The position numbers and the translations under genes were made by a program. A stretch of DNA of 64,000 nt from Erysipelotrichales bacterium. Its GTDB lineage: Bacteria; Bacillota_I; Bacilli_A; Erysipelotrichales; Erysipelotrichaceae. The stretch spans positions 1 through 64,000 of the forward strand of contig CAJTIT010000001.1 of the NCBI GenBank assembly GCA_910576345.1, read 5' to 3'. Under the pieces are notes generated by a model. The model was given only the letters and a program-made list of their open reading frames with translations. It was not told the origin of the DNA and searched no databases. Below, piece after piece: positions 1 through 64,000 of the stretch (position 1 is the first letter of the stretch; every line of letters starts with the position of its first letter).

Positions 1-160
1 ATGCCGGTGAAATAAAACAATGAAAAAGCCTCTTTGAGAGGCAGTTAGAGAAAGCGTTGCGGCTGTCAGGCCTCAATGGTCGAAAAGACCTTACGCAACA
101 ATAGGCCCTTATAGGGCTGGTTCATACCACGTCTTTCAGGCGTGGTTTTGATTTGGCAAC
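1..160 (+). ncRNA. Right end of an IS605-type element; candidate TnpB guide RNA (omega RNA)
   Basis: The first 15 bases read Met-Pro-Val-Lys-stop and could be the last codons of a tnpB gene lying outside the window. They are followed by four close stem-loops: GCCTC/GAGGC (28-42), a GTTGCG/CGCAAC stem enclosing GGTC-GAAA-GACC (about 54-100), GCCCT/AGGGC (about 105-118) and ACCACG/CGTGGT (126-146). The block ends in GATTTGGCAAC near 160. In known IS200/IS605 elements the 3' end of tnpB and the right end give a structured RNA whose guide is copied from flanking DNA, which here would start near 161. The structure is seen; the assignment is inference, because the tnpB body is not in view. Confidence 0.4.
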
Positions 161-299
161 TGCATTTGGAAATTGTGTATGAAACCCTAAACAAAAAATA
201 CTAGCATTTATGCGTATCTATAGTCAATCAAAAATTCGATAGAAACTTTTTGGTTAAAGGTTAGGAAATCAGTCATTGCATGGCTTTTCCAATTTGCTT

Positions 300-655
300 T
301 TCTAATCTTCAATCAGGCGCAATGACATCATCGACTCCAATATTCATCAACGCCTACAATTTATCATTGATAACCTTGATGAAAGATGGTACAGGAAAGG
401 ATAGAATGTTGTCTTTTGAGTACATGTGTTACAGTAATGAATCATTCGTTTTTTCCACTCTCTCTACTTAGTCATTGATTGGGAAATCAAATAGTTCATA
501 TAAAACATTTTCATTCAAATTTGATTGCAAAAAACCTTTTCCAAATTTATTGGTAAGATTTTTTTAAAATAGCAAGTAATTGTTGTTTACCGTATTCTCC
601 ACGATTATTTTTTAATACATCTTTAACAATGACATGACCAAAAATATTTATCAAC
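300..655 (-). pseudogene. Degenerate transposase-like remnant (possibly IS3-family OrfB)
   Basis: No intact gene is supported between 161 and 687. On the minus strand, about 655-546 reads a stretch containing NNRGEYGKQQLLAILKK, which resembles the GxYGxRRI region near the start of IS3-family OrfB. Further along, about 400-360, another frame gives HSILSCTIFHQGYQ, loosely like the HSDQGxQY block. Frames change and stops intervene, so if this is a transposase it is dead and internally deleted. The match is by eye and weak. The 63-codon plus-strand ORF at 280-471 has no ribosome site and is probably a shadow of this debris. Confidence 0.25.
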
Positions 656-687
656 GCTGTATGAATCCCCTATTTAATATAGCATAT

Positions 688-1428
688 TTAATTATTACGA
701 TGATAATGCTTTTGGCGTAAATATTCAAAAGATAGTATTGCTGCACTAGAGGCGGCACTCATGGCATTACGGAAATCATTCGCATAGGGAATGTAAATGT
801 TTTGTTGAGCGTTTTTGATCACAACACTGCTCAAACCGCGCATTTCACCACCAATCGCAAGACAGAAACGCTTTGGAAATCGGTATGTGTAGAGATTTTG
901 TGCATCCGCAACTCGATTGGCACAGATAAGAGGAACATTCAAGTCGTTTAATTCAGTAATGATAGAGTTCATATCATCTGCTTGTATTAAAGAAATATAT
1001 TCACTTGCCCCGGCACTTGCTTTTGCGACAACACCGGCGGCATTTGTCCAATTACGTTTGGGTGTGATCAAACCATCACATCCGGCCGCATAAAGCGCAC
1101 GAATCACATAACCAAAATTGTAAGGATCCTCCACACCTTCCACCAAGGCAAAAAAAAGATCGTGTTTGTTTGCGACTTGTGATAATTTCTCAATAGTGCG
1201 CTTTTTACATATCGCAATCAGACCACCATGGGTGGAGCCTTGTGCAAATGCATCAATGCTCTCTCTGTTTACGAAAACAATTTCAATGTTTTTTTCTTTT
1301 GCACGATGAAGAATAAATTTCGTATCTTTATCGTGTTTTTTCTGATCGACCAGTATTTTTACAACATGACGATGTCCACCCAGTATGGCCGCCTTAACCG
1401 ATATGTTTCCTTCCAATATTTGTTCCAT
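688..1428 (-). CDS. TrmH/SpoU-family RNA 2'-O-ribose methyltransferase
   Basis: A 246-residue SPOUT methyltransferase that would transfer a methyl group from S-adenosylmethionine to a ribose 2'-OH in rRNA or tRNA. An N-terminal substrate-binding domain (about 1-75) is followed by the knotted catalytic domain. Motif 1 is DPYNFGYVIRAL (101-112), where the family has DPxNxGxxxRt; motif 2 is GGEMRGLS (193-200); motif 3 is IPYANDFRNAMSAASSAAIL (213-232), more alanine-rich than the usual SLNVSVAA. The length fits RlmB-like proteins. The start at 1428 has an AGGATGA ribosome site. It is divergent from nadE. The exact RNA target cannot be told from sequence. Confidence 0.85.
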   Translation of the reverse strand: MEQILEGNISVKAAILGGHRHVVKILVDQKKHDKDTKFILHRAKEKNIEIVFVNRESIDAFAQGSTHGGLIAICKKRTIEKLSQVANKHDLFFALVEGVEDPYNFGYVIRALYAAGCDGLITPKRNWTNAAGVVAKASAGASEYISLIQADDMNSIITELNDLNVPLICANRVADAQNLYTYRFPKRFCLAIGGEMRGLSSVVIKNAQQNIYIPYANDFRNAMSAASSAAILSFEYLRQKHYHRNN

Positions 1429-1593
1429 ATGATCATCCTAACGTTTTCCTATATTATTACTGATCAATTATATATAGAAACAAAAAGACATGCAACATAT
1501 TTTGCATCATTTTCATTCAAATGGAAAACCATAAAGGTGAAAAAGGTATCTTGAGGTAATGGGGATAGATTGAAATACCATAAGGAGTATGAT

Positions 1594-1689
1594 ATGATTT
1601 CTAACAAAAAGAGATGTTTTTTTAGCAGAAAGAGGGATGATTATGAAAATAGCGATTGTGACAATGGAAGTAAAAAGCATGTGTTATAA
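1594..1689 (+). CDS. Possible 31-codon upstream ORF overlapping the nadE start
   Basis: An ATG at 1594 sits 6 bases after a strong AAGGAG site (1582-1587) and opens a 31-codon frame ending at 1689, out of frame with nadE and overlapping its first 47 bases. The predicted peptide is basic (begins MISNKKRCFF) and has no recognisable domain. It could couple or attenuate translation of nadE, or be chance. The only support is the good ribosome site and spacing. Confidence 0.25.
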   Translation: MISNKKRCFFSRKRDDYENSDCDNGSKKHVL

Positions 1690-3295
1690 AGAAAATTTTG
1701 ATTATATGATGGAAATGATTGAGCGCGCCAAACAAGACCATGCGGATTTAATCGTATTTCCACAAAATGCGATCAGTGGTTATTATTTAGGTGATGCGTG
1801 GAAAGATCCTGAAACATGTCGATACATAGAATCATTCAATGCGCCTTTGATTCAGGCAAGTGAAGATTTGGCTATCGTTTGGGGAAATATCAAATACCGC
1901 AATGGCAAACTTTTCAACTGTGCTTTTTTCGCCTATCAAAAAGAGACCCATATGCGTGTGAAAACAAAAGAAACGCATGCATTTGCACAAGATGAAGCAT
2001 TTGATGAATTAAATATCAACAGCGCCATTCCTTATCAAAATCAAGTATTTGCCCTGAATTTTGGCACAAAACTTCAGTTAAGTGATTGGAACATCAACTT
2101 GGATGCCAAACCTTATGATTTGCATAATGAAACAAAGTTCAGCGGCAATGTGATTTATGTGAATGCGGTGGGCATGCAGAATGTGAATAAAGCAGTTATG
2201 ATGATGGAAGGCGGTAGTGCTGTTGTCTGTGAAGGCAAGTATTTGTGGCAGATGACGCATGGTGAAAGCGGATATGCTCTGGTTGATCTCAGCCAAAAAA
2301 CGTTCATTCAACCAAAACAAAGAAATTTGCTTGTTTTATTGAAACAGGCAATCAAAGGATTTGATGAACAGATTCTAGGCGGAAAAGCGCCTTGGATCGT
2401 TGGTTTATCCGGTGGGTTGGACTCTAGCGTTTCAGCGGCGCTGCTGGTATCAGCCTTGGGAAAAAATCGCGTCATTGGTTATGGCATGAGCAGTGTTAAT
2501 AATAGTGAACAAACAAAAGAAAATGCGCGTTTGGAAGCAAAACGTTTGGATATCGCATATCATGAAGGATCCATTCAGCCTTTGGTGGATGCGACAAACG
2601 ATATTCTTCATGCATATGGTTATAATCAAATAAAAGGGTTGGCTTTAGAAAATATTCAGGCAAGAGTAAGGGGACATCTGTTGTCTGGTTTTGCCTCACT
2701 TGTGGGCGGTGTTGTGGTGAATAACGGAAATAAAGTAGAGAATGCCCTTGGATATTGTACGTTATATGGAGATGCGATCGGTGCGATCGGAATCTTAGGC
2801 GATTTGACCAAAGTTCAGCTGTTTGATTTGGCGAAACAGCTGAATGGGGAATTTCAAAAAGAAGTGGTACCCACCAATCTTTTGGGACAGTTTATCGATG
2901 GTCGTGTTATTTTTGATGTTGCGCCTACCGCAGAATTAAAAACAGATCAAAAAGATCCGATGAAATGGTTCTATCATGATTATTTGGTAGATCATTTGGG
3001 CAGAGATTTGACGATTACAGAATTTCTAAACCAATATTTGTTTGGTTCTGTTTGGAAAAGTGAAATCGGCGAAATTATGAAATTCTATCATTTGGATGAT
3101 CCAAAAGTATTTGTGGAAGATTTCCAATGGTTTTATCGTACGGCAAAACGCAACAGTTTTAAACATACGCAAGTCCCGCTGATATTAACATTGACACAAA
3201 ACGGCTACGCATTGCGTAAAGAAGTGCAGGGAAGTATGGATTTATCACAAATAGAGAAACTGCTTGATCAGATCAATCAATTGAAAAAATCGTAA
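1643..3295 (+). CDS. nadE: NAD+ synthetase, NadE type, with degenerate glutaminase domain
   Basis: A 550-residue two-domain protein that makes NAD+ from nicotinate adenine dinucleotide, ATP and an ammonia source. Residue numbers here count from the upstream ATG at 1637. Residues 1-215 have the nitrilase fold; 245-552 are the synthetase, with the PP-loop SGGLDSS (258-264) and a conserved NNGNKVENALGY block. The nitrilase catalytic Glu-Lys-Cys triad looks broken: the usual FPE is FPQ (Gln43), and the Cys of the usual ICED is absent in LQLSDW (146-151); a candidate Lys remains near 109-111. Glutamine use is therefore doubtful. The start at 1643 is preferred over 1637 because AGAGGG (1631-1636) is then 6 bases away. 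It is probably monocistronic. Confidence 0.92.
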   Translation: MKIAIVTMEVKSMCYKENFDYMMEMIERAKQDHADLIVFPQNAISGYYLGDAWKDPETCRYIESFNAPLIQASEDLAIVWGNIKYRNGKLFNCAFFAYQKETHMRVKTKETHAFAQDEAFDELNINSAIPYQNQVFALNFGTKLQLSDWNINLDAKPYDLHNETKFSGNVIYVNAVGMQNVNKAVMMMEGGSAVVCEGKYLWQMTHGESGYALVDLSQKTFIQPKQRNLLVLLKQAIKGFDEQILGGKAPWIVGLSGGLDSSVSAALLVSALGKNRVIGYGMSSVNNSEQTKENARLEAKRLDIAYHEGSIQPLVDATNDILHAYGYNQIKGLALENIQARVRGHLLSGFASLVGGVVVNNGNKVENALGYCTLYGDAIGAIGILGDLTKVQLFDLAKQLNGEFQKEVVPTNLLGQFIDGRVIFDVAPTAELKTDQKDPMKWFYHDYLVDHLGRDLTITEFLNQYLFGSVWKSEIGEIMKFYHLDDPKVFVEDFQWFYRTAKRNSFKHTQVPLILTLTQNGYALRKEVQGSMDLSQIEKLLDQINQLKKS

Positions 3296-3353
3296 AAAAC
3301 TGGGATTTTGTATCAATACATGATACAATAGGGCAGTCTTGGAGGTGGAACAT

Positions 3354-4505
3354 GTGAAAATGCAGATGGATGAACCAATGAAAAAAAAGATATGGATGTA
3401 TGCATGTGTCGCATGTATCGCAATCGTCTTGTTTTTTGCATTTTATAAGTTCAGTGCGTTAAAAACATTTGTGCAAAGTATCATCGGTTTGATTTCACCA
3501 TTTATATTGGGCTTTGGCATTGCGTTTTTGCTCAACAAACCAATGATGATGATTGAAACAAAACTGCTTGGAAATTGGAATATCAAGCAAGTACACAAGC
3601 GAACGATTTCCGCTGTTTCCTCTATTGTGCTGGCAATTGCGGCGGTCTCTTTGTTTTTCTATCTTTTGATACCGCAGTTATTGGGCAATATTACATCTTT
3701 GGTGGATGCATTTCCCGGATATTTGGAAGACTTTCAGAAATTTGTAGATCAAATCATTTTAGAAAATAATTTGGATTTGGAAGAAATACAGAAGTTTTTT
3801 GGCGGAGAGGATTTGATTCATCGCTTGACACAGCTTGTGACAGAGGCGTTACCACAAATGGCAAAAACGATTTACAGCTTTATGAACATGTTATTGAATC
3901 TATTGTTGGGAATTATGTCCGCATTGTATATGATGATGGATAAAGAAAAGCTATGCCGTCATGTAAAGATTTCTGCCTATGCGCTATTGCCAAAACAAGC
4001 GGCGGATTATTCCATGCATATCTTTCAAATCGCAAGTGATGTTTTTAATAATTTCATTATCGGTAAAGCCATTGATTCACTGATTATTGGCGTTCTGTGT
4101 TATATCGGCATGACGATTTTACAGTTGCCATATGAACTGCTTTTATCGGTCATTGTCGGGATTACCAATATGATTCCTGTATTTGGACCGTTTATTGGTG
4201 CTGTACCGGGTGTATTTATTCTGTTGATCATTCATCCAACGTATGCGATCTACTTCGCACTGTTTATTTTATTGCTCCAGCAATTTGACGGAAATATATT
4301 GGGACCACTGATTTTAGGCGATAAACTGGGACTTCCTAGTCTTTGGATCCTGTTTGCGGTGTGTGTCGGCGGCGGGCTGTTCGGCGTTTTGGGGATGTTT
4401 ATTGGTGTTCCTGTATTTGCTGTCATTTATACGCTTTCAAAAGAATTCGTTGCGTACCGCTTGAAAAAGAAAGATATAACACTTCAAACTTTTGATGAAA
4501 CATGA
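3354..4505 (+). CDS. AI-2E family transporter (PerM/YdiK-like membrane protein)
   Basis: About 383 residues with seven or eight hydrophobic segments. It has the conserved late block of the AI-2E/UPF0118 family: NFIIGKAIDSLIIG, GITNMIPVFGPFIGAVPG, and a loop QQFDGNILGPLILGDKLGL. Family members export varied small molecules or Na+/Li+, and some release autoinducer-2; the substrate is not predictable. GTG at 3354 is chosen because GGAGG (3341-3345) lies 8 bases upstream; ATG 3360 is possible. A -10-like TACAAT lies near 3324. The gene ends at a shared terminator facing typA. Confidence 0.85.
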   Translation: MKMQMDEPMKKKIWMYACVACIAIVLFFAFYKFSALKTFVQSIIGLISPFILGFGIAFLLNKPMMMIETKLLGNWNIKQVHKRTISAVSSIVLAIAAVSLFFYLLIPQLLGNITSLVDAFPGYLEDFQKFVDQIILENNLDLEEIQKFFGGEDLIHRLTQLVTEALPQMAKTIYSFMNMLLNLLLGIMSALYMMMDKEKLCRHVKISAYALLPKQAADYSMHIFQIASDVFNNFIIGKAIDSLIIGVLCYIGMTILQLPYELLLSVIVGITNMIPVFGPFIGAVPGVFILLIIHPTYAIYFALFILLLQQFDGNILGPLILGDKLGLPSLWILFAVCVGGGLFGVLGMFIGVPVFAVIYTLSKEFVAYRLKKKDITLQTFDET

Positions 4506-4510
4506 TATGA

Positions 4511-4550
4511 AAGAAAGGACATTTCGCTTTATTGAGAAATGTCCTTTCTT
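4511..4550. terminator. Bidirectional intrinsic terminator between the AI-2E gene and typA
   Basis: A perfect 15-bp inverted repeat (4511-4525 with 4536-4550) with a 10-base loop. There is a T-run on the right for the plus gene and A-rich sequence on the left for typA, so it should stop transcription from both convergent genes. Confidence 0.85.
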
Positions 4551-4555
4551 TATCT

Positions 4556-6391
4556 TTATTCGATTGTTTCCGCATTCATTTTTTCACGATAATACTGTCG
4601 TCGATCTTGCGGTTTCAAACCTTTTTTTCTAAGACGAATTTCATCCGGTGTGATTTCCACCAATTCATCATCATTGATCCATTCCAAAGCTTCTTCAAGT
4701 GCCATGATTTTTGGCGGCGTTAGACGCATCGCTTCATCATTGCCACTGGAGCGGATAGCGGTCAATTTTTTGTTTTTTAAAGGATTTACATCCAAATCAA
4801 TGTTTCTGGCCGATTCACCGATGATCATGCCTTCGTATACTTCGGTCTGTGGAGAAATAAACAAGGATCCACGTTCCTGCAAATTCCAAAGCGCATAGGT
4901 CATCGCTTTTCCCGTTTCTGTGGAAATCATTGCGCCGTTGGCACGCTGGGCGATTTCTCCTTTATAAGGTGTATAACCGATAATTCTTCTTACCAGTGTT
5001 CCTTCACCGCGTGTATCGTTGATGAATTCATTGCGATAACCAAGCAATCCTCTGGTTGGCGCTTCATAAGTGATGCGGCAGTATCCGTTTTCTTCCACCA
5101 TATCGATCATGTTTCCTTTGCGCAAGTTTAATTTATTGATAATGGTACCGCTGTATTCTTCCGGAGCGAGGGCCACGACTTCTTCTACCGGTTCTACTGT
5201 CTTTCCGTTTTCATCTTTATGTAAAATAACCTCCGGTTTGGAAACAGCGACTTCATAACCTTCTCTGCGCATCTGTTCCAGAAGCACTGAAATATGCAAT
5301 TCACCGCGACCGCTGACTTTGAAACAATCAGCACTGTCGGTCGCTTCCACTTTCAAACCGACATTGACTTCCAATTCTTTTTCCAAGCGTTCTTTGATAT
5401 TGCGTGATGTGACAAATTTACCGCTTTGCCCGGCAAACGGTGATTTATTGACCATAAAATTCATACTTAACGTCGGCTCTTCAATCGCAATGCTAGGCAT
5501 AGGAAGCGGATGATCTTTTAAACACAATGTTTCACCGATAGAAATGTCCGCAATGCCCGCAACGACCACGATATCACCACTGTGTGCTTCTTCAACGGAA
5601 ACACGGGATAGTCCACGATATACAAAAATCTGCGAAGTTTGTTTGGTGCGTGTATTTCCTGCATCATCACAAACCAATACGGACATTTGTGATTTCAGTG
5701 TACCTTGATACAAACGTCCAATACCTAGGCGCCCGATATATTCATCATAGGCAAGCGCAGATACCTGCATCTGAAGCGGCTGTTCATCTTTGTCCGGGTA
5801 GACGTCACAGTGTTTCAGAATCGTTTTGAATAACGGTTCGATGGAATCACTTGGCGTATCCATATCATATTGCACGATGCCTTCTCTGGCAATACCGTAA
5901 AGAATTGGGAAATCCAGCTGTTCATCATTCGCATTCAAATCTAAGAACAATTCATAAACTTCATCCACGACTTCTTTTGCGCGCTGATCTTTTTTATCGA
6001 TTTTGTTGATTAACAAAATTGGTTTGAGTCCTAGTTCCAGTGATTTGCCTAATACAAAACGCGTCTGTGGCATAGGGCCTTCACTAGAATCGACAAGCAA
6101 AATCACCGTATCCACCGTTTTGATGATGCGCTCCACTTCACTGGAAAAATCCGCATGACCCGGCGTATCTACGATATTGATTTTTACACCGTCATGAATT
6201 ACGCTACAATTTTTAGAATAAATGGTAATGCCGCGTTCACGTTCCTGATCATTGGAATCCATGATGCAGTCAACGACCTTTTCATTGGAGCGAAACACAT
6301 CGCTTTGTCTTAAAAATGCGTCTACCAATGTAGACTTTCCTGCATCTACATGGGCAATGACCGCAATATTGATCATCTTTTCTTTTGACAT
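4556..6391 (-). CDS. typA: Ribosome-associated GTPase TypA/BipA
   Basis: A 611-residue translational GTPase of the EF-G/LepA class. It binds ribosomes and helps 50S assembly and stress adaptation, notably in the cold. G1 is AHVDAGKST (13-21), the switch I RGIT is at 52-55, and G3 DTPGH at 74-78; NKID follows as G4. Domain II, an EF-G C-like domain (RGELHISVLLEQMRREGYE) and the BipA-specific C-terminal part (KGLKPQDRRQYYREK) follow. Start 6391 is chosen because AGGA lies 8 bases upstream; an upstream in-frame TTG adds six residues without a ribosome site. Length is normal for the family. Confidence 0.97.
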   Translation of the reverse strand: MSKEKMINIAVIAHVDAGKSTLVDAFLRQSDVFRSNEKVVDCIMDSNDQERERGITIYSKNCSVIHDGVKINIVDTPGHADFSSEVERIIKTVDTVILLVDSSEGPMPQTRFVLGKSLELGLKPILLINKIDKKDQRAKEVVDEVYELFLDLNANDEQLDFPILYGIAREGIVQYDMDTPSDSIEPLFKTILKHCDVYPDKDEQPLQMQVSALAYDEYIGRLGIGRLYQGTLKSQMSVLVCDDAGNTRTKQTSQIFVYRGLSRVSVEEAHSGDIVVVAGIADISIGETLCLKDHPLPMPSIAIEEPTLSMNFMVNKSPFAGQSGKFVTSRNIKERLEKELEVNVGLKVEATDSADCFKVSGRGELHISVLLEQMRREGYEVAVSKPEVILHKDENGKTVEPVEEVVALAPEEYSGTIINKLNLRKGNMIDMVEENGYCRITYEAPTRGLLGYRNEFINDTRGEGTLVRRIIGYTPYKGEIAQRANGAMISTETGKAMTYALWNLQERGSLFISPQTEVYEGMIIGESARNIDLDVNPLKNKKLTAIRSSGNDEAMRLTPPKIMALEEALEWINDDELVEITPDEIRLRKKGLKPQDRRQYYREKMNAETIE

Positions 6392-6520
6392 ATTGATTCC
6401 TACTTTCAAATTTTAACCTATATATAATATACCGAAATGGCAAGAAATACAATTTTTTTTAAAGAACTGGCATGAAAAACCTCCTTGATTCAATATACTA
6501 GAAAGAAAACAGGTGATTGA

Positions 6521-7837
6521 ATGAAAACAAAGATATGGACGATTCTGTTTCTTTTATGCGTTTGTTTCGGCTGTCTTGCGAAAGAAGTGATCCCCTTTAA
6601 TACAAGCGCTCATCATGAATACGGTGAAAGCGTAAATGAACAAAATTATGAAAATGATCGATTGATCAAAATCATTTACCCAAAAACAAATGTGGAATGC
6701 TTGGATGATGCAATACAAACATATATAGAACAGACAAAGCGTTCGTTTATGGAAAACAACACAAGCAATACGGAAGATAAAGCGGAACTGAATGTGGATT
6801 ATCAATCCTACATCAAGGATAATCGCTATATTTCCATTAAACTAGATACGTATATGCGGATTCTGGATGAAAAACAACAAGTTAAAACTTGGGTGTATGA
6901 TCAAACAAATGATACCATGGTACAGCTTCATGATCTATTGGACGAGGATGCGTTGGATGATGTAAGTGAAATCACGAAAGCATATTTCAAAAAACAGTAT
7001 CCGGAAGAATGCGATACACAGAATTTCGCTATCTTTACGGCGCCTGCTTATGATAATTTTGAAACATTCGTATTGCGAAAAGATGCGTTTGTCTTCTATT
7101 TTGCCGCTGGAACGTTGTTTGATCGTGGTGTATATATGGAATTGCCTTATGAACAGCTTCAAGACCATATACGCATGGAACCGGAACAAGTCACAGCGTT
7201 TGTACCTTACGCAGATGTTTTAAATGAGCCGGTAAAACAAATCGATCCCAATAAGCCAATGGTTGCTTTAACCTTTGATGATGGACCTACCAAAAAATAT
7301 ACGACTGCCATTTTGGATGCGTTGAAAGAACATCAGGCATCCGCTACATTCTTTGTGTTGGGATCGCGTGCCAAAGATTTTCCGGAAATTTTACAACGCA
7401 TGGTACTGGAAGGTAATGAAGTGGGAAATCATACGTTTTCGCATAAACAACTGACGACATTATCCAAAGAAAATATTGAAGAAGAAATCACAGCGACCCA
7501 AGAATCCATTCATGATGTGATCAATCGCTATCCGACGATCATACGGCCGCCATATGGATCGAAAAACGATAATGTCCTATCCTGCGCACAAGGCAAGAAA
7601 ATCGTCACATGGACGATTGATACAGAAGACTGGCGACATAAAGATGCAAAAAAAATAGTGGAGAATGTTATAAAGAATGTAAAGGATGGGGATATTATTT
7701 TAATGCATGACTTATATCCTTCCACTGCGGAAGCTGCGATTATTCTCATTCCAACTTTGCAGGATATGGGATTTCAGTTGGTTACCATATCGGAATTATA
7801 TGACTATGGTAAAAATGACGCTGGTAAAATCATGTGA
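6521..7837 (+). CDS. Polysaccharide deacetylase (NodB domain) with PdaC-like N-terminal region
   Basis: A 438-residue exported protein. An N-terminal hydrophobic segment (about 5-19) ends in CFGC, a poor lipobox, so it may be a signal peptide, lipoprotein or anchor. Residues 40-230 resemble the DUF4163/DUF3298 region in front of PdaC-type deacetylases. The NodB domain has all five motifs: TFDDGP (251-256), HTFSH, RPPYG, DTEDW and LMHD. It should remove acetyl groups from peptidoglycan N-acetyl sugars or another surface glycan, which commonly gives lysozyme resistance. It is divergent from typA; the start has a CAGGTGA site. Confidence 0.9.
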   Translation: MKTKIWTILFLLCVCFGCLAKEVIPFNTSAHHEYGESVNEQNYENDRLIKIIYPKTNVECLDDAIQTYIEQTKRSFMENNTSNTEDKAELNVDYQSYIKDNRYISIKLDTYMRILDEKQQVKTWVYDQTNDTMVQLHDLLDEDALDDVSEITKAYFKKQYPEECDTQNFAIFTAPAYDNFETFVLRKDAFVFYFAAGTLFDRGVYMELPYEQLQDHIRMEPEQVTAFVPYADVLNEPVKQIDPNKPMVALTFDDGPTKKYTTAILDALKEHQASATFFVLGSRAKDFPEILQRMVLEGNEVGNHTFSHKQLTTLSKENIEEEITATQESIHDVINRYPTIIRPPYGSKNDNVLSCAQGKKIVTWTIDTEDWRHKDAKKIVENVIKNVKDGDIILMHDLYPSTAEAAIILIPTLQDMGFQLVTISELYDYGKNDAGKIM

Positions 7838-7917
7838 TGAAAAGTCGTTCTCTTTTCTGTTCAAACAGATAAAAAAAGAGTATAATAAACAGACAAAAGA
7901 GAGAGGCTGAACAAATC

Positions 7918-8910
7918 ATGATAGAAAAACTCATCATCCATATGATGGATCCATCATCCAATCTATTGATATGTGCTGATCAAGAAGCGCAATTAGAAGA
8001 ATCCTGTATCGAAATGCTTAAACAAAAAATGACAAAAGCATTTACAAGCGCAAAAAAATCAAAAGGGCATTTACGAGAAGATCATACAATCGCTCAATGG
8101 ATTGGCGCCTACCGAAATCATGAGCAAACCTTTGTGGAAATGAGCAGACAGATCGCACAAGATATCTATGAAAAGAAATGCAAGGCTGCACAGTTTGAGC
8201 CAAGCGATTTGATGATTGCGGAAGTGCTGTTTGAAGAACGGCGATATCTGGTGGGAATGGATCACACGTATGTGGATGGTTGGATACATGAGAGCGACCA
8301 AAGCGAAATGATCACCACGAATGCAATACGTAAATGTACCACGCTTGTATCGAACAATCTGTTAAAAAACGATCGCGTATTTTTATTGGAATATAGTGAT
8401 CAAACGCTTTTTTGTATTGAAACAAAAATCGAAATTGACGCGGAACCATGTTATTTTTACAGCGACATCGTCTTTCAAAGTAAAAACACGCCTTCTTATC
8501 AGGATGTTCGAAAGGCGATGAACAAAGCGGTAGAAGACACCATAAAGGAATATGATTTGGAGTCGGTAAAAGTTCTTCCCAAAATGAAACAGATGATGCA
8601 GGATACCTTGGAAGCAAACGAAGAAATCAAAGTGTCAGATGTAGCATCTATCGTGTTCGGCGATCAGCCTTTGGCAAAACAGCATTTTGAAACGGAAATG
8701 AAAGAAAAAGGAATGGATCGTCCCATCCTTACCGAATACGTAAAGCCAACCAAGGCAGAAAAAGTCACAAAAATCAAAACCGATAAGGGAATCGAAGTCA
8801 TTATACCAATAAATTATATGGATTCCACAGAGTATGTGGAATTTCAGACGCTGGAAGACGGTACCCTGATGATTCATCTTAAGAATATCAATCGAATTAC
8901 CAGCAAATAA
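7918..8910 (+). CDS. 37-kDa nucleoid-associated protein (NdpA/YejK family)
   Basis: A 330-residue protein matching the nucleoid-associated family by its N-terminal block MIEKLIIHMMD..SNL, a middle region rich in charged residues, and a C-terminal GIEVIIPINY with TLMIHLKNI. Relatives in Proteobacteria are found on the nucleoid; the role in Bacillota is poorly known. A TATAAT at 7881 is a likely -10. It ends 76 bases before murF, which has its own promoter. Confidence 0.75.
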   Translation: MIEKLIIHMMDPSSNLLICADQEAQLEESCIEMLKQKMTKAFTSAKKSKGHLREDHTIAQWIGAYRNHEQTFVEMSRQIAQDIYEKKCKAAQFEPSDLMIAEVLFEERRYLVGMDHTYVDGWIHESDQSEMITTNAIRKCTTLVSNNLLKNDRVFLLEYSDQTLFCIETKIEIDAEPCYFYSDIVFQSKNTPSYQDVRKAMNKAVEDTIKEYDLESVKVLPKMKQMMQDTLEANEEIKVSDVASIVFGDQPLAKQHFETEMKEKGMDRPILTEYVKPTKAEKVTKIKTDKGIEVIIPINYMDSTEYVEFQTLEDGTLMIHLKNINRITSK

Positions 8911-8941
8911 AGAAAAGTTGTTTTTGAATGTATGCAAGATG

Positions 8942-8950
8942 TGCTATAAT
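8942..8950 (+). promoter_or_regulatory. Extended -10 promoter of murF
   Basis: TGCTATAAT, a perfect extended -10, lies 36 bases upstream of the murF ATG. Upstream -35 candidates (TTGTTT, TTGAAT) are poorly spaced, which fits an extended -10 promoter. Confidence 0.65.
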
Positions 8951-8986
8951 AAGGATAATTCGAACAATGGAAGGATGAAGCTTATT

Positions 8987-10366
8987 ATGATACTTCGATC
9001 CGTAGATGGCATCATTCGCATGCTGGACGCAGACTATATAGAAAATGATGATATCGCAAAACGCATTTACGGCGTTTGTATAGACTCTCGAAAAGTGGTG
9101 GAAGGAAACTTGTACATCCCTATCAAAGGTGTGCGGAATAACGGGCACCACTACATCAAACAGGCGATTGAACTGGGCGCAGTGGCAACCCTTTGGAATA
9201 AGGATGAACCCAATCCGCCAAGGGAAATTACCGTTATTTTGGTGGAAGATACGACAAGGGCGCTTCAACAATTGGCACATGTTTATCGTCGTCAGCTGAA
9301 TATGAAAGTGATTGGCATTACTGGCAGTAACGGCAAAACAAGTACCAAAGACATACTGGCAGGAATGCTCAATCAACGTTATGTGACCCAAAAAACACTG
9401 GGTAATTTTAATAATGAAATTGGTGTGCCTTTAACACTTTTGAGCATGGGAGAAAACACCCAGATCGCAGTTGTGGAAATGGGAATGGAAAACAGTAAAG
9501 AACTCGATTTTTTAAGTAGAATGGTACAGCCGGACATGGCGATCATTACGAATATCGGCAGTGCACATTTGGAAAATCTGGGCTCTATGGAAGCCATTGC
9601 GAAGGCAAAACTGGAAATTACCCATGGTTTGAGGCCATATGGTCTTTTGATTTGTAACGGCGATCAGACGATTTTAAAACATGCGATTGCCTTAGAAGAA
9701 GTGCGTGGCGATATTCGCATCAAAACATTTGGTGAGCAAAAGGGCAATGATATGTGTTTGAGTGCAGTAAAACAAACGATGAAAGGAATCCAATTTTCTG
9801 TCAATGATCAAGATCTATCGTTTGAAATGGAAATGCTTGGAAAACATCAAGCAGTCAATGCATTGGCAGCGCTGATCGTTGCCAAAGAATTTAACCTTTC
9901 CGATGAAGAAATTCAGGCAGGACTAAGTGCTATTGAAAAAACAGGCATGCGAAACGAACTTGTACAAGCGGATCATGCATGGATTTTAAACGATTCCTAC
10001 AAATCCAATCCGCAAAGTTTGATTGCGGCTTTGGATACGCTTGCTTGTATGGAACCTGCTTATAAAATGGTGGTGCTGGCAGATATGCTGGATCTTGGAG
10101 CAGAAAGTGACAGGATCCATTTCCAAATAGGAAAACAGCTGAAAAATTATGATTTGAAAGAAATACTGACGTATGGTGAATGGAGCGCCTATATCACACA
10201 GGGAGCGCTTCTAGAATGTGGTGCAAATGTTATGATACGCCATTTTGCAGATAAAAATGAATTGATTGCGTATTTACAGCCGTATAAAGAAAAAGACTGT
10301 GTCATGCTTATAAAAGGCAGTCGTGCCTTGAAAATGGATGAAGTCGTAGATGCATTAATGAAATGA
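8987..10366 (+). CDS. murF: UDP-MurNAc-tripeptide--D-alanyl-D-alanine (or D-Ala-D-Ser) ligase MurF
   Basis: A 459-residue cytoplasmic Mur ligase that adds the terminal dipeptide to the UDP-MurNAc tripeptide. The ATP loop GSNGKTST is at 113-120, NFNNEIGVP at 140-148 and EMGM near 164. The nucleotide/Mg region reads NDSYKSNP (335-342), where MurF usually has NDAYNANP. The start at 8987 follows AAGGA at 8971; upstream in-frame ATGs (8918, 8975) lack a spaced ribosome site. It is the first gene of a run with the dipeptide ligase and racemase, so the enzymes making and adding the dipeptide are co-transcribed. Confidence 0.95.
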   Translation: MILRSVDGIIRMLDADYIENDDIAKRIYGVCIDSRKVVEGNLYIPIKGVRNNGHHYIKQAIELGAVATLWNKDEPNPPREITVILVEDTTRALQQLAHVYRRQLNMKVIGITGSNGKTSTKDILAGMLNQRYVTQKTLGNFNNEIGVPLTLLSMGENTQIAVVEMGMENSKELDFLSRMVQPDMAIITNIGSAHLENLGSMEAIAKAKLEITHGLRPYGLLICNGDQTILKHAIALEEVRGDIRIKTFGEQKGNDMCLSAVKQTMKGIQFSVNDQDLSFEMEMLGKHQAVNALAALIVAKEFNLSDEEIQAGLSAIEKTGMRNELVQADHAWILNDSYKSNPQSLIAALDTLACMEPAYKMVVLADMLDLGAESDRIHFQIGKQLKNYDLKEILTYGEWSAYITQGALLECGANVMIRHFADKNELIAYLQPYKEKDCVMLIKGSRALKMDEVVDALMK

Positions 10367-10377
10367 GGAACAATAGA

Positions 10378-11454
10378 ATGAATAAAATAAGACTCGCCGT
10401 TATTTTCGGCGGAAAATCAAGTGAATATCCGGTCTCTTTACATAGTACAGGGTCGCTGCTTTCCCAAATAGCGAAAGACAAGTATGAGGTCGTGATGATC
10501 GGTATTACCAAAGAAGGCGCATGGTTTCAATATTTTGGTGATGTGGAAGATATTGAACATGATCATTGGTCAAATCATCCGCAAAACCGTCCGGTTGTAT
10601 TGTCCTGTTCCAATACACAAAAAGGCTTTTTGGCTTTGAAAAGTGATCAAACATATGAATTGGTGCCGGTTGACTGCATTTTTCCGATGCTGCATGGTAA
10701 AAACGGAGAAGACGGTACCATCCAAGGATTGTTTACATTATCCCAAATTCCCTATGTAGGATGCGGACATATGAGTTCCGCGATTTGTATGGACAAAGAA
10801 ATGACGCATATTATCTGTGAGCGTGCCGGTATTCCTTGTGCACCTTATATGGCTGTTTATCAACAAGATGTAAAGGATGTTGCACAACTGTATGCACAAG
10901 CAAAAGAAACACTCAACGTACCGTTTTTTATCAAACCTTGTAATGCCGGAAGTAGTTTTGGTGTTCATAAGGTGCATAACTTTGAAGAATTTCAACAAGA
11001 TTTAAACGATGCATTTTATCATGACGGAAAAGGAAAAGTCATTTTAGAAGCAACAATTACCGGTTTTGAGATTGGCTGTGCCGTGATGGGCAATGAAGAC
11101 ATCATTACCGGAAGTGTCGATGAAATAGAAATCACGGACGAATTTTTTGATTATGAGGGAAAATACGAAATGCGCAACAGCGCTATTCACTGTCCTGCAC
11201 GTATTTCTTCATCGCTGATACAACAAGCGCAGGAATTAGCGAAACGTGCTTATCGCGCCATGAATTGTAGCGGTATGACACGGGTGGACATGTTTGTGAA
11301 TGAAAAAGAAGAAATCGTCTTCAATGAATTGAATACGATACCCGGCTTTACTGCCACAAGTCGTTATCCGACCATGATGAAAGAAGTCGGCATATCGTTT
11401 CCTGATCTGATTGATCGATTGATTGAATTGGCAATGACATCACATAAGGAGTGA
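10378..11454 (+). CDS. ddl: D-Ala--D-X ligase, VanG/VanC-like features (possible D-Ala-D-Ser ligase)
   Basis: A 358-residue ATP-grasp enzyme joining D-Ala to a second D-amino acid for the peptidoglycan stem. The N-terminal FGGKSSEYPVS (10-20) and the C-terminal metal site NELNTIPG (316-323) are intact. After it the protein reads FTATSRYPTMM (324-334); D-Ala-D-Ala ligases typically have SMYPLLW here, whereas VanC/VanE/VanG D-Ser ligases have SRYPxMM. With the neighbouring racemase this suggests D-Ala-D-Ser, but specificity is inferred from memory of the families. The start at 10378 has AGGAAC just upstream; an ATG at 10363 overlaps the murF stop but lacks a ribosome site. Confidence 0.88.
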   Translation: MNKIRLAVIFGGKSSEYPVSLHSTGSLLSQIAKDKYEVVMIGITKEGAWFQYFGDVEDIEHDHWSNHPQNRPVVLSCSNTQKGFLALKSDQTYELVPVDCIFPMLHGKNGEDGTIQGLFTLSQIPYVGCGHMSSAICMDKEMTHIICERAGIPCAPYMAVYQQDVKDVAQLYAQAKETLNVPFFIKPCNAGSSFGVHKVHNFEEFQQDLNDAFYHDGKGKVILEATITGFEIGCAVMGNEDIITGSVDEIEITDEFFDYEGKYEMRNSAIHCPARISSSLIQQAQELAKRAYRAMNCSGMTRVDMFVNEKEEIVFNELNTIPGFTATSRYPTMMKEVGISFPDLIDRLIELAMTSHKE

Positions 11455-11460
11455 GGTTTC

Positions 11461-12612
11461 ATGATTGAAACAAACAAACGCTGCTGGGCGGAAATCAATA
11501 CGTCCAACATCGCCCATAATGTGAATGAAATACGCAAAATCATTCCCTCTCAAACCAAAATCATGGGCATCGTAAAAGCAAATGCCTATGGTCATGGAGA
11601 TGTGTCCATGTGCAAAGAACTGCTCAAAAGCGGCGTTGATTTTTTTGGCGTTGCTTGTATGGAAGAAGCGTTAAGATTGCGTCAAGCACATATCCAAGAG
11701 CGTATTTTGATTTTGGGTTATACGCCCAAGGAACAATTTCATTATCTTCATGAACAAAATTTGATACAAACACTCATTTCGATGGATTTTGCGAAAGAAT
11801 TAAGCGATTATGCCTGTTTAAATGATGTGGAAATACAATGTCATGTAAAAGTGGACACGGGAATGTCTCGATTGGGTGTGCAATGCAAAAAAGAACAATG
11901 GGATATAGAAGATGTAAAACGGATGTATCATTTACCGCATATACGTGTACAAGGGATTTTTTCACATTTTTCCGTTAGTGATGATATCACGCATCAAGAG
12001 AATTTGACTTTTACCAATCATCAGATCGCATTGTTTGATTTAGTATTGCAACAGTTAAAGCAGGCGGGCATAGAACCGGGCATTACGCATTTACAAAACA
12101 GCTATGGCATATTGAATTATCCCCATCTTTCCTATGACTATGTACGTCCGGGCTTGTTGCATCTGGGTGTGACCAGCGATGATGCGTTAGCGACAATCGC
12201 AAAACCGGATTTTCGTCCGGTGATGACTTGGAAAGCAAGCATATCTTATGTAAAGTGGATCGAAGCAGGATGCGATGTGAGTTATGGTCGCACCTATACA
12301 GCCAAAGAACGTATAAAAGTCGCAACGGTTTGCGTGGGATATGCGGATGGTTATCCACGTATGGTTTCCAATATGCATAAGCACGTATTGATACATGGAC
12401 AAAGAGCAGAAATCATCGGCCGTATTTGTATGGATCAGATGATGATTGACGTCAGCGCAATTACGGATGTCAAAACAGGGGACGAAGTGGTTTTATTTGG
12501 CTATGACAATGATGTTTTATTAAGTGTGGATGAATTATCGCGCGCTTGTCATACCATCAACAATGAGACGCTGTGCTGGCTCAGTGAGCGGGTTCAGCGC
12601 ATCTATCGATAG
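11461..12612 (+). CDS. alr: PLP-dependent alanine racemase family, with serine-racemase-like active site
   Basis: A 383-residue fold III PLP enzyme. The PLP lysine is Lys39 in VKANAYGHG, and the catalytic Tyr lies in VGYADGYPR. Near the C-terminus the motif is TINNE (365-369): Asn368 replaces the Tyr of TINYE in alanine racemases. VanT serine racemases also carry Asn there, so the enzyme may racemise serine, or both Ser and Ala. It starts 6 bases after the ligase stop with GGAGTGAGG upstream, and is followed 10 bases later by an acyltransferase-3 membrane protein like the N-terminal half of VanT. Confidence 0.9.
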   Translation: MIETNKRCWAEINTSNIAHNVNEIRKIIPSQTKIMGIVKANAYGHGDVSMCKELLKSGVDFFGVACMEEALRLRQAHIQERILILGYTPKEQFHYLHEQNLIQTLISMDFAKELSDYACLNDVEIQCHVKVDTGMSRLGVQCKKEQWDIEDVKRMYHLPHIRVQGIFSHFSVSDDITHQENLTFTNHQIALFDLVLQQLKQAGIEPGITHLQNSYGILNYPHLSYDYVRPGLLHLGVTSDDALATIAKPDFRPVMTWKASISYVKWIEAGCDVSYGRTYTAKERIKVATVCVGYADGYPRMVSNMHKHVLIHGQRAEIIGRICMDQMMIDVSAITDVKTGDEVVLFGYDNDVLLSVDELSRACHTINNETLCWLSERVQRIYR

Positions 12613-12622
12613 GGAGGATGTT

Positions 12623-13669
12623 ATGGAGAAACAAACGTATGGGATTTTGGATATCGCAAAATTTGTCAGCGCATTGTTAGTGGTTGCCATTCATTGTGCG
12701 CCGTTGATTGAAATCAGTGAACCGGCGAATTTTGTCTTGGTTCAAATATTGGCAAGACTGGCTGTTCCATTTTTCTTTATTGCGTCCGGATGGCTGTTTT
12801 TTCAAAAAATCGATCCGCAGAAATCATGGAAAGATGAAACCAACGTAAAGGCGCTGAAACACTATTGGAAACGCATTCTTCGCATTTATCTTGTTTGGAG
12901 TGCATTATATATGCCCCTGATCGTTGTTTCATGGGTACAAGGCGGTTTTCATTGGACTTCTCTTATTCGACTCATACGTGATTTTCTGTTCAACGGAACA
13001 TATTATCATTTATGGTTTTTGCCGGCATTATTGCTGGGAGTACCTATTGTATATATGATGTATCTCAACATTCGTAAGCAGTCTATGTTATGGCTGTCTT
13101 TTCTGCTTTATATGGCCGGTATGGCAATCAATGTGTATGGATCCGTATTATCGCAAGAGCCTTTTTTGGAATCAGTGTTAAACGTTTATCAAAGCTTTTT
13201 TGTAACATCGCGCAACGGTTTGTTTTTTGCGCCGATTTATTTGGTTTTGGGAATTTACATACAGGATTTTTTAACACAGGACTTCAAAAAGCAGTCATTT
13301 GTGGCATTCACAATTTCTTTTGTATTCTATGCGGCGGAAGCGATCATTTTACAAGCGTGCGGCATTATGAATGATCTGACATGTATGTATGCGATGTTGT
13401 TACCGACGACGTTTTTCTTATTTTTGCTTTTGATGCAGTTTCGTTTGAAAAAACATAAAATGTATGTGGTTTTAAGAAATATGTCTTTGTATATTTATAC
13501 CGGTCATATTTATTTTGTTTATGTATTTCTCAATGTCTTTCACTTAGGAAATTTGAGTGTTTATCTGCTTAGTATTATATGTGCATCTATATTTGCGTAT
13601 TTGATGATACAGGGGAAACACCTGATATGGCTCAAGGAGGTCAAGGCATTATGTGGATTGAACAAATAA
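12623..13669 (+). CDS. Acyltransferase-3 family membrane protein, like the VanT membrane domain
   Basis: A 348-residue protein with about ten hydrophobic helices. The start GILDIAKFVSALLVVAIHCAPL has the acyltransferase-3 His, and ILARLAVPFFFIASG (about 50-64) closely recalls the VanT membrane domain. Such domains O-acylate surface polymers, or in VanT are thought to help serine enter the cell or reach the racemase. Start 12623 follows AGGGAGG (12611-12617) by 5 bases; the longer frame from 12524 lies inside the racemase gene. The last 19 bases overlap the next gene. It could alternatively be an unrelated cell-wall acyltransferase. Confidence 0.8.
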   Translation: MEKQTYGILDIAKFVSALLVVAIHCAPLIEISEPANFVLVQILARLAVPFFFIASGWLFFQKIDPQKSWKDETNVKALKHYWKRILRIYLVWSALYMPLIVVSWVQGGFHWTSLIRLIRDFLFNGTYYHLWFLPALLLGVPIVYMMYLNIRKQSMLWLSFLLYMAGMAINVYGSVLSQEPFLESVLNVYQSFFVTSRNGLFFAPIYLVLGIYIQDFLTQDFKKQSFVAFTISFVFYAAEAIILQACGIMNDLTCMYAMLLPTTFFLFLLLMQFRLKKHKMYVVLRNMSLYIYTGHIYFVYVFLNVFHLGNLSVYLLSIICASIFAYLMIQGKHLIWLKEVKALCGLNK

Positions 13670-14580
13670 GGGAATTGTCGACAGATGAATTGGTGGATTT
13701 AAATATCTATTTTTATGGTGCAGAGAACGTAACGACAAGAGACCGTCGGATCTTGGTTCCCAAAATACGGCATGCAAAAAAACGTTATATTTTTTATATG
13801 ATGGATAAGCAGTCTTATAAATGTCTTAGGAAAGTTTATCGGGAGCCTTTGCGCTTTCTCAATCAGAAAATCTACCATCCCCAACAAGCTGTAGCGATGG
13901 GTTTTATTGATGAAATCATTCCGGATCCCAATACCAGATACAGAAATTATGAGATTAACAAAGAAGCACTGCCGGTTGTAGAAAAACTGTATCGTGCAAG
14001 ACATTACGATCCACTGATCAAAGAATTTCATCGTTTTGATGAAATTATGTTTGGTTTGATACATACTTATGGGATGTTAGAGTTGAACCAGTGTGTGGAA
14101 CTGTTGAAAGCATATGGATTTGATGCAGAACCAAGACGCTTGGCAGCTTGTCTTCGCTGGCGATATGCGCTGAAAGATGTCATGCAGATATTCGAAGTCA
14201 CACACAAAAATAAAGAAATTTCTTATATTATTATGAAAGATTTAAATTATCCGGATTGTCTTCAAGCATACAAAGCACGTGGTGATCAAAACTTATTTGT
14301 GAATGAAGCTAAGTTGCGCAAACGCGCCGATCGCTATTTTGCGATGCAACAGATCGAGTTTCAAGAGCTGATGAAAAAACTGTTGACTACGCTGTCACGT
14401 AATTTTACGATCAGCACATTGCAACGTCTGATCGATTGTTACCAATATAATCTCTGCGATTTTCCTCACCAATATATGCTGGAGCGTGTGTTTGGCGAGG
14501 ATGAGATCGGACCCTACTTGACACTGGCAAAAGAATCGCTTATCCATGTATATGAAACAAATGTAGAGGCGCTACAATGA
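13651..14580 (+). CDS. Conserved-looking protein of unknown function, 309 residues
   Basis: I do not recognise this family. It is soluble, helical and rich in basic and aromatic residues (for example HAKKRYIFYMMDKQSYKCLRKVYREP), with no signal peptide or membrane segment. A near-perfect AAGGAGGTC site (13635-13642) sits 8 bases before the ATG at 13651, so it is a real gene. It overlaps the previous gene by 19 bases and its stop overlaps the next start (ATGA), which indicates tight translational coupling in the run from murF to the FAD protein. Confidence 0.7.
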   Translation: MWIEQIRELSTDELVDLNIYFYGAENVTTRDRRILVPKIRHAKKRYIFYMMDKQSYKCLRKVYREPLRFLNQKIYHPQQAVAMGFIDEIIPDPNTRYRNYEINKEALPVVEKLYRARHYDPLIKEFHRFDEIMFGLIHTYGMLELNQCVELLKAYGFDAEPRRLAACLRWRYALKDVMQIFEVTHKNKEISYIIMKDLNYPDCLQAYKARGDQNLFVNEAKLRKRADRYFAMQQIEFQELMKKLLTTLSRNFTISTLQRLIDCYQYNLCDFPHQYMLERVFGEDEIGPYLTLAKESLIHVYETNVEALQ

Positions 14581-16154
14581 TTCGCATCCATCAGATCTAT
14601 GTATCGTTAGATGAACATATGGCGCATTTGAAGGAAGCTTGTGCCAAAAAACTAAAAATTCCGGTTTCAGAAATTTTGTCTTATCGCATTGTGAAAGAAA
14701 GTATTGATGCACGCAAACAAGTTGTGCGCCTTTCTTATATTGTTGATTGTGCAGTGAAAGACGAAAATCGTTTTCTTCATTTGCCAGATGTGAAAATTGC
14801 CCCCGACGAGTCTTATCCGATGCCGACATGTGGAAACAAGCAGGCTGAAGGAAGAATCGTGATTGCCGGTTTTGGACCGGCAGGGATGTTTGCGGCTTTG
14901 TTGTTGGCGGAAATGGGATATTGTCCACTGGTATTGGAACGGGGGGAAGATGTGGATCATCGACTACAAAAAGTAGAACGATTCTGGAAGGAAGGAAAGC
15001 TGGATCCTAATTGTAATGTGCAGTTTGGAGAAGGCGGCGCCGGCACTTTTTCGGATGGAAAACTCACGGCGCGTACCAAGGATCTTAGATCTCATAAGGT
15101 GTTGGAAACATTTGTCGCATTTGGCGCGCCAAAAGAGATTTTATATACTTGGGAGCCGCATATCGGCAGCGATCGTCTGCGCATGATTGTGAAGCGCATT
15201 CGTCAAAGAATTATCGAATTAGGGGGAGAGGTACGATTTTCAACACAACTGCACGATCTGTGCATGGAAAATGGAAAAATCACAAAAATAAAAGCAAATG
15301 AAGAATGGATCACATGCAAAGCGCTTATTTTGGCGATTGGTCACAGTGCCAGAGATACATTTTCTGTTTTGGAACAACACAGTGTTAAAATGGAACAAAA
15401 ATCATTTGCCGTAGGCGTGCGTGTAGAACATCCGCAAGCCATGATCAATCAGGCACAATGGAAACGTTTTGCGGATCATCCCAAATTATCTGCGGCATCT
15501 TATCGATTGACCCACACCACTTCCACCGGACGCGGCGTCTATACGTTCTGTATGTGTCCGGGCGGCACTGTTGTTGCCGGCGCATCGCAGCTTGGTGGTG
15601 TTGTAACCAATGGAATGAGCGATTACGCCAGAGACAAAGAAAACGCAAACAGCGCAATCTTGGTACAGGTGCATCCCAACGATGTGGGTAAGCATATTTT
15701 GGACGGCATCCGCTTTCAACAGAATCTGGAACAAAAAGCATTCGAAGCTGGCGGAAAAAATTATTATGCGCCGGCACAATTGATCAAAGATTTTATGAAC
15801 GATGTTCCTTCTACAAAACCAGGTGAAGTATTACCAACTTATCGACCGGGCATTCGATTATGTGCCTTATCAAGTGTTCTGCCACCGTTTGTTTATGCGT
15901 CGATACAAGAGGCGCTGCCGGTGTTTGATCATAAGCTGCATGGTTTTTTATATCCGGATGCAATATTGACAGCGGTGGAAACACGCTCATCTTCTCCGAT
16001 AAGGCTGTTAAGACATTCAGAAACGTTGGAAAGCGTTGGATGCGCATATTTATATCCTTGTGGAGAAGGGGCGGGATATGCGGGTGGAATTGTCTCTGCG
16101 GCAATTGACGGTTTGCGCTGTGCCGAAAAGATCATCCAAGTATTTGGGAAATGA
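14577..16154 (+). CDS. FAD-dependent oxidoreductase (NAD-utilizing dehydrogenase-like)
   Basis: A 525-residue cytoplasmic flavoprotein of the uncharacterised FAD-dependent family widespread in Bacillota. After an N-terminal domain of about 90 residues it has the Rossmann motif IAGFGPAGMFAALLLAEMG (GxGxxG at 98-103), then FGEGGAGTFSDGKL and a C-terminal dinucleotide motif with PCGEGAGYAGGIVSAA. The reaction and substrate are unknown. Its ATG overlaps the upstream stop codon. Confidence 0.8.
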   Translation: MIRIHQIYVSLDEHMAHLKEACAKKLKIPVSEILSYRIVKESIDARKQVVRLSYIVDCAVKDENRFLHLPDVKIAPDESYPMPTCGNKQAEGRIVIAGFGPAGMFAALLLAEMGYCPLVLERGEDVDHRLQKVERFWKEGKLDPNCNVQFGEGGAGTFSDGKLTARTKDLRSHKVLETFVAFGAPKEILYTWEPHIGSDRLRMIVKRIRQRIIELGGEVRFSTQLHDLCMENGKITKIKANEEWITCKALILAIGHSARDTFSVLEQHSVKMEQKSFAVGVRVEHPQAMINQAQWKRFADHPKLSAASYRLTHTTSTGRGVYTFCMCPGGTVVAGASQLGGVVTNGMSDYARDKENANSAILVQVHPNDVGKHILDGIRFQQNLEQKAFEAGGKNYYAPAQLIKDFMNDVPSTKPGEVLPTYRPGIRLCALSSVLPPFVYASIQEALPVFDHKLHGFLYPDAILTAVETRSSSPIRLLRHSETLESVGCAYLYPCGEGAGYAGGIVSAAIDGLRCAEKIIQVFGK

Positions 16155-16164
16155 GGCAAGTTCT

Positions 16165-17052
16165 ATGGAACATATAAAGACGAAGACCGTATTAAGCAAA
16201 TGCAAATATGGAAACGAATGGTATGGTATTGATTATGCGATGAATCTGTATCGGGGTTGTTCACACGGCTGTATTTATTGTGACAGTCGCAGTAATTGTT
16301 ACCGCATTGAAGATTTTGATCGCGTGCGTGGTAAGGAACATGTGTTGGGGATTTTGGAGAAAGAACTTCGAAGATATTATGACCATGGTGTCGTAGGCAT
16401 TGGTGCGATGTCCGACACTTACAATCCTATGGAAGCAGTTTATGAGTATACAAGAGATGCATTGAAACTGCTTTTGCGATATGACTATGGCGTATCCATC
16501 GATACAAAAAGTGATTTGATCTTGCGTGATCTGGATTTGTTAAAACAAATGAACGAGCGAAACAATGTAATTGTGAAAGTAACGATTACTTGTGCAGATG
16601 ATGCACTTTCTTTAATTGTTGAACCCAATGTCTGCGCATCCTCAAGACGTTTTGAAATCATCAAAGAACTGCGCAAAGCCGGTATCTATGCGGGCATTAT
16701 GATGAATCCAATCTTGCCCTATGTGAATGACGATGAAGAAAATATTTTAGCAATCGTTCAAAAAGCACATGCGGCCGATGCGAAGTTCATCCATACGTAT
16801 ATGGGTATGACGTTAAGAGAGAATCAAAGAGATTACTATTACCAAAAACTTAACGCATATTTTCCAGGTCTTGTCGAACGTTATGAACAACGTTTTGAAA
16901 ATCGCTATCTGTGTAAAAGCGAATATGCGACGGAACTTGGAAAATGTTTTCGAAAAGCATGTAAAGAATGTGGTATTTTATATCGCATGCAAGATATTAT
17001 CCGTGATTACAAAAAAGACATTGTAAGAATGAAACAGATGTCATTGTTCTAA
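16165..17052 (+). CDS. Radical SAM protein, SplB/Rv2578c-like
   Basis: A 295-residue protein with the radical SAM cluster motif CSHGCIYC (Cys32, Cys36, Cys39), preceded by the NLYRG typical of the spore-photoproduct-lyase-like group. It also has the DTKSD and MMNPILPY blocks of that subgroup. Members are usually annotated as radical SAM proteins of unknown function, and a photolyase role is not implied. Start 16165 has a GAGG site 9 bases upstream; the longer frame from 16036 lies inside the FAD gene. It probably belongs to the same transcript. Confidence 0.85.
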   Translation: MEHIKTKTVLSKCKYGNEWYGIDYAMNLYRGCSHGCIYCDSRSNCYRIEDFDRVRGKEHVLGILEKELRRYYDHGVVGIGAMSDTYNPMEAVYEYTRDALKLLLRYDYGVSIDTKSDLILRDLDLLKQMNERNNVIVKVTITCADDALSLIVEPNVCASSRRFEIIKELRKAGIYAGIMMNPILPYVNDDEENILAIVQKAHAADAKFIHTYMGMTLRENQRDYYYQKLNAYFPGLVERYEQRFENRYLCKSEYATELGKCFRKACKECGILYRMQDIIRDYKKDIVRMKQMSLF

Positions 17053-17075
17053 ATAAAGGATGTGAAGATAACTAT

Positions 17076-17597
17076 ATGATCAAAGCATTTCAAAACATCA
17101 TGCCGACAATCAAAGAAAACGTATGGGTCGCAGAAAGCGCTGAAGTCATCGGCGACGTTATTTTGCATGAACAAGTCAGCGTTTGGTATAAAAGCGTAAT
17201 TCGCGGCGACAGCGGCCAAATTGTGATTGAAGCAAAAACCAACATTCAGGACGGTTGTATCCTGCATACGGATCCCGGACACGAATTGCGTATTCAACAG
17301 CGTGTGAGCGTGGGTCATGGTTGTATTTTGCATGGCTGTACGATAGAAGACGATTGTCTGATTGGCATGGGCGCCATCATTATGAACGGAGCGCATATAG
17401 GCGCACATTCCATTATTGGCGCAGGTGCAGTTGTTACAGAAATGAGCGAAATTCCTGCACGTTCACTTGTTGTGGGCTGTCCTGCCAAAGTCATTCGTAC
17501 AATCAGTGAAGACCAAATGCAGGATATTCAAAACAATGCCACGCATTATCTACATCTGATGGAGGAACATAAAAAAGGAGATGTATTTCATGGATGA
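17076..17597 (+). CDS. Gamma-carbonic anhydrase family protein (left-handed beta-helix)
   Basis: A 173-residue hexapeptide-repeat protein of the YrdA/CaiE/gamma-CA group. The three metal-binding His are in place at 64, 81 and 86 (CILHTDPG and GHGCILH), so it should bind Zn or Fe. Family members hydrate CO2, or act as acyltransferase-like proteins. The C-terminal helix ends DVFHG. Its end overlaps the next gene by 8 bases. Confidence 0.88.
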   Translation: MIKAFQNIMPTIKENVWVAESAEVIGDVILHEQVSVWYKSVIRGDSGQIVIEAKTNIQDGCILHTDPGHELRIQQRVSVGHGCILHGCTIEDDCLIGMGAIIMNGAHIGAHSIIGAGAVVTEMSEIPARSLVVGCPAKVIRTISEDQMQDIQNNATHYLHLMEEHKKGDVFHG

Positions 17598-18228
17598 GTT
17601 TGTACAAATACACAGAGATCAACAAATCAGCCAATGTAAAAAAGCCTTAAAGTATCGTGGATTTCATGTGGATGTCGCAGAAAACAAGGAAGAATTGCTT
17701 GATCTGGTTAACGCCTATATCAAAGACAAAGATCATGTTAGTGATGGCGGCAGTCAAACATTGAAAGAATGTGGTATTATTGCGTCTTTAAACAAACGCA
17801 ATATTCGATTTCACTCCCATAGTGATGCATCCATGACCAGAGAAGAAAGTGACTTGGAATCAAGAAATGCATTTTTTTCAGATGTGTTTCTGATGAGCGC
17901 CAATGCAATCACGATGCAGGGGGAAATCATCAATGTGGATGGACATGGCAATCGTGTCAGCGCCATGATTTTCGGACCTAAAAAAGTTTTAATCATTGCC
18001 GGTTATAATAAAATCGTATGGGATGAAGACGCCGCTAAAAAACGCATCCAAACAATTTCGGCGCCAACCAACTGTCTGCGCCTGCATCGGCAAACGCCTT
18101 GTGCTGTAACAGGCGCTTGTCAAGATTGTCATAGTAAAGATCGCATCTGTTCTAGCTATGTAAAACTGAGCCATGACAATGAACAAAGAATACATGTGAT
18201 CTTGGTGAAAGAGATATTGGGATATTAA
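17590..18228 (+). CDS. LUD-domain protein (lactate utilization / LutC-like)
   Basis: A 212-residue protein matching the LUD (DUF162) fold: DHVSDGGSQTLKECGI, a middle block MSANAITMQGEIINVDGHGNRVSAMIFGP and VLIIAGYNKIV. LUD proteins are components of L-lactate oxidation complexes, or stand alone as here. The C-terminal part has five Cys within about 30 residues (CAVTGACQDC, ICSSY), which could bind a metal. Start 17590 is 9 bases after AAGGAG; an ATG at 17581 abuts that site and is less likely. Confidence 0.82.
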   Translation: MDEFVQIHRDQQISQCKKALKYRGFHVDVAENKEELLDLVNAYIKDKDHVSDGGSQTLKECGIIASLNKRNIRFHSHSDASMTREESDLESRNAFFSDVFLMSANAITMQGEIINVDGHGNRVSAMIFGPKKVLIIAGYNKIVWDEDAAKKRIQTISAPTNCLRLHRQTPCAVTGACQDCHSKDRICSSYVKLSHDNEQRIHVILVKEILGY

Positions 18229-18318
18229 GACTTTTAAATCATACGCATGCTCTTCATTTCCCAAACACATAAAAAAATTGAAAATACAATGCATAAGCAA
18301 TGAAATAATTTTCATGGA

Positions 18319-18346
18319 ATGAAAGAAAATTCATTTTCATCTTTTT
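18319..18346 (+). terminator. Weak intrinsic terminator after the LUD gene
   Basis: A short AATGAA/TTCATT stem followed within a few bases by a T6 run. It lies between the LUD gene and a -10-like TATAAT at 18365 that probably serves the next gene. Confidence 0.4.
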
Positions 18347-18428
18347 TAATGGACAAAAATATAGTATAATAAAGCAGCCGGGATTTTCTGTAATCTCATA
18401 ACAGGACAACGAAAGAAGGAGGAAGTTT

Positions 18429-20123
18429 ATGAAAGAAAGTTTATACTTGAAGGATGATCTTGCCATCGTCAACTTTAATATCGCATTTCCTTTATCCAAA
18501 CAGGAACTGTTAAAATCAGCGGAATTTGGCAATTTTCTAAGGAATTTTATCGATGTGGCAAAGGATGAGCACATCGATCTCTATAACTATATTTTAAATG
18601 GCAAAACACCAAGAGAAGCTACGTTTGAAATCATCAAATTGTTAAGGCAAATGATTGTATTGGAATTGGATGAAATCGACAGTGTGTATTTGAATGATAA
18701 AGAAAAGCTTTTGGATTTCGTAGAAGAAGTATATGATTATTGGAAAGGACATCAGCGCTTTTCCATTGTGAATGCAGGAAAAGGCATGGCCATTCAGGAA
18801 TCTGGTTTCATTGCGGCAGATTCCAGATTCAACAATTTGATTCGAGAATTGTATCGTGAAGTAGAAGAAAAGCTTTTGGGCAGAAAAAACAAGATCTATC
18901 GACAGCTTCAAACCGGTACCAACGCAGCGATTTCGATTCGTCAAAACAAAACGAAATTAAGTGAAAAATATGATGTGCTGAAAGATATTTGGTTCATTGA
19001 TTCCATTATGTTGAGAACTCCTTTGATTTTATATCCAAAAAGCAATAAGCGCAGCGGTATGTTTACAGAAAGAGATACCAATCCTATCCATGAATTTAGC
19101 GGCAACAAAGATACTTGGTTTGTGTATCCGGCCAAAATCGGATCACTTTTGGCATTTATCTATTTCCACCGTGATTTCATTGCTTCTGCCGTATCATTGG
19201 GCAATCTGTTTGAATTGGCAAATGAAGAAGAATGTAATCAGAAACCGGATTTGATTTGTCTGTTCGGTAATGAGGACAACAGCGAGCAAACAACGTTTTA
19301 TCATGACAAAGAAGAAAACATTTGGGTGGGTTGCGTATCGTATCATGAGCGCATTGATTATTTCGGCTATATTAAGAAAATGAGCTTGACCTTGCATAAT
19401 CTGGCACAAATGGAAAAAGGCTGGCTGCCTATTCATGGTGCATTTGTCAATATCACATTGAAGAACGGAAAAAGCAAGGGAATCATGTTAATGGGCGATT
19501 CCGGCGCAGGAAAAAGCGAGTCCATTGAAGCATTAAAGGCGTTGGGACATGAAAAAATCAAAAATATTGAAGTTGTATTTGATGATATGGGAACCATTCA
19601 CATTGAGGATGGCGTGCCTTATGGACAGGGTACAGAAATCGGTGCGTTTATTCGTTTGGATGATTTGGATCCGGGAACGCCATACCGTGACATGGATCGC
19701 TCCATTTTTATGAGTCCGCAGCAGTCCAATTCCCGCGTGATCACTCCGGCAGTATCTTATGACGTGGTTGCGACCAATCATAAGATTGATTTGTTTGCTT
19801 ATGCGAATAACTATGATCAAGCATTTGGTCTGCATCGTTTTGACTCTATGGAAGAAGCGAAAAATGTATGCAAAGAAGGAAAGCGAATGGCACTGGGGAC
19901 AACCCAAGAAGTTGGCATTTCTACTACGTATTTCGCCAATCCATTCGGTCCCATGCAGAAACAGGATATCTGTGAACCGTTGATTGATAACGTCTTTGCA
20001 TGTCTGAAAGAGAACGGCATTTTTGTAGGTGAAATCTATACCCATCTTGGTTTTAATAAGGAAAATAGAGAAGGACTTCAAACAGCTGCCAAAGAATTGT
20101 TGGAATTTATTGAAAATGATTAA
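18429..20123 (+). CDS. HprK/PEP-carboxykinase-like P-loop protein
   Basis: A 564-residue cytoplasmic protein. The P-loop GDSGAGKSES (356-365) matches the HPr kinase/phosphorylase and PEP carboxykinase superfamily, and the downstream DDMGTIHI and QGTEIGAFIR blocks resemble the metal-binding part of that fold. The N-terminal 340 residues are unlike standard PckA or HprK. Known relatives are annotated loosely as PEPCK-like; the substrate is unknown. The ribosome site is GGAGG. It has its own promoter region and a terminator, so it appears to be a single-gene unit. Confidence 0.7.
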   Translation: MKESLYLKDDLAIVNFNIAFPLSKQELLKSAEFGNFLRNFIDVAKDEHIDLYNYILNGKTPREATFEIIKLLRQMIVLELDEIDSVYLNDKEKLLDFVEEVYDYWKGHQRFSIVNAGKGMAIQESGFIAADSRFNNLIRELYREVEEKLLGRKNKIYRQLQTGTNAAISIRQNKTKLSEKYDVLKDIWFIDSIMLRTPLILYPKSNKRSGMFTERDTNPIHEFSGNKDTWFVYPAKIGSLLAFIYFHRDFIASAVSLGNLFELANEEECNQKPDLICLFGNEDNSEQTTFYHDKEENIWVGCVSYHERIDYFGYIKKMSLTLHNLAQMEKGWLPIHGAFVNITLKNGKSKGIMLMGDSGAGKSESIEALKALGHEKIKNIEVVFDDMGTIHIEDGVPYGQGTEIGAFIRLDDLDPGTPYRDMDRSIFMSPQQSNSRVITPAVSYDVVATNHKIDLFAYANNYDQAFGLHRFDSMEEAKNVCKEGKRMALGTTQEVGISTTYFANPFGPMQKQDICEPLIDNVFACLKENGIFVGEIYTHLGFNKENREGLQTAAKELLEFIEND

Positions 20124-20129
20124 GAAGGA

Positions 20130-20160
20130 AAAGAAAACGGCGTGCTCGTTTTCTTTTTGT
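20130..20160 (+). terminator. Intrinsic terminator of the HprK/PEPCK-like gene
   Basis: A 10-bp stem, AAAGAAAACG with CGTTTTCTTT, a 7-base loop, then T-rich sequence, just after the stop at 20123. Confidence 0.75.
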
Positions 20161-20179
20161 AAGTAAACAGGAGATCGTT

Positions 20180-20980
20180 ATGAAAAAACAAGAGAAATGG
20201 AATCGCATGTGTTCAGATTTGGAAAACATGGATGAACATGCATTGTTGGAAGAATTAAAAAATATGCAGGTCACTTGTGATATTGAAGAGATTTACGAGC
20301 GTTTGTCAAAGACGTATAATGATTTGGATGTATCCGATTGGATTTTTGCGCATTATCCGGTGGACGATCGACAAAGTAAATACCCAAAAGAATTTGTCGA
20401 TGAAGCGATTACGCGATTGGCAATGCTTCATGAATTTCCTTTTACCCATTATGGTATTATCTCATCCAGACTTTACGCACTGCATGATCCCTTGATCAGC
20501 GATCAACAGCGTCTACAAGGATATAGGGAAGTTGTTGAACAGTTTCTCCATATGTGCAAGAAATTTCATTTGGATCATTTTGACCAATGCGTTTATACGA
20601 TTCATGACGGATTGGATATGGGAAAAGAAATTGTTGCTTTGTTGGATTTACTGCATAAACAAGGAACGGATGCGGCGCATCATCAAGCAATTCAGCTAAT
20701 TGAAAGGATGTTTCGTACTTTTTCGATTATGAATCCATGGTTGGAAGAGCAACTCTTTTACGCACAGGCAGAGAATTTGATCGCGTTAAGATCCGGCAAG
20801 GGGGAAAAGCAATTTCAACAGTTGGTGCAAACCGCTAGCGATCCTAATGAAGCAATCTATCGATATGTCATGTGTTATCCAAAAGATAAAAATAAGCAAA
20901 AAAATCTTGTGAAGCGATATCAAAGACAAATGGATGAACAAAGCGAGTATGCGAAAGTTTTGAAAAAATTGAATACGTAA
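20180..20980 (+). CDS. Protein of unknown function, 266 residues
   Basis: A soluble, largely helical acidic/basic protein with repeated aromatic and His-rich helices (HKQGTDAAHHQAIQLIERM). I do not recognise a domain. The ribosome site is AGGAG before ATG 20180. It ends at a shared terminator facing a small secreted-peptide gene. Confidence 0.65.
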   Translation: MKKQEKWNRMCSDLENMDEHALLEELKNMQVTCDIEEIYERLSKTYNDLDVSDWIFAHYPVDDRQSKYPKEFVDEAITRLAMLHEFPFTHYGIISSRLYALHDPLISDQQRLQGYREVVEQFLHMCKKFHLDHFDQCVYTIHDGLDMGKEIVALLDLLHKQGTDAAHHQAIQLIERMFRTFSIMNPWLEEQLFYAQAENLIALRSGKGEKQFQQLVQTASDPNEAIYRYVMCYPKDKNKQKNLVKRYQRQMDEQSEYAKVLKKLNT

Positions 20981-20983
20981 CAT

Positions 20984-21023
20984 AAAAGGAAACTGTCATT
21001 GTGGGGTATAACAGTTTCCTTTT
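20984..21023. terminator. Bidirectional terminator between the 266-residue gene and the small peptide gene
   Basis: A perfect 13-bp stem (20984-20996 with 21011-21023), A-rich on one side and T-rich on the other. The stop codon of the minus-strand peptide gene (20996-20998) is at the edge of the loop. Confidence 0.8.
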
Positions 21024-21163
21024 GTCCCGTTAGGACAAATTCTTTCCCCTGTATTTGGCAGTTCTGACACTGCGGAATTTGAGTTTGATACGCAAAACAA
21101 ACTCCATGATAAAAGTATAACAATGAAAAGCACAATAAAAATTCTGAATTTTACAGTTGTCAT
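20996..21163 (-). CDS. Small membrane/secreted peptide with an LPNTG sequence, 55 residues
   Basis: An ATG at 21163 preceded by a near-perfect GGAGGAG site and a consensus-like promoter makes this a real gene. The peptide begins MTTVKFRIFIVLFIVILL, a signal or anchor helix, then a short polar tail SNSNSAVSELPNTGERICPN ending in NCYTPQ. The tail contains LPNTG, a sortase-like motif, but no hydrophobic segment or positive tail follows, so normal sortase anchoring is not expected. Two Cys (in RICP and NCYT) could pair. It may be a signalling peptide or a small membrane protein; function unknown. Confidence 0.7.
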   Translation of the reverse strand: MTTVKFRIFIVLFIVILLSWSLFCVSNSNSAVSELPNTGERICPNGTKGNCYTPQ

Positions 21164-21232
21164 GTATCTCCTCCTAATTTTCAAAGTACCAGCATTTTTT
21201 ATAGAAGTATCTCTAAAATCTTCTGTAAGTTT

Positions 21233-21261
21233 ATAATACATCGTGATTTCAGAAAAGTCAA
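21233..21261 (-). promoter_or_regulatory. Promoter of the small peptide gene
   Basis: Read on the minus strand: TTGACT, a 17-base spacer, TATTAT. It is about 70 bases upstream of the peptide ATG. Confidence 0.65.
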
Positions 21262-21308
21262 TGAAAATTTATATATTTTGCTCTATTAAAAAATAATGAA
21301 TATTTTTA

Positions 21309-21337
21309 TTTACAACGGTAACTGTCTATGATATAAA
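21309..21337 (+). promoter_or_regulatory. Promoter of the DUF6809-like gene
   Basis: TTTACA, a 17-base spacer, TATAAA, with TG one base before the -10. It is 25 bases upstream of the ATG at 21362. Confidence 0.55.
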
Positions 21338-21361
21338 AAGAAAGATGAAAGAGGTGTAAAT

Positions 21362-21652
21362 ATGCATAGTATTATTGAAGATCTATATAACGGAAGGATC
21401 AATCCGGCAGATCATGTTATCTTAAAAGGAAGAATATTTGAAAAGAAACAAAATCTATATTATGAGCGATATGAATCCTTGTATGAATCGTTAAATATGG
21501 AGAATAAGGTTCGCTTGGAGGAATTGTTAGATCGACGCGTAGAATTGGAAGATATGTATTGTCTTGCCTATTATAAAGAAGGCTTGAAAACAGGCATTCA
21601 ATTAATGTGCGAGGTAAGCGGGGCTTGTATGGATTCTAGTTTTGCATTGTAA
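21362..21652 (+). CDS. DUF6809-like small protein, 96 residues
   Basis: A small soluble helical protein beginning MHSIIEDLYNGRINPADH. The pattern (SIIEDLYNG at the start, a central charged helix, a final YKEGLKTGIQLMCEV helix) resembles the DUF6809 family of Clostridia, which often lies near integrated elements. The function is unknown. An AGAGGTG site precedes the ATG. It ends at a terminator shared with the convergent PHP gene. Confidence 0.6.
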   Translation: MHSIIEDLYNGRINPADHVILKGRIFEKKQNLYYERYESLYESLNMENKVRLEELLDRRVELEDMYCLAYYKEGLKTGIQLMCEVSGACMDSSFAL

Positions 21653-21653
21653 A

Positions 21654-21675
21654 AAAAGCAGGATGGCCTGCTTTT
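21654..21675. terminator. Bidirectional terminator between the DUF6809-like and PHP genes
   Basis: AAAAGCAGG paired with CCTGCTTTT around a 4-base loop, A-rich before and T-rich after. It overlaps the PHP gene stop codon. Confidence 0.75.
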
Positions 21676-22501
21676 AATTTGATGTATCTTGACAGATGAT
21701 TTGGTCGTAAAATGATCGCAAAGGATAAAAAATTGGTTTCATCTGTTCAAACGTACAATAAGATTTGAATCCAATCTTTAATAATTCTTCAATAGTTTCT
21801 AAGAAATGGGCAGCTAGATGCTCTTCCTTATGCGAATCAGAACCAATCGTTAAAATTGTGCCACCTAAATCATGATACAGTTTGAGAATTTCTTTACAAG
21901 GCGTTAAATCATCCAAATGATAACGGAAACTGGATGTATTGACTTCAATGCCTTTTCCGGAAGCAATCGCCAAACGCAAAATTTTTTCGATGATATCTTT
22001 CACTGGCTCTAGTGGATAAGCACCACATTTGTCGTCGCGTTTGATGGCGTCTAAATGACCAAGCACGCTGTAGTCGGTATAGTTTTGCATTACTGCATAA
22101 ATTTCTTCATAATAAGCACGGTTGTATTCTGCTTGCGTTTTTCCTTTTTGGAAATCTTGATTCCAAAATTCCAAACCGTTAACTTGATGACAGGAAAGAA
22201 TGATAAAATCAAACGGGTATTTATCAAATGTGTCTTGGTATTGTGAAATCGTATGTCTTTGCATACCGAATTCTTGACCTGCTTTGATTGTGATCGCCGG
22301 ATATTTTTTCTGACAGCGTTTGATTTCTTGGAAGTATGCATAAAAATCGCAGACTTGATTTTCTCTCATTCCATAATCTGTATGTTCACAAAAACAGATC
22401 TCATCCATTTTTAATGCAATGGCATGTTGAATTTCTTTTTCCATAGGGTAGGTAGAATCATCGCTGAAACTAGAATGCACATGATAATCCGCAAACATCA
22501 C
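21674..22501 (-). CDS. PHP-domain phosphoesterase, histidinol-phosphatase HisJ/HisK-like
   Basis: A 275-residue metal-dependent phosphatase. The PHP signature is intact: DYHVHSSFSDDS at 5-16, EHTDYG at 39-44, a Glu in GQEFG, SCHQV, GHLD and a late GSDSH. In the family these ligands hold two or three metals and hydrolyse histidinol phosphate. No other his gene is nearby, so another phosphate ester may be the substrate. A ribosome site (GGAAGTGAT) lies just upstream. Confidence 0.85.
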   Translation of the reverse strand: MMFADYHVHSSFSDDSTYPMEKEIQHAIALKMDEICFCEHTDYGMRENQVCDFYAYFQEIKRCQKKYPAITIKAGQEFGMQRHTISQYQDTFDKYPFDFIILSCHQVNGLEFWNQDFQKGKTQAEYNRAYYEEIYAVMQNYTDYSVLGHLDAIKRDDKCGAYPLEPVKDIIEKILRLAIASGKGIEVNTSSFRYHLDDLTPCKEILKLYHDLGGTILTIGSDSHKEEHLAAHFLETIEELLKIGFKSYCTFEQMKPIFYPLRSFYDQIICQDTSN

Positions 22502-22571
22502 TCATCACTTCCTTTTTATGTATGGAAACCAGAAAAAAGTTATCCATTTTTGATAACTTTTCTATTATTTA

Positions 22572-22811
22572 TTATAATTGATATTGTTCAAAATCCAAAA
22601 CACGCAAGTTTAATCCGTTGGCAATTTTAATCAATGTATTGAGATTGATTGTTCTGCGGTTTCGTTCAATGAGATTTAGGTAAACGACATTTAAACCCGT
22701 TGTTTCTGATAATGCGTCCAGTTTGATACCTCTTTTTTTGCGTTCTTGTTTGATTCTTGTACCTACTTTGTTTCCAAATTTAACTGTTTCCTCTTTAGCG
22801 TTTTGATTCAT
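22572..22811 (-). CDS. XRE-family helix-turn-helix regulator, 79 residues
   Basis: A small Cro/C1-type DNA-binding protein: GTRIKQERKKRGIKLDALSE, then TGLNVVYLNLIERNRR as the recognition helix region, then LNTLIKIANGL. Start 22811 has AAAGGAG 7 bases upstream; an in-frame ATG at 22832 with GAGGGG upstream is an alternative. It is divergent from another XRE gene, with a consensus promoter and a palindrome between them, suggesting auto- or cross-regulation. Confidence 0.8.
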   Translation of the reverse strand: MNQNAKEETVKFGNKVGTRIKQERKKRGIKLDALSETTGLNVVYLNLIERNRRTINLNTLIKIANGLNLRVLDFEQYQL

Positions 22812-22882
22812 GTTATTTCTCCTTTTTTTCATGAAACATTCCCCTCTTGGTAATAATTTCACAGGTCAATGATTATGTTATT

Positions 22883-22911
22883 ATTGTAATAGGAACGACG
22901 AAAGTTGTCAA
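22883..22911 (-). promoter_or_regulatory. Consensus promoter for the minus-strand XRE gene
   Basis: On the minus strand: TTGACA, exactly 17 bases, TACAAT. It is the closest match to a vegetative sigma promoter seen in this part of the window. Confidence 0.75.
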
Positions 22912-22978
22912 TGTTTTCTTCCTGGTTATATGTTTTTAAGGTAAGATTTTGGTAAAAAATAATAAAAAAAACAAAATA

Positions 22979-22993
22979 TATACTTAAAGTATA
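22979..22993. promoter_or_regulatory. Candidate operator palindrome between two XRE genes
   Basis: TATACTT-A-AAGTATA, a perfect 7-1-7 inverted repeat in the divergent intergenic region, upstream of the plus-strand XRE promoter (TTTCAA, 17 bases, TATAAT at 23038-23043). Its size and symmetry suit a dimeric HTH regulator. Confidence 0.45.
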
Positions 22994-23072
22994 CATATTT
23001 CATTTTATTAGTGATTTCAATCATAAATGCAAGATAATATAATCTTCCTGAAGTAGAACAGGAGGAGTGAGT

Positions 23073-23414
23073 ATGGACAGAAAACAAATTGGTGAATGCA
23101 TTGGTGCAAAGATTAGAATGGAAAGGAAAAACAGAAAGCTGACGCAGATGGAATTGGCAGAAATGGCCGATACCAGTATTCAGCATATTTCATTGTTAGA
23201 ATGCGGCATTCGTCTTCCAAGTGTTGTTACGCTGATGAATCTGATTGCGATTCTTGGCATCGATTTTAATGAAACCATGCAGGAATTTTTGCCTGAATCA
23301 TGTACGGTAAGAAACAATTACAAGAAATTCTGTGATCTGGGAAAACAGTTGGATGATGATTCACTGATTCATGTCAACTTTTTACTGGAAAACCTGAACA
23401 AATCAAATTCTTGA
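23073..23414 (+). CDS. XRE-family helix-turn-helix regulator, 113 residues
   Basis: The N-terminal HTH_3 domain reads GAKIRMERKNRKLTQMELAE, with TSIQHISLLECGIRLPSV as the recognition region, followed by a C-terminal helical part (VRNNYKKFCDLGKQL) likely for dimerisation. Start 23073 follows GGAGGAG by 5 bases. It lies between a divergent XRE gene and a convergent serine recombinase, an arrangement seen in small integrated elements. Confidence 0.82.
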   Translation: MDRKQIGECIGAKIRMERKNRKLTQMELAEMADTSIQHISLLECGIRLPSVVTLMNLIAILGIDFNETMQEFLPESCTVRNNYKKFCDLGKQLDDDSLIHVNFLLENLNKSNS

Positions 23415-23430
23415 GAATGAAGTGTGTCTT

Positions 23431-24093
23431 TTAATAGGACATGCTTTTTTCATCATTTTCATAAAATTCTTCTTCTAAGTGTTCTTTACGCTTGCGCTCT
23501 TGTACAATCTTTGCTTTTTTGTAGAAGGTACTGTATTTGAGTCCGGAAATTGCGATTGCGTCTTTGGCAGCCAATACGCCGTCTTTCCAATTATCAAGAA
23601 TTTCTTCAAAATCATCAGGCAGCTTGACTTCCGGACGACCAAAACGTACGCCACGCAATTTGGCAGCACGGATTCCTTCTGCTTGTCGTTGATGGATGTT
23701 CACACGTTCGTTTTCTGCAACAAAGCTGAGCAGTTGTAATACGATGTCGCCGATTAATGTGCCGATCAAATCCTTGTTTTGGTCAGTGTCTAACAAGGGC
23801 ATGTCCAAGATTTTAATATCGACGTTTTTTTCTTTGGTAATGTATTTCCATTCTTGTAATATTTCATTATAGTTACGGCCGAGACGGTCAATACTTTTGA
23901 TGACCAAGAGATCTCCCGGTTTTATTTTTTTATAAACGAGACGATGATAGGAAGGACGGTTAAAGTCTTTTCCGCTCAGCTTGTCCATATAAATGTTCTT
24001 TTCAGCAATTCCAAATTCTAATAGATCCAAATATTGTCTTGCTTCATTTTGGTCTTTTGATGATACACGGACATAACCATATGTTTTTCTCAT
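23431..24093 (-). CDS. Serine recombinase (resolvase/invertase family)
   Basis: A 220-residue small serine recombinase. The catalytic Ser lies in GYVRVSSKDQN (7-17); KDFNRPSYHRL, IDRLGRNYNEIL and the long E-helix region LLSFVAENERVNIHQRQAEGIRAA are all present, followed by RGVRFGRP and a C-terminal HTH (AAKDAIAISGLKYSTFYKK). It should cut and rejoin DNA at a res- or inv-like site. No invertible segment is evident next to it. It may be a remnant or active part of a small integrated element with the XRE genes. Confidence 0.88.
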   Translation of the reverse strand: MRKTYGYVRVSSKDQNEARQYLDLLEFGIAEKNIYMDKLSGKDFNRPSYHRLVYKKIKPGDLLVIKSIDRLGRNYNEILQEWKYITKEKNVDIKILDMPLLDTDQNKDLIGTLIGDIVLQLLSFVAENERVNIHQRQAEGIRAAKLRGVRFGRPEVKLPDDFEEILDNWKDGVLAAKDAIAISGLKYSTFYKKAKIVQERKRKEHLEEEFYENDEKSMSY

Positions 24094-24182
24094 ATCGCAC
24101 CTCTTCCATCCGATAAGTTAAATTGATGATGATAGCATTATTTTACCATTTTTTAAAGGCTTACATGTATCATTTTTTAAAA

Positions 24183-24200
24183 TGTCACATCAATGTGACA
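24183..24200. repeat. Palindrome upstream of the serine recombinase
   Basis: TGTCACAT-CA-ATGTGACA: 8-bp perfect arms and a 2-base centre, 90 bases upstream of the recombinase ATG. It could be an operator or half of a recombination site. Confidence 0.4.
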
Positions 24201-24946
24201 AAATTTTAATTGTTTTTATGAAATGGAGGAAATAATTTATTTTTCAAACTGTTTTTTAAATTGGTTAGTATACAAAAGGAATGTAGATGTATGCAAAATG
24301 AAATATGTTTGCGAATGCTTTTCATGATCAATATCAGTTCTTGGATATTTGACGGGATGGTGAAAATGCATAGAAAAGTAGGACGATTTGTACCCTTGTT
24401 AGATAAAAGACGGTGATGCAGATGAATCGTAATGTGATGAAGAATAATAAAATGAAAATCCAGCAAGTAACAAAACGATAATCGCTCGATACTTTTAATC
24501 ATGTGCAAATAAGAACAGAATGAAATATGTATCTAGGTATTGTAAAAGGAATATCCTATTGGAGAAAAATAAAATGAGCATTAAAAAATCCGATGGTTTA
24601 TCAGCATAAAATAAACAGTATCGAAATTGATACGAACCTGAATTAGAGATGCAATTCATTATTGTAGAACAATTAAATACAAGCGTATGAAAAAGAAACA
24701 TCTAGAATGAAACCAAAAGAATTTACGAAATTGATTATAACATGCGAAAAGAGAAAATATGATTATAGTATTTCTTTTTAAACAGATTATTTTGAAAGCA
24801 ATCCTAAATTACTTTACATGTATAAAAGAATATAAAAAATATAGTGGTTCTCACAATAAGGATGCGCATTCATCTTGGAGATCAATTCTAATCGATTTAT
24901 ATGTTTTATACCAAGATTACTCCGATAGATAGTTGTAAAAATAACA
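24201..24946. other. Gene-poor AT-rich stretch
   Basis: I see no supportable gene here. Open frames on the minus strand (24206-24508 and 24495-24701) lack ribosome sites and read as low-complexity Leu/Ile/His sequence. Many stops and A/T tracts suggest decayed sequence. Confidence 0.5.
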
Positions 24947-24985
24947 GAACCGCAATCTTATGGTTATACCATTGAATCACGGTTC
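24947..24985 (-). terminator. Terminator of the M15-type peptidase gene
   Basis: GAACCG/CGGTTC with an inner CAAT/ATTG pairing. Read on the minus strand it is followed by TGTTATTTTT, about 30 bases after the peptidase stop codon. Confidence 0.5.
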
Positions 24986-25015
24986 GTTTCATATGCTTAT
25001 ATTACATTTAAATCT

Positions 25016-25696
25016 CTAAGGATCAATAACCGTAGGTGTACGTCCGATACCGACAACTTCGTTGACAATACGTGTCCATGTGGCACATCCTGCGACACCA
25101 TCGGCACTCAAACCATTATTGCGCTGATAGGCAATCAGCGCATTTCTTGTATTGCCGCCAAATGCGCCATCCAGCGTATAGGTGTTATAGCCAAGTGCAT
25201 TCAGTGCATCTTGCAAAATCAGCACATAGACGCCACGGCTTCCATTTCGTAGTACCGGATAACCGGCTGAACAAGCAGGCCTTCCATATCGTTTGTCAAA
25301 ATGAACCCATGTCGGTGTCATGCTTTGTGGTTCCACATAACTCCAAACGCCTAAATCATTTGCGACATTCCAAATACGATTGCGCTGCGATTGACTCAAT
25401 GCTTGACCAACATCAAATGCTACACCGGCATAATGCTGCGATTGTTTGCCATGCCCGCCTTCCCAAATACGCTTAAAGGCATAACGGAAAGGAATCGCTG
25501 ATCCATAAGTACGACGCGTCGCATTCCAAGATTCCATAGCCGCATTGGTTGTCCATAATACATTGGATCTTGAGCTGCCGCGGAATTCGCGCACAAGCAT
25601 CGTTTTGCCATATGCATAAGGCATTGGATCGCTTTCTTGAAGCTGATATACTTGCAGTGCTTGTGTATAAACATCAAAGACGATTACTTTTGGCAT
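25016..25696 (-). CDS. Peptidoglycan peptidase: M15-like domain plus peptidoglycan-binding domain
   Basis: A 226-residue protein. The metal site of an M15-type D-Ala carboxypeptidase or endopeptidase is seen in QHYAGVAFDVGQ (His and Asp) and WVHFDKR (His). After residue 150 a PG_binding_1 domain follows: LQDALNALGYNTYTLDGAFG, then ALIAYQRNNGLSADGVAG. No signal peptide is present from the chosen start (25696, AAGGGGG site), so release might be holin-like or by lysis, or it might act in the spore or mother cell. It resembles phage endolysins and cell-wall hydrolases more than VanX/VanY. Confidence 0.75.
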   Translation of the reverse strand: MPKVIVFDVYTQALQVYQLQESDPMPYAYGKTMLVREFRGSSRSNVLWTTNAAMESWNATRRTYGSAIPFRYAFKRIWEGGHGKQSQHYAGVAFDVGQALSQSQRNRIWNVANDLGVWSYVEPQSMTPTWVHFDKRYGRPACSAGYPVLRNGSRGVYVLILQDALNALGYNTYTLDGAFGGNTRNALIAYQRNNGLSADGVAGCATWTRIVNEVVGIGRTPTVIDP

Positions 25697-25847
25697 GAAT
25701 ATCCCCCTTTCTGTTTCTAACGTATGCGAAATTAAAAAAATAGTATGGGTAAATGGAATACAAAATTTCTGCACAACGCCTTTTCATGGGTATTTGTGAT
25801 AGACATATCGCCTGCATGCACATAAGGTATAGCGAGGGGGAATGGTA

Positions 25848-26075
25848 ATGACACTTTCAGAAGCGAAACTACACGAACAAATCGTTGTCATGTATCTGGA
25901 AAACGAAGGGTCGATACGCCGCCGTTTGATGGACTTGGGCATCTTACCCGATACTGTTATGGAACCGGTTTTGGCGTCTCCATCCGGGCATATGCGCTCT
26001 TACTTTGTGAAAGGCACAATGATTGCACTGCGCGAACAGGAAAGCGACTGTATTTATGTTAAGAAAAGGGGGTAA
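25848..26075 (+). CDS. feoA: Ferrous iron transport protein FeoA
   Basis: A 75-residue SH3-like protein typical of FeoA: RRRLMDLGILPDTVMEP and a C-terminal MIALREQESDCIYV. It is a cytosolic partner of FeoB. Start 25848 is 7 bases after GAGGGGG; an ATG at 25842 is too close. The feoB ATG follows 3 bases after the stop, so the two are co-translated. Confidence 0.92.
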   Translation: MTLSEAKLHEQIVVMYLENEGSIRRRLMDLGILPDTVMEPVLASPSGHMRSYFVKGTMIALREQESDCIYVKKRG

Positions 26076-26078
26076 GAC

Positions 26079-28175
26079 ATGTTTTCTAAAATCATGGAAG
26101 TCAACGAAGAACTGAATGAAGCTTATTTAAAAGAAAACAAGGAGTGCTGTATCGCACTGGTTGGCAATCCCAATGTAGGAAAAAGCACGGTGTTCAATGC
26201 TTTAACAGGCATGCACCAACATACAGGGAACTGGCCCGGTAAAACAGTGAGTTTGGCCAGCGGCAATTATGTGCACAATCAAATGCTGCACAAAATGATT
26301 GATTTACCAGGAACGTATTCTTTATGGGCGCATTCAAGCGAAGAAGAAGTCACAAGAGACTATATATGCTTTGAATCGATGGATGTCTGTGTCGTTGTCT
26401 GCGACTGCACTTGTTTACAGCGCAATCTGAATCTGGTACTACAAACATTAGAAATCAGCAATCATGTTGTGGTATGCGCCAATCTATTGGATGAAGCAGA
26501 AAAGAAACATATTGAAATCGATACTCGGAAACTGCAAGAAGAGCTTGGTGTTGAAGTTGTTTTGATGAGTGCAAGAAGTCAAATTGGTTTAAATGAGCTA
26601 AAAGAAGCCATTCTGCGATGCAGAGAAAAACAAAGTGATGATTACCGTATTCCCGTCACCTATGCGCCACAGATTGAAACAGCGCTTGCACATATTTGCG
26701 ACTGCATTCAGACATCCAAAGGCAATCCGCGTTTTCTGGCATTGAAATTGCTGGAACAAGACGATCGTTTCTATCAAAGTGTGGAAGATCCGCAAGCTGT
26801 AAAAAAGGTCGTAGACGAACAAAGAGAAAAGCTCAAACGGGCGAACCTTTTGGAGCATTTGGAAGATCACATCGTTTCAGCATTGGGAATGCGCGCCAAA
26901 CAGATAGCCGATACATGCATCACATATCATAATCAATCGTATTATGAAAAAGATCGAAAAATTGACGCAGTCGTAACGCATAAAGTATGGGGTATATTAT
27001 TAATGATTGCACTTCTGTCCATTATTTTCTGGATAACCATATCAGGTGCCAATGTTCCCAGTGCTATGCTTTCTGAATTGTTTTCCATAGGAAAGGAACA
27101 CTTGAATATATTTTTCCTTCAAGCCGGTATGAATGAGACTGTGCGAAGTATTTTAATGGATGGTGTGTACCAAACCCTCACATGGGTCGTTTCCGTTATG
27201 TTGCCGCCGATGGCAATCTTTTTTCCAATGTTCACAATTTTGGAAGATTTCGGATATTTACCAAGAATCGCATTCAATCTCGATGGATTTTTTCAAAAAT
27301 GCAAAGCTTGTGGAAAACAAGCATTGACGATGAGTATGGGGTTTGGCTGTAATGCAGTAGGAGTAAGTGGATGTCGCATTATTGATTCTCCACGTGAGCG
27401 ATTGATTGCCATTTTAACGAATAACTTTGTGCCATGCAATGGGCGATTTCCTACATTGATTGCGATCATTACGATGTTCTTCTCCGGTATGTTAGTGGCA
27501 CCTTATAACGGGATCGTTTCAGCATTGCTGCTCACAGCTGTGATACTGTTAGGCGTGCTGTTAACATTTTGGGTATCCCGATTATTAAGCATGACCATCT
27601 TAAAGGGAATGCCATCCAGTTTTACTCTGGAATTGCCGCCATATCGAAAACCGCAATTTGGAAAGGTCATCGTTCGATCCATCTTTGATCGCACGCTGTT
27701 TGTTTTAGGACGTGCCGTTAGTGTGGCAATTCCAGCAGGCGTGTTGATTTGGGTGATGGCCAACGTAACATTGGATGATGCAACTTTATTACAAATCATT
27801 GCGGATTTTCTGGATCCGTTTGCAAAGCTATTTGGAATGGATGGCGTTATTTTATTCGCATTCATTTTAGGATTTCCGGCAAATGAAATTGTCGTGCCAA
27901 TTATGATTATGGCTTATCTATCTTCCTCTACATTGCTGGAAATGAATGATTTAACGGCGCTCAAACAGTTGTTTGTGGATCATGGATGGACTTGGGTGAC
28001 GGCGATTTGCACCATGTTGTTTTCATTGATTCATTTTCCTTGTGCTACAACGTTGTTGACCATAAAAAAAGAAACAGGCAGTTATCGATGGACAGCACTG
28101 GCATTTTTGATTCCAACAATGATTGGACTGATTGTCTGCTTTATCGTTTCGCATGTTTTGGCGCCATTTGTGTAA
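26079..28175 (+). CDS. feoB: Ferrous iron transporter FeoB
   Basis: A 698-residue membrane transporter with an N-terminal G domain: G1 GNPNVGKST (29-37), G3 DLPGTYSL, G4 NLLD. A helical linker is followed by the polytopic membrane core with two Gate motifs (FGYLPRIAFNLDGFFQ; GFGCNAVGVSGCRII). It imports Fe2+, mainly under anoxic conditions. No feoC follows. A terminator ends the feoAB unit. Confidence 0.97.
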   Translation: MFSKIMEVNEELNEAYLKENKECCIALVGNPNVGKSTVFNALTGMHQHTGNWPGKTVSLASGNYVHNQMLHKMIDLPGTYSLWAHSSEEEVTRDYICFESMDVCVVVCDCTCLQRNLNLVLQTLEISNHVVVCANLLDEAEKKHIEIDTRKLQEELGVEVVLMSARSQIGLNELKEAILRCREKQSDDYRIPVTYAPQIETALAHICDCIQTSKGNPRFLALKLLEQDDRFYQSVEDPQAVKKVVDEQREKLKRANLLEHLEDHIVSALGMRAKQIADTCITYHNQSYYEKDRKIDAVVTHKVWGILLMIALLSIIFWITISGANVPSAMLSELFSIGKEHLNIFFLQAGMNETVRSILMDGVYQTLTWVVSVMLPPMAIFFPMFTILEDFGYLPRIAFNLDGFFQKCKACGKQALTMSMGFGCNAVGVSGCRIIDSPRERLIAILTNNFVPCNGRFPTLIAIITMFFSGMLVAPYNGIVSALLLTAVILLGVLLTFWVSRLLSMTILKGMPSSFTLELPPYRKPQFGKVIVRSIFDRTLFVLGRAVSVAIPAGVLIWVMANVTLDDATLLQIIADFLDPFAKLFGMDGVILFAFILGFPANEIVVPIMIMAYLSSSTLLEMNDLTALKQLFVDHGWTWVTAICTMLFSLIHFPCATTLLTIKKETGSYRWTALAFLIPTMIGLIVCFIVSHVLAPFV

Positions 28176-28184
28176 CACTCACCT

Positions 28185-28213
28185 AAAACTCTTGAATTTT
28201 CAGGAGTTTTTTT
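28185..28213 (+). terminator. Intrinsic terminator after feoB
   Basis: A 12-bp stem (28185-28196 with 28199-28210, one G-T pair) and a T7 run. Confidence 0.75.
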
Positions 28214-28250
28214 GTTGTCCATCGTTTTTATATTCGTTTTTTATAGAACA

Positions 28251-28478
28251 TGGTATAATGGTGTAGGTATAGAATTATGTATGATGAATAGGATGATTTG
28301 TCAACGGGTGACATTCTTCATTATCGACAATCGGAAAAAATCATTTGTTATAACACGTTCTTTGCATATTTAACTTTGCCAAAATACAAAAAATCAAGGT
28401 TCCTTTACAAAAAAAAGAATAAAAAAATGGTCTTTTCTTGTTTTCGGTGTTTTTAAAGTTTATAAATTATGGTATTAT
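28251..28478 (+). promoter_or_regulatory. Two extended -10 promoters upstream of ftsA
   Basis: TGGTATAAT at 28251-28259 and TGGTATTAT at 28470-28478, both extended -10 boxes. The second is about 38 bases before the ftsA ATG. The roughly 210 bases between them hold no ORF that I can support and would form a long leader if the first is used. Confidence 0.45.
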
Positions 28479-28515
28479 TATATAGAGTGAAAATTTAAGT
28501 AAGGGGGTCTTCCTT

Positions 28516-29769
28516 ATGAAACGAAAACAAATATTCGCTGCACTTGAGATTGCGGATCATGAAGTGCGGTTGGTTGTTGGAGAATTTCACGAAACGCGCT
28601 TTAATATTCTGCGTGTAGAGCGTGTAAGAACCTCCGGCGTTGTGAATAAAACGATTGTGGATGAACAAAACATCATCAGTGCGATTATGAAGGCCACAAA
28701 AAAGGCTTCCGATACATTGGGATATCGTATCGAACGCATCCTGTTGGCGATACCTTCTGTGGATGTGACACGTTTTAACAAACGTGTGAATATCTATGTG
28801 GAAGACGGCAGTAAGCGTGTACGCCTGTCGCATATCCAAAGCGGCATCAACGAAGCGATTTCTTATCAGCCGGATGATGATTTGGAACTTGTCAATATTG
28901 GCTGTATCAAATATATTACCAATGGTATTACATCTAGAAAAATGCCGTTGAATGAAACATGTGATGTTGTGACGATGAATATTGATTTGTTATATGCGAA
29001 TCGAGAAACCGTATATTCCTATGCACGATGTGCGGAAAAAGCAGGTTTAGAAATTATTGATATTTGTTTGGATTCTTATGCTATCGCAGAAGAAGCCGCG
29101 ATTTTTGAACAAACCGTAGACAAATATGTGATTTTGGTCAATTTGGAACGTCAAAATACGACGCTGTCATTATTTACACATGGTAAACTGGTCAGTTGCG
29201 AAGTATTGGAAAGTGGCTATGGGAAATGGTTGGAACCACTACGAAATCAATATGGTCTTCCTATTGATGTTGGCTTTCGTTTGATTCAAAATACTTGTGC
29301 ATTGGAAGAAAAAGAAGTGAGCGATTCTGTTGTATACATATGGTCAGAAGCCGGAGAATCCCGACAGCTGCGTGAGCGTGAAGTGTATGCGTGTATCAAA
29401 GAAGCGATCCAAGAATGGTTCGATATGATCAATGAAACTTCACAACCCATTATAGATAGTGGAAATGTTCGCTATGTTTTAAGCGGTGAAGGACTGGAAA
29501 TCCAAGAGATTGAGAAGCGCAAAGGCGATTTGAATGCGGAAGCACAAATCTATGTGCCACAAACGATTGGCGCAAGGGACTGTGGTTTGGTGACATGTCT
29601 TGGCCTTTTCTACAGTTGGAAAACACAGTTGGCGATACGTAAAGATGAGCGCACCAGCTGCGATCAGCGTGATGTGGAAAAAGCCGTGGAAGGCGCAAAC
29701 AAACCTTCTGTTGATGATGAAAGCGGATTTACAAAGAAATTGAAAAGCATGTTGTTAAACGATAAATAG
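28516..29769 (+). CDS. ftsA: Cell division protein FtsA (divergent)
   Basis: A 417-residue actin-fold protein that would link FtsZ to the membrane. The N-terminal FAALEIADHEVRLVVGEF matches the phosphate-1 region but without the usual GTSK; the middle has the FtsA-like LLAIPSVDV and ILVNLERQNTTLSLFTHGKL blocks, and RYVLSGEGLEIQ. It ends in GFTKKLKSMLLNDK, an amphipathic membrane-targeting helix. Sequence divergence and position directly before ftsZ support the call. AAGGGGG precedes the ATG. Confidence 0.85.
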   Translation: MKRKQIFAALEIADHEVRLVVGEFHETRFNILRVERVRTSGVVNKTIVDEQNIISAIMKATKKASDTLGYRIERILLAIPSVDVTRFNKRVNIYVEDGSKRVRLSHIQSGINEAISYQPDDDLELVNIGCIKYITNGITSRKMPLNETCDVVTMNIDLLYANRETVYSYARCAEKAGLEIIDICLDSYAIAEEAAIFEQTVDKYVILVNLERQNTTLSLFTHGKLVSCEVLESGYGKWLEPLRNQYGLPIDVGFRLIQNTCALEEKEVSDSVVYIWSEAGESRQLREREVYACIKEAIQEWFDMINETSQPIIDSGNVRYVLSGEGLEIQEIEKRKGDLNAEAQIYVPQTIGARDCGLVTCLGLFYSWKTQLAIRKDERTSCDQRDVEKAVEGANKPSVDDESGFTKKLKSMLLNDK

Positions 29770-29798
29770 TGATGCAAGAGAGCGAGGAAGGGAAAAAT

Positions 29799-30899
29799 AT
29801 GAGTGATTTACAATTTGAGCAGGTTGCTAAAATTAAAGTATTTGGAATTGGCGGCGGTGGTTGCAACGCTGTGAACCGCATGGTTTCTGAGGGGGTTAAA
29901 GGAGTGGAATTCTATGTGGCCAATACCGATTTACAGGTATTGAACCAATCCCCGGTAGAAAATAAAATCATCTTGGGCAGAGAAATCACAAAAGGATTGG
30001 GGGCTGGAGCAGATCCGGAAGTAGGACGTCGCGCTGCACAAGAGAATGAAAGTGAAATTCGTGAAGCAATCAAAGGCAGTGATATGGTGTTTATCACAGC
30101 GGGACTTGGTGGAGGAACCGGTACCGGCGCTGCGCCGATGTTTGCGAAAATTGCCAAAGAAGAAGGCGCATTGACGGTTGCGATTGTGACAAAGCCTTTC
30201 ACATTTGAGGGTAAAAAACGTCTGTTGAGCGCAGAAAGTGGATTGGCAGAACTAAAAGAACATGTAGATTCGATGATTATCGTATCCAATAACAATTTGA
30301 TTGAAGTCATTGGACGTAAACCGCTGATGGAAGCATTCCAAGCCGCAGACAATGTGCTTCGTCAAGGTGTGCAAACGATCACAGATTTGATTGCGGTTCC
30401 TGCTTTGATCAACTTGGACTTTGCGGATGTAAAGACGATTATGGAAAGTCAAGGTTCTGCATTAATAGGTATCGGTATGGCTGAAGGTGAAGACAAAGCA
30501 CGTGCCGCAGCGGAAAAAGCAATTCAATCTCCATTGTTGGAAGCACAGATCACCGGTGCACGCAATGCCATTGTGAACATTACCGGTGGAGAAAGCATCA
30601 CATTGTTTGATGCGGAAGATGCCATGGCGTTGGTACGTGAAGCGGCAGGCAATGACATCGATGCGATTTTTGGTGTCGCCATCAATGAAAAACTTGGCGA
30701 TTCCATTATTGTGACAGTGATCGCAACCGGATTTGATCAACCAAAAGAAAGCTATGTAAAAGCAGTTCCAAAATCTACTTCTGCGACAAGCTTTGCACAA
30801 CCGCAGCCAAAACCGGCACAGCCAGAAACACCACGTTTTCAGGAAAGTGAACCGGAAGACGACAAAGATAATCCAATTCCTTCGTTCTTTCGTAGATAA
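29799..30899 (+). CDS. ftsZ: Cell division GTPase FtsZ
   Basis: A 366-residue tubulin homologue that builds the division ring. GIGGGGCNAVNRM is at 16-28 and the GTP signature GGGTGTG at 104-110, with the T7 loop NLDFADVKTIM. After a short linker rich in Pro and Gln it ends DNPIPSFFRR, the C-terminal peptide that binds FtsA and other partners. ATG 29799 follows GAGGAAGGG; the upstream in-frame GTG at 29769 overlaps the ftsA stop and is less likely. Confidence 0.97.
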   Translation: MSDLQFEQVAKIKVFGIGGGGCNAVNRMVSEGVKGVEFYVANTDLQVLNQSPVENKIILGREITKGLGAGADPEVGRRAAQENESEIREAIKGSDMVFITAGLGGGTGTGAAPMFAKIAKEEGALTVAIVTKPFTFEGKKRLLSAESGLAELKEHVDSMIIVSNNNLIEVIGRKPLMEAFQAADNVLRQGVQTITDLIAVPALINLDFADVKTIMESQGSALIGIGMAEGEDKARAAAEKAIQSPLLEAQITGARNAIVNITGGESITLFDAEDAMALVREAAGNDIDAIFGVAINEKLGDSIIVTVIATGFDQPKESYVKAVPKSTSATSFAQPQPKPAQPETPRFQESEPEDDKDNPIPSFFRR

Positions 30900-30911
30900 T
30901 ATGAGTATCAT

Positions 30912-30938
30912 GCGCACAGAAATGTGTGCTTTTATTTT
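30912..30938 (+). terminator. Intrinsic terminator after ftsZ
   Basis: A 7-bp stem GCGCACA/TGTGTGC with a GAAA tetraloop, followed by TTTTATTTT. Confidence 0.75.
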
Positions 30939-31008
30939 GTGTTTTTGTCGAATCAATCATAGAAGATATAGGAGTGAACATACAGTGTTAGCGATAAGGA
31001 GGGTGTCT

Positions 31009-33582
31009 ATGAGTTATCGCAAAAATGCCTATGAAGTGCTGAAAGAATTAAAAAGTGACGCAAATAAAGGTTTGAGCACACAAGAAGCAGCACGCAGAAG
31101 AAGAGAATTGGGCGCCAATGAATTGAAGAAGCAGAAAAAGAAATCGATATTCGGATTGTTTTTTGAACAATTCCATGACCCGATGGTCATGATTCTGATA
31201 GTTGGCGCTGCGGTTTCTTTTTTCCTGCATGAAATGATGGACGCTGCCATCATATTGTTTGTGATAGTGATGAATGCGATCATTGGAGTGATTCAAGAGT
31301 TTAAAGCGGAAAAAGCCATTGACGCTTTGGAGAAACTTGCATCCCCCAAAGCGCATGTTATCCGAAACGGATATATCAAGGAAGTGGATGCATCTGCGCT
31401 AGTGGTTGGTGATGTCGTGGATCTGGAAGTTGGACAGTATATTCCAGCAGATATGCGTTTAATCGCAGCCAAAAATTTGAAAGTGGAAGAAAGTACATTG
31501 ACGGGGGAAAGTGAAGCAGTTGAAAAAGATGCGGATGCGATTTACACCAAGGAAATGCCTGTTGCGGATCAGCAAAATATGGTATTTATGTCCACCTTCG
31601 TTACATATGGAAAGGCAAGGGGCGTTGTTGTTTCTACCGGTATGCAGACAGAGGTCGGTAAAATTGCGGCAATGTTGAGCAGTCAAAAGGAAGAAATGAC
31701 TCCGTTACAAATGCGGCTTGCCCATATGTCCAAAATATTGGGAATATTATGTTTGATTGTTTGTCTGTCCATGTTTGGCGTTGCACTGATACAAGGAAGA
31801 GATCTGTTTGATATGTTATTGTTAAGCATTTCACTTGCGGTGGCTGCGATTCCGGAAGGTTTACCGGCAGTGGTTACCATCGTCCTTGCCATGGGCGTGC
31901 AGATGATGTCCAAAAACAGAGCGATTGTACGTAAACTGCATGCGGTAGAAACACTGGGATCGGTAAGTGTGATATGTTCCGATAAAACCGGAACGCTGAC
32001 ACAAAATAAAATGCATGTGGTTAAATGCTGGAACAATCAAGTATATGACGTTCCTGATCAAGAACTGCTTCGCGCTCTTGTATTGTGCAATAATGCGATT
32101 CTTCAACAAGGTGAACTCATGGGAGAATCCACGGAATCTGCACTTGTTTCCTATGCACTAACACATGGTGTCGATAAAAACGATGAAGAATCACGTTATG
32201 TAAGAGTCAATGAACTTCCGTTTGATTCCAACCGTAAGAAAATGACGACGCTGCATCAACATGGTTCCACTTATTATGCTTATACAAAAGGTGCAGTGGA
32301 ACGTATTTTGGAAAGCTGTACTCATGTGAAGAGTGGAACGCAGATTATCAAGTTAAGCAGCTATGAGCGAAATCGTATTATGGATGTCGCTAAAAAAATG
32401 TCCAATGAAGCACTTCGGGTATTGGCTGTGGCATATCGTCGTACCACCGATCCCTATGCTACGTTAGAACAACAAATGACTTTTATCGGGTTGGTTGGTT
32501 TAATGGATCCGCCGCGTGAAGAGGTAAAGGATGCAATATGTACTTGCCATTCTGCCGGAATCGATGTGGCTATGATCACTGGCGATCATCCGCTGACTGC
32601 ATTTGCGATTGCGCGCCAGTTGGGCATTGCGAAAGATGAAAAACAAATCATAACCGGTATGGAATTGGATGAATTGAGTGATGATCAGTTGGTGAAAAAA
32701 GTATCCCATTGTCGGGTGTTTGCACGTGTGACGCCGCAACATAAAGTACGTATTGTTTCCGCATTCAAGCAACAAGGAAAAATTGTCGCCATGAGTGGTG
32801 ACGGTGTCAACGATGCGCCATCTCTCAAACGAGCCGATATCGGTATAGCGATGGGAAAAACAGGAACCGATGTATCAAAACAGGCCAGTGATATGATTTT
32901 GGCAGATGACAATTTCGCAACAATCGTGACGGCTGTAGAAGAAGGAAGAAACATCTATGCCAATATTCAAAAGGCTGTGCTTTACTTGTTAAGCTGTAAT
33001 TTAGGCGAGATTATGTCATTGTTTCTGGCAATTCTGTTAATGCCCAATGTGGTCTCTACATTGAGTGCCATTCAGATTTTATGGGTCAATTTGATTACCG
33101 ATGCGTTTCCTGCGTTGGCGCTTGGCGTAGATCCTAAAGATCAATACATCATGAAAGAACAGCCGCGTGATGCCAAAGAGAGTCTGTTTGCACATGGTGG
33201 AATGGTATTTACCGTTCTAAATGGCATGTTAATTGGGACGATTACGTTAGTTGCCTTTCGTTATGGATTGAACACTTCAGAACAAATGGCGCAGACCATG
33301 GCATTCATGGTTTTATCGATTTCACAGTTGTTCCATGCGCTAAATTTACGATCACGCACACATTCGATTTTCAATGTTGGATTATTGAAAAACAAATGGC
33401 TGATTTTAACGATTGTTTGTAGTACGTTATTACAGATTATGGTATGTCAGCTACCGATTTTTCAAATTCTGTTAAAGACTTGTGCGCTTCCTTTATCATC
33501 TTGGGGAATTGTATTCGCATTGTCTTTGGTTGTTATCTTGGTGAATGAAATCAGTAAATGGGTGGCCAACAGTACAAAGTAA
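31009..33582 (+). CDS. Ca2+-type P-type ATPase (P-IIA, SERCA/PMR1-like)
   Basis: An 857-residue cation pump. It has the N-terminal actuator TGES, the phosphorylation site CSDKTGTLT (Asp325) and the hinge [11 protein letters not shown]. Membrane helix 4 reads [11 protein letters not shown] and helix 6 has [16 protein letters not shown]; both are the PEGLP and NxxxD patterns of Ca2+ pumps rather than Na+/K+ or Mg2+. It likely exports Ca2+ (possibly Mn2+). ATG 31009 follows AAGGAGG by 6 bases; the longer frame from 30793 runs back into ftsZ. Confidence 0.92.
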
Positions 33583-33603
33583 TAAAGAAACAGAAAACGA
33601 ATT

Positions 33604-33645
33604 AAAGCCGTGCATTTTCAAAATTTGAATATCACGGTTTTTTAT
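33604..33645 (+). terminator. Intrinsic terminator after the P-type ATPase
   Basis: CCGTG/CACGG stem with an inner TTCAAAATTTGAA self-pairing, followed by T6. Confidence 0.6.
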
Positions 33646-33825
33646 ATGCATTCTTCTCATCGTTATTGAAAATCAATGGTAAACGTGATACACTAAACTT
33701 AGTAAAACGATGAATCATATGATTACGAATGAATAAAATTTCTATAATAGGAAGGTGTGAAGATTCTCCGATACAGGATTAGGATTCTGTAAAATGAATG
33801 CGGGGCATATGTAAATGAATTACAA

Positions 33826-33987
33826 ATGTATATGTTCTCTTTTATCGTTGGATTGATATTGTTTATCGCTTAAGTTTTTGTTTTTGCATATCCGGATGAA
33901 GATATTGGATAATGCGTATGTATCATCAGTGTATTGTTGATCATTGTGAGTATCATTCGATTATGGAAATTAAGCGATACGTTTTGA
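33826..33987 (+). pseudogene. Decayed small membrane protein
   Basis: One frame reads MYMFSFIVGLILFIA-stop-VFVFAYPDEDIG-stop-, then CVCIISVLLIIVSIIRLWKL and a stop at 33987. Two hydrophobic segments separated by in-frame stops look like a broken two-helix membrane protein. No intact gene lies between 33646 and 34055. Confidence 0.4.
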
Positions 33988-34055
33988 AAATTTTTCTTGA
34001 TTTTTTGGATGCACTGTTTTCGCTATAATCATCAATAAAAAAGGGAGGGTATCCT

Positions 34056-34259
34056 ATGCGTAAATGTATTCGATGTCATACGGAAATGATAGAGAATTTA
34101 GATATAAAAAAGGATGTCAGTGTATAGGGTATTAATGTTACCAAACATGGTTTTTTGAAAGGTAGCTTAGGGCAAATACAATGTGCGGTATGTCCGAAAT
34201 GCGGATATGTGGAAACATATTTGAGTGATGTGTCAAAAATAAAAAACTTGGATGCATAA
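34056..34259 (+). pseudogene. Zinc-ribbon protein interrupted by a stop codon
   Basis: ATG 34056 has a good GGGAGGG site. The frame begins MRKCIRCHTEMIENLDIKKD, meets TAG at 34125, then continues in the same frame GINVTKHGFLKG..VCPKCGYVETYLSDV to a stop at 34259. The two CxxC pairs (CIRC, CPKC) are those of small zinc-ribbon nucleic-acid-binding proteins common in Bacillota. A single base change would explain the stop. A TATAAT at 34024 may still drive it. Confidence 0.65.
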
Positions 34260-34317
34260 CAAAAATAACCATTATAGTTTTATTAGACGTATGCCCATAT
34301 AAGGGAAGGGGTTTGTT

Positions 34318-34878
34318 ATGACACGATATATTGCTTTGTTACGCGGCATCAATATCAGTGGAAAAAATAAAATCGCTATGCCGGATTTAAAAAATTGCTT
34401 TGAAGATCATGGGTTTTATGATGTCAGAACATATCTGAACAGTGGAAATGTCCTTTTTTCAAGTGATACAGAGGATGATTGTTACTGTTCAAACAAATTG
34501 AAAAAAATCATAAACCATACATTTGGATTTGAAATTCCTGTGTTTGTCATGAAGCGTGATGCTTTGATGGAAATATTGCTTCATGCGCCTGACTGGTGGG
34601 GGAATGATCATAAGGACATGTATGATAACATGATATTTCTGATGCCGTCTTTATCCTATGAAACATTCTATGATGAAATTGGTGATCCAAAAAAAGAGTA
34701 TGAAAAAGTATTTCATCATGGTCAAGTTGTTTTTTGGTCTTATATCCGTAAAGATTATCAAAAAACGAATTGGTGGTCTCAAACAGCCAAAGCAAATTGT
34801 AAAAACAAAATAACCATACGAACAGCGAATACAATAAGGAAATTGTTAGAAATCGATGATTCTTATAAAAACAAATAA
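34318..34878 (+). CDS. DUF1697 family protein
   Basis: A 186-residue soluble protein with the DUF1697 pattern: MTRYIALLRGINISGKNKIAM, LKNCFEDHGFYDVRTYLNSGNVLF, and a WWGND..DNMIFL block. The structure in the family is ferredoxin-like and its function unknown. AAGGGGTTTG precedes the ATG. A terminator follows directly. Confidence 0.88.
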   Translation: MTRYIALLRGINISGKNKIAMPDLKNCFEDHGFYDVRTYLNSGNVLFSSDTEDDCYCSNKLKKIINHTFGFEIPVFVMKRDALMEILLHAPDWWGNDHKDMYDNMIFLMPSLSYETFYDEIGDPKKEYEKVFHHGQVVFWSYIRKDYQKTNWWSQTAKANCKNKITIRTANTIRKLLEIDDSYKNK

Positions 34879-34885
34879 TACGATA

Positions 34886-34909
34886 AAAATCCATAATTTG
34901 GATTTTTTT
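34886..34909 (+). terminator. Intrinsic terminator after the DUF1697 gene
   Basis: AAAATCC/GGATTTT stem with a 7-base loop and a T-run. Confidence 0.65.
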
Positions 34910-34952
34910 AGATTCTTGCGCCTGATCAATGGAACGTTTTCTCAGCTGTTTC

Positions 34953-34976
34953 TATTTTCACAAAAAACATAAAACT
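34953..34976 (+). repeat. Copy 1 of an imperfect direct repeat
   Basis: Starts TATTTTCACAA and ends AACATAAAACT; it recurs at 35560-35584 with one inserted base and one change. The two copies flank the ATPase fragment at 35162-35440. Confidence 0.5.
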
Positions 34977-35161
34977 CTCTGAGTGAAAAAGTGACCTTTA
35001 ATTTATACGAGGACGGAAGAATGATTTTTATGTTTTGTTTGATGCCATTAGCGAAAAAATGCAATATATGGTAATTACATCCGTGTTATCAACGAATAGT
35101 AAATATTGCACATTTGATTCTTCCATTAGATACGCTGTAAACCCAACAAAAAACATGGACT

Positions 35162-35440
35162 TTGATTGAGCGTATGAAAGTCTATCTTGAAATGAAACGC
35201 AGAGGGTATGAAGTTTACGTAGGTAAACTATATAAAACAGAGATCGATTTTGTAAATAAGAAAAAAGATGAGCGTATCTATATCCAAGTAAGTGATCATA
35301 TTACGAATGATAGAACATTCATGCGTGAAGTTTCTACTGTATTGGATATATTGGATACGTATTATAAAGTATTGATCATAGGAACTCGATATGAAACATT
35401 TCAGTATGAAGGTGTACAGATCATCGATATTTTTTGTTAA
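35162..35440 (+). pseudogene. C-terminal fragment of a DUF4143 (AAA_14) ATPase
   Basis: About 90 codons matching only the C-terminal domain of DUF4143 ATPases: LEMKRRGYEVYVGKLYKTEIDFVNKK, then RIYIQVSDHITND. Complete family members are about 400 residues with an N-terminal AAA+ domain, which is missing here. There is no ribosome site and the first codon would be TTG, so it is a remnant. Direct repeats flank it. Confidence 0.65.
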
Positions 35441-35559
35441 ATGAAAGAATAGATGATATCTGTTCTTTTGATATTGACTGAAAGAGGGAATGGATGACAG
35501 AGTTTATGATATCTTTCATAGTTTTATCGGAAACATTTCATGAATTTTACATCTGTCTT

Positions 35560-35584
35560 TATTTTCACAAGAAAACATAAAACT
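35560..35584 (+). repeat. Copy 2 of the imperfect direct repeat
   Basis: See the copy at 34953-34976: same orientation, about 600 bases apart. Confidence 0.5.
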
Positions 35585-35636
35585 TGTTAATTATCGCAAG
35601 AAATTCAGAATTGATAATGTACTCATAATTAAAATA

Positions 35637-35645
35637 TGATATAAT
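35637..35645 (+). promoter_or_regulatory. Extended -10 promoter of ezrA
   Basis: TGATATAAT, 48 bases before the ezrA ATG, with no well-spaced -35. Confidence 0.55.
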
Positions 35646-35692
35646 AACAACTAGAAAGCAAAGTCAAATATTACAGTAAGTGAGGTATCGCC

Positions 35693-37447
35693 ATGGATGA
35701 ATTTATCGCGAATATAAAAAATATCGTTACTCCGGAAATATTGGTATATATAATAATCGCAACCGTACTGCTTGTCATTTTGACGATTGTCATGATAATG
35801 CTCAGGCAGAAAAAAGCAAAAAAAGAACTGGATGAACTGGAATTGAAGTATAATTCACTCAAAAGCATTCCACTTTCCTTTAAATTAAATAAAGCGGTTG
35901 CCCTATCTAGAGTGAATCAAGAAATGGCACAGCGTGTAGAGGTTTGTAAGAACGATTTCGATCTTGTATCGGAAAAACTGAAAGAATGCAGCGTCATGTT
36001 GGCAGAAATTGACGATCTGGTCTATGTGAGAAAAACAAAGGCAGCCAATCGTAAAATGTCCACACTCGTGACGATGTTAAATCAGTGTGAAGAAAACGCC
36101 AATCACGTCAATGAAGCGCTTGATGAAGTATTGGAAAAAGAAAGTGAACAAAGAGAACAAATCAATAAGCTGAAAGAGGAATTTCGAAACGTCAAGCGTA
36201 AAATCAACGACAACCGAACATCCTATCATCAAGCAAATGAATATTTGGAAAGAGAAATCAGCGCCATTGAAAAAATGTTTTCGCTATTTGAAGAATGGAT
36301 GTTCGCATCCGAATTTTCCAAAGCTGCGGATCAGCAACAAGAGATTTTAGAAACCATTCATCGCTTGGAAGCACTGTTAGAATCATTGCCTGCGCTGTAT
36401 GAGCGTGCCAAAGGCGTATTGCCGCGTGTCATTGATGAAGTTGGCTATAATTATTCACAATGCAAAAACAAGGGCGTATATTTGGAACATTTGGAAATCA
36501 CCAAAAATCTGGAACTTATTTCCGATATGTTGAAAGAAGATTTGAACAAACTGCGCAATGGTCAAGTTGACAATATCGAAGAAGATTTGGATGAATGCGA
36601 AAAACGCTTGACACAGTTACAGGAACAAATCGACAAGGAAGAAAAAGCATTTGAAGAAGTCAATAAGAATGTGGATATCTTATATGAATCCATACGTGCG
36701 GTCAATCAAGATGTTGAAACCATAGAAAAACTGTATAATCGAGTATATGAGCGATTTGGATTTGAAAACTGGACAGATAAACTCAAAGAGACAAGCGAAC
36801 GTTTGAGCGCATTGAACGAAATGAAACGCCGATTGGAAAAAATCATTTTGGAAAAAACAATACCTTATACAACAGTTTTGATCACATATAAAGAGTTGGA
36901 TCAAAGTAATACGATCTTCATGGATGAAGTAGCGAAGATGAAAGTGAAACTGGAAACAGCGTGCAGCGATGAAGAACGCGCAAAAAAACAGTTGGTAAAA
37001 TTACAGCTGATCGTAAATGAAATTCATGTGAAAATGAAAAAACATCGTTTGCCGAGCGTTTCACAGAAATATCAGGAAGATCTGCATCGCGCCAAAGTCA
37101 TGATCAAAGAAATCTCTTGTATATTAGATAACACACCACTTGATGTAAAACGCATGAACGCTGAATTGAAGAATGCGATTGATTACATATATACGCTTTA
37201 CAACAGTGTAAATAATCTGGTAGGAATGGCCAATATGGTAGAAAACACAATAGTGTTCGGCAATCGTTATCGTTCCTCTTATCCGGATATCGATTCAGAA
37301 CTGACACGTTGTGAATTGTGTTTCCGTAACGGTCAATATACGAAAGCGTTGAAAATTGGTATCCAAGCCATTGAGAAAATGCATCCGGGCGCTTATGAAA
37401 ATTTGATCAGCAAAAAAGATCCAAGCATTATGAATCAGGTGGAGTAA
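35693..37447 (+). CDS. ezrA: Septation ring regulator EzrA
   Basis: A 584-residue protein with a short outer N-terminus, one membrane helix (about 18-38) and a long cytoplasmic coiled-coil of spectrin-like repeats, the EzrA layout. EzrA restrains FtsZ rings at wrong sites and links division to wall synthesis. The ribosome site is GTGAGG. The gene order ezrA, cysteine desulfurase, thiI matches Bacillus, which supports the assignment. Confidence 0.9.
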   Translation: MDEFIANIKNIVTPEILVYIIIATVLLVILTIVMIMLRQKKAKKELDELELKYNSLKSIPLSFKLNKAVALSRVNQEMAQRVEVCKNDFDLVSEKLKECSVMLAEIDDLVYVRKTKAANRKMSTLVTMLNQCEENANHVNEALDEVLEKESEQREQINKLKEEFRNVKRKINDNRTSYHQANEYLEREISAIEKMFSLFEEWMFASEFSKAADQQQEILETIHRLEALLESLPALYERAKGVLPRVIDEVGYNYSQCKNKGVYLEHLEITKNLELISDMLKEDLNKLRNGQVDNIEEDLDECEKRLTQLQEQIDKEEKAFEEVNKNVDILYESIRAVNQDVETIEKLYNRVYERFGFENWTDKLKETSERLSALNEMKRRLEKIILEKTIPYTTVLITYKELDQSNTIFMDEVAKMKVKLETACSDEERAKKQLVKLQLIVNEIHVKMKKHRLPSVSQKYQEDLHRAKVMIKEISCILDNTPLDVKRMNAELKNAIDYIYTLYNSVNNLVGMANMVENTIVFGNRYRSSYPDIDSELTRCELCFRNGQYTKALKIGIQAIEKMHPGAYENLISKKDPSIMNQVE

Positions 37448-37448
37448 A

Positions 37449-38579
37449 ATGATATATTTGGATTATGCATCCACGACCCCCATTCGCAAAGAAATATTGG
37501 ATGCTTATCAAAAGGTTCTGCGTGTATATTATGGAAATGCAGATTCTTTGCATCAAATCGGAAGAGAAAGTCAAAAGCTGATGGAAAAAAGCCGTGCACA
37601 GATTGCACAGCTTTTCTCTGTTTCTGCCTCTGAGATATTTTTTACATCTTGTGCGAGTGAGTCAAACAGTTGGGCAATCAAAGGATTTGCGCTTGCCAAT
37701 ATGTATCGAGGAAAACACATCATCACTACCTGTGTGGAACATTCCAGTGTATTGCATGCATGCGATCAGTTGGAAAAACATTTTGGCTTTGAAGTGACTT
37801 ATTTACCGATAACCAAAGAAGGCATCGTGAACATAGAAACACTTAAACAGGCATTTAGAAAAGATACGATTTTGGTTTCCGTCATGGCAGTAAACAATGA
37901 AACAGGCGCACTGAATCCGATAGAGGAATGTGCCAAGATGATACATGAACAGACAAGGGCGGTATTTCATGTGGACGCTGTACAAGCAGTCGGAAAGATA
38001 AATATACCTTATGAACAAATCGATATGGTGACCGTTTCCGCACATAAAATTTACGGCTGTAAAGGAAGCGCCATTCTTTACAAAAAAGACAATCTGTCCT
38101 TATTGCCATTAATCAATGGCGGACAACAGGAATCAGGTATTCGCGGTGGCACCAGTAATGCGCCGGTGAATATCGTATTTGCGAAAACACTGCGTTTGGC
38201 ACTGGAGGAACAGGGAAACACATATGCACATGTAAAACAATTAAATGATACGTTAAGGCAGGCATTCCGGGAAATGGATGATGTGACCATTAACAGTCCT
38301 AATGATGCGTTGCCGCATATTTTGAACGTTTCATTTTTACATGTGGGCAGTGAGATTATGTTAAATGCACTCAATGAGCGTGGAATTTGTGTTTCAGCGC
38401 AAAGTACATGTTCCTCTCATAAAAAGGCGCATTCTTATGTATTGTCGGCTATGGGTTTAGGTGATGTGATATCGACACATGCGATCCGCATATCGCTTTC
38501 CTACCTCACCACCATGGAAGAAATACAGGCACTGATCAAAGCGTGTAAGGAGATAAATCATGACTATGGTACAAAATAA
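37449..38579 (+). CDS. Cysteine desulfurase (NifS/IscS-like) partnered with ThiI
   Basis: A 376-residue class V aminotransferase-fold enzyme that takes sulfur from cysteine as a persulfide. The PLP lysine is Lys200 in SAHKIYG and the active Cys is Cys321 in AQSTCSSH. EHSSVL and HVDAVQAVGK are conserved. It starts 1 base after the ezrA stop and overlaps thiI by 20 bases. By position it is the dedicated sulfur donor for ThiI-dependent 4-thiouridine, as NifZ is in B. subtilis. Confidence 0.93.
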   Translation: MIYLDYASTTPIRKEILDAYQKVLRVYYGNADSLHQIGRESQKLMEKSRAQIAQLFSVSASEIFFTSCASESNSWAIKGFALANMYRGKHIITTCVEHSSVLHACDQLEKHFGFEVTYLPITKEGIVNIETLKQAFRKDTILVSVMAVNNETGALNPIEECAKMIHEQTRAVFHVDAVQAVGKINIPYEQIDMVTVSAHKIYGCKGSAILYKKDNLSLLPLINGGQQESGIRGGTSNAPVNIVFAKTLRLALEEQGNTYAHVKQLNDTLRQAFREMDDVTINSPNDALPHILNVSFLHVGSEIMLNALNERGICVSAQSTCSSHKKAHSYVLSAMGLGDVISTHAIRISLSYLTTMEEIQALIKACKEINHDYGTK

Positions 38580-39774
38580 AATAGAATACAATCATATATT
38601 GGTACGATTTGGAGAGTTATCCACAAAAGGAAAAAACAAGAAAGACTTTATCAAACGATTGCTGGTGAATGTGAAAAATGCATTACGCGCATATCCGCAT
38701 CTGACATATGAGCGAACGCATGATCGCTTATATATTTTGTTACATGGCGAAGATGCCGATAAGGTTGCGGAAATTTTATCCCATGTATTTGGCATCAGTT
38801 CCTTTTCATTTGCGATTCGTGTTGATTCAAATATTGAGCATATCAAAGAAATGAGTTTACGCATCGCCAAACAAGCAGACGCCAAAACTTTCAAAATTGA
38901 TACGAAGCGCAGCGATAAGCGATTTCCAATGATTTCCGATGAAATCAATCGTGCTGTCGCAGGCCCCATTTTGAAACAAACGGATCTAAAAGTAGATGTA
39001 AAACATCCGGACTTGAAAATTCAAATTGAGATTCATGAACAAGATACCTATTTAATGACAGGACGCATTGGTGGCGCAGGCGGTTATCCGATAGGTGTAG
39101 GCGGAAAGGCACTAATCATGCTAAGTGGTGGAATTGATTCGCCGGTGGCAGCCTATTTGACGATGAAACGTGGCGTTGCCATTGAATGTATTCATTATGC
39201 ATCCCCACCTTATACTTCTGATCGTGCAAAAGAAAAAGTGCTGGAACTGGCACGTTTGGTATCACGCTATCAAGGGCATGTGCGTGTGCATATCGTACCA
39301 TTTACAGAACTTCAACTGGCCATTTATCAAAATTGTGATGAAAGCTATGCGATTACGATCATGCGCAGAATGATGGTGCGCATTGCTCAGCGATTGAGTG
39401 AACAAATCCATGCGCTGGCGATTGTGAACGGAGAAAGCATTGGACAGGTCGCGTCACAGACATTAGAAAGTATGTTGTGCATCAATGATGTGACCTGTAT
39501 GCCGGTTATACGTCCTGTATGTACAATGGATAAGTTGGAAATCATTCAGTTGGCCAAACAGATTGGTACTTATGAAACCAGTATACTTCCTTTTGAGGAC
39601 TGTTGCACAATTTTTACGCCGCAAAATCCGGTTACGAAACCAAGTATTGCCAAAGCAGTGAAAATGGAACAGCGTTTTGACTATGAATCACTGCTTACAT
39701 CATGTGTAGATCAAATCGAGCATATTGATATCTATCCAAACAAAGAACAGGATGAAAACGAAGACTTATTTTAA
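38560..39774 (+). CDS. thiI: tRNA 4-thiouridine synthase ThiI
   Basis: A 404-residue protein with an N-terminal ferredoxin-like region, a THUMP domain (about 60-165) and a PP-loop AANH domain with SGGIDSP (189-195). It adenylates U8 of tRNA and inserts sulfur. The rhodanese domain of the E. coli protein is absent, as in other Bacillota, so sulfur comes directly from the upstream desulfurase. AAGGAG lies 7 bases before ATG 38560. Confidence 0.95.
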   Translation: MTMVQNKIEYNHILVRFGELSTKGKNKKDFIKRLLVNVKNALRAYPHLTYERTHDRLYILLHGEDADKVAEILSHVFGISSFSFAIRVDSNIEHIKEMSLRIAKQADAKTFKIDTKRSDKRFPMISDEINRAVAGPILKQTDLKVDVKHPDLKIQIEIHEQDTYLMTGRIGGAGGYPIGVGGKALIMLSGGIDSPVAAYLTMKRGVAIECIHYASPPYTSDRAKEKVLELARLVSRYQGHVRVHIVPFTELQLAIYQNCDESYAITIMRRMMVRIAQRLSEQIHALAIVNGESIGQVASQTLESMLCINDVTCMPVIRPVCTMDKLEIIQLAKQIGTYETSILPFEDCCTIFTPQNPVTKPSIAKAVKMEQRFDYESLLTSCVDQIEHIDIYPNKEQDENEDLF

Positions 39775-39828
39775 TTTAATTTGTATACTATTACAAAATT
39801 ATCTCATACTAGTTGTGAGGTGAATAAA

Positions 39829-40149
39829 ATGGAAAGAAAAAAACAGTATGCAAATGAAAAACAGGTTGAGCAAGATTTGTATCAGTACGAAATGGGTATT
39901 GAATTAGGCGCAGATGTAGAATCTGAAAAGCAGCAGCACCGCAAAGAATACCAGCGTGAAAATCAGTCAAATGACTGCAAAGGCAACTGCCAAAACAATC
40001 AGAATAACCGTGGTTTAAACAACCAACAAAACAATCGCCAAAACAATCAAAACAACAACCGAAACAATCAAAACAACAACCGAAACAATCAAAACAACAA
40101 TCGTAACAACCAATTTAGCAGAAACAATCAAAACAATAACTTCCGATAA
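39829..40149 (+). CDS. Small Asn/Gln-rich low-complexity protein
   Basis: A 106-residue protein. The first half is charged (MERKKQYANEKQVEQDLYQY, then EMGIELGADVESEKQQHRKE); from about residue 57 it is almost only Asn, Gln and Arg, with tandem NNRNNQN units. It resembles no enzyme. A relation to small spore proteins (some are Gln/Asn-rich) is possible but not clear. The tail is prion-like in composition. GTGAGGTG precedes ATG 39829; a terminator follows. Confidence 0.65.
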   Translation: MERKKQYANEKQVEQDLYQYEMGIELGADVESEKQQHRKEYQRENQSNDCKGNCQNNQNNRGLNNQQNNRQNNQNNNRNNQNNNRNNQNNNRNNQFSRNNQNNNFR

Positions 40150-40182
40150 GAAGTGAAAATTTATTTATTGGCAAACACATGG

Positions 40183-40210
40183 GCATCAATCTTAGGATTG
40201 GTGCTTTTTC
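40183..40210 (+). terminator. Intrinsic terminator after the Asn/Gln-rich gene
   Basis: GCATCAATC/GATTGGTGC with a TTAG loop and T5. Confidence 0.75.
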
Positions 40211-40573
40211 TTTGTAAGTCTCAGATCATATCGATATCGACATAGTATCATGTGATGCTTATTCATCACATTTTCTTTTAAATCTGTAGTAAACAAATTC
40301 CTTTATTTAATATTTCTTCAACTAATATACCTAGATAGTATATTTAAAAAGAGCCGATTAACAATTCTTTAAGTTGACTCTATTGTACACCTGTTAAACT
40401 AGAGGATATATATTTACGTTTATGATTTCACTATATATTTTTTCTTTTATATTTCATTTGCCTTTCTTTTTATCACAGATCAGCTCATTAAGTAGCTCAT
40501 CAAGAAGAAGTTAAAAATCATTTGTTTTACTTAAGCATTCAATTTAATCAGTGATGCTTTTTCCTTATTCTTC
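40211..40573. other. Intergenic region without a supportable gene
   Basis: AT-rich, with short palindromic tracts (for example ATCGATATCGA near 40232) but no ORF with a ribosome site. Confidence 0.5.
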
Positions 40574-40582
40574 TGTTATAAT
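40574..40582 (+). promoter_or_regulatory. Extended -10 promoter of the RlmA-like gene
   Basis: TGTTATAAT, 27 bases before the ATG at 40609. Confidence 0.55.
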
Positions 40583-40608
40583 GAATTTACTTGGAAGGGA
40601 TGAGAAAT

Positions 40609-41406
40609 ATGCATTATCGCTGTCCTGTTTGTCATACACCACTCATAAATTTGAATAACGGATATACATGTCAAAACAAACACCATTACGATACAGCTAG
40701 ACAAGGATATGTCCATTTGGCAAACAATAGAAAATCGCTCAGTGGCGACAATGTAGAAATGGTAAAGGCCCGATCTGCTTTTTTAAACAAAGATTATTAT
40801 CAAGAATTGAGAAATCGTTTGAGTGCTCTTATCCAACAAATACAACCAACTGTTTTGATTGATGCAGGATGTGGAGAAGGGTATTATACCAATCAATTTC
40901 AAATAACGAATCCAAATGTTGAAATATACGGATTTGATTTATCAAAAGCGGCGTGCAAAGAGGCGGCCAAAGCGCATACGAGTGTACATTATGCGATTGC
41001 CAGTGTCCATGATATGCCAGTTTCTGATAGCTGTGCAGATGCATGTATCAGTGTGTTTGCGCCCATATACATAGAAGAAATCATCCGTGTTCTTAAACAA
41101 GGCGGTACCTTTATCAAAGTCGGACCGGGACCAAAACATTTGTGGGAATTGAAACAGCTTTTATATGATGATGTTTACGAAAATAAACTGAAATATATCT
41201 CCCACACACAAATGAAGTGGATACATACGGAACTGTTAAAAACAAAAATCGTGATCGAAGAAACAAGTGATGTGATGACGCTTTTTTCTATGACGCCCTA
41301 TGCATATCGAACACCAAAAGAAAAAATAGAAAAACTAAAACAAATACAAGAACTTGAAATCCAACTTCAGTTTTCCATTGAAATCTATCAGAAAGCGCAA
41401 GAATAA
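40609..41406 (+). CDS. RlmA-family 23S rRNA guanine-N1 methyltransferase-like protein
   Basis: A 265-residue protein. An N-terminal zinc site (CPVCHTPL, CQNKHHYD) is followed by the GYVHL element and a class I methyltransferase domain with LIDAGCGEGYYT as motif I. The family methylates G745 or G748 of 23S rRNA; some members confer tylosin resistance. ATG 40609 is 9 bases after GGAAGGG. Confidence 0.87.
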   Translation: MHYRCPVCHTPLINLNNGYTCQNKHHYDTARQGYVHLANNRKSLSGDNVEMVKARSAFLNKDYYQELRNRLSALIQQIQPTVLIDAGCGEGYYTNQFQITNPNVEIYGFDLSKAACKEAAKAHTSVHYAIASVHDMPVSDSCADACISVFAPIYIEEIIRVLKQGGTFIKVGPGPKHLWELKQLLYDDVYENKLKYISHTQMKWIHTELLKTKIVIEETSDVMTLFSMTPYAYRTPKEKIEKLKQIQELEIQLQFSIEIYQKAQE

Positions 41407-41407
41407 C

Positions 41408-41436
41408 TTTCATGGATGCTTTGGTTATGATATAAT
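41408..41436 (+). promoter_or_regulatory. Promoter of ffh
   Basis: TTTCAT, 17 bases, TATAAT with TG one base before the -10 (TGATATAAT at 41428-41436). Confidence 0.6.
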
Positions 41437-41474
41437 TTAAACATTGAGAAATTCAACAGGAAGGTGTGAATACA

Positions 41475-42872
41475 ATGGCGTTTGAATCATTAAGTGAACG
41501 TATGAATAAAGCATTCCGCAATATTACAGGAAAAGGAAAATTAACCGAAAAAAATATGAATGATATGTTACGAGAAGTACGCATGTCATTATTAGAAGCT
41601 GATGTCAACTATACGGTTGTGAAAGAATTTATTGAAAAAGTAAAAGAAAAAGCATTGGGAACGGAAGTCATGACATCCATCAATCCGGGACAGCTGGTTG
41701 TAAAAATCGTACATGATGAGATTGTCGCACTATTGGGAACAGAGGATGCGCCTGTCAACTATAAACAAAATGGCATCACTACGATCATGATGGTTGGTTT
41801 ACAAGGTACCGGTAAAACAACGGCTGCCGCAAAAATTGCCAATGTGATTAAGAAAAAACAAAGCAGAAATCCTTTGCTGGTCGCATGTGATATCATACGT
41901 CCGGCCGCAATTGAACAGCTTAAGACGCTTGGTCAAAAAATAGGCGTCGAGGTCTACTCCAAAGGCGTGGACGTACCTGCATCAGAAACCGCCAAACAGG
42001 CGATGGCATATGCAAAAGAACATCATTATGATACCGTGATTTTTGATACGGCAGGACGTTTACATATTGATGAAGCGTTGATGCAGGAACTCTCCGATAT
42101 CAAGCAGGATGTACAGCCGGATGATATCTTATTAACGGTAGATGCGATGACCGGACAAGATATTGTGAACGTAGCGAAATCATTCCATGAACAATTGGAA
42201 GTAACCGGACTTGTTTTAACAAAACTGGATGGAGATTCCAGAGGCGGCGGTATTTTGTCTGTACGCTCGATTACTCATGTGCCGGTTAAATTTGTTGGTC
42301 TTGGAGAAAAAATCGATGATTTGGATGTGTTCCATCCGGATCGCATGGCAGATCGTATCTTAGGTATGGGCGATATCGTTTCACTTGTGGAACAGGCACA
42401 AGAGAAAATGGATATGGAGGAAGGCGCAAAATCAGCGCAGCGCATGATGAGCGGACAATTCACAATGGATGATATGCTGTTCCAATTCCAACAGATTAAA
42501 AAAATGGGTTCTCTTGGCGGTATGATGAAACTGATTCCGGGATTTTCACAAATGGCCAACCAGCTGGATGAAGATAAGGCAGAAAATACGATGAAAGTAA
42601 GAGAAGCGATTATTTTAAGTATGACGAAAGAAGAACGCAAAAATCCAAATATTTTAAAAGCAAGTAGAAAGAACCGCATTGCCAATGGATCAGGAACTCG
42701 CGTTCAGGATGTCAATCGCTTGTTGAACGAATTTGAGAAGATGAAACAAATGATGCGTCAGATGTCACAAATGGCAGGCAGCGGAAAAATGCCTATGGGT
42801 ATGGGAGGATTGAAAGGCATGGGAAAAATGCGCGGTTTTCCAGGTATGGGCAAAAAAGGAAGAAAATTTTAA
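41475..42872 (+). CDS. ffh: Signal recognition particle GTPase Ffh (SRP54)
   Basis: A 465-residue protein with the N domain, G domain (GLQGTGKTT at 108-116, DTAGR, TKLDGD) and a Met-rich M domain ending in a Gly/Met/Lys tail. It binds signal peptides and 4.5S RNA to target membrane proteins. ATG 41475 is 8 bases after AGGAAGGTG. It stands before rpsP, as in many Bacillota; rpsP has its own promoter. Confidence 0.97.
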   Translation: MAFESLSERMNKAFRNITGKGKLTEKNMNDMLREVRMSLLEADVNYTVVKEFIEKVKEKALGTEVMTSINPGQLVVKIVHDEIVALLGTEDAPVNYKQNGITTIMMVGLQGTGKTTAAAKIANVIKKKQSRNPLLVACDIIRPAAIEQLKTLGQKIGVEVYSKGVDVPASETAKQAMAYAKEHHYDTVIFDTAGRLHIDEALMQELSDIKQDVQPDDILLTVDAMTGQDIVNVAKSFHEQLEVTGLVLTKLDGDSRGGGILSVRSITHVPVKFVGLGEKIDDLDVFHPDRMADRILGMGDIVSLVEQAQEKMDMEEGAKSAQRMMSGQFTMDDMLFQFQQIKKMGSLGGMMKLIPGFSQMANQLDEDKAENTMKVREAIILSMTKEERKNPNILKASRKNRIANGSGTRVQDVNRLLNEFEKMKQMMRQMSQMAGSGKMPMGMGGLKGMGKMRGFPGMGKKGRKF

Positions 42873-42894
42873 AGGAAGTGGCAAGTAAAAAACC

Positions 42895-42922
42895 TTGACA
42901 CCATGAAAAAGTATGATATACT
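42895..42922 (+). promoter_or_regulatory. Strong promoter of the rpsP operon
   Basis: Consensus -35 TTGACA (42895-42900), a 16-base spacer, TATACT (42917-42922) with an extended TG. It is the strongest promoter seen in the window. Confidence 0.8.
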
Positions 42923-42966
42923 TATACACGTTCAAAGAAAAAAAACAATTTAGGAGGAAATTATAA

Positions 42967-43236
42967 ATGGTAAAATTACGTTTGAAAAGAATGGGTAAAA
43001 AAGGTATGCCTTTTTATCGTATCGTAGCGGCAGATTCACGCTCTCCAAGAGATGGACGTTTTATTGAAACGATTGGTACTTACAATCCTACAAAAAATCC
43101 TGCAGAAATTAAAGTGGATAAAGAACTGGCTATGAAATGGCTGAAAAACGGTGCACAGCCTTCTGATACTGTTCGCAATATTTTATCAAAAGAAGGTATC
43201 ATGAAACAGCTGCACGAAGAAAAGAATGCGAAATAA
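42967..43236 (+). CDS. rpsP: 30S ribosomal protein S16
   Basis: 89 residues; [20 protein letters not shown] and [14 protein letters not shown] are diagnostic for bS16. GGAGG precedes the ATG. It is the first gene of rpsP-khpA-rimM-trmD. Confidence 0.98.
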
Positions 43237-43238
43237 TT

Positions 43239-43490
43239 ATGGTTGATTACGAAGCAGTTGTAATGAATCTTGTAAGACCAATTGTCGAAGATAAAGAAAG
43301 CCTATCGGTAAAAATCATGCCAAGTTTGGATGAACATGAAATTCTTGTTTATGTGTACGCAAATAACGATGATGTTGCGCGACTCATTGGAAGAAAAGGA
43401 AGTATGGCTTCTGCGATTCGTCATATGATGTCGGTTGCTTCTAGAAAAGAGGAAGACAAACGCATCAATATCAGATTTGAATCTTATTAA
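43239..43490 (+). CDS. khpA: KH-domain RNA-binding protein KhpA
   Basis: 83 residues with one KH domain and GxxG loop (LIGRKGSMASAIRHM). KhpA, with KhpB, binds small RNAs and tunes cell elongation and division. It starts 2 bases after the rpsP stop. Confidence 0.93.
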   Translation: MVDYEAVVMNLVRPIVEDKESLSVKIMPSLDEHEILVYVYANNDDVARLIGRKGSMASAIRHMMSVASRKEEDKRINIRFESY

Positions 43491-43529
43491 GGTGCGCCAA
43501 TGACGCATCTTTTTTGTGAGGTGAAAGAC

Positions 43530-44030
43530 ATGAAATATAGAACGATTGGATATGTGGCCAATACGCATGGCATCAAAGGAGAACTTAAAATAAAGCCGCA
43601 GACGCATTTTATCAATGAACGATTCGCAAAAGAAAATAAGGTGTATTTAGAATTTGACAACCGTTATTTACCCTTGACCATAGCATATGCAAGAGAAAAG
43701 CATCCTATGATAATTGCGAAGTTCAAAGAATATGATGATATCAATCAAGTGGAAAAGTGGAAAGGCGCAAGACTTTGTATTCATGAGGATCAACTTACGC
43801 CATTGTCGGACGATGAGATTTATTATCATGATTTAATGCAGATGCATGTCTATGATCCAAACCAAGCGTTTTTAGGAGAAGTGGTGGAATTAATCGAGAC
43901 CGGTGCGCAGTTAGTTTTGCGTATTCGTGGTGAATCAGAGTGGTTGTTGCCTTATACGAAAGCGTTCGTAAAAGATGTGGATATCTTACAAAAACGGCTG
44001 ATTGTAGAGCCCATTGAGGGTATGTTATGA
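43530..44030 (+). CDS. rimM: Ribosome maturation factor RimM
   Basis: 166 residues: an N-terminal IGYVANTHGIKGELKIKP and a C-terminal PRC-barrel (YYHDLMQMHVYD, EWLLPYTKAFVKDVD). It helps 30S head assembly around uS19. ATG 43530 is preferred, with GTGAGGTG upstream; a frame from 43500 adds ten residues. Confidence 0.95.
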   Translation: MKYRTIGYVANTHGIKGELKIKPQTHFINERFAKENKVYLEFDNRYLPLTIAYAREKHPMIIAKFKEYDDINQVEKWKGARLCIHEDQLTPLSDDEIYYHDLMQMHVYDPNQAFLGEVVELIETGAQLVLRIRGESEWLLPYTKAFVKDVDILQKRLIVEPIEGML

Positions 44031-44761
44031 AAATCAGCGTTCTGACACTGTTTCCTGAAATGTTTGAGGGCTTTCAAAATACTTCCATATTAAAGCGTGC
44101 CATTGATCGAAATTTGATAACTTTTGAATGCATCGATTATCGCTCTTATACGAAAGATAAGCATCATCATGTGGATGATACCCCCTGTGGAGGCGGCGCC
44201 GGCATGGTTTTGATGTGTCAGCCAATATTGGACTGCATAAAGGATATTCGAACGCCCTCATCGCGCGTAGTGATGTTAACACCGCAAGGAGAAACGTTTC
44301 AACAAAAGATGGCGCATGAATTTGCATCGTTTGAGCATCTCATCTTATTATGCGGTCATTATGAAGGCTTTGATGAACGCATTCGTGATGAAGTCGATAT
44401 GGAAGTGTCTTTGGGAGATTTTGTACTGACGGGCGGCGAGTGTGCTGCGATGGTAATCACAGATGCGGTAATACGTTTGATTGAAAATGTGATTCAGAAG
44501 GAATCTTTTGAGGATGATTCCTTTGAAAACGGACTATTGGAGTATCCGCAGTATACAAGACCCATTGATTATCATGGCAAAAAGGTTCCGGAAGTGCTTT
44601 TGAGCGGTCATCATGAACGGATTCGCAAATGGCGTTTAAAACAATCGTTAAAGCGTACACTAAAGAAGCGGCCAGATTTGTTAGCGCATCGCAGTTTTAC
44701 CAAAGAAGAAATGCAGCTTATGAAAGAAATTCAGGAAGAATGTGTAAAAGAGATGGAGTAG
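44027..44761 (+). CDS. trmD: tRNA (guanine-37-N1)-methyltransferase TrmD
   Basis: 244 residues of the SPOUT class, with the SAM knot sequences LCGHYEGFDERI and SLGDFVLTGGE; DDTPCGGGAGM is conserved. It methylates G37 of tRNAs reading CNN codons. Its ATG overlaps the rimM stop. The usual rplS does not follow directly. Confidence 0.97.
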   Translation: MKISVLTLFPEMFEGFQNTSILKRAIDRNLITFECIDYRSYTKDKHHHVDDTPCGGGAGMVLMCQPILDCIKDIRTPSSRVVMLTPQGETFQQKMAHEFASFEHLILLCGHYEGFDERIRDEVDMEVSLGDFVLTGGECAAMVITDAVIRLIENVIQKESFEDDSFENGLLEYPQYTRPIDYHGKKVPEVLLSGHHERIRKWRLKQSLKRTLKKRPDLLAHRSFTKEEMQLMKEIQEECVKEME

Positions 44762-44819
44762 AATTTGTATGTTTCCTATCTAGATTGGCGTGTTTTATCT
44801 ACCACCTCTACGTCTTTTA

Positions 44820-44828
44820 TGATATAAT
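44820..44828 (+). promoter_or_regulatory. Extended -10 promoter of the ZnuA-like gene
   Basis: TGATATAAT, 20 bases before the ATG at 44849, so the leader is very short. Confidence 0.55.
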
Positions 44829-44848
44829 GGAAAACAAGGAGGGACAGT

Positions 44849-45808
44849 ATGAAAAATAAACTTGCCATACTTTCAATCTTTATCTTATTGATTCTATTGA
44901 CGGGCTGTAAACCAAGTGCGCCAACCGTTGTCGTGACAAATTATCCTGTTGAGTATCTGGTAAAGCAGATCGGGCAAGATTATGTAACGGTAACCAATAT
45001 TTCACAGGATACGCTGATTCAGCGCGCAAAAATAAATGAAAATTATAAGAAAGTACTAAAAGAAAGCAATGTACTGTTCTATATTGGCGGTTTAGAACCT
45101 TATATGGAACTATATTTGGATGATATTCGATCTTCCAGAATTACCATGGTCGATTTGAGTTCGATTTCTGCATTGAATAAGTTTAAACGCTATACATCTA
45201 CCAATTTGAATGGCAGGGAAGTAACTGTGGAAACCGCATGGTATGAAGGGGATGCCTTTAAAGACATCGATCTTTACAATAAGGATCCAATGTTATGGAT
45301 CGATCCAATTTCCATGAGTTCAATGGGAGCGACCGTCTGCGATTGGTTGTCCGAACGTTATCCTGAATTTGCCAAAGTTTTCCGGCAGAATTTTGAAGCG
45401 TTAGAAAATGATTTGGCTCGACTGGATGCGGATTATCAGCTGTTGAAGGACAGTGGTAAATCAATCTCTTTTGTTTCTATTACACCAAGTTTTGGTAATT
45501 GGCAGAAATCTTATGGAATCCGTGTATATCCTGTATGTCTTTCTCGTTATGGCGCCATACCCAATAAGGCACAAATGGATGCCATCAAACAAAGAATTCA
45601 AAATGACAAGGTTCGCTATATTGTGAAAGAGTCCAATTTAAGTGAAGATATGCTCGCTTTGCATGATCAGATGGTGGATGAACTTGGTCTGATTTCAATA
45701 GATATGAGTAATCTTTCTTCGTTGACTGCAAAAGAAAAAGAGGCCGGGGTTGATTATAAGACCATTATGTATCAGAATTTAAGAGTATTGGAAGAAATGG
45801 GGGAATAG
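44849..45808 (+). CDS. ZnuA-like substrate-binding lipoprotein lacking the metal-binding histidines
   Basis: 319 residues: a signal peptide ending in lipobox LTGC (Cys20), then a cluster-9 (ZnuA/TroA) binding-protein fold with VVTNYPVEYLVKQIG and the GLEPYME motif. The metal ligands are missing: PHxYEP is replaced by a stretch around DTLIQRAKI (54-62), DPHxWLDP reads DPMLWIDP (146-153), and the third His site reads ITPSFGNW (211-218). No permease or ATPase gene is adjacent. It may bind something else or be a relic. AAGGAGGG precedes the ATG. Confidence 0.85.
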   Translation: MKNKLAILSIFILLILLTGCKPSAPTVVVTNYPVEYLVKQIGQDYVTVTNISQDTLIQRAKINENYKKVLKESNVLFYIGGLEPYMELYLDDIRSSRITMVDLSSISALNKFKRYTSTNLNGREVTVETAWYEGDAFKDIDLYNKDPMLWIDPISMSSMGATVCDWLSERYPEFAKVFRQNFEALENDLARLDADYQLLKDSGKSISFVSITPSFGNWQKSYGIRVYPVCLSRYGAIPNKAQMDAIKQRIQNDKVRYIVKESNLSEDMLALHDQMVDELGLISIDMSNLSSLTAKEKEAGVDYKTIMYQNLRVLEEMGE

Positions 45809-45831
45809 TGCAGTCATGCGCATAAAAAAGT

Positions 45832-45860
45832 TTGCAATTTATCAGATTGTTTGATATAAT
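45832..45860 (+). promoter_or_regulatory. Promoter of tRNA-Leu
   Basis: TTGCAA, 17 bases, TATAAT with extended TG; the tRNA begins 45 bases later. Confidence 0.7.
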
Positions 45861-45905
45861 AATTCAGTCGATGAATTCTGACTTGAAAGATTTCGGCACA
45901 AACTT

Positions 45906-45989
45906 GCGGGTGTGGCGAAATTGGCAGACGCACCAGACTTAGGATCTGGCGGTTTATCCGTGGGGGTTCGAGTCCCTTCACCCGCACCA
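45906..45989 (+). tRNA. tRNA-Leu (anticodon UAG)
   Basis: 84 nt including encoded CCA. The acceptor stem GCGGGTG/CACCCGC, anticodon loop CTTAGGA (anticodon TAG), a long variable arm and the GGTTCGAGTCC T-arm mark a class II leucine tRNA. The AT-rich cassette region begins just downstream. Confidence 0.97.
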
Positions 45990-46028
45990 TTGAGGTTAAA
46001 AGTCGCACTTTGGCGATTAACTATATTT

Positions 46029-46061
46029 AAAGTTCATAATATTTGATATTATGGGCTTTTT
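46029..46061 (+). terminator. Intrinsic terminator of tRNA-Leu
   Basis: A stem of about 14 bp (AAAG..CATAATAT with ATATTATG..CTTT, two G-T pairs), a TTG loop and a T-run. Confidence 0.7.
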
Positions 46062-46090
46062 GCATTGTTTAAAGGAATTGATGAAATTTT

Positions 46091-46231
46091 ATGAAAACGA
46101 CCATAGAAAATCTAGAATTTCCTTGTGAAATTAAAAAGAAACTAAAAATGAAAGTTAGTATGGGAAACTTAGAAGTTGAGTTTATAGATGGGCATTTGAT
46201 TAAATTTGATAAAACGAATTTAAGTGTTTAA
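46091..46231 (+). CDS. Small acidic/basic protein of unknown function, 46 residues
   Basis: MKTTIENLEFPCEIKKKLKM, then a strand-like tail with VEFIDGHLIKFDK. There is an AAAGGA site about 15 bases upstream (AAAGGA-N15), long but usable. It could be complete or the end of a larger gene. It is the first gene of the AT-rich island and is closed by a strong terminator. Confidence 0.45.
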   Translation: MKTTIENLEFPCEIKKKLKMKVSMGNLEVEFIDGHLIKFDKTNLSV

Positions 46232-46276
46232 GAACCATATAAGATAATCGTTAGCAATAAAAAGAAAAATACTATG

Positions 46277-46309
46277 GGCTATGGAATTTTCCATAGCCTA
46301 CTTTTTTTG
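46277..46309 (+). terminator. Intrinsic terminator in the island
   Basis: A perfect 10-bp stem GGCTATGGAA/TTCCATAGCC with a TT centre, then T7. Confidence 0.75.
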
Positions 46310-46368
46310 TGCTTTATAACTATTAAAAAACTTTAAAAAGGTGTATAATTAGATTATCAAAGTGTTGT

Positions 46369-46384
46369 ACAAATAGTAATTTGT
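46369..46384. repeat. Island element, pre-gene type
   Basis: ACAAATAGTAATTTGT, a palindrome with 6-bp arms and AGTA centre, between a TATAAT (46344-46349) and the SD of the VanZ-like gene. Related copies: 47836-47850, 48458-48471, 48965-48980. Confidence 0.7.
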
Positions 46385-46399
46385 CGAGGAGAAAACAAT

Positions 46400-46918
46400 A
46401 TGAAAGAGTTAGTGGATTTTATATTTTTAATAATAATATATTTTTGGAAATTTTATAAGAAATGGAAAGAAAAAGGTAGAGATGTACTGGTTGTAAATAC
46501 TACAATGTATATATACTTATCTTTTGTATTGTATTTTACTTTAATGCCAATAATAACATCTTTGCCATTTATATTTAATCACCCATATACTCCAATGAAT
46601 TTAGTCCCTTTTATTGATGTTTTAAATAGTAGAGGCGATTTTGTTAGGCAAGTGGGATTAAATATTATAATGACAATTCCTTTTGGATTTTTAGTACCTT
46701 TTATAAAAAAAGAAAATGTGAAACTATTAAAAATTGCTTTTTATACTTTTCTATTAAGTTTAGGTATAGAATTATTACAACCTTTAATAAATGGGGTTAG
46801 GTCAGCAGATATAACTGATTTGTTAACTAATGTAATGGGTGGCATCATTGGATATGTAATGTATTTAATATTTAAACCATTAACAACTAAAATATTAAAT
46901 TATTTAAAAAATAGATAA
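46400..46918 (+). CDS. VanZ-family membrane protein
   Basis: 172 residues with four or five membrane helices and the VanZ pattern MNLVPFIDVL, then NIIMTIPFGFLVPF, SLGIELLQP and DITDLLTNVMGGIIGY. VanZ homologues affect susceptibility to lipoglycopeptides, including teicoplanin. GAGGAG precedes the ATG. Codon use is far more AT-rich than in the core genes. It is part of the island, not of the ligase/racemase locus 33 kb away. Confidence 0.88.
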   Translation: MKELVDFIFLIIIYFWKFYKKWKEKGRDVLVVNTTMYIYLSFVLYFTLMPIITSLPFIFNHPYTPMNLVPFIDVLNSRGDFVRQVGLNIIMTIPFGFLVPFIKKENVKLLKIAFYTFLLSLGIELLQPLINGVRSADITDLLTNVMGGIIGYVMYLIFKPLTTKILNYLKNR

Positions 46919-46920
46919 CT

Positions 46921-46934
46921 AAAAATTACAATTT
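46921..46934. repeat. Island element, post-gene type
   Basis: AAAAATTACAATTT directly after the VanZ-like stop codon, followed at once by the SD of the next gene. It is an inverted relative of the pre-gene element. Confidence 0.65.
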
Positions 46935-46946
46935 AGGAGTGAGAGT

Positions 46947-47189
46947 ATGGAATGGATATTTGCTGATATAATAAATAGTACCAAAGTACCTAAAGAAGTA
47001 AAGTATATTGCAATAACTTTGCTGGTTGGATTTTTAGAATTTTTATTTATTAGTATTGCTATAAATGGTGTTTCAAAATTTGCTATGCCTGTTGGGATTA
47101 GCCTAGCAATAATTTTCTTTATAGTTTATATTTATTTAATTATTAAAACTAAAAAATATAACTACATTAACAAAGATAGTGATGATTAA
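46947..47189 (+). CDS. Two-helix membrane protein of unknown function, 80 residues
   Basis: Hydrophobic helices at about 22-41 and 46-68 with a short charged C-terminus (IIKTKKYNYINKDSDD). AGGAGTGAG precedes the ATG. There is no recognisable family. The stop overlaps a post-gene element. Confidence 0.7.
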   Translation: MEWIFADIINSTKVPKEVKYIAITLLVGFLEFLFISIAINGVSKFAMPVGISLAIIFFIVYIYLIIKTKKYNYINKDSDD

Positions 47190-47391
47190 ATTACAATTAA
47201 GCTTTCCTATTGATTATCAAGAATTAAAGAAAGAACAAGTTAATGATCATCAATTTATGCTCAAATATAATAAAGGTAATTACTTTAATGAACCATTTAA
47301 ATTAATACCCATCATTGATAAATTTAAAATAACGAGTTATGGATTAGAAATTCCTGTTAGTCCAATAAATATTATAAATGTAAATATGTAA
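47179..47391 (+). pseudogene. ORF reading through an island element; probably a 5'-truncated gene
   Basis: The frame MMIKLQLSFPIDYQELKKEQ starts inside the end of the previous gene and its codons 3-6 (IKLQ) are the post-gene element itself (47187-47198). There is no ribosome site. The rest is charged and ends PVSPINIINVNM; the family is not recognised. It looks like a gene joined at the element without its own start. Confidence 0.45.
47187..47198. repeat. Island element, post-gene type
   Basis: TAAATTACAATT at the stop codon of the 80-residue membrane gene. Confidence 0.6.
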
Positions 47392-47720
47392 GGTACATAT
47401 TTTTGTACCAACTAAGGTTATATATTTCTTTTAAAAATATCAAATTTTGGTACAAATTGGTTAGTTTTTAGGTAGAAAAAACGGGTTATTTGTAATACAT
47501 ATTGTAAAATAACTAGCCCTTTTTATATAATATTTTCTATTTTCTTGTAATACGAAAGTAAAACAAAAAAGATTTTGTAATACAATTCAAAATCTAAGAA
47601 ACCCTTTATTTTAGGGATAAACTTGCCACTGGCAAGTTGTTTGTAATACACCCTTATCCTGCTAAAAAGTAACTCTTGATTTGGTACATAAAAAATTATA
47701 AAACTGTTTGAATTTCTTAA
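47392..47720. repeat. Array of hairpins with repeated TTGTAATAC
   Basis: About 330 bases without a gene. TTGTAATAC occurs at 47490, 47545, 47575 and 47641. Successive stem-loops are visible: GGTACA/TGTACC (47392-47409), TTGTACCAA/TTGGTACAA, GTTATTT/AAATAAC (47485-47514), AGATTTTG/CAAAATCT (47570-47595), CCCT/AGGG (47602-47616) and AACTTGCC/GGCAAGTT (47620-47638). It could be a structured RNA or stacked terminators; spacing is too uneven for CRISPR. Confidence 0.5.
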
Positions 47721-47835
47721 AAGAAAATGTACACAATAACTTTTAAAAGGATATGAAAAGTATTATAATATTTGTATAAGTTCAAGTGTTATTTGTGTAC
47801 ATGTAGATTAGTTGTAATTTTTGCTAATCTGTCAT

Positions 47836-47850
47836 ACAGATAGTAATTTG
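47836..47850. repeat. Island element, pre-gene type (variant)
   Basis: ACAGATAGTAATTTG upstream of the GAAGGAG site of the frameshifted small gene. An AGATTAG/CTAATCT hairpin lies just before it. Confidence 0.55.
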
Positions 47851-47872
47851 ACGAAGAGAAGGAGTGGTAAAT

Positions 47873-47967
47873 ATGTCAAAATGGTTTAAAGAACATAAAA
47901 AACAATAGGATGGATAATAATCTTAATAGGTATAGGTGTTGCTAGTGCAATAAATTTATTGTGGTAA
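47873..47967 (+). pseudogene. Small single-helix membrane peptide, frameshifted at an A6 run
   Basis: ATG 47873 follows a strong AAGGAGTGG site. The frame reads MSKWFKEHKKQ then stops at 47906; shifting -1 at the A6 run (47897-47902) continues TIGWIIILIGIGVASAINLLW to a stop at 47967. The result would be a 31-residue peptide with one membrane helix. Either a base was lost, or slippage on the A run makes the longer product. Confidence 0.5.
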
Positions 47968-47989
47968 ATCACAAGTGAGGTAAGAGATT

Positions 47990-48157
47990 ATGAATACTGA
48001 AATTCAGGCTGTTATTGAAAAATTTAAAGAAGTAAGAGATATATTGAAAAAGTTTGATAACAGAGATGAGGCAATAGAATATCTGGTAAATGAAACAAAG
48101 TTGTCTAAAGAAGAATGTTCTGCTGCATATGATATTATTATAAAAATTGAAGATTAA
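47990..48157 (+). CDS. Small helical acidic protein, 55 residues
   Basis: MNTEIQAVIEKFKEVRDILK, then a predicted helical hairpin ending YDIIIKIED. GTGAGG lies about 10 bases upstream. The family is not recognised; the size and charge would suit an antitoxin or immunity-type protein, but there is no direct evidence. It ends at a post-gene element. Confidence 0.55.
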   Translation: MNTEIQAVIEKFKEVRDILKKFDNRDEAIEYLVNETKLSKEECSAAYDIIIKIED

Positions 48158-48386
48158 ATTACAATTTCAAGAGGTGTTAGGAAAGAGCAAATATGAGCCA
48201 TTATGGAGATATTTAAAAGAAAATAAGAAAAGCAGATATAAATTATCTTATGAAGAAATTAAAAATATTTTAGGATTTGATATAGACCATTCCTTTTTGA
48301 CTTACAAAAAGGAATCTAAAGAATATGGATATAAAGTAGGTAAAATATCAATGAAAGAAAAGACAGTAATGTTCAATAAGATATAA
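48147..48386 (+). pseudogene. DUF7662-like domain reading through an island element
   Basis: The frame opens with a TTG inside the previous gene and reads KIKLQFQEV across the post-gene element (48156-48167). From GKSKYEPLWRYLKENKK on it resembles the DUF7662 domain found in nuclease- or restriction-linked proteins (LSYEEIKNILGFDI, then VGKISMKEKTVMFNKI). There is no clean ribosome site, although GTG 48174 after AAGAGG is possible. It is likely a truncated gene or one relying on coupling. Confidence 0.5.
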
Positions 48387-48388
48387 CT

Positions 48389-48471
48389 AAAAAATACAAT
48401 TTATTGAGTAGAGGATATTTAAAGACCTACTCTTTTTTGCTATAATTAGATAGAAAGACAAATAGTAATTT
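48389..48471 (+). repeat. Composite island spacer: post-gene element, terminator, promoter, pre-gene element
   Basis: AAAAATACAATTT (about 48390-48402), then a GAGTAG/CTACTC stem with T6 (48405-48437), then TATAAT (48441-48446), then ACAAATAGTAATTT (48458-48471) before the SD of the DUF3788 gene. The same order recurs at 48898-48980. Confidence 0.7.
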
Positions 48472-48487
48472 CTAAGAGGATTCAGTT

Positions 48488-48895
48488 ATGGAAAATATAA
48501 AAAGAGAAGAACTTGAAAAATTAGTGGGAATTGATAAGGTTAATATTTTTTATGATATTGTTGATGAAATAACAAAACTTTATGATATGGAGCAAATATG
48601 GAATAATGGTGGCAAAAAATGGACTTATGAATATAAGTTTAGAAAAGGTGGAAAAACTTTATGTGCATTTTATTTTAAGGGTAATACATTAGGATTTATG
48701 ATTATCTTTGGAAAAGATGAAAGAATTAAAGTTGAAGAAATAAGAGATGAACTTTCATCTAATGTATTAGAAACCTATGACAATGCTGAAACATTCCACG
48801 ATGGAAAATGGGTGATGTTTAATTTAACCAATAATTCTATCATAGACGATTTGAAGAAATTACTATTTATAAAAAGAAATCCAAATAGAGAGTAA
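48488..48895 (+). CDS. DUF3788 family protein
   Basis: 135 residues with the DUF3788 pattern: a central KWTYEYKFRKGGKTLCAFY, then MIIFGKDER and ETYDNAETFHDGKWVMF. Soluble, function unknown. AAGAGG precedes the ATG. It is a free-standing cassette-like unit with its own promoter and terminator. Confidence 0.82.
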   Translation: MENIKREELEKLVGIDKVNIFYDIVDEITKLYDMEQIWNNGGKKWTYEYKFRKGGKTLCAFYFKGNTLGFMIIFGKDERIKVEEIRDELSSNVLETYDNAETFHDGKWVMFNLTNNSIIDDLKKLLFIKRNPNRE

Positions 48896-48897
48896 TG

Positions 48898-48980
48898 CAA
48901 ATTACAATTTATCGAGTAGATCATATTTAAGATTTACTCTTTTTTGATATAATTAAATAGAAAGACAAATGGTAATTTGT
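48898..48980 (+). repeat. Composite island spacer, second full copy
   Basis: CAAATTACAATTT (48898-48910), a 9-bp GAGTAGATC/GATTTACTC stem with T7 (48914-48946), TGATATAAT (48945-48953), ACAAATGGTAATTTGT (48965-48980). The outer elements are inverted repeats of each other (12-13 matching positions), so the whole spacer can fold on itself. Confidence 0.75.
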
Positions 48981-48997
48981 GGAATGGAGGAATGATT

Positions 48998-49456
48998 ATG
49001 AAAAAGACAATGTTAACTATTTTATTATGTTGGAGTATGGTTTTAGGATTGACAGGTTGTGGAAAATCAAAAAATGAATTTGATATAGGAAATAAATCTG
49101 ATATTAAGATTTCACAAAACGATGTTGCAATGACTATTAAAGAGGAAACATTAACAAATAAAGGTGTTACCCTGGTTTTAACTAATAATGGTGATAAAAA
49201 TTTTCAATACGGAAATCCATATGAGATAGAGATTAAAAAAGATGGAGAATGGCATAAAATAAATGTTGAATTAAATTTTACATTACCGGCTTTTGGTTTA
49301 AAATCTAAAGAGTCAAAAGAGATAGAACTGAATTGGGAACATGGATATGGTAAACTTGCAGAAGGAACTTATAGAATTGTAAAGGGAATTGATTATGAAT
49401 ATGAAAAAGGAAAATACGAAACTTTTTATGTAGCAATTGAATTTACCATTGAATAA
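48998..49456 (+). CDS. Lipoprotein with a bacterial Ig-like domain
   Basis: 152 residues: a signal peptide with lipobox LTGC (Cys20), then one Ig-like beta domain (VTLVLTNNGDKNFQYGNPYE, EGTYRIVKGI) like those in Bacillota lipoproteins of unknown role. Start 48998 is 7 bases after TGGAGG; in-frame upstream starts are too close. It would be membrane-anchored outside. Confidence 0.8.
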   Translation: MKKTMLTILLCWSMVLGLTGCGKSKNEFDIGNKSDIKISQNDVAMTIKEETLTNKGVTLVLTNNGDKNFQYGNPYEIEIKKDGEWHKINVELNFTLPAFGLKSKESKEIELNWEHGYGKLAEGTYRIVKGIDYEYEKGKYETFYVAIEFTIE

Positions 49457-49470
49457 CAAATTACAATTTG
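49456..49470. repeat. Island element, post-gene type (best copy)
   Basis: ACAAATTACAATTTG, overlapping the lipoprotein stop codon and followed by the SD of the GNAT gene. Confidence 0.7.
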
Positions 49471-49486
49471 AAAGAGAGATGATTAT

Positions 49487-50062
49487 GTGAAAATAATTGT
49501 AAGAAAAGCAAAAAATGGTGATCGAGAGGATATTGCTTTATGTATAGCAGAGGCATTTGAAAAAGATTTTTCTATTTTATGTAAGGATATTGTTACTACT
49601 GCTAGAGCAATTAGTAGTGGGATCGTAATAGATAAATTTTTTGTAGCAGAACTTGATGGAAAAATCGTTGGAGTTTTGGCAATTTCAAATTGTAATGGTC
49701 GTGCAGTTATCACAGATCGTTCATCATATAAAAAATATTTTGGATTTTTTAAAGGTGTTATTGCAAAGAAAGTATTAAAGGAAGAATTTGAATCAAAATT
49801 AGATTATCCAATAACAACAGGTTATATAGAATTTGTTTCAGTAAAAAAAGAGTATAAGAGAAAAGGTATTGCCACAACTCTAATAAAAGAAAGCTTAAAA
49901 TTAAGTGATTTTAATGATTACGTATTGGATGTTACTGATATAAATACGTCAGCAATCAATTGTTATAATAATTTAGGATTTAAAGAATTTAAACGAATGA
50001 AAGAAAAGCATGGTAAGCAAAAAGGATTCAATGAAAAGATTTATATGAGATATAAAAAGTAA
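49487..50062 (+). CDS. GNAT-family N-acetyltransferase
   Basis: 191 residues. The acetyl-CoA loop is seen in EFVSVKKEYKRKGIATTLIK (about 120-139), with the C-terminal INCYNNLGFKEFKRMKEKHG typical of small-molecule acetyltransferases. The start is GTG at 49487 after GAAAGAGAG. The acceptor is unknown. Lys and Ile-rich AT codon use fits the island. Confidence 0.88.
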   Translation: MKIIVRKAKNGDREDIALCIAEAFEKDFSILCKDIVTTARAISSGIVIDKFFVAELDGKIVGVLAISNCNGRAVITDRSSYKKYFGFFKGVIAKKVLKEEFESKLDYPITTGYIEFVSVKKEYKRKGIATTLIKESLKLSDFNDYVLDVTDINTSAINCYNNLGFKEFKRMKEKHGKQKGFNEKIYMRYKK

Positions 50063-50063
50063 T

Positions 50064-50435
50064 ACAAATTACAAGTTGAAAGTGAAATGATATCTTGGAT
50101 AGTCAAGGAATTTTATATATACACGTAATTGAAAATGAAAAACAAATGAGGTTAGTAATTATTCGGTTCATTTTTATTATAAAACAATAATTGATGATAC
50201 TTGTATTCCTGTTTTAGCAAAGTATTTACCTTTGTTTAAAGATGTTGGCAGTTTAAACTTCGCTTTAAAAAGTCTATAGACAATCTTAGATTCAGAACAT
50301 TCTATGATCTTGTTTTAAGAAGGAAATTACAACCGGTAATGAGAAATGGGTCTTACTGATTATGTTTTTAGTATTCGAAGAGTATGATTGTGATATATGC
50401 CTTTCGATGAATTGTTCTGAATTGGAACAAGAAAA
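50064..50435. repeat. Degenerate tail of the island
   Basis: A post-gene element ACAAATTACAAGTTG (50064-50078), a broken pre-gene element near 50142-50164 (ACAAAT and TAGTAATT separated by five bases) and a partial GAAATTACAACC near 50322. The sequence between has only stop-rich frames, so one or two units have decayed here. No gene is supported. Confidence 0.5.
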
Positions 50436-50472
50436 AAGAAATACCAATTCAAATATTTGTTTCTTTTTTACG
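50436..50472. terminator. Terminator-like inverted repeat at the island edge
   Basis: AAAAAAGAAA paired with TTTCTTTTTT around about 17 bases. Confidence 0.5.
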
Positions 50473-50526
50473 CTTGAAATGATAGAATTATGATGAGGTT
50501 TATCATTTATAAGGAGGAAGTATTAG

Positions 50527-50985
50527 ATGAAAGAATATACCGTATTTGATGCATGGAAAATTACCTTTCCAAAGGATTGGACATCCAAGTATGTGGAGGA
50601 AGAAGAACAATTCGTTTTCTATGCGCCTGACAGTGATTTAACTGTGCGAATTACGCAGTTTATCGCATCCGGTCTGGATGGTTCTTATTTACCTGCGGAT
50701 ATCATGGAAAAAGCATATACATGCAGTATTCCAAATGATGCGAAAGCATTTGCGACAGATGCACTGCGTGTGGAAGGCTATAAAGAACAAGGATTTGATA
50801 TCCGTTCCAAAAGTAAGAAATGCACGATCTTTCAAAAATGCATTGGTTACTACACAGATGGAGAGCTTTTGACAGTGAATATTTTTGGATCGGATTCTGA
50901 GGCATGCGAAGAAGCGCTTTCCATTGTCCAATCACTGGAAAAACTTCCAACATCGGGCAGAAGTGATGATTACATCAAAGCATAA
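50527..50985 (+). CDS. Protein of unknown function, 152 residues
   Basis: A soluble alpha/beta protein starting MKEYTVFDAWKITFPKDW, with predicted strands FVFYAPDSDLTVRITQF. No signal peptide. GGAGG precedes the ATG. Codon use returns to that of the core genome, marking the end of the island. No family recognised. Confidence 0.65.
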   Translation: MKEYTVFDAWKITFPKDWTSKYVEEEEQFVFYAPDSDLTVRITQFIASGLDGSYLPADIMEKAYTCSIPNDAKAFATDALRVEGYKEQGFDIRSKSKKCTIFQKCIGYYTDGELLTVNIFGSDSEACEEALSIVQSLEKLPTSGRSDDYIKA

Positions 50986-51057
50986 TTTGATATAACAACG
51001 GATAGAATGAAATTTATGTTTGCTTCATATATATAGAAGGAATGGAAGGGATCTTAT

Positions 51058-51249
51058 ATGAAGAAAGTATTAACCATTGTGGTTGAAAACTGTCCGCAGA
51101 ATCACAAATGTCCGGCAGTTGCGATTTGTCCAATGCAGGCATTGTCACAGATTGATTTCCATGCGCCGATCATTGATACACATCGATGCATTGCATGTGG
51201 AAAATGTTCTGATTTTTGCCCAAAGCACGCATTGGTTTTACAGGGATAG
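51058..51249 (+). CDS. 4Fe-4S ferredoxin-like protein, 63 residues
   Basis: One clear cluster motif CIACGKCSDFCPKHAL and an N-terminal set ENCPQNHKCPAVAICPMQAL whose Cys spacing (C-x5-C-x5-CP) is not canonical, so a second cluster is uncertain. It is a small electron carrier or a domain recruited by other enzymes. GGAAGGGA precedes the ATG. Confidence 0.85.
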   Translation: MKKVLTIVVENCPQNHKCPAVAICPMQALSQIDFHAPIIDTHRCIACGKCSDFCPKHALVLQG

Positions 51250-51274
51250 TATGAATCTTAATCACGTAAATTTG

Positions 51275-51299
51275 AAAGGCTGTCGAAAAGACAGCTTTT
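51275..51299 (+). terminator. Intrinsic terminator after the ferredoxin gene
   Basis: AAAGGCTGTC with GACAGCTTTT and a short A-rich loop. Confidence 0.65.
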
Positions 51300-51337
51300 G
51301 GTATTTCTTATTTTGATATATGAAAGAGGTGAAATTT

Positions 51338-52021
51338 GTGGTAAACATAGAATCTTGGATGGATCATTTTGTGAAATCCTTGTTACATCATTTTCAGAAA
51401 CGCATACTTTTTATTGGCTTACAAGGAAGTTACGGACGAAATGAAGCGCATGCACAAAGTGATATCGACGTTGTCGTGATATTTGATAAGTTGTCGATGC
51501 AGGATCTACATGCATATGATAGTATCATTTCTGTCATGGATGAGCGAGAAAATATCTGTGGTTTTGTATCGGGAATGGAAGAACTGCTTCATTGGGAACC
51601 GGCTGATTTGTTTCAATTTTATTATGATACGAAAGCGTATTATGGTAACTTAGATGCACTTGTGGAAAGAATTGATCAAAACGCTGTTTATCAGGCTGTT
51701 CATACAGGTGTATGCAACATCTATCATGCATGTGTTCACAACATTCTTCATGAGAAAAGCATGGAGATTTTAAAGTCTTTGTATAAGCAAGTTATTTTTG
51801 TTTTGCAGGCAAAGGTTTTTTATGAACAAGGGAAGTACATCGCAAAACGCAAAGATTTATTACAAGTATTGGATGGTCATGATCAAGCAATGGTAAGTAC
51901 TTGTCTTGCGTTTGATATCGGTAATGAGAATACTTGGGAAAAGATGTCCACGCAATTGTTTTTGTGGTCACAGGCAATGCTTAACTATGAAATGCAGTTT
52001 CATGATAGGCGTGTTGAATGA
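51338..52021 (+). CDS. Nucleotidyltransferase-domain protein
   Basis: A protein of about 227 residues with the pol-beta/MNT motif GLQGSYGRNEAHAQSDIDVVVI (GS then DxD) and a helical C-terminal half. Similar proteins add nucleotides to drugs or proteins, or form MNT-HEPN toxin pairs; no HEPN partner gene is adjacent. GTG 51338 is preferred because AAAGAGGTG lies upstream; ATG 51320 is an alternative. Confidence 0.75.
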   Translation: MVNIESWMDHFVKSLLHHFQKRILFIGLQGSYGRNEAHAQSDIDVVVIFDKLSMQDLHAYDSIISVMDERENICGFVSGMEELLHWEPADLFQFYYDTKAYYGNLDALVERIDQNAVYQAVHTGVCNIYHACVHNILHEKSMEILKSLYKQVIFVLQAKVFYEQGKYIAKRKDLLQVLDGHDQAMVSTCLAFDIGNENTWEKMSTQLFLWSQAMLNYEMQFHDRRVE

Positions 52022-52030
52022 GGTGCAGAT

Positions 52031-52813
52031 ATGTATTATCCAAAACAGATTCCGCATTTACTGGATGTTGAATTTCACTCACATTTGATTTATGAGGAAT
52101 ATCATCCCGCAGCATTAGCTGATGTATGCATGTGTATTTGGCGCATTGTCTCCCATCATCCTTTGAATGAAACGATTTACAATTATATTTTGCCGGATGC
52201 TTGTATCGATCTTGTGATTGACTTTACAAAGCATACCATTTGTTTTGCGGGATACAGTAAAGAAACAGAAGCGTTTGAATTACATAAGGATATTGATTAT
52301 ATGGGTGTGCGATTCAAGCCTGGCGCTTTTTATGCTTTATATCAAGTAGACGCATATCATATCATGGATCGAATGGCCGCATTTTCTGATATTGATTTGT
52401 CATCCTCATTGGATGATATTTTTTCTTTTCATTCTGTACAAGAAAGAATAGCGCGATTACAAGCATATGTTACTGAAAGATTTAGCAAATTTCAACCAAA
52501 TGATTTTATGAAGATTGTGGAACAGCTGTATGCGCATCCAAGCGATCACAGCGTTTTGGAAATTGCGACAAGCATGGGATATGATCAGCGTCATCTGATG
52601 CGTTTGTTTCAGCAGTATATCGGTGTTAGGCCCAAGGTATTGCTTAATATATTGCGATTGCATTTATGTTTGACATTGTTGCTGGATGAGCATAAAACGT
52701 TGATGGAAGCAGTCAGCATCTGTGGTTTTTATGATCAGTCTCATTTTATCAAAGAAATCAAGCGCTATACCAACGTTTCACCGATTCAGTTGTTAAAGAA
52801 ATTGGAAGTTTAA
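52031..52813 (+). CDS. AraC-family transcription regulator
   Basis: 260 residues: an N-terminal sensing region of the DUF6597 type (YILPDACIDLVIDF, GVRFKPGAF) and a C-terminal double HTH (VLEIATSMGYDQRHLMRLFQ, AVSICGFYDQSHFIKEIKRY). It starts 9 bases after the nucleotidyltransferase stop and may control the genes that follow (VOC and TfoX_N proteins). Confidence 0.87.
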   Translation: MYYPKQIPHLLDVEFHSHLIYEEYHPAALADVCMCIWRIVSHHPLNETIYNYILPDACIDLVIDFTKHTICFAGYSKETEAFELHKDIDYMGVRFKPGAFYALYQVDAYHIMDRMAAFSDIDLSSSLDDIFSFHSVQERIARLQAYVTERFSKFQPNDFMKIVEQLYAHPSDHSVLEIATSMGYDQRHLMRLFQQYIGVRPKVLLNILRLHLCLTLLLDEHKTLMEAVSICGFYDQSHFIKEIKRYTNVSPIQLLKKLEV

Positions 52814-52880
52814 AATGTCTGTTTTTTACAATACATTTTGGCTTGATTTTTGTATGATTTCTTTATAGGAGGATTTCATT

Positions 52881-53261
52881 ATGTATGAGACAATAACAAC
52901 GAATATGATGGTGGAAAATGTAACGGAAAGCATCGCATTTTATGTAGAAAATTTGGGTTTTGAAGTGGTAGTCAGTGTACCGGATGAAGAACAAGGACTT
53001 CAATTCGCAATTTTGGCGAAAGATCGCATTTCGTTGATGTTACAGTCGAAAAAATCTTTGGTTGACGAGTATCCAACATTGGCTTGTGAATCGATTCAGC
53101 CTTGTTTTACTTTATTCATTACGGTGTGTGAAATTCATCAGCTGTATGAGGAAGTAAAGGGCAAAGTAACAATAGCGAAAGAAATGCATCAGACGTTTTA
53201 TGGAAAAAATGAGTTTGCGATATTTGATAACAACGGTATGATTTTAACAATTTCTGATTAA
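52881..53261 (+). CDS. VOC-family (glyoxalase/bleomycin-resistance-like) protein
   Basis: 126 residues with paired beta-alpha-beta units: MVENVTESIAFYVENLGFEV and the C-terminal YGKNEFAIFDNNGMILTISD. VOC proteins bind small molecules or metals and include drug-binding resistance proteins. GGAGG precedes the ATG. Confidence 0.85.
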   Translation: MYETITTNMMVENVTESIAFYVENLGFEVVVSVPDEEQGLQFAILAKDRISLMLQSKKSLVDEYPTLACESIQPCFTLFITVCEIHQLYEEVKGKVTIAKEMHQTFYGKNEFAIFDNNGMILTISD

Positions 53262-53273
53262 GGAGATGGATTT

Positions 53274-53594
53274 ATGGCAACTACGCAGGATTTTATAATG
53301 TTTGTCTGTGAACAGCTTTCGGGCATTGGCGTGATTACCCATAAGAAAATGTTTGGTGAATACATGGTGTATGTGAATGAAAAACCAGTTGTAATTGTGT
53401 GTGACAATACTGCTTTTGTGAAAAAACTGGACTGTATTGAAGATTTGATGCAAGATGCAGAAACGGGTTATCCGTACAAAGGTGCGAAGGAGCATTATGT
53501 TTTGGATATTGATCGACAAGCGTTTTGTAAGGAAATCGTATCTCTGATTGAACAAGTAACCAAAGTACCGAAGAAACGAAAGCCAAAAGCGTAA
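53274..53594 (+). CDS. TfoX/Sxy N-terminal domain protein
   Basis: 106 residues matching TfoX_N: ITHKKMFGEYMVYVNEKPVV and AKEHYVLDI. Only this domain is present, so it is not a full competence regulator; stand-alone forms are common and uncharacterised. It follows the VOC gene by 12 bases with AAGGAG, forming a small operon. Confidence 0.85.
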   Translation: MATTQDFIMFVCEQLSGIGVITHKKMFGEYMVYVNEKPVVIVCDNTAFVKKLDCIEDLMQDAETGYPYKGAKEHYVLDIDRQAFCKEIVSLIEQVTKVPKKRKPKA

Positions 53595-54133
53595 TATAAT
53601 CGTAGTGAGTGATGTTCTTTATGAATGTCGCTTTTTTAATGTTTCTAGTGATGTGAAAAGATTATAAAAGAATACAATGTATAAAAACAATATTGTGTAC
53701 TATTTATTCATAATGATTTGTTTACTTTCATTATTGTTTATCTATGAATCTTCCTTTTAAAATTCGTTATGAATCATAAAAAAATTAGCAGAGTGAAAGC
53801 AACTATAGGTATATAAACATATACATTTATTTTGAATGATGCTATACTAAGAGTAGATAAAGGAAAAACATGTGTTCTATGAATTAACAAAGGATCAATA
53901 GAGATAAAAGTAGGGTTGCAAATTATCTTTCTAAGCAAATAACGGATGACATTGAAATATACTTGCGTTGAGTTTTTTATAGATTTTCGTATTTTTTTAC
54001 ACTTTTCTATTTTTATTCCAAATAATATGTAAATTTTGGAATTATCATTTCAATGTTTACAATTTTGAAAAATTCATTTATAATTGCAATATCGCTTATG
54101 GAACTTAATTTTAAAAGAGAGGAGTTATTCGTG
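53595..54133. other. Intergenic region before the sigma-factor gene
   Basis: It begins with a terminator-like stem (53605-53637, with G-T pairs, then T6). TGCTATACT at 53840-53848 is an extended -10; it would give a leader of roughly 280 bases if it serves the sigma gene. No ORF is supported. Confidence 0.45.
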
Positions 54134-55123
54134 ATGGAACAGATCAGTACGGAAATCATTCAACGTGCTCAACAAGGGGATGAAGATGCTTTTCAAAAAA
54201 TCTACGATCAGTATTATAAGCATGTTTATACCTATGCACTACGGCTTTCAAAGAATGATGCGGATGCCAAAGATATCGCACAAGAAACATTCCTTCAGGT
54301 ATACCGAAGTATTCAAACTTTGCAGAAACCTGATTATTTTCCGTTATGGTTGAATCGTATTGTTTACAGCAAATTCCATCGTGTGATTTCTAAGCAGAAA
54401 GAAACAGCCATTGAACAAGATTCACTTGCTTATCATGTGGACAACAGTGAGAAAGCAAAACAATGGAATGACCACCATCTTTTAGATGACGAAGATGTGA
54501 TTCATCAAATGATTAAAAAACTCAGCGACAAACAAAGAGAAGTAATCAATCTTGTATATTATGAACAATATACAGCAAATGAAATTGCAAAATTACTGAA
54601 ACTTCCGGAAGGGACAGTAAAAAGCAGGATATTTGAAGCCAAAAAGGCGTTGCATAAACAAATCAAAGAATTTGAACGCATAGAAAACAGAAAACTAGAA
54701 CTGCATTCCGATGTATTAATACCTGCAGGTGCGTTTGCATTGTTAGCGAAATGCAAGCATTTGTTTCAGCACACATCCTTTGCGCAAAAAATGCTGGTTG
54801 TGTCTATGACCAGTATGGTTGTGGTAAGTACGGTGGCGGTTTCTCAAACACTGCCTTATTTACAAAATGCAGAAGCAGAAACAAAAGAGCCGCTTTCAAA
54901 ACCAGTGTTTCATGCAGTGATTTATCAAAAACAAACCATTGACAATGCGAAGTCCGCTTATTATGCATTGATGAAATGGGCGCCTGATGCACAGCACATC
55001 GCAAAAAAAAGTGATGAAGAAAAAGCAGAAATACGACCGGTTTTAGAAGAATTAAAGAGTATAAACAGTCCTTATTATCAGCTGTTATTAAAAGACGGCT
55101 GGATTCAAGCATTTGAAAAATAA
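54134..55123 (+). CDS. ECF-type sigma factor with C-terminal membrane segment and outer domain
   Basis: 329 residues. Region 2 (DAFQKIYDQYYKHVYTYALR, DIAQETFLQVYRSI) and region 4 (LSDKQREVINLVYYEQYTANE, LPEGTVKSRIFEAKKAL) form a complete sigma-70 ECF factor. After about residue 190 comes an extra part with one hydrophobic helix (about 220-240) and about 85 further residues, probably outside. Such fusions could sense wall signals. ATG 54134 follows GAGAGGAG. It stands before two giant surface-protein genes. Confidence 0.82.
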   Translation: MEQISTEIIQRAQQGDEDAFQKIYDQYYKHVYTYALRLSKNDADAKDIAQETFLQVYRSIQTLQKPDYFPLWLNRIVYSKFHRVISKQKETAIEQDSLAYHVDNSEKAKQWNDHHLLDDEDVIHQMIKKLSDKQREVINLVYYEQYTANEIAKLLKLPEGTVKSRIFEAKKALHKQIKEFERIENRKLELHSDVLIPAGAFALLAKCKHLFQHTSFAQKMLVVSMTSMVVVSTVAVSQTLPYLQNAEAETKEPLSKPVFHAVIYQKQTIDNAKSAYYALMKWAPDAQHIAKKSDEEKAEIRPVLEELKSINSPYYQLLLKDGWIQAFEK

Positions 55124-55300
55124 AAAAAATTCACAACTTTTTTAATTTTGTACCAATCTATTTTTTTTAAACGCTGTTCTTATATGTGAATTTGTATACC
55201 TGAATAAAAAATTAGTAGTTTTTACTGATGTTTTTTATTATACGCAATTTATGAATCTGTTGAAGCTGTTCTTTATATATTTATGAAAGGGATGAATGAT

Positions 55301-58300
55301 ATGGAGAAGAAAATATGTACTCTTGTCTGCTTGATGATTGCGTTTTTGATTGGTTTACTTGTTGTGAATTCAACACCAGAATATATGAGAGCTGCCAGTG
55401 GTGAAAGTCAAAAAATTATTGATTTTGATATAGCGAGTGTTGATCAAGGAGTTAGTGGTTGGGATGCTTATGCGATCAGTGAAACACACCACCTTTATTA
55501 TGTTGATCTTGTGAATAGGGGGCGCCCAAATATTTCACAATTGCTTATGGATGACACTGGAAAACCTTTGAGTAATGTTCAAAACGTATCCGGAGGAGAC
55601 TATGGAAATTGTAAATCATTGATGGCGTTAAGATCTGATGGAACCTTATATATGAGAGGAAAGAATACATTCGGTCAATTTGGAAATGGAGCTATTTCTG
55701 ATACATGTACGACATTTTCAACAATTGTGGAACCTGGTGTTCAAAATATAATTGCGGTGGAATCAGGGTTAAATACAAATTATATTTTAACTTCTAATGG
55801 GGAGGTTTATGCGAGTGGAGATAATCAATATGGTCAATTTGGAAATGGGACTTTGGAATCTAGTACAACATTTACAAAAGTTCATATTAGCGATGTTAAA
55901 AAAATTGCAGTTGCTGGATCAGATACTGTGTTTGCGTTAAAGCATGATGGTACTGTTTATGGATGGGGGCGTTCTGTATACAATGGTAAAGAGTCATTAA
56001 AAAATGTAACAGAACCAAATCTCATTTATACAGATGAAAATGAGCCGTTTCGTAATGTGATAGATATTGATGCTTCGATATCACAAAGATTTCCCGCACT
56101 AGTTGTTCTTACAGATAACTCAGAAGTGTTTTTTTTGGGAAAACGATATTCTGATGAAGATACGTCTGTTATTAATTATGGACAATATTCAGCGCTCGGT
56201 ACTGAAGGCGTCATCGCTATAAATGTAGGGCGGAATGTAAATCCCCCAAGTTTCTACGGATTTTTTGTTTTAGGAAATGGGAAATATTATGTTAAGCAAG
56301 TAGGAATAAGTGGAGGTGTTTTTCCACCTAAGGATTTAAATTATATAAAAGTGGGTGGTGTGTCTACTATAGCGTCATTATCGGAAGACGGAGAATTATA
56401 TGTAGAGAATACTAAAATAGAATTTAAATTTCCCTTGGTTCTTTCCGCGATAAAAAAAGATAATACAATTTACGAAAGTGGTGAAAAACACAACGATTCC
56501 ATTATATTAAATGTGACCTCGTCATCATCGAAGATACCTACATGCTTGGTTGAGGATCCGGTAGGAAATGCGGCACAAGTATGTGAGGATTTTTCAAACA
56601 ATAGTGTTAACGTCGATATAGACACACAACGTGTTTATAAAAAATACACGATGACAAACGATGTAATGAGCGATAGCTTTATTATAGATTTGTTTAACGG
56701 ATTACCACAGCTTGAGGGTTATTCATCAACACAGATAAACAAAATAAAGATTACGGATTTGATTTCTTTAACCGTTCCTACTGAACAAAAAAACTGGAAT
56801 ACTTATACGGCAACGATAACGGATTCAACCAATAAAACTACTGAATTTACAGGTGGTACATTAGATAAAGGCACCTATACGATTCATGTTGTGGATGCGT
56901 ATGGTAATACACAAGATTTCAAATTTGAAGTTTCAGATAAACCAGAACCAACTGCTATATTTACACCATCAAGTGCAGACCTTGTTTATAAAGATGCATA
57001 TACAAAGATAAATGGAACTATTGGCACATTTGCTCTTCAATATCCGGAAGGAGAACCAACATCCACAATCGCATCCATTCAATTAGGTACCAGTGGCGAT
57101 GAATCACACTTTAGTATTGATACGACTGGGGCATTGAAAGTAAAAGGAAATGATTTAGATGCTGGAACTTATAATGTCACTGTTTCTGGTCAAGATGCCA
57201 ATAAAATGAGTTTCACAAAAACAGTTCAAATTATTGTAGGCAAGGCAAATCAAGATAATTATCAAATCACAAATGATGCAAATTATTCATTCAAAGTAAA
57301 TCAAGAGGTTGCAATCACAACTTCTGGTAATGTTAGTGGCGAAAGGGAAACATATAGAATTACAAATGGAAATACGATTGCTCAAATTACAAATACAGAT
57401 AAATTTAAAATGCTCGTGAAAGGTACCTTTACTTTAGAAGCGACAGTTGCTGGAAATAACAATTATAATTCTAAAACAGTGACGAAACAAATCACACTTT
57501 CTGAATTACCAACACAAACCAATCCAATCAAGATTAGCAGTGGAGATTCTATCATATATGGAAATACGTATACACCAATCTCTACTGGTGGAACGGGAAG
57601 CGGAAATGTTACTTGGGCGATTGAAAATGATTCAGGTACAGGCGCTAGCTTAAACAATGGCTCTATTCGTGTCACAGGAATTGGAACCTTTACACTTAAA
57701 GTAACCAAAGCAGGAGATACGAATTATCAATCATCTTCTGATTCCAAAGTCATCACAGTAAACAAAAGAAAGACAACAGTAAAACCAAAAGATGTGACAA
57801 GAAAAGTAGGAGAAGCATTTAAAGACAATGGAGTTACTTACAATCCACAGCCAGTCTCCGGAGATAGTTTAGGAACACCAATCATCACAAGCAAATATCC
57901 AACAAGCCAACAAGCAGGAAGATATACAGACGGTATACAAGTCACAGGTTTGACGAATCCAAATTATGATTTTGAGTATCAAGAAGGAACACTGATAATC
58001 AATGATACAACCCTACCAAACAATGGAAGTGGATATTATAAAATTACAGGAACGTTAGGAAAGAACAATTGGTACGTGAGTGATATCAAGATATCAACAT
58101 TGAATAAGGATGGATATGATCAAATCAGTTCGGATGGAATCAATTTTCAAACAACACCATTGATTTATCAAACAGATGGCGATTACCAAGTCACATTCTA
58201 TTTGAAGAATTCTACCACAGGTATTATCGCAAAAGGGATCAATTATCAAGTGAAGATCGATCAAACACCACCAACAGTTCCAACCTTGACGATGAATCAA

Positions 58301-60361
58301 CTGAATACATCAAGAATGGCAAGACTGATCAACTTCTTGAGTTTTGGTAACTGGATGAATACAGGTGCCGAAGTAATCATGTCAAGTACCGATGGAACGA
58401 GTGGAATTGACAACTACAGTTATGTAGAAACAGACACCAAAGGAACAAGCAATACAAAGACAAGTACAACCGGAAAAGTCACGTATCAAAACGATGTAGA
58501 AATTGGTATAACTGCCAAAGCATGTGACAAAGCAGGAAATTGTAGCGATTTAAGTGCGAGTGAAACCTTAATGATTGATCGAAAAGGACCTGAAATCACC
58601 GGAGTGAAAGATAAGAGTGTATATAAATACTATTATCTACCAAGATTTGTGAAAGTCAAAGATAATGGCAGCGGATTATCGTATGCGGAATACTTGAAAG
58701 ATGGAGCGCAAGCAGGAACAATTCAAGAAAATGTCAATGAGCGAATCGATGGCGTAGGAAAATATGAAGTCTATGCGATTGACAATGCAGGAAATGAATC
58801 TACTTTATCTTTTGAAATCGTACCATTACCCAATATTGATGATATTGATGGAAGTGATGAATCCAAAGACATCATCGATCAAGTAAAAGATGAATACGAA
58901 GAAGTCAAGGATCATTTGACAGATGAAGAAAGAAAAGAATATGAAGACTGGATCAAAGATGCGCAAGACAAATGGGAATCAGAACGAAAGAAAGTCATAG
59001 AAACTGATGACAAAACATCTAAGGTAGAAGGAGTAGGAGATACCACATTTGATCCTAATTTGGAACTGATCGTGGATGATATAACCGATCAGCCATTACC
59101 ACTTTTACCAAAGAAAGCAAATGTTGTATATGATGTGTACTTACAAAAAGGCAATACAAAAGTAGAACCGGATGGAAGTATCAAAGTATACCTACCTTAT
59201 ACAGACAATGAAGATCCAATCATCTATCAGATCGATGAAAATGGCAAAGTTACAGAGATCAAAGCAGAAAAAGAAGGAAACTATGTCACATTCATTACGG
59301 ATGAACTTGGGAAATTTGCGATAAGCAATACGGCACAACCGGACAACAAAGACAACATGTGTGTGGTTGGACCGGATGGGAAAGTAGAGTCAGGCGATGA
59401 AGTATGTGGAAAGCCAAATGACAAAGGCGATCAACCGACAAAGAAACCGGATGGCAGTGTAGAAGTACCGGATGGAGGAAAAGTGGAATTTCCAAATGGT
59501 ACAGAAATAGACACACCTAATGGAGCCATTATCAATCCGGATGGATCCGTCACCTTACCAGATGGCACAGAATATGATCCGAATGGAAACATCAAAGATA
59601 AAGATGTATGTAAACTGAATGGAAAAGATATTAACATCGATACGGATGATGATGGAAAACCGGATGTGAATATCGATATCGATGGAGACTGTAAACCAGA
59701 TATCAATATTGACACAGATAATGATGGTATTCCAAATACAAATATTGATACCGATTTGGATGGTAAACCAGATTACAATATCGATACTGATAACGATGGT
59801 AAACCAAATGTCAATATCGGACCAGTCAATGATCCATGGAAACCAAATACATGTGGTGTTGTGAATGAAATCACGTTCTGTACAGATTCTTATAAAAAAC
59901 TATATTTAAACATTGATAGTGACGGAGATGGAAGACCGGATATCAATGTGGATTTGGATGGCGATATGGAAGCGGATATCAATATTGATATTGATGGAGA
60001 CAATATACCGGACATCGATATCGACAGTGATGGAGATGGAAAGCCGGATATCAATGTGGATACAGACAATGACGGCAAAGCAGACAAAAACATTGTAAAA
60101 ATCACAGAATGGAAACCGGATAAAAATGTAGATGGATCGATACCATATGATACGATGTCGAATGTATCATCATCCAATACAGATTCCAACGGTAATGGAA
60201 ATGATTCACAACTGGGAGCCAATATGGGAGGAACGATAGGATCAGCACAAACGGGGGATGAAACAAAACTATTCCTATGGTGGATTATTGTATGTATCAA
60301 TATATGTATGATGATCTATTGTTATAGGAAAGTAAGAAAAGAACAAAAACAAGAAAGCTAA
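55301..60361 (+). CDS. Large surface protein: RCC1-like repeats, Ig/MBG-like domains, Asp-rich repeats, C-terminal anchor
   Basis: 1686 residues. A signal peptide (to about 32) is followed by RCC1/BLIP-II-like beta-propeller repeats to about 330 (LRSDGTLYMRGKNTFGQFGN, LTSNGEVYASGDNQYGQFGN), then several beta domains, an MBG-like domain near 822-901, further Ig-like modules, a charged helix region near 1200, and Asp-rich repeats near 1442-1600 (NIDTDNDGKPDxNID) that should bind Ca2+. It ends SAQTGDETK, a membrane helix and RKVRKEQKQES, a possible non-standard sortase signal. ATG 55301 is 9 bases after AAAGGG. Confidence 0.85.
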   Translation: MEKKICTLVCLMIAFLIGLLVVNSTPEYMRAASGESQKIIDFDIASVDQGVSGWDAYAISETHHLYYVDLVNRGRPNISQLLMDDTGKPLSNVQNVSGGDYGNCKSLMALRSDGTLYMRGKNTFGQFGNGAISDTCTTFSTIVEPGVQNIIAVESGLNTNYILTSNGEVYASGDNQYGQFGNGTLESSTTFTKVHISDVKKIAVAGSDTVFALKHDGTVYGWGRSVYNGKESLKNVTEPNLIYTDENEPFRNVIDIDASISQRFPALVVLTDNSEVFFLGKRYSDEDTSVINYGQYSALGTEGVIAINVGRNVNPPSFYGFFVLGNGKYYVKQVGISGGVFPPKDLNYIKVGGVSTIASLSEDGELYVENTKIEFKFPLVLSAIKKDNTIYESGEKHNDSIILNVTSSSSKIPTCLVEDPVGNAAQVCEDFSNNSVNVDIDTQRVYKKYTMTNDVMSDSFIIDLFNGLPQLEGYSSTQINKIKITDLISLTVPTEQKNWNTYTATITDSTNKTTEFTGGTLDKGTYTIHVVDAYGNTQDFKFEVSDKPEPTAIFTPSSADLVYKDAYTKINGTIGTFALQYPEGEPTSTIASIQLGTSGDESHFSIDTTGALKVKGNDLDAGTYNVTVSGQDANKMSFTKTVQIIVGKANQDNYQITNDANYSFKVNQEVAITTSGNVSGERETYRITNGNTIAQITNTDKFKMLVKGTFTLEATVAGNNNYNSKTVTKQITLSELPTQTNPIKISSGDSIIYGNTYTPISTGGTGSGNVTWAIENDSGTGASLNNGSIRVTGIGTFTLKVTKAGDTNYQSSSDSKVITVNKRKTTVKPKDVTRKVGEAFKDNGVTYNPQPVSGDSLGTPIITSKYPTSQQAGRYTDGIQVTGLTNPNYDFEYQEGTLIINDTTLPNNGSGYYKITGTLGKNNWYVSDIKISTLNKDGYDQISSDGINFQTTPLIYQTDGDYQVTFYLKNSTTGIIAKGINYQVKIDQTPPTVPTLTMNQLNTSRMARLINFLSFGNWMNTGAEVIMSSTDGTSGIDNYSYVETDTKGTSNTKTSTTGKVTYQNDVEIGITAKACDKAGNCSDLSASETLMIDRKGPEITGVKDKSVYKYYYLPRFVKVKDNGSGLSYAEYLKDGAQAGTIQENVNERIDGVGKYEVYAIDNAGNESTLSFEIVPLPNIDDIDGSDESKDIIDQVKDEYEEVKDHLTDEERKEYEDWIKDAQDKWESERKKVIETDDKTSKVEGVGDTTFDPNLELIVDDITDQPLPLLPKKANVVYDVYLQKGNTKVEPDGSIKVYLPYTDNEDPIIYQIDENGKVTEIKAEKEGNYVTFITDELGKFAISNTAQPDNKDNMCVVGPDGKVESGDEVCGKPNDKGDQPTKKPDGSVEVPDGGKVEFPNGTEIDTPNGAIINPDGSVTLPDGTEYDPNGNIKDKDVCKLNGKDINIDTDDDGKPDVNIDIDGDCKPDINIDTDNDGIPNTNIDTDLDGKPDYNIDTDNDGKPNVNIGPVNDPWKPNTCGVVNEITFCTDSYKKLYLNIDSDGDGRPDINVDLDGDMEADINIDIDGDNIPDIDIDSDGDGKPDINVDTDNDGKADKNIVKITEWKPDKNVDGSIPYDTMSNVSSSNTDSNGNGNDSQLGANMGGTIGSAQTGDETKLFLWWIIVCINICMMIYCYRKVRKEQKQES
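57700..58702 (+). repeat. Copy 1 of a 1-kb near-identical block in the surface-protein genes
   Basis: Aligns without gaps to 62998-64000 (constant offset of 5298) with few base changes, whereas the 5' parts of the two genes differ strongly. Confidence 0.8.
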
Positions 60362-60407
60362 AAGATACAGTTTTATATCAAGCGTCTAAATAAGTAGACG
60401 ATTAGAG

Positions 60408-60445
60408 ACAGGCAGAAATCATAAGATTTTGCCTGTTTTCTTTCG
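60408..60445 (+). terminator. Intrinsic terminator after the first surface-protein gene
   Basis: ACAGGCA..AAATC with GATTT..TGCCTGT (one bulge), ATAA loop, then T-rich sequence. Confidence 0.7.
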
Positions 60446-60520
60446 CTAAAACATATACTTTTATATCAAAATCTTCCATCTATCATCGTCTACATTTATA
60501 GAATAGAAAGGAAGATTTGT

Positions 60521-63500
60521 ATGAAGAAGTTAGGTTTTCTAATTTGCATAAGTATGGTTATCGTTGTCGCATTTCCTCTTTTTAATTTCATTCCTAATAT
60601 GATGAACGCTGCTAGTGAAGAACAACAAGGCGAAAAAGTTATTGATTTTGAATATACGCTAAGAAACTCTAATGGTTATGAGTATGTATATGTGATTACA
60701 GAGAATCGTTATGCGTATGCTAGTAAAGAGAAATATTTGATGAATTATACTTCTGGGCAGGTATGGGAATATTTTAAACTTATGTTGGACCAAAATGGTG
60801 ATCCAGTATCGGATGTAGCGCAAATTTCAAGTTCAGCAATTGGTAGCACGGTAGCACATCAAGACGGCGGTATGATCCTTCGCACAGATGGACAAATATA
60901 CTTTTGGGGAATCAATACAAATGGTAGATTTGGTAATGGGACAACTTCCAACCAATATCTGGAATACCCAACTATATATGAAACTGGTATATCTGATATA
61001 TCACAAGTACTAAGTCTTAGTGATACTAATTTTATTGTTACACGACATGGTGAAGTATATGCCAGTGGTGATAATAGTAAAGGACAATTTGGCAATGGCA
61101 CAACTGATTCATCCACCACATGGATAAAAGTTCCTATCAATGACGTAAAAAAGATTGCCAGAGGAGGTAAAGTTCAATCTGTTTATGCGATAAAGAATGA
61201 TGGAACATTATATGGGTGGGGAGAGAAATTCATGGATGGAAAAACAGCCGCAAAGAATACTTTAACACCAACACAGGTTATGAATGCAAGTGATTCGTCA
61301 AATATTGTACCATTTGAAAATGTAGTGGATATATCAGGTGATATGGTGGCAGTGAATGCTCGTTCTATACCATCATTATCAATTGTAACACAAACAGAAA
61401 ATGTCGCAGATGTATATACGCTTGGAAATGCGGCTGGCACAAATTATGGAAACATGGCAGTAAAACAATATACTTTAAATAATATTCATCAGGTTCAACG
61501 TATTGCAAATGTTCCAGTACCTGTTGAGACTGCAATGGTATCTGTTTTTGCGGATGGTCATCTTTATGGGTGCGATAATCAGATGAATCCATATCAGCTA
61601 TTTGATACAAATACATTTCAAGATGGCGTAGTAATTCCATATGGTTACTATTTTATTATATCTGAAGCAGGATATCCTTATCTTTCCGATAATGATGGAA
61701 ATTCATGGCCAATTATTTTAGGGGATGTTTTATCTTTAGACGCAAAGAAGATAGATGGCACACAATATAAAGATGCAGAAAAATATAATAATGATATTTC
61801 TATTGATATTGTTACAAATAATGATTTTAAAGAAATTATATGTGAAATAGAGAACCCAATAGGAAATGTAAAAGATACCTGTAGTGATTATAATAATAAT
61901 CATATATCCTTACAAGCACAAAATGAACGTATCAATCGTAAATATTATTTTACAAAAGGAACCACCAAAAGAACTTTCGCTGTAGATTTATTCAAAGGAT
62001 TACCACAGTTAAAAAATTATACCGCATTGAACAAGAATAAAATAAGTACAGCGGATGTAATTTCTTTAGATGTTCCAGAGACGCAAGCAGATTGGAATTC
62101 ATATACTGCGACCATCACAAATTCATTGGGACAAACTTCTGATTTCACAGGGGGTACATTAAATGAGGGAACATATACCGTTCATGTCACAGATGCTTAT
62201 GGCAATGTGCAAGATTATGAATTTGAGGTTAAAAACACGCCTGTTCCATCTGCTATATTTACTCCATCAAGTTCAAACTTTATCTATAATGATGGATTTA
62301 CAAAAGTAAATGGAACGATTGGTACATTCTCTCTTCAATATCCTGAAGGAGAATCACCCTCTACTATCACATCGATTCAATTAGGCACAAGTGGTGATGA
62401 ATCCCATTTCAGTATTGATACAACAGGCGTATTAAAAGTAAAAGGCACTGATTTGAATGCAGGAACCTACAATGTAACAGTAACTGGAAAAGATAGAAAT
62501 CGAATGGATTTCACAAAAACAGTTCAAATTATTGTAGGTAAAGCAGATCAAAATAATTATCAAATTACCAATAAAACAAATTACCCTATACAAACAAATC
62601 AAGAAATTACAATTACCACTTCCGGAAATGAAAGCGGAGAAAATGAAACTTATACGATCACAAATGGAAATTCTATCGCACAGATTTCCAATACGAATAA
62701 GTTTCAAATGTTAAGTGCCGGAACCTTTACTTTGGAAGCGACTGTACAAGGAAACAACAATTATAATTCTAAAACAGTCACAAAACAAATTACCCTTTCT
62801 CAACTTCCTGCACAAACCAATCCAATCAAAATAAGCAGTGGGGATTCAATGATGTATGGAGATACATATGTTCCAACATCCACCGGTGGAACAGGAAGTG
62901 GAAATGTTTCTTGGGTAATTGAAAATGATTCTGGTACAGGCGCAATATTGAACAATGGATCTATTAAAGTCACAGGAATTGGAACCTTTACACTCAAAGT
63001 AACCAAAGCAGGAGATACGAATTATCAATCATCTTCTGATTCCAAAGTTATCACAGTAAACAAAAGAAAGACAACAGTAAAACCAAAAGATGTGACAAGA
63101 AAAGTAGGAGAAGCATTTAAAGACAATGGAGTTACTTACAATCCACAGCCAGTCGCCGGAGATAGTTTAGGAACACCAATCATCACAAGCAAATATCCAA
63201 CAAGCCAACAAGCAGGAAGATATACAGACGGTATACAAGTCACAGGATTAACCAATCCAAATTATGATTTTGAATATCAAGAAGGAACCTTAGTGATCAA
63301 TGATACAACCCTACCAAACAATGGAAGCGGATATTATAAGATTGAAGGAACCAAAGGAAAGAATAATTGGTATATCAGCGATATTCAAATATCAACCACC
63401 AATAAAGATGGATATGATGAAATCAGTTCGGATGGAATCAATTTCCAAACAACACCATTGATCTATCAAACAGATGGAGAATATCCAATCACATTCTATT

Positions 63501-64000
63501 TGAAGAATTCTACCACAGGTATTATCGCAAAAGGCATCAATTATCAAGTGAAGATCGATCAAACACCACCAACAGTTCCAACCTTGACGATGAATCAACT
63601 GAATACATCAAGAATGGCAAGACTGATTAACTTCTTGAGTTTTGGAAACTGGATGAATACAGGCGCAGAAGTGGTGATGTCAAGTACGGATGGAACAAGT
63701 GGAATTGATAATTACACGTATATAGAAACGGATACAAAAGGATCCAGTAATACAAAAACAAGTACAACCGGTAAAGTCACTTATCAAGATGATGTAGAAA
63801 TTGGTATAACTGCCAAAGCATGTGACAAAGCAGGAAACTGTAGTGATGTAAGTTCCGGAGAAACACTGATGATTGATCGAAAAGGACCGGATATTACCGG
63901 AGTAAAAGACAAGAGTGTCTATAAGTATTACTATCTACCTAGGTTTATTCATGTGAAAGATGCAGGAAGTGGATTATCGTATGCGGAATACTTGAAAGAT
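60521..64000 (+). CDS. Second large surface protein, paralogue of the first (cut by the window end)
   Basis: 1160 codons are visible from ATG 60521 (AAAGGAAG upstream) with no stop before the window ends. A signal peptide (MKKLGFLICISMVIVVAFPL to about 31) is followed by RCC1-like repeats (LRTDGQIYFWGINTNGRFGN, VTRHGEVYASGDNSKGQFGN), the same order of beta domains, and the MBG-like domain. Similarity to the first protein rises towards the C-terminus and is almost complete in the last 1 kb. The Asp-rich and anchor regions would lie outside. This is a tandem duplication. Confidence 0.88.
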   Translation, partial: MKKLGFLICISMVIVVAFPLFNFIPNMMNAASEEQQGEKVIDFEYTLRNSNGYEYVYVITENRYAYASKEKYLMNYTSGQVWEYFKLMLDQNGDPVSDVAQISSSAIGSTVAHQDGGMILRTDGQIYFWGINTNGRFGNGTTSNQYLEYPTIYETGISDISQVLSLSDTNFIVTRHGEVYASGDNSKGQFGNGTTDSSTTWIKVPINDVKKIARGGKVQSVYAIKNDGTLYGWGEKFMDGKTAAKNTLTPTQVMNASDSSNIVPFENVVDISGDMVAVNARSIPSLSIVTQTENVADVYTLGNAAGTNYGNMAVKQYTLNNIHQVQRIANVPVPVETAMVSVFADGHLYGCDNQMNPYQLFDTNTFQDGVVIPYGYYFIISEAGYPYLSDNDGNSWPIILGDVLSLDAKKIDGTQYKDAEKYNNDISIDIVTNNDFKEIICEIENPIGNVKDTCSDYNNNHISLQAQNERINRKYYFTKGTTKRTFAVDLFKGLPQLKNYTALNKNKISTADVISLDVPETQADWNSYTATITNSLGQTSDFTGGTLNEGTYTVHVTDAYGNVQDYEFEVKNTPVPSAIFTPSSSNFIYNDGFTKVNGTIGTFSLQYPEGESPSTITSIQLGTSGDESHFSIDTTGVLKVKGTDLNAGTYNVTVTGKDRNRMDFTKTVQIIVGKADQNNYQITNKTNYPIQTNQEITITTSGNESGENETYTITNGNSIAQISNTNKFQMLSAGTFTLEATVQGNNNYNSKTVTKQITLSQLPAQTNPIKISSGDSMMYGDTYVPTSTGGTGSGNVSWVIENDSGTGAILNNGSIKVTGIGTFTLKVTKAGDTNYQSSSDSKVITVNKRKTTVKPKDVTRKVGEAFKDNGVTYNPQPVAGDSLGTPIITSKYPTSQQAGRYTDGIQVTGLTNPNYDFEYQEGTLVINDTTLPNNGSGYYKIEGTKGKNNWYISDIQISTTNKDGYDEISSDGINFQTTPLIYQTDGEYPITFYLKNSTTGIIAKGINYQVKIDQTPPTVPTLTMNQLNTSRMARLINFLSFGNWMNTGAEVVMSSTDGTSGIDNYTYIETDTKGSSNTKTSTTGKVTYQDDVEIGITAKACDKAGNCSDVSSGETLMIDRKGPDITGVKDKSVYKYYYLPRFIHVKDAGSGLSYAEYLKD
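62998..64000 (+). repeat. Copy 2 of the 1-kb near-identical block
   Basis: See 57700-58702. The block probably extends beyond the window. Confidence 0.8.

Follow-up and report, generated by a model that had tools for sequence, protein, structure and literature searches.

Two-domain NAD synthetases (NadE) such as those of Acinetobacter (5kha) and M. tuberculosis (3dla) are glutamine-dependent enzymes with a Glu-Lys-Cys triad, and in the accessible part of one source this architecture is treated as glutamine-dependent across 19,848 sequences, with an allosteric NAD site inferred in dimeric enzymes (PMC7196632). According to the available portion of another source, glutamine-dependent NAD synthetases accept free ammonia as well (PMC6946656). 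The NAD synthetase family has been explained by whole forms being gained, lost and transferred, and the accessible text of that account describes no dead glutaminase (PMC3376133). No report of a dead NadE glutaminase was found at the level of titles and the beginnings of abstracts, most subscription journals lying outside the coverage. The nearest parallel in logic appears, by analogy, to be human CPS1, an ammonia-using enzyme which, in the available extract of PMC4655335, has lost the catalytic Cys but still carries its ancestral glutaminase domain in inactive form, much as the NadE described here does. It differs in being another enzyme of another pathway, and its Cys changed to Ser; nor does that extract show a case in which the CPS1 domain outlasts its synthetase. 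The CPS1 glutaminase also belongs to another class than that of NadE.

The window, that is, the whole stretch of 64,000 nucleotides of Erysipelotrichales DNA analysed here, contains a nadE gene whose features are collected in Table 1. Its product shares domain order, both folds and the synthetase motifs with the glutamine-dependent two-domain enzymes, the closest solved relative by sequence being that of Acinetobacter, but unlike them it has lost the catalytic Glu and Cys, its YRE-loop segment is rewritten and its N-terminal domain is shorter. It would resemble single-domain, ammonia-dependent NadE in having a synthetase site without a working glutaminase, whereas it keeps a fused N-domain; its synthetase half comprises about 315 residues, and the open frames of the family's single-domain enzymes are mostly about 250-300. 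Reasoning from sequence, we consider it very probable that this NadE stems from a glutamine-dependent ancestor, has lost glutamine hydrolysis and uses ammonia, and that the dead domain of its clade is under selection. The enzyme would convert deamido-NAD to NAD with ATP and free ammonia, the death of the glutaminase being presumably an old event in the window's clade and one that occurred several times in the family; ammonia in the gut would plausibly render glutaminase activity dispensable, and the selected dead domain would probably assist the synthetase, either structurally or by binding a ligand. The loss of Glu and Cys, the intact synthetase motifs, the sole gene copy, the recurrence of the loss and the conservation and survival of the domain can be read in the sequences compared; from them we infer that ammonia is the donor and that the domain may have a non-catalytic function.

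Table 1. Features of the nadE locus, with positions in the window.
Feature	Position	Strand	Remarks
nadE, two-domain NAD synthetase	1643..3295	+	550 aa + stop; open frame
nadE, alternative start	in-frame ATG at 1637, two codons upstream		relatives align from ATG at 1643
Nitrilase-like glutaminase domain, catalytically dead	1643..2347	+	residues 1-235; from alignments and predicted nitrilase fold
Gln41 codon, at catalytic Glu of FPE	1763..1765	+	Q in 16/16 clade rows; E in 29/29 intact rows
Lys107 codon, most likely the retained catalytic Lys	1961..1963	+	K in 16/16 clade rows
Gly141 codon, at nucleophile Cys of ICED	2063..2065	+	two alignments concur
NAD synthetase domain, ATP-pyrophosphatase (PP-loop) and substrate motifs intact	2393..3292	+	roughly residues 251-550
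Divergent neighbour gene, methylase-like	688..1428	-	kept beside nadE and beside decayed copies; presumably a TrmH/SpoU-type RNA methylase, judged from sequence
Membrane protein gene downstream of nadE	3339..4505	+	adjoins nadE in most relatives, not decayed copies; product taken to be AI-2E transporter-like

An earlier note on this DNA had proposed the frame, which is indeed open, and the change of FPE to FPQ, which recurs throughout the clade. Gln41 occupies the catalytic Glu position both in a MAFFT alignment of 90 relatives, whose N-termini were cut back to a Met close to where the alignment begins, and in a profile-profile alignment (hhalign) of the window's clade against 36 intact relatives. 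The same note was right that the nucleophile Cys is gone, but misplaced the site: both alignments put it at Gly141, within ALNFGTKL, a few residues before the LQLSDW it had pointed to. Across the clade rows reading LNFxxx, this position varies among G, H, K and Q. Lys107 is likely, but not certainly, the retained catalytic Lys. Its register was fixed by the distance between the NCA/NSA strand and Lys, which follows that of Acinetobacter NadE, and hhalign sets the gap on the other side of Lys107. In nitrilases the catalytic Lys is located after the second strand of a hairpin, and Lys107 sits after the second hairpin strand in window NadE. The Glu-Lys-Cys triad of glutamine-dependent NAD synthetase is thus replaced by Gln41, probably Lys107, and Gly141, and the clade has a rewritten loop past Lys. 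The N-terminal part comprises 235 residues, 36-70 fewer than the 271-305 of intact relatives, a shortening that falls mainly in the region after the nucleophile; the earlier view that the domain keeps its fold length therefore fails, although the predicted nitrilase fold is retained. An intact triad elsewhere in the window's N-domain was sought and rejected, Cys occurring only at 14, 59, 93 and 196 and none at 141. In one relative (L010), a CED string lies at residue 115, eight residues past Lys, in a loop away from the nucleophile position. An assembly or sequencing error was likewise discarded as the cause of the triad loss: equal losses occur in many genomes, and since Gln41 is invariant in 16 clade rows and six further genomes of the same genus show the loss, as a check of close relatives revealed, the loss is real.

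The synthetase half was correctly described earlier as intact, SGGLDSS, NNGNKVE and GYCTLYGD all being present; SGGLDS, NNxNKVE and GYCTLYGD are kept in all 13 full-length clade members, among which the synthetase residues are invariant. Against Pfam (hmmscan), window NadE scores 123.6 bits for PF02540 (cut-off 21) and 26.6 bits for PF00795 (CN_hydrolase, cut-off 23.2), the latter match covering the first 57 of 256 positions only. It passes TIGR00552, the synthetase-domain family (113.7 bits versus a cut-off of 63.65), and falls far below the NCBIfam equivalog NF010588 for two-domain NadE (179.6 bits versus 479), a cut-off applied here to the window protein. An AlphaFold2 model built from 13 sequences (mean pLDDT 81.9, pTM 0.81), compared with known folds by Foldseek as well, aligns along its full length to the two-domain NadE 3n05 (Z 30.2, 476 residues, 3.0 Å) and also to the two-domain NAD synthetase 3ilv (Z 28.9, 490 residues, 2.7 Å), and its first ~218 residues match the nitrilase 4izu (Z 25.8, 208 residues, 2.0 Å). 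In the model, the nitrilase fold is retained despite the lost active site.

Pathway genes were searched in one genome, that of the host (2.83 Mb, 185 contigs, 99.89% complete). A PF02540 profile search yields one clear NAD synthetase there, together with five weaker matches (E 1.8e-7 to 5.7e-4, three above the family cut-off) that span 38-121 of 242 profile positions and resemble other ATP pyrophosphatases. Nicotinate phosphoribosyltransferase (PncB) and NadD are present, and NCBIfam names the matched stretches accordingly. With both enzymes present and no other NAD synthetase, NAD synthesis from nicotinate must pass through window NadE, and as this enzyme is needed and has no glutaminase site, ammonia would be its natural donor. 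Free ammonia is thus likely to be the nitrogen source, as the earlier note had suggested, and the sole NAD synthetase and the presence of PncB and NadD support this inference well. The other source it had envisaged, a separate nitrilase-type glutaminase, finds no counterpart: the only other CN_hydrolase match in the genome resembles apolipoprotein N-acyltransferase (Lnt). No Amt was found in the host genome by a search positive in 14 of 14 control genomes, and no PII by one positive in 13 of 14. Amt is rare across the family generally; it occurs in 0 of 34 dead-type genomes versus 29 of 161 others (Fisher p 0.003, kinship ignored), and versus 6 of the 47 genomes whose P0001-type NadE was not classed as dead (Fisher p 0.037, kinship again ignored). 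This co-occurrence pattern is suggestive and not independent of kinship. Ammonia-rich gut contents would make Amt and the glutaminase both dispensable.

The phenomenon extends beyond a single gene: the loss recurs in the family, and one clade keeps, under selection, a dead domain that has survived loss of the enzyme. A match to P0001 was found in 118 of 195 family genomes. Of the 90 rows of the alignment, 80 were kept for a synthetase tree (four decayed copies and six single-domain enzymes being left out, and loci L001, L008 and L097 dropped as repeats of the same genes), and 32 of these are dead at the glutaminase. Among 46 family rows called intact, 45 show all three motifs and the remaining one is truncated; L048 was counted as intact though its Glu region is missing on a truncated contig. 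Parsimony requires six changes of state, four of them forced by starred branches, and the drawn tree, several deep branches of which are weak, requires eight losses if a lost site is never regained, which puts the number of independent glutaminase losses at four or more, and probably at six to eight. Two more genomes (G020 and G064) have dead copies split over contigs. Most dead-type genomes (29 of 32) show just one PF02540 match at 1e-10, so that the dead enzyme is as a rule their only NAD synthetase; the other three (G024, G071 and G119) have two matches. Genus g58 contains both dead and intact states, and named strains with differing states include Longicatena caecimuris, Amedibacillus dolichus, Dielma fastidiosa (a dead and an intact copy) and Merdibacter massiliensis. 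When the clade's dead domain was used as query against 395 genomes of the class, matches occurred in 17, all of the same family, and a search of plasmids found only distant NadE. As the glutaminase died in place several times in one family, filing a protein as glutamine-dependent by architecture alone can be wrong.

Several loci in the family show other arrangements. One genome (G024) carries a dead and an intact two-domain NadE (L021 and L051); for the dead copy, the locus in the named Dielma fastidiosa record is L144. A single-domain NadE accompanies the dead type in two genomes (L095 in G071, L096 in G119), and other members of the genus of G071 have only a short NadE-type frame; these states may possibly represent stages of replacement. 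At L039 (G053:C20:3000-8000), an 859-aa open frame (800-3379, + strand) consists of an N-terminal part, which we take from its sequence to be NadD-like, followed by an intact glutamine-dependent NadE; two consecutive steps of NAD synthesis appear to be fused here.

In two genera the dead domain has outlived the synthetase. Three genomes of one genus (Candidatus Merdibacter merdigallinarum, an uncultured Erysipelotrichaceae bacterium and Merdibacter massiliensis) hold decayed copies of 389, 390 and 397 aa at the old nadE locus, and one genome of a second genus (an uncultured Eubacterium) holds a copy of 455 aa; none was found in G052, the other genome of that genus in the set. The decayed copies adjoin the same divergent methylase-like gene, and they keep the dead domain and have lost the synthetase motifs. 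Their C-terminal part was compared with Pfam and, within the whole model, with PDB folds: Pfam reports weak CN_hydrolase only and no NAD synthase, and the model (mean pLDDT 87.7) has glutamine-dependent NAD synthetases as its top fold matches. In a tree of N-domains from 33 chosen rows of the 90, those of the decayed copies nest inside the window's dead clade (support 100/99), which indicates that the glutaminase died before the synthetase decayed. All four genomes have one other NAD synthetase, an open frame of 647-653 aa in which FPE and CED are present, the judgement being based on those two motifs. The former synthetase parts, of 157-223 codons, are open frames, for which the chance by base composition in the four copies is 5.7e-7, 0.0036, 2.3e-5 and 1.9e-10. 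The three Merdibacter-type proteins are 56-64% identical in the dead domain and 25-43% in the remainder, and these values, together with the open frames, rule out plain pseudogenes. Genes next to the decayed copies offer no clue to function; one neighbour, which adjoins them at Merdibacter-type loci only, is presumably rubrerythrin-like. A partial intact glutaminase in G030 was rejected as a further free-standing case, as it runs off the contig end. The family thus offers a natural series from working through dead to free-standing glutaminase domain.

Conservation of the dead domain was gauged by comparing N-domain identity pairwise at equal synthetase identity, the pairs not being independent. 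At 65-75% synthetase identity, N-domain identity is 57.7% in the clade's dead domains (12 pairs), 57.0% in intact ones (48) and 40.4% in other dead ones (6); the corresponding values are 48.8% (18 pairs), 54.8% (33) and 32.5% (6) at 55-65%, and 68.6% (3 pairs), 74.2% (27) and 61.5% (7) at 75-90%. In the 55-65% and 75-90% bands, conservation of the clade's dead domain falls a little short of that of intact ones; overall, these pairwise identities indicate constraint nearly like that on working domains and clearly stronger than in the other dead clades of the family, which also lost the triad separately but whose dead domains evolve much faster. Six clade pairs were tried for dN/dS, and the four with unsaturated synonymous change give 0.17, 0.11, 0.13 and 0.16 for the dead domain. 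For two of these, both close pairs, the synthetase half could be computed as well; there the dead domain (0.17 and 0.11) stands about twice as high as the synthetase half (0.07 and 0.06), so that the synthetase half is the more tightly constrained. Residues were compared between 16 clade rows, decayed copies included, and 29 intact rows. Invariant switches comprise Gln41 (E in 29/29 intact rows), Asn139 (E in 24/29), Asn150 (I in 29/29) and Asp154 (S in 29/29), and Tyr85, Arg86 and Lys107 likewise do not vary within the clade but are unmatched in the intact rows of the alignment, which for Lys107 reflects unsure gap placement. Several of these clade-invariant residues lie next to the former positions of Glu, Lys and Cys. 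Invariant switches around a variable nucleophile position would be easier to reconcile with a site that binds without catalysing than with decay, and persistence and conservation together suggest a non-catalytic job for the dead domain.

As to the nature of that job, the domain may bind no ligand and act only as structural support while the protein folds or its oligomers assemble, a reading we place somewhat below an even chance. Both domains join in the assembly of known two-domain NadE, and human CPS1 retains an inactive glutaminase domain, as far as the available parts of the sources go (PMC6946656; PMC4655335). Retention for assembly, as the earlier note proposed, is therefore possible but cannot account for everything: in Merdibacter and a second genus the dead domain is still there although the synthetase half has gone, which is hard to explain if it merely props up its own synthetase, and clade-specific invariant polar residues stand at or near the old site. 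More tentatively, the domain may have been rebuilt as a non-catalytic ligand-binding module that once controlled the synthetase, perhaps by sensing glutamine, NAD or a nitrogen metabolite, and that became a free-standing regulator in Merdibacter and the second genus after the other NAD synthetase took over. If the dead domain does have a new job, the transition from enzyme domain to regulator becomes testable.

Mere decay of a domain without any role is improbable for the window's clade: it fits the family's other dead clades (40.4% versus 57.0% at equal synthetase identity), but the clade itself stands at 57.7%, with dN/dS of 0.11-0.17. It is quite unlikely that a separate, non-nitrilase glutaminase docks on the synthetase and supplies ammonia, a possibility raised in the earlier note and recalling the separate nitrilase-type glutaminase subunit of Thermus NadE (accessible part of PMC3376133), as the genome has no other nitrilase except the Lnt-like protein and the old partner domain is still fused to the synthetase. 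Least likely of all, a glutamine-dependent enzyme with glutaminase or amidase activity at an unusual site (e.g. Lys107 with Asn139, Asn150 and Asp154) would suit the strong conservation of the clade's dead domain and the invariance (16/16) of Lys107 and several polar residues switched relative to intact relatives, but not a nucleophile position that is variable in the clade and never Cys, nor a rewritten loop after Lys.

Elsewhere in the window, a 564-aa ORF (18429-20123, + strand) has no Pfam match at E 0.001, and a 1692-aa protein (55283-60361, + strand) carries RCC1 repeats and an MBG-type domain and is perhaps surface-exposed.
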